DNA of 39,461 bases from Candidatus Omnitrophota bacterium (GTDB lineage: Bacteria > Omnitrophota > Gorgyraeia > 1-14-0-20-64-10): positions 1 through 39,461 of the forward strand of contig JACQCH010000015.1 in the NCBI GenBank assembly GCA_016201735.1, given 5' to 3'. Below the pieces are notes generated by a model that saw nothing but the letters and a program-made list of their open reading frames with translations, was not told where the DNA came from and ran no database searches. A program made the position numbers and the translations under genes. This document shows, in pieces, positions 1 to 39,461 of the stretch. Each line of letters starts with the position of its first letter. Positions within the stretch are counted from its first letter, which is position 1.

Positions 1-79
1 GGCGTTCCAAATACTTGCGGCAAGCCAGTTCCGTCGGGAATCGGCGCTGAAATTTGAGCATATCGTGGGCTTGGTACAT
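1..79 (-). CDS. IS1595-family transposase, N-terminal fragment cut by window edge
   Basis: The minus-strand frame from the ATG at 79 reads MYQAHDMLKFQRRFPTELAC and continues as RKYLER to the window edge. The pattern (MLxFQxRFPTxxACxxYLxxLRWPxG) is the usual start of IS1595/ISXO2-type transposases, just before their zinc-ribbon domain. A strong ribosome-binding site, GGAGGTGA, lies directly upstream (about 82-89). Only about 26 residues are visible, so whether the element is complete cannot be judged. It lies downstream of the aldo/keto reductase on the same strand. The family call rests on a short but characteristic stretch. Confidence 0.6.
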   Translation of the reverse strand, partial: MYQAHDMLKFQRRFPTELACRKYLER

Positions 80-91
80 TCTTCACCTCCG

Positions 92-115
92 TATGGTAGA
101 CATCATTCTACCATA
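92..115. repeat. 8-bp perfect inverted repeat between transposase and reductase gene
   Basis: TATGGTAG at 92-99 is the exact reverse complement of CTACCATA at 108-115, with an 8-base loop. On the minus strand it follows the stop codon of the aldo/keto reductase and precedes the ribosome-binding site of the transposase. It lacks a T-run, so it is not a classical intrinsic terminator. It could be an operator, a terminus-proximal element of the insertion sequence, or an RNA hairpin limiting read-through into the transposase. Confidence 0.45.
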
Positions 116-124
116 ACTGCGGAG

Positions 125-1120
125 TTAATAGGATAGGCGTGTATGATTGTGGACGGGCAATTGGGACAGTTCTTCCAAGGTGAGATCCGGAACGTTGGAA
201 GCGGCGGAGAATTCGGCCAGGAGATGGTCGTTGTAGATGTTGGGAAGGACCGAGGAGACGGAGGGTTCGCTCAGGATGAACTTCAGGGCCGCCTGGCCCA
301 GGGTGCGGCCGGTTTCCCCGGTGAGAAACTTCAACTGCTCCACCTTCTTCAAGCCCTCCTCCTGCCACTGGCGTTTCTTCTCATCGGTGGAGACCCGGTG
401 GTACCGGTGATCGTTCTCGGTGAAGGTGGTCTCCGGTCGGACCGTGCCGTCGAGCAGGCCGGAGGCATGGGGGACCCGCACGAGAAAGCTGGACTGCCCC
501 TGCCGCCCGATCGGAAACAAGTCCAACCCAAGCATCTGCTCCAGCAGGTTGTAGATGATCTGGACTGAGTCGACGCGGCGCGTCTCGATGGCGGCCTTCC
601 CCTCATCGATCTGCCGGGCGTTGATGGCCGGCCCTAAAGCGACCCCGTAGGCCCGGATCTTCCCTGCCCGCTTGAGCTTTTCCAATGTCTCGAACACCTC
701 GGTCCGCTGGATCACATCGATCCGGGGATTGTGAAGCTGGTACAGGTCGATCCAATCGGTGCCGAGCCGTTTGAGGGATTCGTTCAGAGCAAATTCCAAA
801 TAGTCCGGAGAGAAATCCTGCGGAAGCTCCTCCTGGCCTCTGCGGCCGGTGTGATGGTAGAAATCGTAGCCGACCTTGGTGCCGATCAGGATTTTGTCCC
901 GGTGCGGTCCCAGCGCCTTGACAAGGATCGTCTCCCCCAGCCCGTTGCCGTAGGTGTCGGCGGTGTCGAAAAAATTAATCCCCAGATCGAACGCCTTTTG
1001 CAAGAGGGAAACCCCGATCGACTCCTCTTTCACTCCCCACCAGGTCGTTGAGACGGTCCAGACGCCGAACCCGATCTCGGAGACCTTTAAGCCGGTTTTC
1101 GCGAGCTCTCGGTATTTCAT
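125..1120 (-). CDS. Aldo/keto reductase
   Basis: A 331-residue NAD(P)H-dependent oxidoreductase of the aldo/keto reductase superfamily, a cytosolic TIM barrel reducing aldehydes or ketones. The catalytic tetrad is in place: Asp52 ([11 protein letters not shown]), Tyr57, Lys82 (IGTKVG) and His130 (DLYQLHNP). The C-terminal region [21 protein letters not shown] is the usual cofactor-binding part. The start ATG at 1120 overlaps the nuoI stop as ATGA, so the two genes are translationally coupled. Being the last gene of a complex I operon, where nuoJ is normally found, is odd. The substrate cannot be inferred. Many homologues are annotated as general stress or methylglyoxal reductases, but nothing here supports one of these specifically. 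Confidence 0.9.
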
Positions 1121-1776
1121 TCAACCACCTTGTCATTCCCGCGAAAGCGGGAATCCCGATCCTCGCTTTCGCGAGGATGACTTCCGTAGACGGATTCCCA
1201 GCTTCCCTCGATTTGATTCCCGTGGATGGCGCACTGGTGGGGGAATTTCAATTGGCATTCGGCGACCGGCTTGCGCAGTTTCGGATCCATCAGCTCATGG
1301 ATGTCCAGCTTCATCGCGTCCCGGGAGTAGGCGGCAATGTCCAGGATGTCGGTGTCCATCCGGATCGCATCCTCCGGGCAGGCCTCCACGCAGTAGCCGC
1401 AGTAGACGCAGACCCCCAGGTCGATGTCGAACCGGACCGGGTATTTCTCCACGTTCGGGTCCGGGTGTTCTCCAGCGACGATCGTGATGCATTTAGCCGG
1501 GCAGACGGTCTCGCAGAGCATGCAGCCCACACAGCGGGGAGTCCCCTCCTCCCGGACGGTGAGCCGGTGCCGGCTCCTGAAGCGGGGCTCCAGCGGCCGG
1601 GGCTGTTCCGGATACTGGAAGGTCACCGCCGCCGGCAGATCTTTGAAGAGGCCGAACCGGTGGACCGTGTGGAGGAACAGGTTCCTGAAGAAGTGGGCGG
1701 AGGTGAGCCACACCCCCCGGATGATCTCCGGGATGTAGATCTGCTCCCAGAATGTCAGTTCACGCTTGCGTGGCAT
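1117..1776 (-). CDS. nuoI: NADH-quinone oxidoreductase subunit I
   Basis: The 219-residue 8Fe ferredoxin-like subunit of complex I. It carries clusters N6a and N6b, which pass electrons from the peripheral arm to NuoB. The two binding motifs are C82xxC85xxC88xxxC92P and C123xxC126xxC129xxxC133P. The N-terminus ([12 protein letters not shown]) is the membrane-associated helix. The ATG at 1776 directly abuts the nuoH stop. The last 20 or so residues (about 198-216) are not NuoI sequence: they are translated from a family A palindromic repeat (1132-1181) that reads through in frame before the stop at 1117-1119, which overlaps the next gene. Confidence 0.96.
1132..1181. repeat. Family A double palindrome in the 3' end of nuoI
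   Basis: Two adjacent hairpins, ATTCCCGC-GAAA-GCGGGAAT and ATCCTCGC-TTTC-GCGAGGAT, bounded by GTCA and TGAC. Close copies lie at 7884, 8001 (half), 9521, 31926 and 34607. Each stem is 8 bp with a GAAA loop on one strand. Here the unit is translated as part of the NuoI C-terminus. It resembles repetitive extragenic palindrome pairs but lies inside a gene. Confidence 0.9.
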
Positions 1777-2874
1777 CTACCATCCTCCGGGATGCAGAAG
1801 GGCCAGCACGAGCCCGGTCACCAGCACATTGGCGATGGAGATCGGGAATAAAATCTTCCAGCCCAGGTGCATCAACTGATCGTACCGGAACCTCGGCAGG
1901 GTCCAGCGGATCGTCATGAAGAGCCAGCAGAAGGCCAGCACCTTCAGAGAGAAAGAGCCGATCCCGAGGAGGACGACTGCCAACGGGTTCACCGGAAGCA
2001 CCGCTCCCCAGGGAAAATGGAATCCATCCGGGAGAAGATACGGGATCTGCCAGCCGCCGAAGAAAAGGGTGGTCGCCAGGCACGCCACCATCACCGTCTC
2101 GACGAAATCGGTCAAGAAAAACATCCCGAACTTCATCCCGCTGTACTCGACGAAGTAGCCGATGATCTCGCTCTCCCCTTCGGGCAGGTCGAACGGGACC
2201 CGCTTGGTCTCCGCCATCGCCGCCGTCAGAAAAATGAAGAAGGCGACCGGTTGGACGACGATCCCCCATTTTGGAATAATCCCGAACAGGGTCGCCCCCT
2301 GTGCCCGGACCAACTCCTGCAGGTCCAGGGTGCCGAAGATCATCACCACCCCGACGATGGAGATCCCCAGGGCGATCTCGTAGGAGATCATTTGGGCCGA
2401 AGCCCTCAAGGCCCCCAAAAAAGCATAGTTGTTGCGGGAAGCGTACCCCGCCAGGATCACCCCGTAAACGCCGAGGGAGAGCATCGCGAAGATGTAAAGG
2501 AGGGCCACATCGATCTTCGCCACCTGGAGGTCTATGACCCGGCCGCCGATCATCAGCCGGTCCCCGAACGGGATCCCGGCAAAAGCAGCCAGGGCGAAAA
2601 AAACCGAGAGGAACGGGGCGAGGGTGTGGAGGAACCGGTTGGCCCCTGCTGGGATAAAATCCTCCTTCACAAACATCTTCACCGCGTCGGCCAGCGGATG
2701 AAACAGCCCGAAGAGCCGGATCCCGAAGATGCTGGCCCGGTTCGCCCCGATCCGGTCCTGCATGATGGCGGACTGCTTCCGCTCGACCCAAGTGTGAAGC
2801 CCGGCCAAGTTCAGCACGCCGAAGAAGACGATTGCAGCCAGCGCCAGCTTGATGAGGAGATCCACTCCAGTCAT
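1777..2874 (-). CDS. nuoH: NADH-quinone oxidoreductase subunit H
   Basis: A 365-residue integral membrane subunit that links the peripheral arm of complex I to the proton-pumping arm and forms much of the quinone chamber. The conserved cytoplasmic loop is clear: WVERKQSAIMQDRIGANRAS near residue 30, followed by PLADAVKMFVKEDFIPAGAN. The later loop (about residues 220-245) contains ETKRVPFDLPEGESEIIGYF, the conserved acidic quinone-channel segment. About eight hydrophobic helices are visible, and the length is close to the family norm (320-370). It lies between nuoG and nuoI; the gap to nuoG (2875-2896) borders a repeat-derived nuoG 3' end. Confidence 0.97.
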   Translation of the reverse strand: MTGVDLLIKLALAAIVFFGVLNLAGLHTWVERKQSAIMQDRIGANRASIFGIRLFGLFHPLADAVKMFVKEDFIPAGANRFLHTLAPFLSVFFALAAFAGIPFGDRLMIGGRVIDLQVAKIDVALLYIFAMLSLGVYGVILAGYASRNNYAFLGALRASAQMISYEIALGISIVGVVMIFGTLDLQELVRAQGATLFGIIPKWGIVVQPVAFFIFLTAAMAETKRVPFDLPEGESEIIGYFVEYSGMKFGMFFLTDFVETVMVACLATTLFFGGWQIPYLLPDGFHFPWGAVLPVNPLAVVLLGIGSFSLKVLAFCWLFMTIRWTLPRFRYDQLMHLGWKILFPISIANVLVTGLVLALLHPGGW

Positions 2875-2891
2875 GGTGAGTCCTTCGACGC

Positions 2892-2950
2892 GCCGTTCAC
2901 CCTGAGCCCCCGATCAAGTCGGGGGCAGGCCCAGTCGAAGGGTGAACGGC
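2892..2950. repeat. Family C palindrome forming the 3' end of nuoG
   Basis: GCCGTTCACCCT at 2892 pairs with AGGGTGAACGGC ending at 2950. The interior contains a second small palindrome (CCCCCGA...TCGGGGG). On the minus strand it is translated as the last residues of NuoG, HPSTGPAPDLIGGSG, and supplies the TGA stop. The same frame of the same family ends nuoF and sufD. Confidence 0.85.
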
Positions 2951-4528
2951 TTGCTCAGGACCAACGGCGGCAAGCCGCTCAAACAGCTCTGTCAGGATCT
3001 GGGAATCGGCCCGAGAATCCTTGAGCGGCTCGAAGGCCTTGGTGAACTTCTGGGCCAGGCCGTGGCAGTTGGTGAAGGCGCCGTCCTTCTCCGCGTAGAC
3101 GGCGCTGGGCAGAACCCAGTGGGCGTAGCGGGAGCTTCCGTTCTCGTTGGATCCCTGGAAAACAAAAAGCTCCAACTCCTGGGACAACTTCTTGACCGTC
3201 TGCTCGCCGAACAGCTTGACCAGATCATGCCCGAACACCCAGAGGACATTGATCTGGCCGGCAAGACAACGATCGATAATTTGAGCTGCAGTGCACCGTT
3301 CGTCCTGAGTAGCCGGCCGTCGTCCTTCGACAAATCCTGCCCTGAGCTTGCCGAAGGGCTCAGGACGAACGGCCGGCGTATCGAAGGACGAACCTGCCAA
3401 TCCTGCCGAAACCGCCCCGGCGGTGTTCGGGTTCTTGTCCGCCTTGATGAGGAAGTCGTCGCTGGTGCCCGGCTTCTCCGGAACCCGGGCATCGCATTGG
3501 GAAATCCCGAGGGAATCGACGAACAATTTCCGGATCAGGAAAAGCTCCTCGGTGGTCAACTGCGCGGAGGGAATCACGCCGATCTGCCCCTGCCGATTCT
3601 CCTCCTTGACCCGGCCCAAAGCGCCGGCCAACTCCATCAACGCCTTCTCCCAGGTCGTCTCCACACCCCGATGCGTGACCTTGCGCAGACGCCCCTGGTC
3701 GATGAAGTGATAGCCGTAGCGGCCCTCGTCGCAGATCCACCATTGGTTGACCTCGGCGTTGTACCGGGGCTTGACCCGCATCACTCTGGCCCCGCCGGCC
3801 AGATGGGGCCGGTCGGTGACATAATGGATGTCGATGTTGCAGCCCTGCGAACAGCCGTTGCAGACGGAGGGAGAAGAAGAAAGGTACCAGACCCTGGCCT
3901 TGAACCGGAAATCCCGGTCGGTGAGAGCCCCGACCGGGCAAACATCCACCACGTTGCCGGAATATTTGTTGTTCAGCTCCTTCCCCGGATAAAGACCGAT
4001 CTCCGATTGATCGCCCCGGTTAAAGATCCCCAGTTCCCCGGTCTTGGTGATTTCATCGGTGAACCGGACGCACCGGGAGCAGAGGATGCACCGCTCCGCG
4101 TCGAGCATCACGGTCGGCCCCAGCGGAACCGCCTTGGTCTTCTTCACCTTCTGCTCCTTGAAGCGGGGATCGTACAGCCCGTACTGCATGTAAAAGTTCT
4201 GCAGGTCACACTCGCCGGACTGGTCGCAGACCGGGCAGTCCAGCGGATGGTTGATCAGCAGGAACTCCAGCACCGACTGCCGGCCCTGTTCCACCTTCTG
4301 GCCGTTGGTGCGGACCACCATCCCATCGGCCACCGGCGTGTTGCAGGCGATCTGGAGTTTCGGGGCCTTCTCGATCTCAACGAGGCAGATCCGGCAGTTG
4401 CCGGCGATGGAAAGCCCCGGATGGTAGCAGTACCGGGGAACAAAGATCCCCATGCTCTCCGCGGCCTGGATCACCGTGGTCCCGGGATCAACCGTAATCT
4501 GCTTTCCGTCGATCGTCAGTGTAGGCAT
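2897..4528 (-). CDS. nuoG: NADH-quinone oxidoreductase subunit G, short form with two repeat insertions
   Basis: The Fe-S subunit of the NADH module. From the ATG at 4528 (GGAG 5 bases upstream; an upstream GTG at 4543 is less likely) the protein has 543 residues. All four cluster sites are visible: N1b C34/C45/C48/C62; N5 H94/C98/C101/C107; N4 C147/C150/C153/C197; and the extra N7-type site C223xxC226xxxC230...C266. The molybdopterin-oxidoreductase-like C-terminal part is much shorter than in most NuoG proteins (680-900 residues). Residues of about 386-410 are encoded by an in-frame palindrome (3296-3374), and the final 15 residues plus the stop codon come from another (2892-2950). Whether the short form is native or truncated by the repeat is open. 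Confidence 0.93.
   Translation of the reverse strand: MPTLTIDGKQITVDPGTTVIQAAESMGIFVPRYCYHPGLSIAGNCRICLVEIEKAPKLQIACNTPVADGMVVRTNGQKVEQGRQSVLEFLLINHPLDCPVCDQSGECDLQNFYMQYGLYDPRFKEQKVKKTKAVPLGPTVMLDAERCILCSRCVRFTDEITKTGELGIFNRGDQSEIGLYPGKELNNKYSGNVVDVCPVGALTDRDFRFKARVWYLSSSPSVCNGCSQGCNIDIHYVTDRPHLAGGARVMRVKPRYNAEVNQWWICDEGRYGYHFIDQGRLRKVTHRGVETTWEKALMELAGALGRVKEENRQGQIGVIPSAQLTTEELFLIRKLFVDSLGISQCDARVPEKPGTSDDFLIKADKNPNTAGAVSAGLAGSSFDTPAVRPEPFGKLRAGFVEGRRPATQDERCTAAQIIDRCLAGQINVLWVFGHDLVKLFGEQTVKKLSQELELFVFQGSNENGSSRYAHWVLPSAVYAEKDGAFTNCHGLAQKFTKAFEPLKDSRADSQILTELFERLAAVGPEQAVHPSTGPAPDLIGGSG
3296..3374. repeat. Family C palindrome inserted in frame inside nuoG
   Basis: CCGTTCGTCCTGAG at 3296-3309 is the exact reverse complement of CTCAGGACGAACGG at 3359-3372. 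The interior contains a second, imperfect pair. The insert adds about 26 residues (including AVRPEPFGKLRAGFVEGRRP) to NuoG without a stop or frameshift. It lies between SAGLAGSSF and the helix AAQIIDRCLAGQINVLWVFG. Confidence 0.85.
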
Positions 4529-4539
4529 GGTTTCTCCGG

Positions 4540-4601
4540 TCACCCTGAGTTTGTCGAAGGGTGACGATCCGTTCGTGGTTCGACAAGCTCACCACGAACG
4601 G
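4540..4601. repeat. Paired family C palindromes at the nuoF 3' end
   Basis: Two back-to-back hairpins: TCACCCT...AGGGTGA (4540-4564) and CCGTTCGTGGT...ACCACGAACGG (4569-4601), with conserved loop sequence GAGCTTGTCGA or its complement. On the minus strand they encode the last residues of NuoF (AVRGELVEPRTDRHPSTNSG), the TGA stop overlapping into the nuoG leader, and end 11 bases before the nuoG start. Confidence 0.88.
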
Positions 4602-6447
4602 CTAACTCACATCTTCCAGTGGCAATATGATGCTCGAACTCGGAGCGGAATTTCTGGATGTACGACTGGACCGGCCAGGCCGCGGCGTCGGCGAAGACAC
4701 AGATGGTCTTCCCCTCCATGTTCCCCGCCACGGAGAGCAGCGCGTCCAGATCGTGCGGCCGGCCCTGCCCTTTTAAAATTCGATCCATGATCTTGAAAAC
4801 CCAGCCCGTCCCCTCCCGGCAAGGGGAGCATTGCCCGCACGACTCATCCTTAAAGAAGTGGGAAGCGCTCCAGAGGGCCTGCACGATGCAGGTGGTCTCA
4901 TCCATCACGATCACCCCGGCGGAGCCGGCCATCGTCCCGGCCGCCATCAGAGAATCGAAATCCATCGCCACGTTGATCTCCTCCGCCGTCAGGATCTTGG
5001 CGGAGATGCCTCCGGGAATCACCGCCTTCAGTTTCTTGCCGGCCCGGACGCCGCCGGCGTACCTCGAATCGAAGATCAGATCCTTGAGCGTCACTGCGAC
5101 CGGCGCCTCGTACAACCCCGGCCGGACGACATGCCCGCACAAACTGAACAACCGGGTCCCCCCCTGCTTGGCCGTCCCGAGTTTGGCGAACCATTCCGGG
5201 CCGTTCCGGATAATCGGCGGGACGCAGGCCAAGGTCTCCACGTTGTTCACAATCGTCGGGCACTTGAACAGCCCCGAGATCGCCGGAAACGGCGGCTTCA
5301 ATTTCGGGAACCCCTTGCCCCCCTCGAGGGAAGTCAACAAGGCCGTCTCCTCCCCGCAAATGTAAGCCCCCGCTCCCCGGTGGATCACGATCTCCAGATC
5401 GAAGCCGCTCCCCTGAATGTTCTTCCCGATCCACCCTTTCCCCCTCGCCTCCTCCATGGCCTTGGCGAACCGCTGGGCCGGACGGACGTACTCACCCCGA
5501 ATGTAGATGTACGCCTTGTGGGAGCCGATCGCGTAAGCGGCGATGATCATCCCCTCGATCAGGGCGTGCGGGTCCCGCTCCAGAATGTACCGGTCCTTGA
5601 AGGTGCCCGGCTCCCCCTCATCGGCGTTGACGACCAGGAATTTCGGTTTTGGGTTATCCTTCGGGATGAATCCCCACTTCTTCCCGGTCGGGAACCCGGC
5701 GCCGCCCAAGCCCCTCAGGTTGGATTTCAATACCGTCTCGATCACCTGGGCGGGGGTCGAGGTCAGCGCCTGCTTGGCCGCCTGGTATCCGCCGTCCGCG
5801 GCGTAGGCGTCGAACCAAGCCCCCTCAGCGCTCCTGAACCGCTTCGAGAGTACCGGCCCCTCCGTGCTCACGTACGGCTGGAACTCCGTTCGCCCTGAGC
5901 CTGTCGAAGGGCGAACGTTCGCTCGTGCTTCGACAAGCTCAGCACGAGCGGAATCAACCAGCCAATCGTGGGTCTCCGGGGTTTTTAAGACATGATCAAG
6001 AACCTGGTTCAGGGTTTCCGGGGTCAGCGGCCCGACGTACCGCTCATTGATTTGCGTCGCCGGCGCCGCTTCGCAGGCGCACAGGCATTCCACCGTCGAG
6101 AGGGTCACCTTCCCGTCCGGGGTCGTCTGCCCCGCCCCGATCCCCAGTCGCTCCTCCAACTGCGCGAGGACCCGCTTTGCTCCTTTAAGCAGGCACGGCA
6201 GGGTCGTGCAAACCTGGATGTGGTGCTTGCCGATCGGCTTCGTATGGTACAGCGTGTAGAAGGAAACCACTTCCCGAACATGGGCGATCGAGACTCCTAT
6301 TCTTTCACCGACCCATTGCTCCCCTTCCGGCGGGATGTATCCGAACTTCTCCTGGACGAGCCATAGAAGGGGCAGCATCGCCGCCCGCTTCTCCTCGTAC
6401 CGCCCGATGATCTTATCGGCTTCAGATTCTAGCTGCTTAAAATCCAT
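4540..6447 (-). CDS. nuoEF: NuoE-NuoF fusion, NADH dehydrogenase [2Fe-2S]/FMN subunits
   Basis: One 635-residue reading frame carries both NADH-oxidising subunits of complex I. Residues 1-160 are NuoE, with [2Fe-2S] cluster N1a ligands C80, C85, C121 and C125. Residues 190-612 are NuoF: NADH loop RGLGGAGFPTGKKWGF (245-260), FMN motif VNADEGEPGTFKDR (273-286), GAYICGEETALL and cluster N3 ligands C537/C540/C543 and C583. The two halves are joined by about 24 residues (SARAELVEARANVRPSTGSG and following) translated from a pair of family C palindromes at 5885-5951, and the protein ends on another copy. The usual separate nuoE stop and nuoF start are gone. Natural NuoEF fusions may exist elsewhere; the repeat-made linker is the odd part. 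Confidence 0.93.
   Translation of the reverse strand: MDFKQLESEADKIIGRYEEKRAAMLPLLWLVQEKFGYIPPEGEQWVGERIGVSIAHVREVVSFYTLYHTKPIGKHHIQVCTTLPCLLKGAKRVLAQLEERLGIGAGQTTPDGKVTLSTVECLCACEAAPATQINERYVGPLTPETLNQVLDHVLKTPETHDWLVDSARAELVEARANVRPSTGSGRTEFQPYVSTEGPVLSKRFRSAEGAWFDAYAADGGYQAAKQALTSTPAQVIETVLKSNLRGLGGAGFPTGKKWGFIPKDNPKPKFLVVNADEGEPGTFKDRYILERDPHALIEGMIIAAYAIGSHKAYIYIRGEYVRPAQRFAKAMEEARGKGWIGKNIQGSGFDLEIVIHRGAGAYICGEETALLTSLEGGKGFPKLKPPFPAISGLFKCPTIVNNVETLACVPPIIRNGPEWFAKLGTAKQGGTRLFSLCGHVVRPGLYEAPVAVTLKDLIFDSRYAGGVRAGKKLKAVIPGGISAKILTAEEINVAMDFDSLMAAGTMAGSAGVIVMDETTCIVQALWSASHFFKDESCGQCSPCREGTGWVFKIMDRILKGQGRPHDLDALLSVAGNMEGKTICVFADAAAWPVQSYIQKFRSEFEHHIATGRCELAVRGELVEPRTDRHPSTNSG
5885..5951. 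repeat. Paired family C palindromes at the nuoE/nuoF junction
   Basis: Two head-to-head hairpins, CCGTTCGCCCT...AGGGCGAACG and CGCTCGTGCT...AGCACGAGCG, with the same GAGCTTGTCGA-type loops as the other copies. The unit lies exactly where the intergenic nuoE/nuoF boundary is expected and is open in the nuoE and nuoF frame, so it bridges the two proteins. Confidence 0.88.
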
Positions 6448-6459
6448 TTCAAACCGTCA

Positions 6460-6545
6460 TCCTCTTCAAGATGCCATCCTCACCCCGGGTGTCATCCTCG
6501 CCCTCGGTCGTGGCCGAGGGCAGGCTCCAGCGAGGATCAAGTCCT
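6460..6545. repeat. Composite repeat block between nuoE and the GIY-YIG gene
   Basis: The stretch contains three partial GTCATCCTC-type units (family A edges) and a CCCTCGGTC...GACCGAGGG-like palindrome, also found at 8040-8070. It lies directly upstream of nuoE and directly downstream of the GIY-YIG gene; the last codons of that gene (GGIPA, stop) are already repeat sequence. No good ribosome-binding site or promoter for nuoE was seen in it, so nuoE probably depends on upstream transcription. Confidence 0.6.
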
Positions 6546-6841
6546 CAAGCGGGAATCCCTCCCACAATCTCCGGATACAAATCCTTCAGAGTCGGATTCA
6601 GCTTCCGTATCAAATCGAGCTTCCACTCCCGGTTCCAATGCTTGATCTGCTTTTCCCTTACAATGGCATCTTCGATAGAACCGAACTCCTCAAAATAGAA
6701 CAGGTCGTGAAGTCCGTATTTCTTGGTAAATCCTTCCACCAATCCCTGCTTGTGTTCATAAACACGACGCACAAGATCATTGGTAACCCCGATGTAGAGG
6801 GTCGGCCTTCGGTTACCCATGACATACACGTAGTAACTCAT
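6545..6841 (-). CDS. Small GIY-YIG nuclease-domain protein
   Basis: A 98-residue single-domain protein of the GIY-YIG superfamily (UvrC N-terminal/UPF0213-like). Landmarks are YYVYVM for the GIY strand, TLYIGVTNDLVRRVYEHKQG for the YIG strand and catalytic Arg helix, the conserved FxxKYGLHDLFYFEEF, and Glu in EDAIVREKQIKHW, the metal-binding region. The protein looks intact. Its C-terminus (GGIPA, stop) runs into a family A repeat fragment, and another fragment (GTCATCCTCGCG, from about 6859) lies just before its start. It lies inside the complex I operon between nuoD and nuoE, with the PD-(D/E)XK-like gene upstream. Biological substrates of these small proteins are unknown; a role in spreading the neighbouring palindromes is my hypothesis. 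Confidence 0.88.
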   Translation of the reverse strand: MSYYVYVMGNRRPTLYIGVTNDLVRRVYEHKQGLVEGFTKKYGLHDLFYFEEFGSIEDAIVREKQIKHWNREWKLDLIRKLNPTLKDLYPEIVGGIPA

Positions 6842-6859
6842 GCTTACCCAACTAAAATG

Positions 6860-7792
6860 TCATCCTCGCGATAGCAGCTTTTTAGCGAGTATCATAGTGG
6901 CTATGTCTTCAGCCAGACTCAATGGTGAAGCACCAAAACCTTCAAGATTTCTTACCCAAAATGTCTCCGAAACCTCTCCTTTGGGAGTCTTAACTGTCAT
7001 TCTACAACCCACTCGGACAGTGTTTTTTGAAGCTTCTATTCGGCGTTGAACAGCCTCCAGGACTTCTTTGTCTGACAGATTGCCTGGAGGAACGGGTGGA
7101 AGCGGAAGCTCTGGTTCGCTCAGATACTCCGTGTCCCAGCTTATCCAGAGTCCCTTCTCTGACGCTTCGTGCTGAAGTTTGGCAGATTCAACGGCTATTG
7201 GGTTCCAATCCAGTTCAGCCATGACCTCGATGTTAGTTATCAAATCCTGAATGTATTCGTACTGATGGCTTGACGGTAGGCCATCTATGATCTCTTTATC
7301 CTCCTCCAAAGCTTTCGTCAGGGTTGGCTGAAAATGCCGCCTAGCAAGGACTTGACCAATTAGCCCATCCACAATGGTCAGGGTGAGGTCTTCACCAAGC
7401 GGTACTTTCTCGTCATACGAAACAACGAAGAAAGGATAATTTGCCTCCTGGCAAACTCTTGTTTTCAAACCAAGTTTCAAGCTGCGGAGGGGATTGTTTC
7501 TAAAAGGTGCCGGAACATATTGCCCATCTCTGCTAAAACCATGACACATACCATCGAACTCGACTGATACGAGAGGTTCATCCTGTTTAGTACAGAGGGT
7601 GTAATCAACGCTGGTCGCGTAAAGATATTTCTTTTCCTTCTCGGAGAGGGTATCTGATCTGTCAATCTCAATAACGAGGGCAGAAAAAGGGAGGGAAGGA
7701 TAAAGGTTAAACTCCTTGCTCCAATGACTATGCAAGGTGGCAAAAAGTTCCTTCTCACTCTCACTGCCGAAAACATTTTTACGGACTTTCAC
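6860..7792 (-). CDS. DUF2726-like PD-(D/E)XK-type nuclease domain protein
   Basis: A 310-residue protein of unknown function. Residues 10-150 look like a DUF2726/PD-(D/E)XK fold: helix with Glu (SESEKELFATL), strand LYPSLPFSALV, SVDYTLC (Asp63), and VSVEFDGMCHGF with Glu78, Asp80 and His84 in the usual catalytic positions, followed by NYPFFVVSYDEK. The C-terminal half has no recognised domain; it ends with a compact unit (RVGCRMTVKTPKGEVSETFW). The start is GTG at 7792, with GGGGAG upstream. The DNA is visibly more AT-rich than the flanking nuo genes, which suggests acquisition. The family assignment is by pattern only. Confidence 0.6.
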   Translation of the reverse strand: MKVRKNVFGSESEKELFATLHSHWSKEFNLYPSLPFSALVIEIDRSDTLSEKEKKYLYATSVDYTLCTKQDEPLVSVEFDGMCHGFSRDGQYVPAPFRNNPLRSLKLGLKTRVCQEANYPFFVVSYDEKVPLGEDLTLTIVDGLIGQVLARRHFQPTLTKALEEDKEIIDGLPSSHQYEYIQDLITNIEVMAELDWNPIAVESAKLQHEASEKGLWISWDTEYLSEPELPLPPVPPGNLSDKEVLEAVQRRIEASKNTVRVGCRMTVKTPKGEVSETFWVRNLEGFGASPLSLAEDIATMILAKKLLSRG

Positions 7793-8148
7793 TTTTATTC
7801 CACTCCCCTGTAAAAGCTACTTGTGATATCGGAATAAGATTTGTCAACCTCTTCCGCAATTCCAGTGCATCCCACGTTTGTCCGTCATCCTCGCGAAAGC
7901 GAGGATCTGATCCTCATTTTCATGAGGATGACAGCTGCAGGCACGGACGAATCTTGGATGCACCCCGCAATTCCAGCGCCATCCCGGGCAAGTACACCTT
8001 GATCCTCGCTTTCGCGAGGATGACGGCTTCTGCGAGAGCCTGCCCTCGGCTTGACCGAGGGATGACGGTTTCTGCGATCCCCGCTGGAGTTTACCCTCGA
8101 GCGACATCGAGGGCAGGGATGACAGGTGAACGCGGGTATGACGTTGGT
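7793..8148. repeat. Repeat-filled gap between nuoD and the nuclease island
   Basis: This 356-base gap contains no gene. It holds a full family A unit (7884-7932), a half unit (8001-8024), two CCCTCGG/CCGAGGG-type palindromes (about 8043-8070 and 8094-8122) and a short direct repeat, CCGCAATTCCAG, at about 7854 and 7967. A -35-like TTGACA on the minus strand (about 7847-7852) may belong to a promoter of the nuclease gene, but no convincing -10 box sits 17 bases downstream. The block resembles successive insertions of palindromes into one another. Confidence 0.75.
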
Positions 8149-9513
8149 TCATCGGTCGAGTTCCCCGCCGATCATGTTCACCGAGCCGAAGGTGGGAATC
8201 ACATCCGCCATCATGTCTCCAACCAACAACTTCGGCAGGGCCGCCATGATCGTGAAGCAGGGAGGGCGCACCCGGACCCGATAGGCATTGTCGGAGCCGT
8301 CGCTGACGACGTAGAAGCCCAGCTCTCCATTGGCCCCTTCCACCGGGAGATAAACCTCCCCCTTCGGCGGCCGGATCCCATGCCCGAACATCACCAGCTT
8401 GAAATGCTGCATGAGTCCTTCGATGTTCCCGTAGGTATCCTCTTTCGGAGGCAGGAACACCCGCTTCTCCGGAGCCGCGATGTTCGCGTGAACCGGCTTC
8501 TCGGATCCCTCCAGCGTCGGATCGGTGACGGCGATCTTGCCGGCGATCTGCCGGATCCTCCCCATCTTCGCCGCATCCACCATCTCTGCCGCGGGGATCG
8601 CCTCCTCTTTCTCCTCGCTCGGCTCCATGGGCCGGCCGGTCTCCGGGTCAATCAGTACCGGCCCGGCCGGGATCTGCTTGAGACAGCGCTCGATGATCCG
8701 CATCGACTGCTCCATCTCCTCCATCCGGACGAAATACCGGTCCAGGTTGTCCCCATGGGAACCGAGAGGAACCTCGAACTCCAGCCGGTCGTACACCGAG
8801 TAGGGACAGGCCTTGCGAACATCGTAATTGACGCCGGTCGCCCGGAGGAACGGCCCGGTGATTCCATAAGAGACGGCATCCTCCTGGGAAATCTTGCCGG
8901 TTCCCTTCATCCGGTCCACGAAGATCCGGTTGCGGGTCAACAGTTTGTCCACCTCCACCAGGACGTTCCGGGTTTCCTTCAGCGCCTTCTCGCACCGCTC
9001 CGGGAAACCGGCGGGCAAATCTGCTTTAACTCCCCCCACCCTGCAGTAGGAGACGGTCAGCCGAGCCCCGGTCACCGCCTCCACCAACTCCCAGAGGTAT
9101 TCCCGGGCCTTGATCATATAAAGGAAGACGGTAAAGGCCCCCAGCTCCATGGCGCTGGCCCCGACACAGGTCAAGTGGTCGGTGATCCGTGAAATCTCGG
9201 AGCAGATCACCCGGATGTACTGGCATCGCTCCGGCACCTGGACTCCGAGAAGTTTCTCGACGGCCATGCAGTAGCCCATGTTGTTGATGAGCGGCGAGAC
9301 GTAATTCAACCGGTCGGTGTACGGGATCACTCCGTTGTAGGTGACAACCTCCGCCATCTTCTCGAACCCCCGGTGAAGATAGCCGATCTCCACATCGGCG
9401 GAGCGGACCGTTTCTCCATCCAGCCCCAGAATCATCCGGATGATCCCGTGCATCGCCGGGTGAGCGGGCCCAACGTTGAGCAGCATTTCTTTCGTTTCCA
9501 ACTGATTCTCCAT
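8149..9513 (-). CDS. nuoD: NADH-quinone oxidoreductase subunit D
   Basis: The 49-kDa-type subunit of complex I, forming the quinone-binding cavity with NuoB. Diagnostic segments are LLNVGPAHPAMHGIIRM near the N-terminus, EIGYLHRGFEKMAE, DRLNYVSPLINNMGY and the C-terminal DVIPTFGSVNMIGGELDR. It has about 458 residues against roughly 400 for most NuoD proteins: a charged insertion (about residues 296-360) precedes the conserved TYGNIEGLMQHFKL motif. The ATG at 9513 is chosen over one at 9525, which lies inside the family A repeat at 9521-9564; the repeat end, GGGGATGAC, may serve as its ribosome-binding site. Confidence 0.96.
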   Translation of the reverse strand: MENQLETKEMLLNVGPAHPAMHGIIRMILGLDGETVRSADVEIGYLHRGFEKMAEVVTYNGVIPYTDRLNYVSPLINNMGYCMAVEKLLGVQVPERCQYIRVICSEISRITDHLTCVGASAMELGAFTVFLYMIKAREYLWELVEAVTGARLTVSYCRVGGVKADLPAGFPERCEKALKETRNVLVEVDKLLTRNRIFVDRMKGTGKISQEDAVSYGITGPFLRATGVNYDVRKACPYSVYDRLEFEVPLGSHGDNLDRYFVRMEEMEQSMRIIERCLKQIPAGPVLIDPETGRPMEPSEEKEEAIPAAEMVDAAKMGRIRQIAGKIAVTDPTLEGSEKPVHANIAAPEKRVFLPPKEDTYGNIEGLMQHFKLVMFGHGIRPPKGEVYLPVEGANGELGFYVVSDGSDNAYRVRVRPPCFTIMAALPKLLVGDMMADVIPTFGSVNMIGGELDR

Positions 9514-9520
9514 GGTATTT

Positions 9521-9564
9521 GTCATCCCCGCGCAAGCGGGGATCCTCGCTTTCGCGAGGATGAC
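9521..9564. repeat. Family A double palindrome between nuoC and nuoD
   Basis: GTCATCCCCGC...GCGGGGAT followed by ATCCTCGCTTTCGCGAGGAT and TGAC. It fills most of the short nuoC-nuoD gap and provides both an alternative ATG for nuoD (9525) and the only purine-rich stretch before ATG 9513. A short GTGGATC/GATCCAC palindrome follows at 9565-9582. Confidence 0.9.
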
Positions 9565-9582
9565 GTGGATCTTCGATCCACG

Positions 9583-10161
9583 TCAATTCACCGGACCGAT
9601 CAGGGGCTGGCGTTTGTTCACCGGATAATCTTTCCTCAACGGATGACCCTGGAACTCCTCGTACATCAGGATCCGCTTTAAGCCGGGATGCCCCGGGAAC
9701 CGGATCCCGAACATGTCCCACACCTCTCGCTCAAACCAGTTGGCGCTGGCCCAGAGCGGAGTGAGGGAATCCAGTTCACCCTCCGGCTCTTCGATGGGAA
9801 CCTTGACCCGCAGACGATGCTTGAGAGAGAGGGAGAAGAAATGGTACACCACCTCGAACCGGGCCTTGGTTGCCGGGCCCGGCCATGGCGCCGGATCGGG
9901 AACCTGCGTCAGGGCCGCCACCGGCACTCCCGAAGGAACAAAGCCGGCGGGGGCCGGCTTTTTCTTCCCGAAGGTTAAGAAATCCACCGCCGTCAGATCG
10001 ATCAGGAAATTCATTTGGAAGGCCGGGTCGTCCTTCAAGGTTCGGGCGATTTCCAGGAGATGTTCCCGGCGGATCGTCACCGTGGCATCGCCCCGGTAAT
10101 CATGGGTGGCGATGACCGCGGCGGGAAACCGGCTGGAGAGGAGTTCAGAGAGTGAAGCCAC
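9583..10161 (-). CDS. nuoC: NADH-quinone oxidoreductase subunit C
   Basis: The 30-kDa-type subunit of complex I, 192 residues, a peripheral-arm protein beside NuoD with no cofactor. The signature near residues 139-182 is WFEREVWDMFGIRFPGHPGL, RRILM-like KRILMYEEF and GHPLRKDYP. A proline- and alanine-rich stretch (about residues 68-95) separates the N-terminal sheet from the signature. The start overlaps the nuoB 3' end by 17 bases, which supports translational coupling. NuoC and NuoD are separate here, unlike the fused form in enterobacteria. Confidence 0.96.
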   Translation of the reverse strand: MASLSELLSSRFPAAVIATHDYRGDATVTIRREHLLEIARTLKDDPAFQMNFLIDLTAVDFLTFGKKKPAPAGFVPSGVPVAALTQVPDPAPWPGPATKARFEVVYHFFSLSLKHRLRVKVPIEEPEGELDSLTPLWASANWFEREVWDMFGIRFPGHPGLKRILMYEEFQGHPLRKDYPVNKRQPLIGPVN

Positions 10162-10681
10162 GCCGCGCCTCAGCCGCTAACTCGGAGGTTTTTCCATAAT
10201 ATCGCTGAGCGGGAGGGTACGGCTTGCCGTCGGCTTGAGCCTGAATCTTCTCCTGAAGCTTCAAGAGCCCATCCAGCACATACTCCGGTCTCGGAGGACA
10301 CCCGGGAATATAGATGTCGACCGGAATCAGGGTATCGATCCCCATCACCGTCGCGTAGTTGTCGTAGAAGCCGCCGGTGCAGGTGCAGACCCCGAACGCC
10401 ACCACCCATTTCGGTTCGGTCATCTGGTCGTGGATCTTCTTCAAAACCGGGGCGATCTTATGGCTGATCGTCCCAACGACAAACAGGACGTCCGCCTGCC
10501 GGGGCGAGAACCGGGGGAACCCGGCCCCGAATCGGTCCACGTCGTAATGAGAGCAGGCCGTCGCCATATACTCCATCCCGCAGCAGGCCGTCACGAACGG
10601 GTATTGGAAGATCGAAAACTTCCGGGCCCAGCCGATGGCTGAATCCAGCTTGCTTGTGACGAAATTATCGCCGCCGAACAT
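10145..10681 (-). CDS. nuoB: NADH-quinone oxidoreductase subunit B
   Basis: The 20-kDa-type subunit (178 residues) carrying the terminal [4Fe-4S] cluster N2, the direct electron donor to quinone. Ligands are the adjacent C33-C34 (TACCGMEYMA), C99 (FGVCTCTGG) and C128 (YIPGCPPRPE). RFSPRQADVLFVVGTI is the conserved NiFe-hydrogenase-like small subunit segment. The region between the nuoA stop and this start consists only of a short palindromic repeat (10682-10713) that abuts the ATG, so the native ribosome-binding region appears replaced. Confidence 0.97.
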   Translation of the reverse strand: MFGGDNFVTSKLDSAIGWARKFSIFQYPFVTACCGMEYMATACSHYDVDRFGAGFPRFSPRQADVLFVVGTISHKIAPVLKKIHDQMTEPKWVVAFGVCTCTGGFYDNYATVMGIDTLIPVDIYIPGCPPRPEYVLDGLLKLQEKIQAQADGKPYPPAQRYYGKTSELAAEARRGFTL

Positions 10682-10713
10682 CGAGATTTCTCGCTTCGCT
10701 CGAAATGACGCCG
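10682..10713. repeat. Family D palindromic fragment between nuoA and nuoB
   Basis: The minus strand reads GTCATTTCGAGCGAAGCGAG and then AAATCTCG: a TTTCGAGCGAAGCGAGAAA palindrome with flanks, a third repeat type common as an interspersed element in many genomes. It occupies the whole nuoA-nuoB gap and ends at the nuoB start codon. It is the only copy seen here. Confidence 0.65.
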
Positions 10714-10714
10714 A

Positions 10715-11068
10715 TCATTGCCACTCCAAGGCCCCCTTCTTCCAGGCGTAGAGGAAGCCCGCCACCACGATCCCCATAAAGACGGCCATCTCCAGGAAAC
10801 CGGCCATCCCCAAATACCGGTAGACGACCGCCCAGGGAAACAGGAAGACCAGCTCCACATCGAACAGGATGAACAGCATCGCCACGAGGTAAAATTTCAC
10901 GGAGAAACGGCCGCCGGGCAGTTTGAACGGCTCCTCGCCGCATTCGAACGGCTCCGACTTGGCCGGCGTGGGGGCCTTCGGCCCGAGAACAGAGGCCAGG
11001 ACGATGAACGCCCCGCCGACCGCGGCCGCCAGGACGAACATGATGAGAATTCCCAGATATTCATTCAT
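10715..11068 (-). CDS. nuoA: NADH-quinone oxidoreductase subunit A
   Basis: A small three-helix membrane subunit of complex I. From the ATG at 11068 it has 117 residues, the family norm; upstream ATGs would add a non-conserved peptide. The conserved loop KSEPFECGEEPF and the segment RFSVKFYLVAMLFILFDVEL, followed by VFLFPWAVV, identify it clearly. It is the first gene of the nuo operon, and a promoter ends 13 bases before this start, which also supports the start choice. Confidence 0.95.
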   Translation of the reverse strand: MNEYLGILIMFVLAAAVGGAFIVLASVLGPKAPTPAKSEPFECGEEPFKLPGGRFSVKFYLVAMLFILFDVELVFLFPWAVVYRYLGMAGFLEMAVFMGIVVAGFLYAWKKGALEWQ

Positions 11069-11081
11069 GGAGAGAATTGCC

Positions 11082-11110
11082 ATTATATAATAGGAACCGC
11101 ACCGCCGCAA
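11082..11110 (-). promoter_or_regulatory. Promoter of the nuo operon
   Basis: On the minus strand TTGCGG (11110-11105), a 17-base spacer and a perfect TATAAT (11087-11082) precede the nuoA ATG at 11068. The predicted transcription start falls within about 7 bases of the ATG, so the leader would be very short, and no ribosome-binding site is seen. Prediction only. Confidence 0.6.
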
Positions 11111-11129
11111 GACGAGGAGCTTTATCCCC

Positions 11130-11924
11130 ATGAAACCGTATCTTCAACTGATGCACCAGGTCCTGGAACAGGGGACCAAAAAGCAGGATCGAACCGGAAC
11201 AGGGACATTGTCCTTCTTCGGCGCCCAGATCCGGTTTAATCTCTCCGAGGGCTTCCCTCTGATCACCACGAAGAGGATTCACTTAAGATCGGTGATCGTG
11301 GAACTGCTCTGGTTCCTCCGGGGAGACACCAACACCAAATACCTCAAGGACCATGGGGTCACCATCTGGGATGAGTGGGCCGATTCAAAAGGGGATTTGG
11401 GCCCCATCTACGGCCATCAATGGAGGAGCTGGCCCACCTCCGATGGGAAAACCATTGACCAGATCGGTCAGGTCATTGACCGGATCAAGAAGAACCCCGA
11501 TTCCCGGCGTCTCATCGTTTCGGCCTGGAACGTCGCGGAGATCGAACGGATGAAGCTTCCCCCCTGCCACTGCCTGTTCCAATTTTACGTGGCGGAGGGC
11601 AGACTCTCCTGCCAGATGTACCAGCGGTCCGCCGATCTGTTCCTGGGGGTTCCCTTCAACATCGCCTCCTATTCCCTGTTGACGATGATGTTCGCCCAGG
11701 TTTGTGGATTGCAGCCGGGGGAATTTATCCACACCTTCGGGGATGTCCACCTGTATCTGAATCATCTCGAGCAGGCAAAACTCCAGCTTTCCCGGGAGCC
11801 GTTCCCCCTGCCCCGGATGCGGCTGAACCCCGAGGTTAAATCAATCTTCGATTTCAAACCTGAGGACTTCACGCTGGAGAATTATCAGCATCATCTTCCG
11901 ATCCGAGCCGAAGTCGCCGTATGA
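11130..11924 (+). CDS. thyA: Thymidylate synthase
   Basis: Converts dUMP to dTMP using methylene-tetrahydrofolate, producing dihydrofolate. The 264 residues equal the E. coli enzyme length. The catalytic Cys146 is in [14 protein letters not shown], the phosphate-binding Arg pair in [14 protein letters not shown], and further conserved segments are [20 protein letters not shown] and [19 protein letters not shown] ribosome-binding site lies 10 bases before the ATG. It is divergent from nuoA and followed at once by folA, which regenerates tetrahydrofolate from the product. Confidence 0.98.
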
Positions 11925-11941
11925 CCGCCGTTCATTCTAAA

Positions 11942-11973
11942 CCGTTCGTCCTGAGCTTGTCGAAGGACGAAGG
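11942..11973. repeat. Family C palindrome between thyA and folA
   Basis: CCGTTCGTCCT, loop GAGCTTGTCGA, then AGGACGAAGG. It fills most of the 49-base gap, and its final AAGGACGAAGG lies immediately before the folA ATG (11974), so the repeat itself seems to provide the ribosome-binding site. Confidence 0.85.
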
Positions 11974-12459
11974 ATGATTATTTCTCTCGTTGTCGCCGTA
12001 TCGCAGAACGGCGTGATCGGCAAAAACAACCGTCTTCCCTGGAAACTACCGGCCGATCTGAAGCGATTCAAACAGCTCACGATGAATCACCCGATCCTCA
12101 TGGGGCGAAAAACCTTTGAGTCGATCGGGAAACCTTTGCCGGGGCGGACGAATATCGTGATCACCCATCAGAAGGATTTCGCATGCTGCGGGTGCCTGAC
12201 CGCCTCTTCCATTGAAAAGGGGCTCCAGCTCTGCGAAAATGCCGATGAGGTGTTCGTGATCGGCGGAGCGAGCATTTACGAGCAGTCCCTGCCGCTGGCG
12301 GACCGGATCTACCTGACGCGGATCCACCAGGATTTTGAGGGAGACACCCGACTGTTCAACTTGGACAAGTCGGCCTGGCAGGAAATCTTTCGGGAAGATT
12401 TCAAATCCGATACGGGGAATAAATACCCTTACAGCTTTGTTACCTTAAAGAAGAAGTAA
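11974..12459 (+). CDS. folA: Dihydrofolate reductase
   Basis: Reduces dihydrofolate to tetrahydrofolate with NADPH. The 161 residues match the bacterial norm. Visible are the N-terminal MIISLVVAVSQNGVIGKNN, the Met20-type loop with LPWKLPADLKRFK (the catalytic Asp in PADL), the NADPH motif MGRKTFESIGKPLPGRTN and VFVIGGASIYEQSLPLADRI. It follows thyA, whose reaction produces its substrate. The start codon immediately follows a palindromic repeat. It is convergent with the DUF2283 gene, 7 bases downstream. Confidence 0.97.
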   Translation: MIISLVVAVSQNGVIGKNNRLPWKLPADLKRFKQLTMNHPILMGRKTFESIGKPLPGRTNIVITHQKDFACCGCLTASSIEKGLQLCENADEVFVIGGASIYEQSLPLADRIYLTRIHQDFEGDTRLFNLDKSAWQEIFREDFKSDTGNKYPYSFVTLKKK

Positions 12460-12466
12460 GATGATG

Positions 12467-12766
12467 TTACGCGGGCTGGAGGATTTCGGCGAGTTTTTCT
12501 GGGTGGAGCCGGCGCAGTTCGGGCATGTGGTATTCCCGCGCCAACTGATTGAGTTTACGGTGGATTTGAACCGCCACCTGGCGAGGGCGTACCCATAAGA
12601 GTTCGATCCCCACAAGCTGGCCTTTGTCATCTAAATCCAGATTGATGAAGTCGGCATACTCTATGGTTTTCGCCACTCGGTCATCACTAAGTTTAATGTA
12701 GGCAGCCTTGGCTTGGATATCATAGGCAATTTCCAAAACTCGAATCCTTCGACGTATCCTCATCAC
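12467..12766 (-). CDS. DUF2283 family protein
   Basis: Residues 11-60 (EIAYDIQAKAAYIKLSDDRV, then EYADFINLDLDDKGQLVGIE) match the DUF2283 pattern: a small beta-rich domain of unknown function, often found near toxin-antitoxin and defence genes. A basic C-terminal tail of about 40 residues is unusual for the family. The start is uncertain: GTG/ATG at 12766/12763, or TTG at 12736, which has AAGGA upstream and would begin right at the domain. It is the last gene of the minus-strand accessory cassette, 8 bases after the HEPN gene. Confidence 0.75.
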   Translation of the reverse strand: MMRIRRRIRVLEIAYDIQAKAAYIKLSDDRVAKTIEYADFINLDLDDKGQLVGIELLWVRPRQVAVQIHRKLNQLAREYHMPELRRLHPEKLAEILQPA

Positions 12767-12774
12767 TGCCTGAG

Positions 12775-13359
12775 CTATTTCCTCTCGCCACCTGACATTG
12801 CCTCCACCCTGACCTTCTCAATGTCCCCCAACATATCGCGAGTATCGTGTTCTGACGACTCCACAAGGTTCCTAGTCCCATACCCGCTTGCCAGGCCCAT
12901 CTGATTTAGTATGGCCGCTGTCTCGTAAATGAGGCCCCGGAAGTTATTCATCGTGATGTTGGCTTTCTTGAACGCTTCGAAGGGATCGACCTTTGCAGAC
13001 AAGTGGGCGAACACGTTGTTCCGTATCATCAGTATCTTCTTGACGATCGACTCGCTGTCCTTTACCCGCTGCTCGATCTCTTGCCTCTGTTGTCCGTCCA
13101 CCTTGTCTGCTGATTCCAATTCTCTAAGCACCCTATAGAGACTAACATTGTTTGGACCATCATCATAAATCGTCGAAAGTGCCATCAGCATAGCAACAAA
13201 GTGGGCACTGAGTGACGGAGGGAAGAACCAAGGATATTTATTCATGACGTCAACGTACTTGGGCCGGTCAACCTCGTTTTTAAAAACATACCAGATCCCA
13301 TAGTGAATCCGTGCCGCCACGACATTGTCGAACAAACGGCCAAAATGATCCTCGGACAT
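12775..13359 (-). CDS. AbiU2-like HEPN-domain protein
   Basis: A 194-residue helical protein. The segment YPWFFPPSLSAHFVAMLMAL followed by STIYDDGPNNVSLYRVLREL matches AbiU2-type HEPN proteins, and R113-N-N-V-F-A-H119 is the HEPN RX4-6H ribonuclease motif. HEPN proteins often act as RNA-cleaving toxins in abortive infection or toxin-antitoxin systems, but no such activity is shown here. No MNT nucleotidyltransferase partner is adjacent, so it would be a solo HEPN or be controlled by a neighbour (DUF6941, DUF2283). AT-richer than the flanking housekeeping genes. Confidence 0.65.
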   Translation of the reverse strand: MSEDHFGRLFDNVVAARIHYGIWYVFKNEVDRPKYVDVMNKYPWFFPPSLSAHFVAMLMALSTIYDDGPNNVSLYRVLRELESADKVDGQQRQEIEQRVKDSESIVKKILMIRNNVFAHLSAKVDPFEAFKKANITMNNFRGLIYETAAILNQMGLASGYGTRNLVESSEHDTRDMLGDIEKVRVEAMSGGERK

Positions 13360-13471
13360 TTACTTTTTCCTCCTGCCCAGAGACTTCTGGATGTACTGCT
13401 TCTGCTGGAATCATTCGTCTAACGCCTTGTATGGTTGGATGCTGTCTTCGGAAGTATATATGCAGAACCCC

Positions 13472-13888
13472 CTACGCCTGGAGCTGTACGCGCTGAGCAA
13501 CCCGGAGGGCGATGCTTTTCACGCTGAAGTTGTCAACGACGATCTCAAAACTGTAACCTCCAAACTTCTCAAACTTCAGGTTGGCGAAGTTCAATACAGT
13601 TAGGAATCCTTGTTGCCAACCTTTGGGGAGGTTCGGATTCTGTCCGATCTCTAAATCTCCTCCCACAGAAGCCATCCGTTTCCCATCCTCATCCATGAGA
13701 TTGATTTCCACTCGGTGTTTTCTACCAACTTCAGCAGGTGTAAAGAATAGCCTCATGACGAGCGACAGGTGCGGATGAGCCACTGGGATGTTCGATGCCC
13801 AGATCGTATCGAAAGCCCCGCCGATTGCATATAATTTACCCTCTGCAACCTCTGCGGCATCAGCCAAAAATGCGAGATCAAGATCCAA
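13472..13888 (-). CDS. DUF6941-like protein of unknown function
   Basis: A 138-residue protein with the pattern LDLAFLADAAEVAEGKLYAI, GGAFDTIW, PHLSLVMRLFFTPAEVGRKH and INLMDEDGKRM, which I recognise as the DUF6941 family (small, predicted beta-sandwich). No enzymatic motif is visible. The gene follows brnA by 5 bases, so it belongs to the same transcript, and precedes the HEPN gene after a 112-base gap in which nothing was recognised. Function unknown; a partner or sensor role for the neighbouring toxins is speculation. Confidence 0.55.
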   Translation of the reverse strand: MDLDLAFLADAAEVAEGKLYAIGGAFDTIWASNIPVAHPHLSLVMRLFFTPAEVGRKHRVEINLMDEDGKRMASVGGDLEIGQNPNLPKGWQQGFLTVLNFANLKFEKFGGYSFEIVVDNFSVKSIALRVAQRVQLQA

Positions 13889-13893
13889 CGCTC

Positions 13894-14310
13894 TTACCTC
13901 CGACTCTGATTAAACACCCCCGCTTCCTTATGCATCGGAACCTTAAATTCTCTACCCAACGCCTCAAGTTCTACTTCTAAGGATGAGGAGGTTGAGGAAA
14001 CCTCTTCCAGGACTCCCTGCCGTTCTTGGCGCCGTAACGCATCGCTTCGGAACGCTTCCATCAACGCCTCGTCCAAGAGCATCCTGATGAGCTGCTGGTA
14101 GCCAATGTTCCCTTTCTGCATGGCGACAGCACGGAGTTGTCGAATCATATCCATCGGCAGCCGGATCGAGATTGGCTTGCTCTCCCGCTTCTTACCCGGC
14201 ACATAGAGTGCCTGGTTTTCGTCAAAGTCCTTCAGGGCATCCCTACCCTTTGAGATCAGCTCCCGATCGACTTCTCGCTCAAACGGCGTCCTTTTTCTAA
14301 TCATGGCCAC
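13894..14310 (-). CDS. brnA: BrnA/CopG-like antitoxin
   Basis: 138 residues. The central segment KPISIRLPMDMIRQLRAVAM followed by QKGNIGYQQLIRMLLDEAL is a ribbon-helix-helix DNA-binding unit as in BrnA/CopG antitoxins (strand ISIRLP, two helices). The N-terminal part (MAMIRKRTPFEREVDREL) may bind the toxin. A charged C-terminal tail of about 45 residues is longer than usual. It lies 8 bases downstream of the BrnT-like toxin gene, the usual brnT-brnA order. The complex would be expected to repress its own promoter at 14638-14666. Confidence 0.75.
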   Translation of the reverse strand: MAMIRKRTPFEREVDRELISKGRDALKDFDENQALYVPGKKRESKPISIRLPMDMIRQLRAVAMQKGNIGYQQLIRMLLDEALMEAFRSDALRRQERQGVLEEVSSTSSSLEVELEALGREFKVPMHKEAGVFNQSRR

Positions 14311-14318
14311 ACCTCCGT

Positions 14319-14603
14319 TTACCTGTCATCCCAAGCGGTAATCGGTCGGACCCAATTCCCAAACAGATACTGGACGATGATCACCAACTTCCTCCCGCCA
14401 TCCGTGACGCCCCGTACCACGTACCGATCCCCATACTTCTCGGGTTGAGATTTTGCCTTCTCGTGAGGGACAGCCGTGTGCGGGTTGTCGAAGCACTCCT
14501 CCACATCGAAAACCGAAATTCCATGCTCCCATATTTTTGGCTCATTCTCCTCATCCCAGTCAAAAACCGGGTCATCGCCCCACGGTTCGAACTTTAGAAC
14601 CAC
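14319..14603 (-). CDS. brnT: BrnT-family toxin
   Basis: 94 residues with the BrnT pattern: PVFDWDEENEPKIWEHGISVFDVEE, cut here as FDWDEENEPKIWEHGISV and ECFDNPHT, then EKYGDRYVVRGVTDGGRKLV and RPITAWDDR. BrnT proteins are RelE-fold ribonucleases that inhibit translation when free of BrnA. The C-terminal end is slightly shortened compared with the usual R-I-I-S-A-R form, having PITAWDDR. The start codon is GTG at 14603, the first gene of the accessory cassette, with a clear promoter upstream. Confidence 0.75.
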   Translation of the reverse strand: MVLKFEPWGDDPVFDWDEENEPKIWEHGISVFDVEECFDNPHTAVPHEKAKSQPEKYGDRYVVRGVTDGGRKLVIIVQYLFGNWVRPITAWDDR

Positions 14604-14637
14604 CGCTCAAGCATCCCTAAGTTGACTTCTGCTATTG

Positions 14638-14666
14638 TATATACCATGTATTTATTGATATTTCAA
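14638..14666 (-). promoter_or_regulatory. Promoter of the brnTA accessory cassette
   Basis: On the minus strand TTGAAA (14666-14661), a 17-base spacer and TATATA (14643-14638). The predicted leader to the GTG at 14603 is about 27-30 bases, unlike the near-leaderless promoters of the housekeeping genes. The spacer and -10 region hold partly palindromic AT-rich sequence (GTATATAC), a possible BrnA site. The surrounding 14604-14850 gap is AT-rich and otherwise shows only the leuC promoter. Confidence 0.6.
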
Positions 14667-14832
14667 GGCTAATTCCTGTATTTTTTTCAGATGCTCGGGA
14701 TCACCGACCTGTTAAACACCAACATTTTTTGTGATATCGCAAGAAAGATCCTCGAATTGATATAGTATACATCTGTCTCTTATCCCAATCAACACTAATG
14801 TGAAATCAAAATAAGAAGCAGGAGCGGGAGCG

Positions 14833-14841
14833 TGATATACT
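14833..14841 (+). promoter_or_regulatory. Extended -10 promoter of leuCD
   Basis: TGATATACT is an extended -10 box (TGnTATAnT). No clear -35 is seen 17 bases upstream. The box ends 9 bases before the leuC ATG at 14851, so the transcript should be leaderless or nearly so; no ribosome-binding site precedes the ATG. Confidence 0.5.
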
Positions 14842-14850
14842 GAGATTCTT

Positions 14851-16251
14851 ATGGGGAAAACCTTGTTTGAGAAAATCTGGGAGCGGCATGTCGTCGCTGA
14901 TCTGCCCGGCGGGACGACCCTCCTTTACATCGATCGGCACCTGGTCCATGAGGTGACCAGCCCACAGGCCTTCGAGGGATTGCGCTTGACCCGGCGGAAG
15001 GTGCGGCGGCCGGAGCTGACCATCGCCACGATGGACCACAACGTCCCGACCGAGGACCGGATGAATATCCGGGACCCGATCTCTAAGGCGCAGATCGAGG
15101 CCCTCGAAAAGAACTGCCGGGAGTTCGGGATCACCCTGTACGATCTAAAATCGGACCGCCAGGGGATCGTCCACATCATCGGGCCGGAGCTGGGGCTGAT
15201 TTTGCCCGGGACCACGATCGTCTGCGGGGATTCCCACACCTCGACGCACGGGGCGTTCGGGACGCTGGCCTTCGGGATCGGCACTTCGGAGGTGGAGCAT
15301 GTGCTGGCCACCCAGTGCCTGACCCAGAAACGGCCGAAAACCTTCCAGGTGGAATTCACCGGGAAACTTTCCCCCGCCGTCACCGCCAAGGACATGATCC
15401 TGAAACTGATCGGCGCCATCGGCACCGCCGGAGGGACCGGAACCATTCTTGAATACTGTGGCGAGGCGGTCCGCCGGCTTTCCATGGAGGCCCGGATGAC
15501 GATCTGCAACATGTCGATCGAGGCCGGGGCCCGAGCCGGGATGATCGCACCGGATGAAACCACTTTTGAATACGTTGCTTCAGGGAATCGTCCGTTCGCT
15601 CCCAAAGGAAAAGAGTTGGAGAAGGCGATCGCCTTCTGGAAAACCCTTCCGACCGATCCGGGTGCCTCGTTCGACCGATCAATCTCGATCGACTGCGCGA
15701 AGATCGCGCCGCAGGTTACCTGGGGGACGAATCCCGGAATGGTCGTGGATGTGACCGGTAAAGTCCCGCAGCCGGATCAAGTCCCCGGCTACACCCGGAA
15801 GGATGTCGAGCAAGCCCTGGCCTACATGGGGCTGAGCCCCGGCACGCCGATCGCCCAAATCAAGATCGACACCGTCTTCATCGGAAGCTGCACCAACGCC
15901 CGGATCGAGGATCTGCGCAACGCCGCCCGGATCCTGAAAGGCCGGAAGGTGGCACCCAAGGTACACGTCCTGGTGGTCCCCGGATCCCAGCAGGTCCGCA
16001 AACAGGCGGAGATCGAGGGCCTCGACCAGATCTTCAAAGCTGCCGGATGCGACTGGCGGGAATCCGGCTGCAGCATGTGTTTGGGGATGAACCCGGATCA
16101 GTTGAAGCCGGGCGAGCGGTGCGCCTCCACCTCCAACCGGAATTTTGAGGGCCGTCAGGGGAAAGGGGGCCGGACCCATTTGGTCAGCCCCGAGATGGCG
16201 GCGGCCGCGGCGGTGGAAGGCCATTTCGTCGACATCCGGAGTTGGCGATGA
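14851..16251 (+). CDS. leuC: 3-isopropylmalate dehydratase large subunit
   Basis: An aconitase-family [4Fe-4S] hydro-lyase that isomerises 2-isopropylmalate to 3-isopropylmalate in leucine synthesis, together with LeuD. The 466 residues fit the bacterial LeuC type. Cluster ligands are C347 ([16 protein letters not shown]), C407 and C410 ([12 protein letters not shown]). Other family blocks are [30 protein letters not shown] and the C-terminal [20 protein letters not shown]. The stop overlaps the leuD ATG as ATGA. Cluster assembly would depend on the SUF system encoded downstream in this window. Confidence 0.97.
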
Positions 16252-16856
16252 CACCTTTCCGTAGTCATCGCGGACTCATCGGGACACTCGACCGGGCCAA
16301 CGTCGACACCGACCAGGTCATCCCGAAGCAGTTCTTAAAGTCGATCGCCCGAACCGGATTCGGGGAATCTCTTTTCTACGACTGGAGGTATCTCCCGGAC
16401 GGCCGACCCAATCCGGATTTCGAGCTAAACGCTCCGAAGTTCAAAGGAGCTTCGGTTCTCGTGACCCGGAAAAATTTCGGCTGCGGCTCCTCCCGGGAAC
16501 ACGCGGTCTGGGCGATCCAGCAGTATGGGTTCAAGGCGGTCATCGCTCCCTCCTTCGCCGACATCTTCCGGAACAACAGCATGAAGAACGGCCTGCTGAC
16601 CGTGGAGCTTCAGGAAGCGGAGGTGGAAGAGATCTTTCAGATGGTCCAGCGCTACACCGGATTGGAAGCAACGGTGAACTTAGAGGAACAGCGGGTCACC
16701 CTGCACCTGCCGGAGGAGATTTCATTTCACTTCGAGATCGACCCTTCCGTGAAGGAACATCTGATCCGAGGCCTGGACGTAATCGGCCTGACCCTGCAGA
16801 GGGAAAAAGAAATCGCCGCCTTCGAGTCCAAACATAACCCGCAGTGGATCAGTTGA
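16248..16856 (+). CDS. leuD: 3-isopropylmalate dehydratase small subunit
   Basis: The swivelling-domain partner of LeuC, about 202 residues. Diagnostic segments are [19 protein letters not shown] near the N-terminus, the substrate-loop motif [20 protein letters not shown], and [19 protein letters not shown]. The ATG at 16248 with GGAG 9 bases upstream is preferred to a TTG six bases earlier. Its 3' end overlaps the convergent peptidase gene by 8 bases, and there is no room for a terminator. Confidence 0.97.
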
Positions 16857-17976
16857 GTTCGAGGAGTTTGGGGAAGGTGGTGAGGTTCTCGCAGCCGGTT
16901 TCGGTGATTAACACCATGTCCTCGAGGCGGATCCCGCCGGCGTCCAGGTAATAGAGGCCCGGCTCAACGGTGACCACCTGCCCTGCCTTCATTACATCGG
17001 AGAGGTTGCTGACTCGGGGCGGCTCATGAATTTCCAGACCGACCCCATGTCCGGTCCCGTGAAAGAAGCCCTGCATCCGGCCGCCGATCATCCCTGTGGG
17101 GAACCCTTCCTGCTCGAAGTATTTGAGGATCGCATCATGGATTTCTTTGCCGTCCACTCCAGCTTTTAATTTTTTAAACCCGATCTCCTGCCCCTGTTGG
17201 ACCGCCCGGTACATCTTCTTCACTTTTTCCGAGGCCTTTCCCCGAACCACGGTCCGGGTCATGTCGGCGAAGTAACGGCTCTTGAGCGAAACGGGGAACA
17301 CATCCAGCACGATCGGCTGGTTCGCTTTCAGCGGGCCGGTGCCGATGCAGTGGGGATCGCAGGCCTGGGTTCCTCCAGCGACGATCGTCTCTCGGCCCAA
17401 GCAGTCGGAGCCCATCAGGGTCACGTGCAAAAGTTTCCGGATCAATTCGGAAGTGAGCGGCTGTCCCCCCAGCCACAGTTCCCCGTTCTTGATCTGGGAT
17501 TGCTGGATCACCGTGATCGCCGACTTGACCGCCTCTTCGGTGAGCCGCTGAGTTTCCCGAATCGCGGCCACTTCCTCTTTCGTTTTGATCATCCGCTCCG
17601 GGAAGAATGGTTCCTTGCCCGGCACAATCGTGTACCCTTTCTCTCGGAGGCGGTCGGCCAAGACGATCGGGAAATTGCCGGGGACCCGCAGTGAAGTGAT
17701 CTGCCGTTCCTTGAACAGAAGATCCAACACGTCGCTGAATCCGGGATGGGCCGCGCCGGAGCGTTTGGCCTGCTCCTGCAGTTTCGATAAGGAAAGGACC
17801 TCATCGACCTGGGCCTCCGACTTGGCCCGGTCCAGCTCCAGATCGGACATCACCAGGATTTTCTTTCCGTTGATCCGGGCGAGGATGAATGGGTCCGGCG
17901 CCCAGAACCGGGTTGCGTAGTAAAGGTTGGCGTCCTGCTCGCTCGCCGCCACAATGAGTGCCGCGCTATCCCCCAT
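16849..17976 (-). CDS. M24-family metallopeptidase (Xaa-Pro peptidase-like)
   Basis: A 375-residue pita-bread-fold protein with an N-terminal creatinase-like domain (1-130) and a C-terminal catalytic domain. The dinuclear metal ligands are all visible: D225 (IVLDVFPV), D238 (FADMTRTV), H310 (FFHGTGHGVGLEIHEPP), E338 (VTVEPGLYY) and E352 (IRLEDMV). H317 is the usual catalytic His. Aminopeptidase P or prolidase activity is likely; the exact dipeptide or N-terminal preference cannot be told. The N-terminal domain is close to that of Xaa-Pro aminopeptidases. The start overlaps the flavin reductase 3' end by 11 bases. Confidence 0.93.
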   Translation of the reverse strand: MGDSAALIVAASEQDANLYYATRFWAPDPFILARINGKKILVMSDLELDRAKSEAQVDEVLSLSKLQEQAKRSGAAHPGFSDVLDLLFKERQITSLRVPGNFPIVLADRLREKGYTIVPGKEPFFPERMIKTKEEVAAIRETQRLTEEAVKSAITVIQQSQIKNGELWLGGQPLTSELIRKLLHVTLMGSDCLGRETIVAGGTQACDPHCIGTGPLKANQPIVLDVFPVSLKSRYFADMTRTVVRGKASEKVKKMYRAVQQGQEIGFKKLKAGVDGKEIHDAILKYFEQEGFPTGMIGGRMQGFFHGTGHGVGLEIHEPPRVSNLSDVMKAGQVVTVEPGLYYLDAGGIRLEDMVLITETGCENLTTFPKLLELN

Positions 17977-18442
17977 AGGTCCACCCAGTTTCCCGGAGCG
18001 TCAATGGATCGGCCTCCCGCTGGATTCCGGCCTCGACCACCTCGGCGACGACCAGCGCGTGATCCCCGGCCGGATGGATCTGGCGGACCTCGCACTCGGC
18101 GTAGGCCGCCGCCTCCTCGAGAATCGGAGCCCCCACCTTCCCCAGCCGGTAACGGATCCCCTCCAACTTGCTGCCGCCCGCCGGGGCCGGCTTCAAGAAA
18201 TGTTGGGCGATCCCTTTTTGATCGGACCCCAAGAAGTTGAGGGTTAAAACCCGGCTGGCGGAAATCATCCCGAAAGAATGGGCCTGATTCTCGACGGCCA
18301 GCACAATGAGCGGCGGCTTGAACGAAATCTGGGTCACCCAGGTCCCGGTGAAGGCGTTGACGGCCCCTTCCTGTTTGACCCCGACCACGTAAACGCCGTA
18401 GACGATTTTCCGCAGTACCTTCTTTTTGATCTCAGGATCCAC
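17966..18442 (-). CDS. Flavin reductase-like FMN-binding protein
   Basis: A 158-residue split-barrel protein. The pattern LRKIVYGVYVVGVKQEG, NAFTGTWVTQISFKPPLIVL and FGMISASRVLTLNFLGSDQK is typical of the flavin reductase-like domain found in rubredoxin-associated and other FMN proteins. A substrate or electron acceptor cannot be named. The start is GTG at 18442 with GAGGGG upstream. It is the first gene of a pair with the M24 peptidase (11-base overlap), and is divergent from the small membrane protein. Confidence 0.85.
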   Translation of the reverse strand: MDPEIKKKVLRKIVYGVYVVGVKQEGAVNAFTGTWVTQISFKPPLIVLAVENQAHSFGMISASRVLTLNFLGSDQKGIAQHFLKPAPAGGSKLEGIRYRLGKVGAPILEEAAAYAECEVRQIHPAGDHALVVAEVVEAGIQREADPLTLRETGWTYGG

Positions 18443-18464
18443 TTGTCAGAGCCCCTCGATTCCG

Positions 18465-18473
18465 TGGTATGAT
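18465..18473 (+). promoter_or_regulatory. Extended -10 box before the small membrane protein
   Basis: TGGTATGAT (TGnTATnAT) ends 10 bases before the ATG at 18484. A TTGTCA lies 19 bases upstream of the hexamer. This predicts a near-leaderless transcript and argues for the ATG at 18484 instead of the one at 18469, which lies inside the box. Confidence 0.5.
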
Positions 18474-18483
18474 ACTCGGCACC

Positions 18484-18747
18484 ATGATAACAAAACTATT
18501 GCTGGTGGTCCTGTTCGCGGTGGTGATCAATCTCCCGCTGGGGTATTGGCGGGAAGGGCTTCGGAAATTCAGTCTCCTATGGATCGTGGCGATCCACGGC
18601 TCCATTCCGTTCGTTATCGCTTTCCGGTACGCCATCGGGCTCACCTATTCCAGCACGCCCATCTACGTGACGGCGCCGGTCGTGATCGGCTCAGCGGTAG
18701 TCGGCCAGATCATCGGCTCCCGGACCCGCCGCCGCAAGAATTCGTAG
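18484..18747 (+). CDS. Small membrane protein, unknown function
   Basis: About 87 residues with three hydrophobic segments: LLLVVLFAVVINLPLGYW, LLWIVAIHGSIPFVIAF and VTAPVVIGSAVVGQIIG, ending with a basic tail (SRTRRRKNS). The segment order and the proline-glycine turn after the first helix look like a conserved hypothetical family, but I cannot name it. The 3' end overlaps the convergent CbiX-like gene by 38 bases. No partner is suggested by the context. Confidence 0.65.
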   Translation: MITKLLLVVLFAVVINLPLGYWREGLRKFSLLWIVAIHGSIPFVIAFRYAIGLTYSSTPIYVTAPVVIGSAVVGQIIGSRTRRRKNS

Positions 18748-19264
18748 ACCGGGCAGTACCCTCCTCCAGCGCTTTTTGGATCTGCCCGCTCAGTAGAGCC
18801 GCCACTTCCTTCAGATCGAACGGCCATAGATACTCCACCTCAATCGCCGGGTGAGTTTCCCTGACCTTCTGGAGCGCTCGGGGGATGTCTACCTCGGAAT
18901 GGAGGCCGCCGGGGGTCAGCATGGAAGGGATGACCAAAACCCGAGTCGCCCCCTGCCGGATCACCTGTTCCAGCGCCTCCGGAATCGACGGCCGGCAGAA
19001 CTCATTGTAGCCGATCGCGAACAGTTCGCTCGGCAGCATCCTGCGCAGTTCAGAGGCCAACTTCTCCAAGCCCACCTTGTAAGGGTCGTTCCCCGGATGC
19101 CGGGGCCAGTCCCGGATCTTCGCGTCCAACTCCTCGGCCCGCTTCTTCAAATCCGGCCCGCCCCATTCCAGCCCCATCAACTCCCCCACCAATTGCGGGG
19201 GGCAGTCGGTGGCCGGCGCCCCATGCCCGATTAAAACAACCGCTGTCTTTTCCTGAGAACTCAC
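18710..19264 (-). CDS. CbiX/sirohydrochlorin chelatase-like protein
   Basis: A 184-residue protein of the CbiX type, which inserts cobalt or iron in sirohydrochlorin for cobalamin or siroheme synthesis. It has VVLIGHGAPATDCP near the N-terminus (metal-binding His14), YNEFCRPSIPEALEQVIRQG and VLVIPSMLTPGGLHSEVDIP with the second conserved His. It is longer than minimal CbiX-S (about 120) and has one domain, as in ferrochelatase-related proteins. Other tetrapyrrole genes are absent nearby, so cobalt or iron specificity is unknown. The C-terminal tail (SCGGGSGSR) is simple sequence overlapping the neighbouring gene. Confidence 0.8.
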   Translation of the reverse strand: MSSQEKTAVVLIGHGAPATDCPPQLVGELMGLEWGGPDLKKRAEELDAKIRDWPRHPGNDPYKVGLEKLASELRRMLPSELFAIGYNEFCRPSIPEALEQVIRQGATRVLVIPSMLTPGGLHSEVDIPRALQKVRETHPAIEVEYLWPFDLKEVAALLSGQIQKALEEGTARSTNSCGGGSGSR

Positions 19265-19461
19265 CCCGCCCCTCCATGGGTCGGGACGCCCGAGCGCTGT
19301 TGAGGATCTTCTTGGGCGTCCCGAAAAGCTCCACGAGCTCTTATTCTCTGGAGCAAGTTGGAAGTTACCTCGATGTACAATGTCTGACCTCTAATATTCG
19401 GAAGAACACACCCACACGTTATCCCCACCTTGCTCCAGAGAAACCCATGGAGGGGCGGGGT
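19263..19461. mobile_element. 199-bp nested inverted-repeat element with a GIY-YIG remnant
   Basis: The outer arms are a perfect 19-bp inverted repeat: ACCCCGCCCCTCCATGGGT at 19263-19281 and its complement at 19443-19461. A second perfect 14-bp pair (TTCTCTGGAGCAAG, 19344-19357, with 19429-19442) is contiguous with the right outer arm but separated from the left arm by about 62 bases. That extra piece is itself bounded by an 11-bp inverted repeat (TCGGGACGCCC, 19281-19291, with 19314-19324). The simplest reading is a long palindromic element whose left arm was invaded by another palindrome. A decayed GIY-YIG coding fragment lies inside. It fills the whole gap between cbiX-like and plsC-like genes. 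Confidence 0.7.
19336..19395 (-). pseudogene. GIY-YIG nuclease fragment inside the inverted-repeat element
   Basis: The minus strand reads RGQTLYIEVTSNLLQRIR, which aligns with TLYIGVTNDLVRRVYEHK of the intact GIY-YIG protein at 6545-6841 (T-L-Y-I-x-V-T-x-x-L-x-x-R-I/V). Only the YIG strand and start of the Arg helix survive; the rest of the domain is absent and the Gly of the YIG motif is Glu. Short similarity, so this could be chance, but its place within a palindromic element makes it noteworthy. Confidence 0.45.
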
Positions 19462-20252
19462 CATCGCTGAGGATTATACTCTCTTAGATGCTCCCGATAA
19501 ACCGACATCATCTGACGGCGCACCTTTTTGGCAAGTGGGTGAACCTGAGCCGGGTCTGAGGAAACCAGCACGACCGGGGCAAGCAGGTGAATCTTGAGAC
19601 GCCCCCCCAACCGAAAGATCCAGGTGCCTCGAGGCAAAAGCTGTCTTGTCCCGACCAGGACGACCGGCACGATCGGCGTCCCGGTCGTCACCGCGAGCCG
19701 AAAGCCCCCCGTCTGGAAGCGGCCGAACAGACCGGTATGGCTCCGGGTCCCCTCCGGGAAAACAAAGATCGAGATCCCCTCGGATAACCATTGTTTTGCC
19801 TGTCCCATACTGAGCAGGGCCGCTTTTCGATCTCCCCGCCGGACCGGAATGTACCCGGCCATCCGCATCGCCCAGCCGAAGACCGGAATCCGAAACAGCT
19901 CCACATCGGCCATCCACTTGAACTGCCGCCGAAGAAAGTAGAGGGCCGGCACATCCACATAACTCTGGTGATTCGCCATGAAGATCACCGGCCCCCCCCT
20001 CGGAATCTGCTCCTGGCCGAAAACCTGAACCCGGCAGCCGGGAGCCATGGAAACCAACCCCCGTCCCCAGAATCCCGCCAAGGAATGAACCCTCTTGCGC
20101 TCAGGGTCGATCCAGGGATGGACCAGATACAAAAGCCCGATCAAAATAGTCCAGCCCATTGTAGAAAGGCCGATCCCGATCCATGCGATCACCGAAAGAA
20201 TCGCCTCCACCCCTCTTAAGATTCTTTTCGTCGGAACTCCTCCGCTGCCCAA
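19461..20252 (-). CDS. 1-acyl-sn-glycerol-3-phosphate acyltransferase (PlsC family)
   Basis: A 263-residue membrane-bound acyltransferase that adds the second acyl chain to lysophosphatidate in phospholipid synthesis. The N-terminus has hydrophobic helices (ILSVIAWIGIGLSTMGW and onward). The catalytic HX4D motif is NHQSYVD (H95, D100), followed by FGWAMRMAGYIPVRRGDR, the glycerol-phosphate-binding FPEGTRSHTG and VPVVLVGTRQLLP. The start is probably TTG at 20252 with GGAGG 7 bases upstream, overlapping pcnB by 37 bases; a GTG at 20210 is the alternative. The 3' end touches the inverted-repeat element. Confidence 0.9.
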   Translation of the reverse strand: MGSGGVPTKRILRGVEAILSVIAWIGIGLSTMGWTILIGLLYLVHPWIDPERKRVHSLAGFWGRGLVSMAPGCRVQVFGQEQIPRGGPVIFMANHQSYVDVPALYFLRRQFKWMADVELFRIPVFGWAMRMAGYIPVRRGDRKAALLSMGQAKQWLSEGISIFVFPEGTRSHTGLFGRFQTGGFRLAVTTGTPIVPVVLVGTRQLLPRGTWIFRLGGRLKIHLLAPVVLVSSDPAQVHPLAKKVRRQMMSVYREHLREYNPQR

Positions 20253-21559
20253 TCCAACGCCTCCGGCTTAGAGGTGAGCGTCCCTTCCAACTGCCTTTCC
20301 TCCACCGCCTTCAAGATCGTCCCGATCAACGGCCCCTCCGGAAAACCGAGCCGCAGCAAATCATGACCGTCGATCAGCCGCTTGGGTTTGAGTTCCTGGG
20401 GGGGAAGCTCCTTAAGTTTCTTCCTTAAGAAACGCCAGTTGGTCAAATCCTTGTGGGAGGCCAGGCAGTCGGCCCGGTGGAGCTTCAGTTCTTCGGAGAA
20501 AGTCGGGGCCGCCATGAACCGCTTCAGGGTGGACAGGCGCATCTGCCGGACATCCTTGAACCGCATGTGGTTCGCCACCAACGTCGAGATGGCTGACGTC
20601 TCCGCATTCGAGAAGCGCAAACGTCTGCAGACCCGCTGGGTGATCGCCGCTCCCACCCGATCGTGTCCATCGAACCGGATCCGGTCCGCCACCCGAAAGG
20701 TGGAGGGTTTCCCCACGTCGTGCAGCAACGCCCCAAGTGCTAAGATGGGATGGGGGTTCTTCAAATGTTTCAGCAGAAGGACCGTGTGGGTGTAGACGTC
20801 CCCTTCCGGGTGAAATTCCGGCGGCTGGGCAACCCCCTTCATCCGCTCCACCTCCGGCAAGATCACCCTTAATAATCCCGACTCGTCCAGCAGAGTCAGC
20901 CCCCGCCCCGGGTGCGGCCCACTGAACAGTTTCACCAGCTCATCCCGGATCCGCTCGGGGCTGACCTGGGTGATCTTCGCGGCGGCCTCTTGGACCGCCC
21001 GGAAGGTCGCCGGGTCGATCTCAAACCCCAGCGTCACCGTGAACCGGACCGCTCGGAGCATCCGGAGCCGGTCTTCCTCGAACCGCCGGACTGGGTTCCC
21101 GATCGCCCGGATCAGCTTTTTTTCAATGTCCTCCTGCCCCTTCACGTAATCAATCACCCTGCTGCGGACCGGATCGAAGAAGAGCCCGTTCACCGTGAAA
21201 TCACGGCGCAGGGCATCCTTGCGCGGTGTGGAAAAAACAACTCCCTCCGGGTGCCGCCCGTCCCGGTACTTCAAATCGGTTCGGAAGGTGGCTACCTCGA
21301 ACTGATGAGTCTCCTCCAGAACCAACATCACGCCGAATTGGGCCCCGACCGGGAGGGTCCGGCGGAACAGCTTCGTCACTTCCTCAGGCCGGGCGGAAGT
21401 GGCGATGTCGAAATCGGTCGGCGGCCGGCCCATCAGCAGATCCCGGACGCATCCGCCCACGAGAAACGCCTCATGACCGGCTTTTCTCAACCGCTGGACG
21501 ATTTCGACCGCCCGCCGATACTTGGGACTGCGCTTAAAACCTGCTTTCAAGGAGGTCAA
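20216..21559 (-). CDS. CCA tRNA nucleotidyltransferase / poly(A) polymerase family protein
   Basis: A 447-residue class II nucleotidyltransferase. The head has [26 protein letters not shown] (here split as [13 protein letters not shown] and TDFDIAT: GG motif and the two catalytic Asp), then [13 protein letters not shown] and the RNA-binding [13 protein letters not shown]. An HD domain follows ([12 protein letters not shown] with ANHMRFKDV), as in bacterial CCA-adding enzymes with phosphohydrolase activity. It could be the CCA-adding enzyme, the poly(A) polymerase or a split A-adding enzyme; the HD domain favours tRNA 3'-end processing. It overlaps cstA by 26 bases and the acyltransferase gene downstream. 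Confidence 0.88.
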
Positions 21560-23357
21560 ATTGGGAGAGCCGATATTTTCCGACCCATCGCAGGGCCGAG
21601 TGGACGATTATCACCAGCGTACAGACCATCATGAAACCAGTCAACGCGGCGTTGAGGATTCCGACGAACGCCTTTCCCGACTGCGCGGCTAAAGGAAGAA
21701 AATTCTGCCAGATGCTCTGCCACCCTGCCGTCAGAGTCGTCACCGCCACAAACACCATGGGGACCAAGGTCACCCAGGCGTAGCGGGCTTTCCCCATATT
21801 GATGAGTACCGTGGTCCCAACGCATAAAGCGATGACCGCTAACAGTTGATTGGCGATTCCAAACATCGGCCAAATGGTGGAGACCGACCCGGTCAAGATA
21901 AAGTACACCCAAGCCCCAACCACCAGAGCGCTGGAGAGGAGCGTCCCCGGAAGCCAATCGGTCCGCTCGAAGGGCCGGTAGACCCTTCCCAAAAACTCTT
22001 GGACAATAAACCGGGCCACCCGAGTACCGGTATCGATCGTTGTAAGGATAAACAGCGCCTCAAACATGATGGCGAAATGGTACCAGTAAGACATGAGATT
22101 TCGCATCCCCGGCAGAGAAGAAAACACTTGGGCCATGCCGATGGCCAGAGAGACCGCCCCTCCCGTCCTGCCGGTGACATTCTCCCCGACCTGCTGCGCC
22201 AGAACCGGAAGATTCACCGGAGTCATTCCAAGTCCTGCGAATTTCGCCGGCGCCACATTGATCGCGAAATAATCAGCCGGATAAAGCGCAGAGCAGGCCA
22301 CCAAAGCCGTGATCCCCACCAACCCTTCCATTAACATCGCTCCATACCCGATCGGCCGGATGTCCCGCTCGTTATCGATCATCTTCGGAGTCGTTCCGGA
22401 CCCCACCAGGGCGTGAAATCCTGAAATCGCCCCGCAGGCGATCGTGACGAAGACAAAGGGGAAAAGCTTCCCCGGGATAATCGGCCCGCCGCCGCTGATG
22501 TACCGGCTCAACATGGGCTGATGCAGAGGAGGATTCACCCACAAAAGACCGACGATCAGAAGCGCGATGGTCCCGACCTTCATGTAGGAACTTAAATAAT
22601 CCCGCGGACAGAGCAGCAGCCAAACCGGCAGGACCGAGGCGATGAATCCGTACGCGGCCATCGCATAGGTGACCTGATGTTCCGACAGGGTCAGGGCCGG
22701 TCCCAACGGCGTCTGGGGGATGACGCGTCCGAAGAAGACGGCCAGGAGAAGCCCCACCACGCCAATCACCGAGGCCTCGGCGATCTTTCCCTTTCGGAAC
22801 CGGTACATGTACAGCCCCACAAAAAGGGCCAGCGGAATGCTGCAGCCGATGGTGAAAATCCCCCAGGAACTTTCCCGCAGTGCATTCACCACCGCCAGAC
22901 CCAGTCCCGCAAGCGCCACGATGATGATGAAGAGGACCGCGATCGCCGTCGTCACCCCCGCGACCGGACCGATCTCCTGCCGCGCGATCTCCGCCAAGGA
23001 CTTCCCTCCCCGCCGAGTCGAGGCAAACAGAATAATCAAATCCTGGACCGCCCCAGCCAGCACCACTCCGATGAGCAGCCATAGGAAACCAGGCAGGAAT
23101 CCAAACTGAGCCGCCAAAACCGGCCCGATGAGCGGCCCCGCCCCGGCGATCGCCGCAAAGTGGTGTCCGAAGAGAACCCACCGGTTGGTGGGATGATAAT
23201 TCGTGCCGTCGTAATGAGTGTGAGCGGCTGTCTTCCGGCCGGAATCCAGCCCCAAAACCCGGTAGGCGAGGAAAGCGCTGTAGTACCGGTAGGCGATCGC
23301 CAGGACGCACAGCGCCCCCAGCATGATCGGAAAAGCGCGCAGCCAAAAACTTGTCAT
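21534..23357 (-). CDS. cstA: Carbon starvation protein A family transporter
   Basis: A 607-residue integral membrane protein with about 15 or more hydrophobic segments. The CstA signature [20 protein letters not shown] (about 63-82) is followed by [20 protein letters not shown]; further on come [18 protein letters not shown] and [14 protein letters not shown]. CstA proteins import pyruvate or peptides. It sits in a minus-strand string def-ACT-cstA-CCA-plsC, with a 35-base gap after the ACT gene. Substrate not determinable; in E. coli relatives pyruvate uptake was shown. Confidence 0.93.
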
Positions 23358-23392
23358 AAGGAAAACGTTACGCGGTTCGCAGGCAGGTCCGT

Positions 23393-23794
23393 TTAACCCA
23401 TCTCGCTGAGGAGTTCGAGGGTCCGGTCCGGCTCGTCGGTGCGGAGGATCAGACAGCCGGCCCCTTGGTGTTCGGTGGCGGAACAGTAGGCGTACTCGAT
23501 GTTGATGTCGGCCCGGGCGAGCTTGCGGGCCACCTCTCCCAAGGCCCCGGGCTGGTTGTCCAGATCCATCACGATCACATCCGATTCCAGGATGTAAAGC
23601 CCCAACTGCTCCAGGATCAGCAGCGCCTTCACCGGCCGGTCGGCGAGGAGCCGGACAATGGCATGGTCCACCGTGTCATGGATAGTCAGGGCCAAGATAT
23701 TGATCCCTGCCTCGGAGAGGGTCCCGCAGATTTTCGCCAAACCCCCCGGGCGGTTCTCAAGAAAGATGGAGAGCTGCTTCTCGACCTTGACCAT
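23393..23794 (-). CDS. Tandem ACT-domain protein
   Basis: 133 residues forming two ACT domains: residues 5-65 ([20 protein letters not shown], then [13 protein letters not shown]) and 70-130 ([20 protein letters not shown], then [12 protein letters not shown]). ACT domains bind amino acids and regulate enzymes or transcription. Stand-alone tandem ACT proteins of this type are common near amino acid or acetate metabolism genes; no catalytic domain is attached. The ATG directly abuts the deformylase stop codon, so the genes are coupled. Confidence 0.88.
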
Positions 23795-24367
23795 CTATCC
23801 CTTCGCCCAGTAGCGGGCGTATTCCGTCAGGTGCGTCAAGGTGGTTAGATCCTTCATCCGATCCAGGAATACCTTTCCCTGTAAATGGTCCCATTCATGT
23901 TGAATCACCCGCGCGAAAAAACCGGTGGCTCGGAAACAAACCGGTTTGCCTTCCGCATTATACGCCTCCACCCGCACCGAATGCCAGCGCGGAACACGGC
24001 CCCGCACCCCCTCCACGGAAAGGCACCCTTCCCAATCCATGACCTGCCGCCCGGAGGCCGGCCGGCGGCTGCGGCTGGAGGAGGCCGCACCACGGCCCTC
24101 CGGCCAGACGCGGGGATTGATCAGAACGGTCAGCGGAATCCTGGGCGCCTTGGGATAGCGGGGATTATGGTCGGCCCCAATGACCGCCACTTGCAGGGAG
24201 ACATGCACCTGAGGAGCGGCGATCCCCACTCCGTCATATTCATGCATCGTCTGGATCAGATCCTGGATAAAAACCTGGATCCCAGGAGAGGCCAATTGCT
24301 TAAGATTAACCCCCCTGGCCTTCTTTCGAAGGACCGGGTTTCCCAGCCGAGCGACCTTCAAGATCAT
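23795..24367 (-). CDS. def: Peptide deformylase
   Basis: Removes the N-formyl group from new proteins. From the ATG at 24367 the protein has 190 residues. The three motifs are present: GVGIAAPQV (47-54), DWEGCLSVEG with metal ligand C115, and QHEWDHLQGKV with H157, E158 and H161. An arginine-, serine- and alanine-rich insert (GRGAASSSRSRRPASGRQ, about 91-108) separates motifs one and two and is longer than usual. A longer upstream reading frame exists but lacks conservation and overlaps the divergent rrf2 promoter. The predicted promoter ends 6 bases before this ATG. Confidence 0.94.
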   Translation of the reverse strand: MILKVARLGNPVLRKKARGVNLKQLASPGIQVFIQDLIQTMHEYDGVGIAAPQVHVSLQVAVIGADHNPRYPKAPRIPLTVLINPRVWPEGRGAASSSRSRRPASGRQVMDWEGCLSVEGVRGRVPRWHSVRVEAYNAEGKPVCFRATGFFARVIQHEWDHLQGKVFLDRMKDLTTLTHLTEYARYWAKG

Positions 24368-24373
24368 GGCGGT

Positions 24374-24402
24374 ACTGTACCAAATTGCCATTTTTGGCGC
24401 AA
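24374..24402 (-). promoter_or_regulatory. Promoter of def
   Basis: On the minus strand TTGCGC (24402-24397), a 17-base spacer and TACAGT (24379-24374), then 6 bases to the ATG at 24367. The predicted start of transcription coincides with the start codon. No ribosome-binding site is present. The -35 is of the same TTGCGN type as those of nuoA and lexA. Confidence 0.5.
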
Positions 24403-24416
24403 GCCGTGTTAGATAC

Positions 24417-24445
24417 TTGACAAAAGAGTCATGTTTAGGTAAATT
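24417..24445 (+). promoter_or_regulatory. Promoter and possible operator of the suf operon
   Basis: TTGACA (24417-24422), a 17-base spacer and TAAATT (24440-24445), with the ATG of the Rrf2 gene at 24456. The inverted repeat TGAC-N6-GTCA (24418-24431) overlaps the -35 and resembles, with a spacing one base shorter, the GAC/GTC core of IscR type 1 sites. It is the natural candidate for autoregulation by the Rrf2 protein. Confidence 0.55.
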
Positions 24446-24455
24446 AGATAGTGAG

Positions 24456-24950
24456 ATGAAGATTACAGCGCAGGAAGAGTATGGGCTGCGTTGCCTACTG
24501 CAGCTTGCCCAGGCGAACGAGGAGAAAGGGCTGACGGTCAAGGAGATCGCCCTCGGGGAGGGACTTTCCCCTGCCTACGTCGAGAAGCTTCTTCGCCTGC
24601 TGGGCAAGGGGGGGCTGATCCATTCGGTCCGGGGGGTTAAGGGGGGGTACCTTTTGAATAAGAGCCCGCAAGAGATCAGCTTGGGAGCGGTGGTCCGGGC
24701 CTTGGGGAAGATCCCGACGACCCGTGAGATCTGCGACCGGTTCACCGGGAACCGGACCAGCTGCATCCATATCGACAACTGCTGCATCCGGGCTGCCTGG
24801 GAGACGATGACCGCCGCGATTCACAGTTTCCTGGACAAGACTTTCCTGTCCGATCTGGTGGGCGGAGAGACAAAGGTCCGGCAGGCCTTAAATCACCAAA
24901 CCCTGCCGGTGCTGACACGATTCCCCGGCAATCGAGGGGGTGGAGGATGA
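24456..24950 (+). CDS. Rrf2-family transcriptional regulator, Fe-S sensor of the suf operon
   Basis: 164 residues from the ATG at 24456 (an upstream ATG reading frame at 24366 would run through the promoter). An N-terminal winged helix ([50 protein letters not shown]) is followed by a cysteine-bearing loop: C93, C103 and C109/C110, close in layout to the C-C-C cluster site of IscR. It probably binds a [2Fe-2S] or [4Fe-4S] cluster and reports cluster demand. It overlaps sufC by 4 bases and is the first gene of the operon. Confidence 0.9.
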
Positions 24951-25720
24951 GTGTTCCGTTACTGGAAATCAAAGACCTGCACGTGCAGGTGGAAGGCAAG
25001 GAAATCCTGAAAGGGATTTCTCTGAGGGTGGAAAAGGGCCAGGTTCATGCCCTCATGGGGCCCAACGGCTCCGGCAAATCGACCCTCTCGAATACCCTGA
25101 TGGGACACCCGAAATATCAGGTCACCCAGGGACAGATCTTGTACCGGGGAGAAAACCTGGCGGGATTAAAGACCGACGCCCGGGCCCGGGCCGGAATCTT
25201 CCTGGCCTTTCAGTACCCCACCTCGATCCCGGGGGTCAGCGTGGCCAATTTTCTGCGGACCGCGATGAAGGCCCGTTTCGGCGAAGCGTTCCAGCCGAAG
25301 GAGTTCCGGAAAACTTTCAAAGCCGCAATGGCGGAGCTCGGAATCGACGAAGGGTTTGCCACCCGGTACGTCAACGACGGCTTCTCCGGAGGGGAGAAGA
25401 AACGGCACGAGATCCTCCAGATGAAGTTGTTAAAGCCGGAGCTGGCGATTTTGGATGAGACCGATTCCGGGCTGGACATCGACGCCCTGCGGACCGTGGC
25501 CGAGGGGATCAATCATCTGCGCGGCCCGGAGTTAGGAATTCTCTTGATCACCCATTATCAGCGGATCTTGAATTACGTTCAGCCGGAGGCCGTTCATGTC
25601 TTGATCAACGGCCAGATCATCCGCTCCGGCGGCAAGGATCTGGCGCACGAACTGGAAGCCAAGGGGTATGCCCCTTATGAAGTTTTGAAGGAACCACCCA
25701 AGGAGATCGTGTCCAAATGA
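24947..25720 (+). CDS. sufC: Fe-S assembly ATPase SufC
   Basis: The ABC-type ATPase of the SufBCD scaffold complex, 257 residues. Walker A is GPNGSGKST (near 38-46), the Q-loop region [20 protein letters not shown], the signature [20 protein letters not shown], Walker [18 protein letters not shown] and the H-loop ITHYQRIL. The family-specific SGLDIDAL and the YPTSIPGV segment distinguish it from transport ATPases. The ATG at 24947 overlaps the rrf2 gene 3' end, and its stop overlaps the sufB start by 4 bases (ATGA). Confidence 0.97.
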
Positions 25721-28206
25721 GCGAGAATAAACCGTTCGAGATCAACAAGAATTACGAGCAGGAGTACGGGTTCCACAGCCCGGAGCAGTATGTCTTCAAG
25801 GCGAAGCGGGGGCTCTCCAAGGAGATCGTCGAGGAGATCTCCTGGATGAAGTCCGAGCCGGACTGGATGCGGGCTTTTCGTCTTCGGGCCCTGGAGCATT
25901 TCAACCGCAAGCCCATGCCCGCCTGGGCCGACATGTCCCTGTTATCCCAGATCCATTTCGACGACATCTATTATTACCTCAAGCCGACGGAGAAACAGGA
26001 GAAGCGCTGGGAGGATGTCCCCGAGGAGATCAAGAACACCTTTGACAAACTGGGGATCCCCGAGGCGGAACGGAAGTTCTTGGCCGGGGTGACCGCCCAG
26101 TACGAGTCGGAGGTCGTTTACCACTCTCTCCATAAAGATCTGGAGAAACAGGGGGTGATCTTCCTGGGGATGGACGATGGGCTCAAGAAATACCCGGAGC
26201 TGGTCAAGAAATATTTCGGGACCGTCATCCCCGCCGCGGACAACAAGTTCTCGGCCCTCAATTCCGCGACCTGGTCGGGAGGAAGCTTCATCTACGTCCC
26301 CAAGGGGGTGAAGGTGGCGATCCCCCTGCAGGCCTATTTCCGGATCAACGCCCAGAACATGGGCCAGTTCGAGCGAACCCTGATCATCGCCGACGAAGGA
26401 TCCAGCGTCCATTATATTGAAGGTTGTTTGCCCGCCGGAGAGCAAGTCTCCACCGGTCAGCGTTGGGTCAACATCGAGTCGATCCGCCCAAAAGACACCG
26501 TGCTCAACAGCGATGGAGAGGAATCTGCGGTGCGTTCGGCCCGCGTGCGGCAATACCGCGGAGAACTCCTGACGATCAAGCCGATCTCCAGTGGAAACGC
26601 ATTTCAATTAACCCCGGAACACCCTGTCTTGGCAGTGCCCCGAGAGGAAGTTCGCGTTCCTCGAAAAGCCAGAAAGAGCTGGCTTGGGGAAGTCAGCACC
26701 AAGAAACTTCTGGCGACTGAACCCCGGTTTATTGAGGCCGGCAAGCTGCACCGAGGAGATTTCCTTGTTTTCCCAATTTCCCAGATCGTAAAGGACGATC
26801 CGAAACTGACGGTCGCCGCGTTACGCCTGTTGGGCTATTACCTGTCGGAAGGTTCTACCTTTGTCCATCGAACCCTGAGAATGCCGGTGGTCACATTCTC
26901 CTTTGGCTCCACAGAGCGTCCCCTGATTGAGGAAACCAAGCGACTCATTAAAGAAATCACGGGGAAACGGGCGATGGAGGTGGCGGATCGAAAGAAACAT
27001 GGCGTTTCGGTGTTGGTCTATTCAAAACCGCTGATGGATCTTTGTCTCGAACATTGCGGCAAATGGGCCGGCACCAAGGAACTGAGCAAAACGGTCATGG
27101 ATCTGCCTCCGGAGAAACAGGCCCATTTATTGGAGACGTATCTCCTTGGGGATGGGAGCCGCTATCAGCGTACCCATACGATGGTCCGCGCCTCAACCGC
27201 CTCTAAAAATCTGGCTCGGCAGCTTCAGGAACTTCTGGCTCGCCAAGGACACTACGCCACGATCTCCTTGCGCAAGGGTGGGCCCGATACGATCTTGGGC
27301 CGGAAAATCAACCGCAAGGATCAATACATCCTCTACTATTCGCCGGAGAAGCAGATGGGAGAAGTGCGCCGCAGAGGGAATACTTTCCTGGTCCCGGTAA
27401 AAGAGGTTCAGCGCGCTCCCTATGAGGGGCCGGTCTTTAACATCGAACTGGATCACTCGCCGAACGCTTACCTTGCGCGCGGATTTGCCGTGCACAACTG
27501 CACCGCGCCCGTTTACGCGTCGGACAGTTTGCACTCCGCCGTGGTGGAGATCATCGCCCTGCCCCATTCTCACATCCGGTACACGACGATCCAGAACTGG
27601 TCCAAGAATGTCTACAACCTGGTGACGAAGCGGGCGATCGCCCACGAGAACGCCACCGTCGAGTGGCTCGACGGGAATCTCGGTTCTAAGCTGACGATGA
27701 AGTACCCTGGGGTTTGTTTGGTCGGCCGCAAGGCCCGAGGAGAGGTGGTGTCGGTTGCTTTCTCCGGGAAGGGTCAGCACCAGGACGCCGGAGCTAAGAT
27801 GATTCACGCCGCTCCGGAAACCACGTCGACGATCCTTTCCAAGTCGATCTCCAAGGACGGCGGGCGGACCAGCTACCGGGGACTGGTCAAGGTTTACCCG
27901 CAGGCGGATCATGTGAAATCCTCCGTGCGGTGCGACGCCCTCCTGATGGACGAACTCTCCCGGTCAGACACCTACCCGACGATGGAGATCGATGCCGAGC
28001 AGGTCCAGATCGGCCATGAGGCCACCGTCAGCAAGGTGGGAGATGAACAGATCTTCTACTTGATGAGCCGGGGCTTGAAGGAACAGGAAGCCACCACGAT
28101 GATCGTCAACGGTTTCTTCGAGGCCTTCACCAAAGAGCTCCCGCTGGAATACGCGGTGGAGTTGAACCGCCTGGTCCAGCTTGAAATGGAGGGGTCGGTC
28201 GGCTAA
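25717..28206 (+). CDS. sufB: Fe-S assembly scaffold SufB containing an intein
   Basis: An 829-residue precursor. The exteins (1-236 and 595-829) join to a normal 471-residue SufB, the core scaffold on which clusters are built with SufC and SufD. Extein landmarks are [34 protein letters not shown], then [40 protein letters not shown] and the C-terminal [20 protein letters not shown]. The 358-residue insert sits between Gly236 and Cys595, inside the highly conserved EGCTAP motif. The gene is intact across the insert, with no stops. Without protein splicing SufB would be non-functional, so the organism presumably depends on splicing, or on another Fe-S system not seen here. Confidence 0.97.
26425..27498 (+). 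mobile_element. SufB intein with LAGLIDADG homing endonuclease
   Basis: 358 codons from Cys237 (TGT at 26425) to Asn594 (AAC at 27496-27498), with Cys595 as the +1 nucleophile. Splicing blocks: [28 protein letters not shown] with the TxxH Thr299/His302; [22 protein letters not shown] and the terminal His593-Asn594. Two LAGLIDADG helices are visible: [12 protein letters not shown] (Glu378) and [12 protein letters not shown] (Asp479), both keeping an acidic residue, so the endonuclease may be active. From memory, the M. tuberculosis SufB intein has nearly the same size and the same EG/CTAP site, implying horizontal spread of one allele. Confidence 0.93.
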
Positions 28207-28227
28207 AGGCCGTCGCGACATCGAGCC

Positions 28228-29445
28228 GTGGCTGTTTCCACCTCTTCAAATCGACTCAAGAGTCTCCGGGAAGAAGCCCTCAACCGGTTTGAATCCCTTC
28301 CCTGGCCTGTCAAGACCGACGAGGAATGGCGCCGGACCGATCCGAGCCGGATCCCATTGTCCGGGATTTCGATGGATTCCGTTTCCCCTCCCCTGTTGGT
28401 AAAGTGGGAAATTCCTTCCCCGGAAATCATCCAAGCTGGGGTAATTCTCACGGACCTGGATAGCGCCTTACGCCAGTTTCCGCAGATGATCGAGGAGTAC
28501 CTGTTTCAGACCGGGACTCCGGAAGGGTTCCCCAAGTTCGTCGCTCTGCACCAAGCCCTCTGGAAGCAGGGCCTGTTCTGCTATGTGCCGGATGGAGTCC
28601 GCGTGGAACTCCCCTTAAGGGCCTCAACCCAGATTGTCTCAGGCGCCGGAGCGGTTTTCCCCCACACCCTGATCGTCGTCGGCCAAGGGGCGGAAGTCAC
28701 CCTGATTGACGAAAGATATTCCCAGGGAAATGGATCATCGGACGCCGTTGTCTCGGATGAGATGGTGGAGATCTTCCTGAAACCGGGAGCGAATCTCCGG
28801 TATGTCCACCCTCAGCAGTGGGCCCCTTCCGTCACAGAGCTTTTCACCCAGCGGGTCCTACTGGACAGGGACGCTCAATTCTTCAATGTGATGGTCACTC
28901 TGGGGGGACGGTTGACCAAAGGAAATGTGGAGACGGTCTTAAGTGGAACCGGCTGCCGATCGGAACTGTTGGGAATTCTGTTTGGCAGCGGCAGCCAGCA
29001 CTTCGACTTCCATACCCTTCAGGATCACCAGGCAAAAGCAACCTTCAGCGACCTGCTCTACAAGAGCGCTCTGAAAGACACGGCCAAGGCCATTTACACC
29101 GGCCTCATCCGGATCCGGAAGGAGGCGCAGAAGTCGGATGCCTACCAGGCGAACCGTAATCTTCTGCTCAGCCAAGGAGCACAAGCGGATTCGATCCCGA
29201 TACTGGAGATCGAGGCGGACGACGTCCGCTGCACCCACGGGGTGGCGGTCGGTCCCATTGATCCCGAGCAGGAATTTTACCTGATGAGCCGGGGCTTGCC
29301 TTCCACGGAAGCACAGCGTTTGATCGTTGAGGGATTCTTTGAACAGGTATTCAAGCGGATCCCTCTGGACAGCTTGAGGGAGCAGTTGATGGCGGAAGTC
29401 ACAAATCGACTAAGCTCCGTTCATCCTTCGACAAGCTCAGGATGA
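28228..29445 (+). CDS. sufD: Fe-S assembly protein SufD, with a repeat-derived C-terminus
   Basis: The SufB-related partner in the SufBCD complex, 405 residues from GTG at 28228. The N-terminal helix-rich part includes WPVKTDEEWRRTDPSRIPLS, and the conserved C-terminal beta-helix ends with IEADDVRCTHGVAVGPIDPE and [20 protein letters not shown], then FFEQVFKRIPL. The conserved Cys/His of the SufB-SufD interface is here C-T-H-G. The final residues, VHPSTSSG, and the TGA stop are contributed by a family C palindrome (29417-29449), as in nuoF and nuoG. The ribosome-binding site is weak (GAG). Confidence 0.95.
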   Translation: MAVSTSSNRLKSLREEALNRFESLPWPVKTDEEWRRTDPSRIPLSGISMDSVSPPLLVKWEIPSPEIIQAGVILTDLDSALRQFPQMIEEYLFQTGTPEGFPKFVALHQALWKQGLFCYVPDGVRVELPLRASTQIVSGAGAVFPHTLIVVGQGAEVTLIDERYSQGNGSSDAVVSDEMVEIFLKPGANLRYVHPQQWAPSVTELFTQRVLLDRDAQFFNVMVTLGGRLTKGNVETVLSGTGCRSELLGILFGSGSQHFDFHTLQDHQAKATFSDLLYKSALKDTAKAIYTGLIRIRKEAQKSDAYQANRNLLLSQGAQADSIPILEIEADDVRCTHGVAVGPIDPEQEFYLMSRGLPSTEAQRLIVEGFFEQVFKRIPLDSLREQLMAEVTNRLSSVHPSTSSG

Positions 29446-29449
29446 ACGG
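29417..29449. repeat. Family C palindrome at the sufD stop codon
   Basis: CCGTTCATCCT, loop TCGACAAGCTC, AGGATGAACGG. It encodes the last residues and stop of SufD (HPSTSSG, then TGA) in the same frame as the copies ending nuoF and nuoG. It ends 22 bases before sufA. Confidence 0.9.
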
Positions 29450-29471
29450 TTTTGAGAGGAGGTATTAGCGA

Positions 29472-29795
29472 ATGATTACATTAACCGAGAAGGCGGCACA
29501 GAAAGTGCAGACGCTGCAGCAGCAAGATGGAAAGGCGGGATATGCCCTGCGCCTGAAAGTGGTCGGGGGCGGCTGTTCCGGCTACTCCTACAGCATGGAT
29601 CTCGAGCCCAGCGCAGCGTCCGAAGATATCGTTTACGAAGACCATGGGGTGAAGATCCTGGTGGATCCGAAATCCCTGCCGATGGTCGAGAATTGCCAGG
29701 TGGACTGGATCGATGCGATGACCGGAGCAGGGTTCACGATCCAGAATCCGAACGCGAAGGGGTCCTGCGGCTGCGGCCATTCGTTTAGCGTGTAA
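29472..29795 (+). CDS. sufA: A-type Fe-S carrier protein
   Basis: 107 residues of the HesB/IscA/SufA/ErpA family, which carries [2Fe-2S] or [4Fe-4S] clusters from the scaffold to target proteins. The three cluster ligands are Cys35 (VGGGCSGYSYSMDL), Cys99 and Cys101 (GSCGCGHSFSV). A GAGAGGAGG ribosome-binding site precedes the ATG. Position between sufD and sufS supports SufA-type function; ErpA or IscA roles cannot be excluded by sequence. Confidence 0.95.
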   Translation: MITLTEKAAQKVQTLQQQDGKAGYALRLKVVGGGCSGYSYSMDLEPSAASEDIVYEDHGVKILVDPKSLPMVENCQVDWIDAMTGAGFTIQNPNAKGSCGCGHSFSV

Positions 29796-29802
29796 GCGTT
29801 TG

Positions 29803-31041
29803 ATGCTTGACGTCCATCGAATAAGAAAGGATTTCCCTATCCTGGAACGGCGGGTTCACGGGAAGCCGCTCGTCTACCTGGATAACGCGGCCACTTCCCA
29901 GAAACCGCGGGCCGTGGTGGAAGCCCTGGTGGACTATTACACCCGGACCAACGCCAACGTCCATCGGGGAATCCACACCTTAAGCGAGGAGGCGACGGCG
30001 CTGTACGAAGGGGCGCGGGACCGGATCGCCCGCTTTATCGGGGCCCCCAAACCGGGCACGGTGATTTTTACCCGCAACACCACCGAGTCGATCAACCTGG
30101 TCAGCCACGCGTGGGGATTAAAGCATGTCGGCCCGGGGGATGAAATTCTGCTGACCGAGATGGAGCACCATTCCAATCTGGTTCCCTGGCAGGTGCTGAG
30201 CCAGACCCGGGGAGCCAAATTGAAATTCATCCCCGTCACCGGGTCCGGGACGCTCGCCCTGGAGGAACTGCCCTCTCTTCTCTCCGAGCGGACGAAACTG
30301 GTCGCCTTGACCCAGATGTCGAACGTCCTGGGCACCATCAACCCCATCCAAGAAATTGTCCGGGCGGCCCACGCCAAAGGGATCCCGGTCCTGGTCGACG
30401 GGGCTCAAGGAGTTCCCCATCTGCCGGTGAACGTCCTGGACTTGAACTGCGACTTTCTGGTTTTCTCATCCCACAAGATGCTGGGGCCGACCGGGGTCGG
30501 CGTCCTCTATGCCAAGGAAGCGATCTTGGAGGAGATGGACCCCTTCCTGGCCGGAGGGGACATGATCCGGGATGTTTGGCTCGACCATTCCGTCTGGAAT
30601 GACTTGCCCTGGAAATTTGAGGCCGGCACGCCGAACATCGCCGATGTGATTGCCCTGGGGGCCGCCGTCGACTACCTGGAGAAGATCGGGATGGACGAAA
30701 TCCGGGCCCATGAGGAAGCGCTCACCCGCGCAGCGCTTGGGGCCTTACGGCAGATCGAGGGGATCACCCTCTACGGCCCGGAAGATCCGGCCATCCGAGG
30801 GGCGGCCATCTCCTTCAACGTAAACGGGATTCATCCTCACGATCTGGGCCAACTGCTCGATGAGGAAGGGATCGCCCTCCGGGCCGGACATCACTGCTGC
30901 AAACCCTTGATGCGAAAACTGGGGGTGGCCGCCACGGCGAGGGCGAGCTTCTATCTGTACAATTCGGAGGAAGAGGCGAGGATTCTGGCACAGGCTCTGC
31001 AAAAAGCAAAGGAGGTGTTCGGCGTTGTCGCTCACCGATGA
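29803..31041 (+). CDS. sufS: Cysteine desulfurase SufS
   Basis: A PLP enzyme that removes sulfur from cysteine as a persulfide for cluster assembly, 412 residues from the ATG at 29803. The PLP lysine is K225 (VFSSHKMLGPTG), the cofactor-stacking H124 lies in TEMEHHSNLVPWQ, and Asp199/Gln202 in LVDGAQGVPHL. The active Cys365 is in LRAGHHCCKPLM, the class II form that pairs with SufU or SufE. The 3' end overlaps the sufU-T gene by 17 bases. Confidence 0.97.
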   Translation: MLDVHRIRKDFPILERRVHGKPLVYLDNAATSQKPRAVVEALVDYYTRTNANVHRGIHTLSEEATALYEGARDRIARFIGAPKPGTVIFTRNTTESINLVSHAWGLKHVGPGDEILLTEMEHHSNLVPWQVLSQTRGAKLKFIPVTGSGTLALEELPSLLSERTKLVALTQMSNVLGTINPIQEIVRAAHAKGIPVLVDGAQGVPHLPVNVLDLNCDFLVFSSHKMLGPTGVGVLYAKEAILEEMDPFLAGGDMIRDVWLDHSVWNDLPWKFEAGTPNIADVIALGAAVDYLEKIGMDEIRAHEEALTRAALGALRQIEGITLYGPEDPAIRGAAISFNVNGIHPHDLGQLLDEEGIALRAGHHCCKPLMRKLGVAATARASFYLYNSEEEARILAQALQKAKEVFGVVAHR

Positions 31042-31897
31042 TCTGTACCGGGAAATCATCCTGGAACATTTCAAGAACCCGAGAAACCACGGGCGGCTGA
31101 CTGCCGCGGATATCACCGCCCAGGGGGCGAACCCTTTCTGCGGGGATGAGCTGGAGTTGACACTCGCCCTCCAGGGGGACACCGTGAAGGAGGTGCGGGC
31201 CGAATGCAAGGGCTGTTCCATCAGCCAGGCCTCCACCTCCATGATGACCGAAGTGATCCAAGGCAAAACCTTGAGCACAGCCGAGGAGTTGGCTAAAAAA
31301 TTTAAGAAGATGATGCTGGAAAACGGGCCGATGGATCTCCCGCCGGATATGGAAGACTTGGAATCCCTGGAAGGGGTCAAGAAATATCCGGTCCGGATCA
31401 AGTGCGCGATTCTTGCCTGGAACACGCTTCTCGAGGGGATCGAGGCCTATCGCCGCGGACAGGGCAAGGCAAGCCATGTGGAAGGAGAGGAGGGGGCCCA
31501 CCCGGATTTGACGCAGCAGCTGACCCATGAATCGGTACCGGGTACCAAAGGGACAGGTAACTCGGCGGTAGGTGTCCCCTCGGTACCTGGTACCCAAGAC
31601 ACGCAGGAGGAGGTCCGGGCCGCCCTAAAAACCGTGATCGATCCGGAGCTGAACCTGAACGTGGTGGATCTGGGCCTGATTTACGGGATCGAGGTTCAGG
31701 AAGGATCGGTCAAGGTCAATCATACCTTGACCAGTCCTGGATGCCCGCTGGGTCCGGTGATCAAGGGCCAGATTCAGGGGGCCTTGACTCGCATCCCCTG
31801 GGTGAAGGAGATCCAGGTGAACCTGACCTGGATCCCTCCGTGGGACCCTCACACCATGGCATCCGAGGAGGTCAAGTCGGAGCTGGGAATATGGTAA
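31025..31897 (+). CDS. SufU-SufT fusion protein
   Basis: 290 residues in two domains. Residues 1-148 are SufU, the zinc-dependent sulfurtransferase that accepts persulfide from SufS: ligands C39 and D41 (NPFCGDELEL), C64 (CKGCSIS) and C127 (RIKCAILAW), with the insertion (84-110) typical of SufU versus IscU. Residues 194-285 are a SufT/MIP18 (DUF59) domain: KTVIDPELNLNVVDLGLIYG and TSPGCPLGPVIKGQIQ with Cys240. The linker (about 169-193, VPGTKGTGNSAVGVPSVPGT) comes from an inverted repeat with GGTACC motifs. The start is TTG at 31025 with GGAGGTG 7 bases upstream. SufT-like proteins aid Fe-S maturation; direct fusion to SufU is unusual. Confidence 0.92.
   Translation: MSLTDDLYREIILEHFKNPRNHGRLTAADITAQGANPFCGDELELTLALQGDTVKEVRAECKGCSISQASTSMMTEVIQGKTLSTAEELAKKFKKMMLENGPMDLPPDMEDLESLEGVKKYPVRIKCAILAWNTLLEGIEAYRRGQGKASHVEGEEGAHPDLTQQLTHESVPGTKGTGNSAVGVPSVPGTQDTQEEVRAALKTVIDPELNLNVVDLGLIYGIEVQEGSVKVNHTLTSPGCPLGPVIKGQIQGALTRIPWVKEIQVNLTWIPPWDPHTMASEEVKSELGIW
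31534..31594. repeat. GGTACC-type inverted repeat encoding the SufU-SufT linker
   Basis: The left arm (31534-31559) starts GGTACCGGGTACC and has GGGACA further in; the right arm (31569-31594) is its imperfect complement, ending GGTACCTGGTACC. Together they form a stem of about 26 bp with several mismatches. It is open in the frame shared by both domains. A fourth repeat type for this window. Confidence 0.85.
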
Positions 31898-32859
31898 TGG
31901 AGTCTGCGACAACACACGATGAATTGTCATTCCCGCGAAAGCGGGAATCCGATCCCCGCCTACGCGGGGATGACATTCTTGACCAGATCGGGAACACGCC
32001 GCTGATTCCATTGCGGAAGATCGGGCGGGAAATCCCCGGAGTCACCCTGCTGGCCAAAGCAGAATGGTTTAACCCGGGCGGATCGGTCAAGGATCGGGCC
32101 GCCGCCAGCATTGTCGCTGATGGAGAGCGGCGGGGCCTGCTCAACAAAGAGCGGATCCTGCTGGACGCCACCTCCGGGAACACCGGGGTGGCCTACGCGA
32201 TGATCGGGGCCGCCAAGGGATACCGGGTCAAATTATGCGTCCCGTCCAACGCCAGCCCCGAAATCTTGAAGACGCTCCGATCCTTCGGGGCCGAGGTTGT
32301 CCTCACCAGTCCCCTGGAGAGTTCCGACGGAGCGATCCGGGAAGCGCAGCGGCTGATGGAAGCGGAGCCCCACCGATACTTTTATGCCGATCAGTACGAC
32401 AATCCGGCCAACTGGCGCGCCCATTACGAAACCACCGGCCCGGAGATATGGGAGCAGACCGAAGGAACGGTCACCCATTTCGTGGCGGGTCTGGGAACCA
32501 GCGGAACCTTCATGGGGACGGCCAAGCGCCTCAAGGAATTCAACCCCTCGATCCAGGCGATCGCGGCCCAGCCGGATTCACCGCTCCACGGGCTGGAAGG
32601 GTTGAAGCACATGGCCACCTCCATTGTGCCTGGAATCTACGATCCACATTTTCCAGACCTCCATGTCGAGGTAAAAACGGAAGATGCCTACTGCTTCGTG
32701 AAGCGCCTCGCGATGGAGGAAGGACTTCTGGTCGGAATCTCTTCAGGCGCCGCTTTGGCGGCGGCCCTGAAAACAGCTCGGGAGATCCGGCAGGGTGTCA
32801 TCGTCATGATTTTTCCGGATGGAGGGTCACGGTATCTCGATGAACAGTTCTGGAAGTAA
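31891..32859 (+). CDS. Cysteine synthase (CysK/CysM family) with repeat-encoded N-terminal insert
   Basis: A PLP enzyme making cysteine from O-acetylserine (or O-phosphoserine) and a sulfur donor. About 322 residues. The family starts at ILDQIGNTPLIPL; PLP lysine in NPGGSVKDRAAASI, the cofactor-binding TSGNTGVAYAMIGAAKGY and GLGTSGTFMGTAKRL, and the C-terminal ISSGAALAAALK. Between the initial MVMESATTHDE and the domain lie about 18 residues ([16 protein letters not shown]) translated from a family A repeat. The ATG at 31891 has GGAG 8 bases upstream; an ATG at 31897 overlaps the previous stop (TAATG). Context of SUF genes and a MoeB-rhodanese gene suggests a CysO- or persulfide-linked sulfur donor, but this is inference. 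Confidence 0.93.
   Translation: MVMESATTHDELSFPRKRESDPRLRGDDILDQIGNTPLIPLRKIGREIPGVTLLAKAEWFNPGGSVKDRAAASIVADGERRGLLNKERILLDATSGNTGVAYAMIGAAKGYRVKLCVPSNASPEILKTLRSFGAEVVLTSPLESSDGAIREAQRLMEAEPHRYFYADQYDNPANWRAHYETTGPEIWEQTEGTVTHFVAGLGTSGTFMGTAKRLKEFNPSIQAIAAQPDSPLHGLEGLKHMATSIVPGIYDPHFPDLHVEVKTEDAYCFVKRLAMEEGLLVGISSGAALAAALKTAREIRQGVIVMIFPDGGSRYLDEQFWK
31926..31974. repeat. Family A double palindrome inside the cysteine synthase 5' region
   Basis: GTCATTCCCGC-GAAA-GCGGGAAT followed by ATCCCCGCCTACGCGGGGAT and GAC. Translated in frame as part of the N-terminus of the cysteine synthase. The second hairpin differs from other copies (CCCCGC stem, TA loop). Confidence 0.9.
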
Positions 32860-34036
32860 CGAAGAGATTAAGCTCAGCCACGACGAGATTAGACGGTACA
32901 GCCGGCACCTGATCATGCCGGAGGTGGGAATCCAAGGGCAGAAGAAACTTAAAGCCGCCTCGGTCCTCCTGATCGGGACGGGAGGATTAGGATCTCCCCT
33001 GGGACTGTACCTGGCCTCGGCCGGCGTGGGAAGGATCGGCCTCGTTGATTTTGACATCGTCGACTTCACCAACCTCCAGAGGCAGGTCCTGTACACCACC
33101 GCCGACGTCGGCAAACCAAAACTCCAGGTCGCCAAGGCGAGATTGGAAGCGATCAATCCTTTCGTCACGGTGGAAACGCATGAGGTCCGCCTCTCTTCGG
33201 ACAACGCCCTGGAGATCCTGAAGAATTACGATGTGATCGTCGATGGCACCGACAACTTCCCCACCCGGTACCTGGTCAACGACGCCTGCGTCCTGTTGGG
33301 CAAACCCAACGTGTACGGCTCGATCTTCCGGTTCGAGGGGCAGGCCTCGGTCTTCGACGCAAAAAAAGGCCCCTGCTACCGGTGCCTTTATCCGGAGCCA
33401 CCCCCGCCCGGGCTGGTCCCTTCCTGCGCTGAGGGAGGAGTTTTAGGGATCCTCCCCGGCATCGTCGGTACCATCCAGGCGACGGAGACGATCAAGCTGA
33501 TCCTTGGAAACGGCGAGCCCCTGATCGGCCGGCTCCTTTTATTCAACGCCTTAAAGATGCGTTTCCGGGAACTGAAGCTCCGGAAAAACCCCGCCTGCCC
33601 CGCCTGCGGGACGAACCGGACCATCACCCATCTGATCGACTACCAGGAGTTCTGCGGTCTAGGCCGAGGCAGCCAGGAAGCGGCGAGCCCGTCAGGCAAG
33701 ATCCAGTCCTCGCCAGACGAATGGGAAATCGGCCCGGAAAAACTGGCGGAGCTTATGAAGAAAAATGGGCGGATCAAACTGGTCGACGTCCGGGAGCCTC
33801 ATGAGTACGAGATCTGCCACATCGAAGGGGCCACCCTTATCCCCACCTCGGAGTTCGTTCAACGGGTGGGAGAGCTGGATTCCGCGGACGATCTGGTCCT
33901 CTACTGCCATAAGGGCTTTCGCAGTCAGAGTGCCGTGGAACTGCTGAAGGCCGCGGGGTTCCGGAAGGTGAAGTCGCTGATCGGCGGAGTGGATGCCTGG
34001 GCCGACAAGATCGATCCCTCCATGCCGCGGTACTGA
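32840..34036 (+). CDS. MoeB/ThiF-type adenylyltransferase with C-terminal rhodanese domain
   Basis: 398 residues. Residues 15-265 form an E1-like adenylating domain that activates a ubiquitin-like sulfur-carrier C-terminus with ATP: GTGGLGSPLGLYLASAGVGR, DNFPTRYLVNDACVL, active-site-loop Cys196 (GLVPSCAEGGVLG) and zinc ligands C179/C182 and C253/C256. Residues 295-398 form a rhodanese domain with Cys356 in YCHKGFRSQ, which donates persulfide. This MoeZ/MoeBR architecture serves ThiS, MoaD or CysO proteins. The carrier protein gene was not seen in the window. Overlap of 20 bases with the cysteine synthase gene points to a cysteine-synthesis or sulfur-relay role. Start at ATG 32840 preferred to 32819. 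Confidence 0.92.
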   Translation: MNSSGSNEEIKLSHDEIRRYSRHLIMPEVGIQGQKKLKAASVLLIGTGGLGSPLGLYLASAGVGRIGLVDFDIVDFTNLQRQVLYTTADVGKPKLQVAKARLEAINPFVTVETHEVRLSSDNALEILKNYDVIVDGTDNFPTRYLVNDACVLLGKPNVYGSIFRFEGQASVFDAKKGPCYRCLYPEPPPPGLVPSCAEGGVLGILPGIVGTIQATETIKLILGNGEPLIGRLLLFNALKMRFRELKLRKNPACPACGTNRTITHLIDYQEFCGLGRGSQEAASPSGKIQSSPDEWEIGPEKLAELMKKNGRIKLVDVREPHEYEICHIEGATLIPTSEFVQRVGELDSADDLVLYCHKGFRSQSAVELLKAAGFRKVKSLIGGVDAWADKIDPSMPRY

Positions 34037-34047
34037 TAGGATGGACG

Positions 34048-34326
34048 ATGTCAGCTGAAAAACTTAGCGATACAGAAATTCGGAAAGCACTCAATTCCCT
34101 GCAGGGGTGGGAGCTTCAAGAGGGCGAGATTAGAAAACTGTACAAGTTTAAGGATTTCAAGGAGGCGCTTAGTTTCGTCAACCGGGTCGCTGAGTTGGCG
34201 GAAGAAGCCGATCATCATCCCGACATCCTGATCCGCTACAACAAAGTGACGCTCACCCTATCCACCCATTCTGCGGGCGGTCTGACTGTCAAAGATTTTC
34301 AGCTGGCCCAAAAAATTGACGGATAA
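34048..34326 (+). CDS. 4a-hydroxytetrahydrobiopterin dehydratase (pterin carbinolamine dehydratase)
   Basis: 92 residues, the family norm. The active site motif is EEADHHPDILIRYNKVTLTL (the two His), followed by STHSAGGLTVKDFQLAQKI. It dehydrates the 4a-carbinolamine formed by aromatic amino acid hydroxylases; in bacteria lacking those, such proteins are linked to molybdopterin-related steps, which would suit the MoeB-like neighbour. No hydroxylase is present here. Confidence 0.93.
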   Translation: MSAEKLSDTEIRKALNSLQGWELQEGEIRKLYKFKDFKEALSFVNRVAELAEEADHHPDILIRYNKVTLTLSTHSAGGLTVKDFQLAQKIDG

Positions 34327-34327
34327 G

Positions 34328-34633
34328 ATGACACCGGGAACGCACGTCCTACACGACGAAGTTGGGCATCGGTTTTACCTGCCCCTGGAAAACGGGGGTG
34401 AGGCCCTCTTACAATACCGGCAGGAGGGGAACGTCCTGGACTTCTACCACACGTATGTCCCGGAAGAGGCCCGAACAAAGGGGCTGGCAGAAATGGTCGT
34501 CGAGGCCGGCTTCCGTTACGCGCAAGAACATCATCTGAAGGTCATCCCCACCTGCCCCTACGTTTCAGCCGCGTTCCTCCGCAAGCGCAAAGAGTTCCTT
34601 CCTTTTGTCATTCCCGCGAAAGCGGGAATCTGA
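34328..34633 (+). CDS. YjdJ-type GNAT-fold acetyltransferase, repeat-terminated
   Basis: About 101 residues from ATG 34328 (one base after the previous stop). The N-terminal strand region VLHDEVGHRFYLPLENGGEA, FYHTYVPEEARTKGLAEMVV and EHHLKVIPTCPYVSAAFLRK fit the small YjdJ/N-acetyltransferase family that binds acetyl-CoA with a reduced GNAT core. The C-terminus FVIPAKAGI and the TGA stop come from a family A repeat (34607-34655). Substrate unknown. Last gene of the SUF string. Confidence 0.85.
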   Translation: MTPGTHVLHDEVGHRFYLPLENGGEALLQYRQEGNVLDFYHTYVPEEARTKGLAEMVVEAGFRYAQEHHLKVIPTCPYVSAAFLRKRKEFLPFVIPAKAGI

Positions 34634-34655
34634 TCCTCGCTTTCGCGAGGATGAC
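34607..34655. repeat. Family A double palindrome between convergent genes
   Basis: GTCATTCCCGC-GAAA-GCGGGAAT and ATCCTCGC-TTTC-GCGAGGAT with TGAC end. It carries the acetyltransferase stop codon and ends 2 bases before the stop of the convergent antiporter gene. Its two stable hairpins could act as a two-way transcription barrier, but there is no T-run. Confidence 0.9.
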
Positions 34656-34657
34656 AT

Positions 34658-35836
34658 TTAGTGGGAGCGCCAGGAGTGGGCCAAGAGGTCCCGCACGGCC
34701 CGGCGGCGCTGTGCGCTGCTAAAGAGGATCAAGACCGTCAGAAAAATATAAAATCCCGCGAACAGGTATCGAATCGCCGGGGACGGCATCACCAACTGGA
34801 TCCCAAACAAAACCAGCAAGATCAGCGCCTCCCAGATCGAAAAGCTGAAGTTGGCCAGTACCGAGACGCCGAGCAGGGACTGGGCGGAAGTAAGGAATAT
34901 CTCCTCCACTTGCCGGCTGTCCAGATGCATTACCCCCAGGTGCCCCGCAGAAATACAGTAGGCTAAGGGAAGCATCCCAATCAGAAGAGTCCACTGGTTC
35001 ACCTTGGAGGAAACCAGCGTCCCTAAGGAAGCCCCGGCCGCGGCGCGAAGGGCGAAAATAATCGCCACAATAAATTCCGGAGACTCCGAGGCCAGCGGCG
35101 CCAGCCACTGAACGAGAATAAACTCTTCGATCCCCCAGCTCCATCCGATGGAAAGAAGCCCCTCGGCAAAAGGTTTCGCGGCGAGAAAGATGGTGATGCC
35201 AGCCAGAATGAATAAACCGATCATCGCCAGGCGCCTGAAAGGAACCCGAAACTCTGCGATCCACTCCGACGGTCCTCCCAGCGTCGGCTCCACGTGTTCG
35301 GCCCGGCTCGCCCAGACCATATACCAGACAAAGAGGGCGAGAAAAACCGCCGTGTCGATCAACGACAGGGTTCCTTTGAGCGGAATCACAAAAGAATAGA
35401 GGGTGGCGGCGAACAAGGTGGCGATCTCAATCCCTTGAGCCGGTTCCAAAATAATCTGCCGACGGCGGGTGGAAAGCCAATAGGCGAATAAGACCACCGG
35501 CCAGCCGATCCCGATCAAAAGGCGGTTGGACCCGGTCATGTTCGCCGTCGCAAACGGAATGTACGAGGGATCTTTCCCCGCCGTCCAGGCGAAATAGATG
35601 TCCACCGCGTACTCCGGCAGGACGGCGATCAAAGCCAGGATCGCCAACGCCAGCGCCTGCGGAATTTCCAGCTGCGCCAGCTCCGCCCCCCAGGAAAGAA
35701 GAAACGCCGCTCCAAAGATTCCCAGACCGGGAAGGAACGCGTTCCAGGGGACCGGAAGATGGGTCCCCGTCAAGTGGAGAAAGACCCATTGGCCGGCCAG
35801 GACAAGGGCAACTCCGATCCAAAATATGTTTTTCAT
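34658..35836 (-). CDS. Sodium/calcium exchanger family (CaCA) membrane protein
   Basis: 392 residues with about ten or more hydrophobic helices. Two alpha repeats of the CaCA type are recognisable: IAVLPEYAVDIYFAWTAGKD with ATANMTGSNRLLIGIG, and PLASESPEFIVAIIFALRAA with GASLGTLVSSKVNQWTLLIG. The Glu residues in LPEYA and SPEFI match the ion-binding Glu of NCX proteins. Ion specificity (Ca, Na or K/H) cannot be deduced. A central cytosolic loop (about 175-205) separates the halves. The C-terminus is basic (QRRRAVRDLLAHSWRSH). Confidence 0.88.
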   Translation of the reverse strand: MKNIFWIGVALVLAGQWVFLHLTGTHLPVPWNAFLPGLGIFGAAFLLSWGAELAQLEIPQALALAILALIAVLPEYAVDIYFAWTAGKDPSYIPFATANMTGSNRLLIGIGWPVVLFAYWLSTRRRQIILEPAQGIEIATLFAATLYSFVIPLKGTLSLIDTAVFLALFVWYMVWASRAEHVEPTLGGPSEWIAEFRVPFRRLAMIGLFILAGITIFLAAKPFAEGLLSIGWSWGIEEFILVQWLAPLASESPEFIVAIIFALRAAAGASLGTLVSSKVNQWTLLIGMLPLAYCISAGHLGVMHLDSRQVEEIFLTSAQSLLGVSVLANFSFSIWEALILLVLFGIQLVMPSPAIRYLFAGFYIFLTVLILFSSAQRRRAVRDLLAHSWRSH

Positions 35837-35842
35837 CTGCGG

Positions 35843-36163
35843 CTATCCTTCCGTGAATTGGCCCGGCTTACATTCTTCACAGGGGCAGAGGGACCGCAGA
35901 AGTTCGTGGGAGTAGATCCCGGTGGTATGCCCGTCGCTCCAGCGGATGCTCAAGGCATACCGGCCCACCGGCTGAAGCTCCAGTGGCTTCACGGATGAAT
36001 CCGGCCGGGACGGAATCCCTTCCCGGCAGGCGGCGCAGGGACAGGAGGCCCGGAGATAACTCCAGGAATAGAGAGATTCGTGGCCGTCGATCCAACGGAT
36101 CTTCAGGGCTGTCTCCCCCAGCCGTTCGATTCGCTCCGGATCAATGCTATAATTGGCTGACAT
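35843..36163 (-). CDS. DUF971 domain protein
   Basis: 106 residues, a single DUF971 unit (the N-terminal domain of gamma-butyrobetaine hydroxylases): LKIRWIDGHESLYSWSYLRA and LSIRWSDGHTTGIYSHELLR. Two CPCxxC motifs (SCPCAACREG and LCPCEECKPG) suggest metal or cluster binding. DUF971 proteins are often found near Mrp/ApbC or other Fe-S genes. The ATG at 36163 overlaps the ATG of the divergent ygfZ gene on the palindrome CATG. It is followed by the antiporter gene 6 bases downstream. Confidence 0.85.
   Translation of the reverse strand: MSANYSIDPERIERLGETALKIRWIDGHESLYSWSYLRASCPCAACREGIPSRPDSSVKPLELQPVGRYALSIRWSDGHTTGIYSHELLRSLCPCEECKPGQFTEG
36125..36153 (+). promoter_or_regulatory. Promoter of ygfZ
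   Basis: A perfect TATAAT (36148-36153) with a weak -35 TTCGAT (36125-36130) at a 17-base spacing. It ends 8 bases before the ATG at 36162, so the transcript should start at or next to the start codon. The box lies within the DUF971 coding region on the opposite strand. Confidence 0.55.
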
Positions 36164-37112
36164 GGCATCCGCCGCCGAGCAGGTCAAGACCGTCCGTAAA
36201 GCCGCTGGATTGTTCGATGAATTCCCCCTCAGACTGCTGGCCGTTCGAGGCAATGACCGGGTCAAATTCCTCCACAACGTGACCACCCATGATATCAAAG
36301 GGCTTTCCCTCGGACAAGGACGGCCGGCCTGCCTCCTCGATCGTCAGGGAAAGATCCGGGCCAGCTTCATCGTTCACGCCCAGCCGGAGGAACTGATCCT
36401 GGAGATGGATCCGGACCATTTCGACGCCGCCCGGAAAGGCCTCGAGCAGCTTCTCATCTCGGAGGCGGTGGAGTTCGAGGAGGTCACCGATCAGCACCGG
36501 ATCCTCCAGCTTCATGGCCCATCCGCCGCCGAGATCATCGCCAAGGCGCGGCCGGAGCAAATCCAACTCCTCATCCGCTGGGATCTGTTTCACCTTCCCG
36601 GTTTCTCTCTCTGGGTTGAACCCGGATTGGAAGCGAGCGTCCGGAAAGATCTCCTTACGGAGGGAGCGCCATTCCGGCTTCAAGCCGTGGGCCGGGAGGC
36701 CTTCGAGATTCTCCGGATCGAGGCCGGAGTCCCTTGGCCCGGCGCGGAAATCGACGAGTCGGTGATCCTCAATGAACTGGGAACCGAGGAGTTCGTCAGC
36801 TTCACCAAAGGATGCTTTCTCGGGCAGGAAATCGTGGCCCGGATCAAATACCGGGCTCATCCGCCCCGCCTGCTCAAAGGGTTCCTCGTTGAGGGGAGAG
36901 TTCCAATTCCTCCCCGAAGCCTGCTCCTCCTGGGAGAAAAATCGGTCGGGACGATAACCTCCAGTTGCTTCTCGCCGACATTGAATCGGGTGATCGGGAT
37001 GGGGTTCTTAAATTTCGGAGTGGAAGAAACCACCTTCGAGATCAAAACTTCAGCCGGATCGCTTCAGGCGGCGCTGACTGACCTGCCATTCGTCAAGGAT
37101 CGATCACCTTGA
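36162..37112 (+). CDS. ygfZ: Folate-binding protein YgfZ
   Basis: 316 residues related to the T-protein of glycine cleavage. The hallmark is FTKGCFLGQEIVARIKYR (K-G-C-Y/F-x-G-Q-E) with its Cys, followed by the C-terminal barrel (ENLVEG-like GFLVEGRVPIPPRSLLL). N-terminal LRLLAVRGNDRVKFLHNVTT (here beginning PLRLLAVRGND) is the usual fold start. YgfZ supports repair or assembly of [4Fe-4S] proteins with folate, consistent with the SUF and Fe-S proteins nearby. Its 3' end overlaps the convergent nth gene by 9 bases. Confidence 0.92.
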   Translation: MASAAEQVKTVRKAAGLFDEFPLRLLAVRGNDRVKFLHNVTTHDIKGLSLGQGRPACLLDRQGKIRASFIVHAQPEELILEMDPDHFDAARKGLEQLLISEAVEFEEVTDQHRILQLHGPSAAEIIAKARPEQIQLLIRWDLFHLPGFSLWVEPGLEASVRKDLLTEGAPFRLQAVGREAFEILRIEAGVPWPGAEIDESVILNELGTEEFVSFTKGCFLGQEIVARIKYRAHPPRLLKGFLVEGRVPIPPRSLLLLGEKSVGTITSSCFSPTLNRVIGMGFLNFGVEETTFEIKTSAGSLQAALTDLPFVKDRSP

Positions 37113-37760
37113 GCTGGTCACTCCGACCTTTGAGCAGTATCGCTCAATCGGACACCGGCTGCACCAGGGGGAAATCGGCCGGCAGAGGGTCTGACCGAAA
37201 CTGACCAGAAGATCGTTGTACTGGATCCAGTATCGCTTCGGCAGCTTCGCCCGCAGGGTCATCTCGGTTTTCTCAGGGGTTTTCGTTTTCACATACCCGA
37301 GCCGATTGGAGATCCGATGGACATGGGTATCCACGCAGATCCCCAGTTTCCCGAACCCGACGGTGAGGACCAGGTTGGCCGTCTTGCGGCCCACCCCGGG
37401 AAGCGTGAGAAGCTCCTCCAGGGACTCCGGCACCTTGGCCTGAAAACGTCCCAACAGATGCTGGCAGATCTGGTGGATTCGCCTGGCCTTAGTCCGATAA
37501 AAGCCGACCGGATAGATCAGCTCCCGGATCTTCTTTAAAGGAAGGTTGAGCAGCTGCTGGGGGGTCCGGGCCCGGGCAAACAGCCGGGCCGAGGCCGGGC
37601 CCGTCACTTGATCCTTCGTCCGCAGGGAAAGCAGGCAGGAAATTAAAATTGGGAATGGATCGCGGGTACTCCGGCCGAGTTGGCTGACCGAAGGGAGCAC
37701 CCACTCCTTGGAAGCGGATTGGAGTTTTTTAACGACGGAATGAATGTCGGAGTCGCGCAT
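37104..37760 (-). CDS. nth: Endonuclease III
   Basis: A DNA glycosylase/AP lyase for oxidised pyrimidines, 218 residues from the ATG at 37760. The helix-hairpin-helix LPGVGRKTANLVL contains the catalytic Lys, and VDTHVHRISNRLG the catalytic Asp. The cluster motif C-x6-C-x2-C-x5-C is present as LCRPISPWCSRCPIERYC. The usual LLSAQT is LLSLRTKD here, a variation seen in some MutY/Nth relatives. The frame stays open upstream to 37892, but the extra residues are not conserved and overlap the Lrp-type gene. Confidence 0.93.
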   Translation of the reverse strand: MRDSDIHSVVKKLQSASKEWVLPSVSQLGRSTRDPFPILISCLLSLRTKDQVTGPASARLFARARTPQQLLNLPLKKIRELIYPVGFYRTKARRIHQICQHLLGRFQAKVPESLEELLTLPGVGRKTANLVLTVGFGKLGICVDTHVHRISNRLGYVKTKTPEKTEMTLRAKLPKRYWIQYNDLLVSFGQTLCRPISPWCSRCPIERYCSKVGVTSSR

Positions 37761-37791
37761 GGAAACCGGAATGAAAGCGGAGAACTTAGGG

Positions 37792-38019
37792 TTAGCGAAG
37801 AACCAGTTCCGTGTCGGTCGCCCGAACCCCGTCCAGTTTCCGGATCTTAGCGACGATAACCGCCAGCTCCTCGTACGGTTCGGCGTCCACAAAGGCCACC
37901 ATGTCGTGCCCGCCGGTCACCTGGTAAACGAACTGGACTCCGGACATCTTCCGGATGGTTTCTTGGGCCTCCACCTCCCGACCTGGATGCACATCAATCA
38001 TGACGAATGCTTTGGGCAT
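37792..38019 (-). CDS. Stand-alone Lrp/AsnC ligand-binding (RAM) domain protein
   Basis: 75 residues, MPKAFVMIDVHPGREVEAQE onward, matching the RAM effector domain of Lrp/AsnC regulators (GVQFVYQVTGGHDMVAFVDA, KIRKLDGVRATDTELVLR) without the DNA-binding half. Such proteins may assemble with Lrp-type regulators or bind amino acids. The start at 38019 lies 2 bases from the 273-bp inverted-repeat element, so the promoter and leader lie in that element. A longer frame to 38220 runs through the element and is rejected. Confidence 0.85.
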   Translation of the reverse strand: MPKAFVMIDVHPGREVEAQETIRKMSGVQFVYQVTGGHDMVAFVDAEPYEELAVIVAKIRKLDGVRATDTELVLR

Positions 38020-38021
38020 TA

Positions 38022-38294
38022 GTGTTGCCAACCGTGAGTACTCAGCCCGTTGGCTGAGGCGATTTTGGAGCGAGACAAGGAGCGAGGAGCGAAGTGTACC
38101 CACCGTGGTACAGGAGCGAGGAGCGACGCAGTCGCAGCCCAAAAGCGCCCAGCCCCTTCGGGGAAGCCCATGCTTGGTCCATTTCTTCGTTGCTCCTCCT
38201 CGACGTGTTCCAGAGAACACGCCTTCGTCGTCGCGCCTTGAACTGGCCTCAAGCCTGGGCTTCCAACGAGCTGAGTACTCACGGTTGGCAACAC
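38022..38294. mobile_element. 273-bp element with 32-bp terminal inverted repeats
   Basis: The left arm at 38022-38053, beginning GTGTTGCCAACCGTGAGTAC, is the reverse complement of 38263-38294, with a perfect 25-bp core, one mismatch and a further six pairs. The interior holds two AGGAGCGAGGAGCGA direct repeats (about 38078 and 38112), a CCCCTTCGGGG hairpin (about 38152-38163) with a stable tetraloop, and CGTGTTC-CAGA-GAACACG (about 38204-38221). No transposase and no clear target-site duplication are seen. It could be a non-autonomous transposable element (MITE) or the gene of a structured RNA. It fills the gap between lexA and the RAM gene. Confidence 0.75.
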
Positions 38295-38330
38295 CATGCT
38301 ATCGTATCAACTCCCGCAGGGAATCGTCAA

Positions 38331-38951
38331 TCAGAGTTTCCGGAAGAGGCCGACCACCTTCCCCAGGATCTGGACCGACGTGCGCCCCGGATGGATGAAC
38401 ATCGGCTCGACCGCGGGATTCTCCGGCTGGAGCCGGATCCGCCCCCCCTTTTCCCGGTAAAATTTCTTGACGGTGGCTTCCCCCTCGATCAGGACCGCGA
38501 CGATCTGCCCATTCTCAGCGTCTGGCTGAGGCCGAACCACGACGTAATCTCCATTCATGATGCCGGCGCCGATCATGCTCTCTCCATGGACCCGCACGGC
38601 GAAACAGCCCGGGCCGGGAATCCACCGGGGATCCACCGAGAGCCGTTCCTCAATGTTCTGCTCCGCCAGGATCGGCGCTCCGGCGGCGATCCGGCCAACG
38701 ACCGGAATGGTGATGGCTCGAATCGGCGCCTCTTCCCCCAACAGCCGGATCCCCCTGGCCTGCCGGGACCGTTCAATGACTCCTTTGCGAACCAGCGCGT
38801 CCAGATGAACCGTAACTCCGCGAAGCGATTTCAAGCGTAAACCCTCCCTGAGTTCTCGAATCGTGGGGGGAGCCCCTTCTTCAACGACGTGGCGCTGAAT
38901 CAGCTTCAGCACCTGCCGCTGCCGGTGAGTGAGTTCCTGTGTTTTTCTCAT
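38331..38951 (-). CDS. lexA: LexA repressor
   Basis: The SOS regulator, 206 residues. An N-terminal winged helix (TRRQRQVLKLIQ-like: ELTHRQRQVLKLIQRHVVEE, PTIRELREGLRLKSLRGVTV) is followed by the S24 self-cleavage domain: scissile Ala90-Gly91 in GRIAAGAPILAEQ, catalytic Ser125 (VHGESMIGAG) and Lys162 (ATVKKFYRE). Repression target sites in this lineage are unknown; an 8-bp palindrome in its own promoter is a candidate. The predicted -10 ends 6 bases before the ATG. Confidence 0.95.
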   Translation of the reverse strand: MRKTQELTHRQRQVLKLIQRHVVEEGAPPTIRELREGLRLKSLRGVTVHLDALVRKGVIERSRQARGIRLLGEEAPIRAITIPVVGRIAAGAPILAEQNIEERLSVDPRWIPGPGCFAVRVHGESMIGAGIMNGDYVVVRPQPDAENGQIVAVLIEGEATVKKFYREKGGRIRLQPENPAVEPMFIHPGRTSVQILGKVVGLFRKL

Positions 38952-38957
38952 AGCGCT

Positions 38958-38986
38958 ATCCTACAATACATATGTCTACTTCGCAA
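38958..38986 (-). promoter_or_regulatory. Promoter of lexA with a palindrome in the spacer
   Basis: On the minus strand TTGCGA (38986-38981), a 17-base spacer and TAGGAT (38963-38958), then 6 bases to the ATG at 38951. The perfect palindrome ACATATGT (38968-38975) lies between the boxes, a natural place for autoregulation. It does not match the E. coli, Bacillus or alphaproteobacterial SOS boxes. Confidence 0.5.
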
Positions 38987-38995
38987 GCAAAAAAA

Positions 38996-39385
38996 TTAGC
39001 GGGCTTGCCGTGCCGCCTGCATCTGCTGGGCGTGAAATTCAATCCTCCGCTGCGGCGGCTTGGGTGATGCCATCATCTGCCGAATGGCGTCAAACACCTC
39101 CTTAAACTGAACGTCGTAGCGTTTCTCGAGCTCATCCAACCGGCGAGAGAGGTCTTTATGGTTTGCCAGCATTTCTCGAAGCTTCACGAAAACCCGAATA
39201 ACAGCGATGCTGACTTGGATTGCCCGTTGACTGTTCAAGACGGTTGAGAGCATCGCCACACCATGTTCAGTAAAAGCATAAGGTGCATACTTTGGATACT
39301 TTCCCCTACCCAGTTCTAAGGTCATGGCGATCAACTTAACCGTCGAGCACAGATTGTCGCAAGAACGTTGGACCGCCCTTGACAT
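38996..39385 (-). CDS. ORF6N-domain protein, apparently with altered N-terminus
   Basis: 129 residues. Residues 27-115 match the C-terminal half of ORF6N/KilA-N-related proteins: GRGKYPKYAPYAFTEHGVAM, LSTVLNSQRAIQVSIAVIRV, then EKRYDVQFKEVFDAIRQMM. In the usual family, this is preceded by an ORF6N DNA-binding domain (IRGQKVMLD..LAELYGV), which is not found here in any frame up to the window edge. The reading frame stays open from 39385 to the edge (no stop), so the gene could extend beyond the window, but the visible upstream codons do not resemble the family. Phage- or plasmid-derived origin is likely; function unknown. Confidence 0.6.
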   Translation of the reverse strand: MSRAVQRSCDNLCSTVKLIAMTLELGRGKYPKYAPYAFTEHGVAMLSTVLNSQRAIQVSIAVIRVFVKLREMLANHKDLSRRLDELEKRYDVQFKEVFDAIRQMMASPKPPQRRIEFHAQQMQAARQAR

Positions 39386-39461
39386 GCATGAACGACTTCC
39401 AGCGTGTGCGGGATACGCAAAATCTCCGCCGACGTCGCGGTCCGGTGCGATGCCGCACGAC

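Follow-up and report, generated by a model that had tools for sequence, protein, structure and literature searches.

Facing nuoA–I and nuoJ–N units of complex I in Omnitrophota and an insertion sequence at a contig end

In a contig of a Candidatus Omnitrophota bacterium, the complex I gene nuoI is followed by an aldo/keto reductase (AKR) gene and an insertion sequence (IS), which raises the question of what has become of the membrane subunits encoded by nuoJ–N. The first-pass annotation of this locus described the AKR as taking the place of nuoJ and offered two explanations for the missing genes: an operon broken by rearrangement, with the IS as support, or a membrane arm encoded elsewhere.

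The nuoA–I unit and the contig end

The DNA analysed (39,461 nucleotides, referred to as the window) is the whole of contig C22 (G000:C22) of a 1.81-Mb, 67-contig, 95%-complete genome; MAGs of Candidatus Omnitrophota are the nearest named relatives. The left edge of the contig, base 1, is therefore a contig end, that is, an assembly break, and it is for this reason that nuoJ–N are, as annotated, found nowhere downstream inside the window. The minus strand of positions 1–11131 carries, in gene order, nuoA, nuoB, nuoC, nuoD, a DUF2726-like gene, a GIY-YIG gene, a fused nuoE/F, nuoG, nuoH, nuoI and the AKR gene. From the contig end inwards, the features are:

1..141, minus strand: one end of an IS, identical to C25:1-141, with the partner end on C2/C62/C66/C1
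125..1120, minus strand: AKR, 331 aa (PF00248, E 1.1e-46), last residues IS-encoded
142..150, no strand assigned: TATGATTGT, IS flank duplicated on C2 (9-bp duplication)
1117..1776, minus strand: nuoI, 219 aa (TIGR01971, 114.8 bits against a cut-off of 113.05)
1132..1180, no strand assigned: copy of a dispersed palindromic repeat (DNA fold z -5.9)
1777..2874, minus strand: nuoH (PF00146, E 4.7e-105)
2897..4543, minus strand: nuoG, 548 aa (TIGR01973, 462.3 bits, slightly below the cut-off of 470.05)
4540..6447, minus strand: fused nuoE-nuoF, 635 aa (PF01257, PF01512 and PF10589)
6545..6841, minus strand: GIY-YIG protein, between nuoD and nuoEF (PF01541, E 3.7e-13)
6860..7792, minus strand: DUF2726-like protein, between nuoD and nuoEF (PF10881, E 0.0047, below cut-off)
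8149..9525, minus strand: nuoD (PF00346, E 9.8e-103)
9583..10161, minus strand: nuoC (PF00329, E 1.4e-44)
10145..10681, minus strand: nuoB (PF01058, E 3.6e-25)
10715..11131, minus strand: nuoA (tblastn alignments with relatives begin at residue 9-22; identity 66-74% in the family)

The true start of nuoA is probably further in than that of the open reading frame (ORF) listed. NuoI carries two C-x2-C-x2-C-x3-C (4Fe-4S) motifs, which are invariant in six aligned sequences bar one variable inter-cysteine position. In locus L053 the GIY-YIG gene occupies the same nuoD/nuoEF gap; L062/L109 have a further GIY-YIG match, located between nuoL and nuoK. Divergent from nuoA are thyA and a dihydrofolate reductase gene (11130-12459), neighbours that also occur in L055-L058, at a distance of 3.3 kb in L058.

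The nuoI and AKR ORFs (1117-1776 and 125-1120) are both on the minus strand and overlap by four bases (ATGA), just as first annotated. The palindromic repeat within the end of nuoI has the core GTCATTCCCGCGAAAGCGGGAATC; this 24-bp core occurs 29 times genome-wide at ≤2 mismatches (0 in the reversed control), with copies in the window at 1132-1180, 9521-9544, 31926-31949 and 34607-34630. The first of these extends the nuoI reading frame, and the C-terminal ~18 residues of NuoI derive from it. We rejected the idea that the ATGA overlap is a mere by-product of the repeat: in G001, where nuoI has a different tail, the two genes also overlap by 4 bases.

An insertion sequence between nuoA–I and nuoJ–N

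The IS annotated after the AKR is real, but only its last 141 bases lie in the window and it starts inside the AKR ORF, whose last residues (bases 125-141) it encodes; the transposase start codon is near base 79 and reads off the contig. The opposite IS end opens contigs C1, C2, C62 and C66. On C22 the IS is adjoined by TATGATTGT, and the same nine bases, on the other strand, adjoin it on C2 but not on C1, C62 or C66. As TATGATTGT is shared by C22 and C2 only, we infer from this 9-bp duplication and from synteny that the two, which are separate contigs in the assembly, are joined via one IS copy. The other copies pair by the same flank rule (C25 with C66 through AACAGGAGA, and C9 with C62 through TAACCCGAA), giving matching ends and a 9-bp duplication in 3/3 IS contig pairs. 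With the flanks joined without the IS, the AKR stops one residue past the last codons left in the window, where the IS adds five residues instead; it ends at a similar place in four relatives. Assignment to the IS1595 type is tentative (PF12762 matches a 43-aa fragment at E 0.26, with only two IS fragments to go by), and the fragment ORFs have weak similarity to plasmid ORFs. The C9 copy (L016:5953-6542) keeps only ~65 bp of the end and then continues into different sequence, perhaps another mobile element.

A search of the full genome located nuoJ, K, L, M and N on C2, on the opposite strand, with nuoN 1.2 kb from the contig end, and a second nuoJ–N set on C59 (L004:6668-12522). After the IS, C2 carries a 335-aa ORF (L003:218-1225), for which we found no match in Pfam and none by tblastn in relatives, followed by nuoN, M, L, K and J, all of which point towards that ORF, so that the joined order is nuoA-I-AKR (IS) ORF > < nuoN-J. 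Of the two explanations first offered, it is thus a membrane arm encoded outside the nuoA–I unit that was borne out, and the AKR does not stand in for nuoJ, which is present on C2. Loss of nuoJ–N was rejected given the two sets in the genome, and a colinear continuation past the IS was rejected given the opposite orientation. Finding nuoJ–N just beyond the IS, which would make the case a simple insertion, was the result named as refuting the first-pass annotation. It holds by half: just beyond the IS they are, but inverted, which leaves no simple insertion into a nuoJ–N-containing operon. C2 encodes a true NuoL (NF005141, 635.9 bits; cut-off 556). A long nuoL-nuoM overlap was dismissed: the longer frame is probably a false start, since the window's genome, L102, L104, L105, L108 and L109 share a start located 13 bases ahead of the nuoL stop.

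The facing arrangement recurs in relatives. In 8/8 genomes of the same family (G001-G008), a single contig carries nuoI and nuoN in facing orientation, without this IS. Six of these have nuoI and a complete nuoJ–N; G006 retains only the end of nuoI, and the G004 contig ends after nuoN and the start of nuoM. Seven further Omnitrophota loci were inspected, two of which (L134 and L141) end after nuoI and hence are not readable downstream. The layout is convergent in four of the remaining five (L131, L132, L133 and L135), and L136 has no nuoJ–N match in the 4.3 kb after nuoI. As judged from these gene orders, the convergent split is an old arrangement in these uncultured Omnitrophota.

These observations lead to an explanation that, as a whole, we hold with high confidence. 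The complex I genes would be intact and arranged in two tail-to-tail transcription units, nuoA–I (with the AKR in some genera) facing nuoJ-K-L-M-N; the IS would have landed in the last AKR codons, broken the assembly and made nuoJ–N look missing. All core subunits A–N are encoded (A–I in the window, with E and F fused, and J–N on C2), and the two units together would supply all subunits (14, E/F fused) of one NADH:quinone oxidoreductase. Like canonical bacterial complex I (NDH-1, nuoA-N), the Omnitrophota set has all core subunits and three antiporter-like subunits, L, M and N; it differs in that it forms two convergent units instead of one operon, in that E and F are fused, and in that the AKR ends the nuoA–I unit. 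On this explanation, the apparent loss of the membrane arm of complex I from this lineage is spurious.

That the IS itself broke a standard nuoA-N operon and carried off or inverted nuoJ–N, as the first annotation had supposed possible, would fit its position exactly at the junction and the inversion of nuoJ–N relative to nuoA–I. However, the same inversion exists without this IS in every family relative and in more distant Omnitrophota, and therefore the IS did not cause the split; furthermore, the IS is flanked by a target duplication of its own, which is what a simple insertion would leave. We consider this scenario extremely improbable. Only slightly less improbable, in our view, is that the window's nuoA–I products work with the C59 nuoJ–N set while the C2 set serves another complex. 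The genome does have two nuoJ–N sets and two A/B/C/D/H/I sets, and because of this second nuoJ–N set (C59) and the nuoBCD-I-A-H set (C39) the partner of the window's nuoA–I is assigned by synteny in relatives, not by biochemistry. Against the C59 partnership, C2-type nuoJ–N sit beside nuoA–I in all relatives where nuoJ–N genes were seen there, and the C39 set, which is without nuoE, F and G in the stretch read, would be left with the C2 set.

The C39 genes (L022:3191-15599) comprise nuoB-C-D fused into one 786-aa protein, followed by nuoI, A and H, and adjoin genes for a Rieske ferredoxin, a ferredoxin, a nitrite/sulfite reductase and a 2-oxoacid:ferredoxin oxidoreductase. This suggests that the second set, on C39 and C59, is a ferredoxin-linked complex I. 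Two small genes between nuoBCD and nuoI (L022:12311-13040 and 11600-12127) resemble, by eye, a nucleotidyltransferase/HEPN pair.

The aldo/keto reductase gene after nuoI

Residues D52, Y57, K82 and H130 of the AKR, which we take to be the Asp-Tyr-Lys-His catalytic-tetrad positions, are invariant across five orthologues. The nearest solved structures are GSP69 (1pz1) and IolS (1pyf), and no NCBIfam equivalog reached its cut-off in a profile search. We read the protein as a putative carbonyl reductase that depends on NAD(P)H, is translated together with nuoI and hence shares its expression; it would be a separate soluble NAD(P)H enzyme and no substitute for nuoJ.

An AKR gene directly follows nuoI in five of the nine family genomes (the window's own and G001-G004), with orthologues 68-82% identical to the window's. 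The distances from the nuoI stop to the AKR start are -4, -4, -34, +1 and +115 bases, that is, within -34 to +1 in four. The four other family genomes, two of them incomplete (G006 and G007), have their best full-length AKR match elsewhere, at only 32-36% identity. No AKR was found at the Acidobacteriota/Planctomycetota loci in a search of 40 loci, a number of which stop soon after nuoI.

The coupling, for which the first-pass annotation had considered accident, is conserved and looks like more than that; the shared NAD(P)H demand also suggested there is speculative. The opposing view, that the AKR stands there by chance and is unconnected with complex I, has in our estimate slightly less than an even chance of being right. 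In its favour, the AKR is absent from the place after nuoI in 4/9 family genomes, its presence and absence on the family tree require two changes, and we know of no complex I that includes an aldo/keto reductase. Against it, all five genomes with an AKR orthologue have that gene right after nuoI, mostly at the close spacing given above.

Separate histories of nuoA–I and nuoJ–N

Window NuoH is 74-87% identical to that of its own family, 71-79% to that of Acidobacteriota/Planctomycetota and 62-69% to that of other Omnitrophota; the respective values for NuoI are 73-86%, 70-79% and 65-70%. On this measure the window's nuoA–I comes almost as near to Acidobacteriota/Planctomycetota as to its family, and nearer to them than to other Omnitrophota; for nuoJ–N the order is reversed, with 48-67% identity to other Omnitrophota and 28-48% to Acidobacteriota/Planctomycetota.

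Trees, all of the quick kind with SH-aLRT supports and no bootstrap, gave the same contrast. In the 39-row nuoA–I tree, the 20 Acidobacteriota/Planctomycetota rows form one clade (100) joined to the window's family (100), and L141 and then four other Omnitrophota fall outside this grouping (98, 99). The first free nuoA–I tree was 10.8 log units short of a better one with a monophyletic family. A constraint that keeps the 14 Omnitrophota rows of a 38-row set in one clade was rejected (p 0.00046), and the same constraint on a 20-row tree gave only p 0.045. In the nuoJ–N tree, all Omnitrophota group together (100), far from Acidobacteriota/Planctomycetota, and the nuoA–I grouping is rejected (p 2e-8). 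The latter tree was built from own-type queries, and the own NuoL query matched MrpD-type genes in Acidobacteriota/Planctomycetota, so its L column compares unlike genes there; the contrast is the same in the J, K, M and N columns and in identity tables with queries from both sides. Rows for L114, L132 and L133 (too few columns) and L178 (long branch) were dropped. Misbinning as the source of the mixed histories was rejected because nuoA–I and nuoJ–N lie on one contig in both Omnitrophota and Acidobacteriota/Planctomycetota.

At the Acidobacteriota/Planctomycetota-group loci, nuoN is upstream of nuoA on the same strand in 11/11 that reach well beyond nuoA, with a 1.5 kb gap in L110 (titled Acidimicrobiia, a doubtful taxonomy). 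The order is J-K-X-X-M-N-A in the eight fetched further. In L170, on which alone NCBIfam was run, both X genes are of MrpD type (NF006236 slightly under cut-off, NF009310 over), with M and N behind them; the other seven loci match these two genes at 67-78%, so that two MrpD-like subunits replace NuoL in 8/8. Omnitrophota are without this pair, as MrpD queries match their nuoJ–N at only 24-34%. Green complex I of Ensifer/Sinorhizobium plasmids has the order J-K-MrpD-(small)-MrpD-M-N-A-B-C-D-E-F-G, with H-I separate (J and G are unannotated in one stretch read for this order). The acidobacterial MrpD genes are 55 and 57% identical to those of Ensifer, and Acidobacteriota/Planctomycetota nuoA–I share 58-88% identity with the window's (values listed for 5 of the 8 loci), compared to only 34-53% for Ensifer and Sinorhizobium. 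The Acidobacteriota/Planctomycetota complex, with green-like MrpD and Omnitrophota-like A–I, thus pairs a green-type arm with an Omnitrophota-type A–I half.

The trees point to the transfer of one half of a complex I operon. Probably, the A–I unit, which comprises the redox arm and the two membrane subunits that hold it, travels apart from J–N; an Omnitrophota-type A–I would have passed to Acidobacteriota/Planctomycetota and been joined behind a green-type J-K-MrpD-MrpD-M-N arm, such that closely related redox halves would today be coupled to an arm with three pumps in one phylum and with four in others. Given that Omnitrophota A–I is paraphyletic with respect to that of Acidobacteriota/Planctomycetota and that the convergent layout is common across the phylum, a transfer that started in Omnitrophota is the simplest account; had it run the other way, the genes of the window's family would have had to be replaced in place.

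The titles and abstract openings consulted yielded no report of a convergent nuo arrangement or of this A–I transfer, the original 2016/2018 green and 2M papers being outside that scope. Complex I has been reported in Omnitrophota, in a text that, as far as consulted, gives no gene order (PMC10066038), and a word search of the main text of a complex I survey (PMC12361115) returned neither Omnitrophota nor Planctomycetota. According to the portions consulted, green complex I is described in rhizobia (PMC7415380), and green and 2M complex I are described alongside a hybrid in Candidatus Manganitrophaceae (PMC9040806). The present case resembles the former in that Acidobacteriota/Planctomycetota relatives of the window's A–I sit behind a green-type J-K-MrpD-MrpD-M-N arm, whereas in the complex of Omnitrophota a true NuoL is present and the MrpD pair is absent. 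It resembles Complex_I_3 of Manganitrophaceae, likewise inferred to be a hybrid of differently derived parts (PMC9040806), but Manganitrophaceae exchanged antiporter subunits, whereas here the break falls between nuoA–I and nuoJ–N. Closely related redox halves with different pump numbers would form a natural enzyme pair for a direct test of the proton-to-electron ratio and of the compatibility of the halves.
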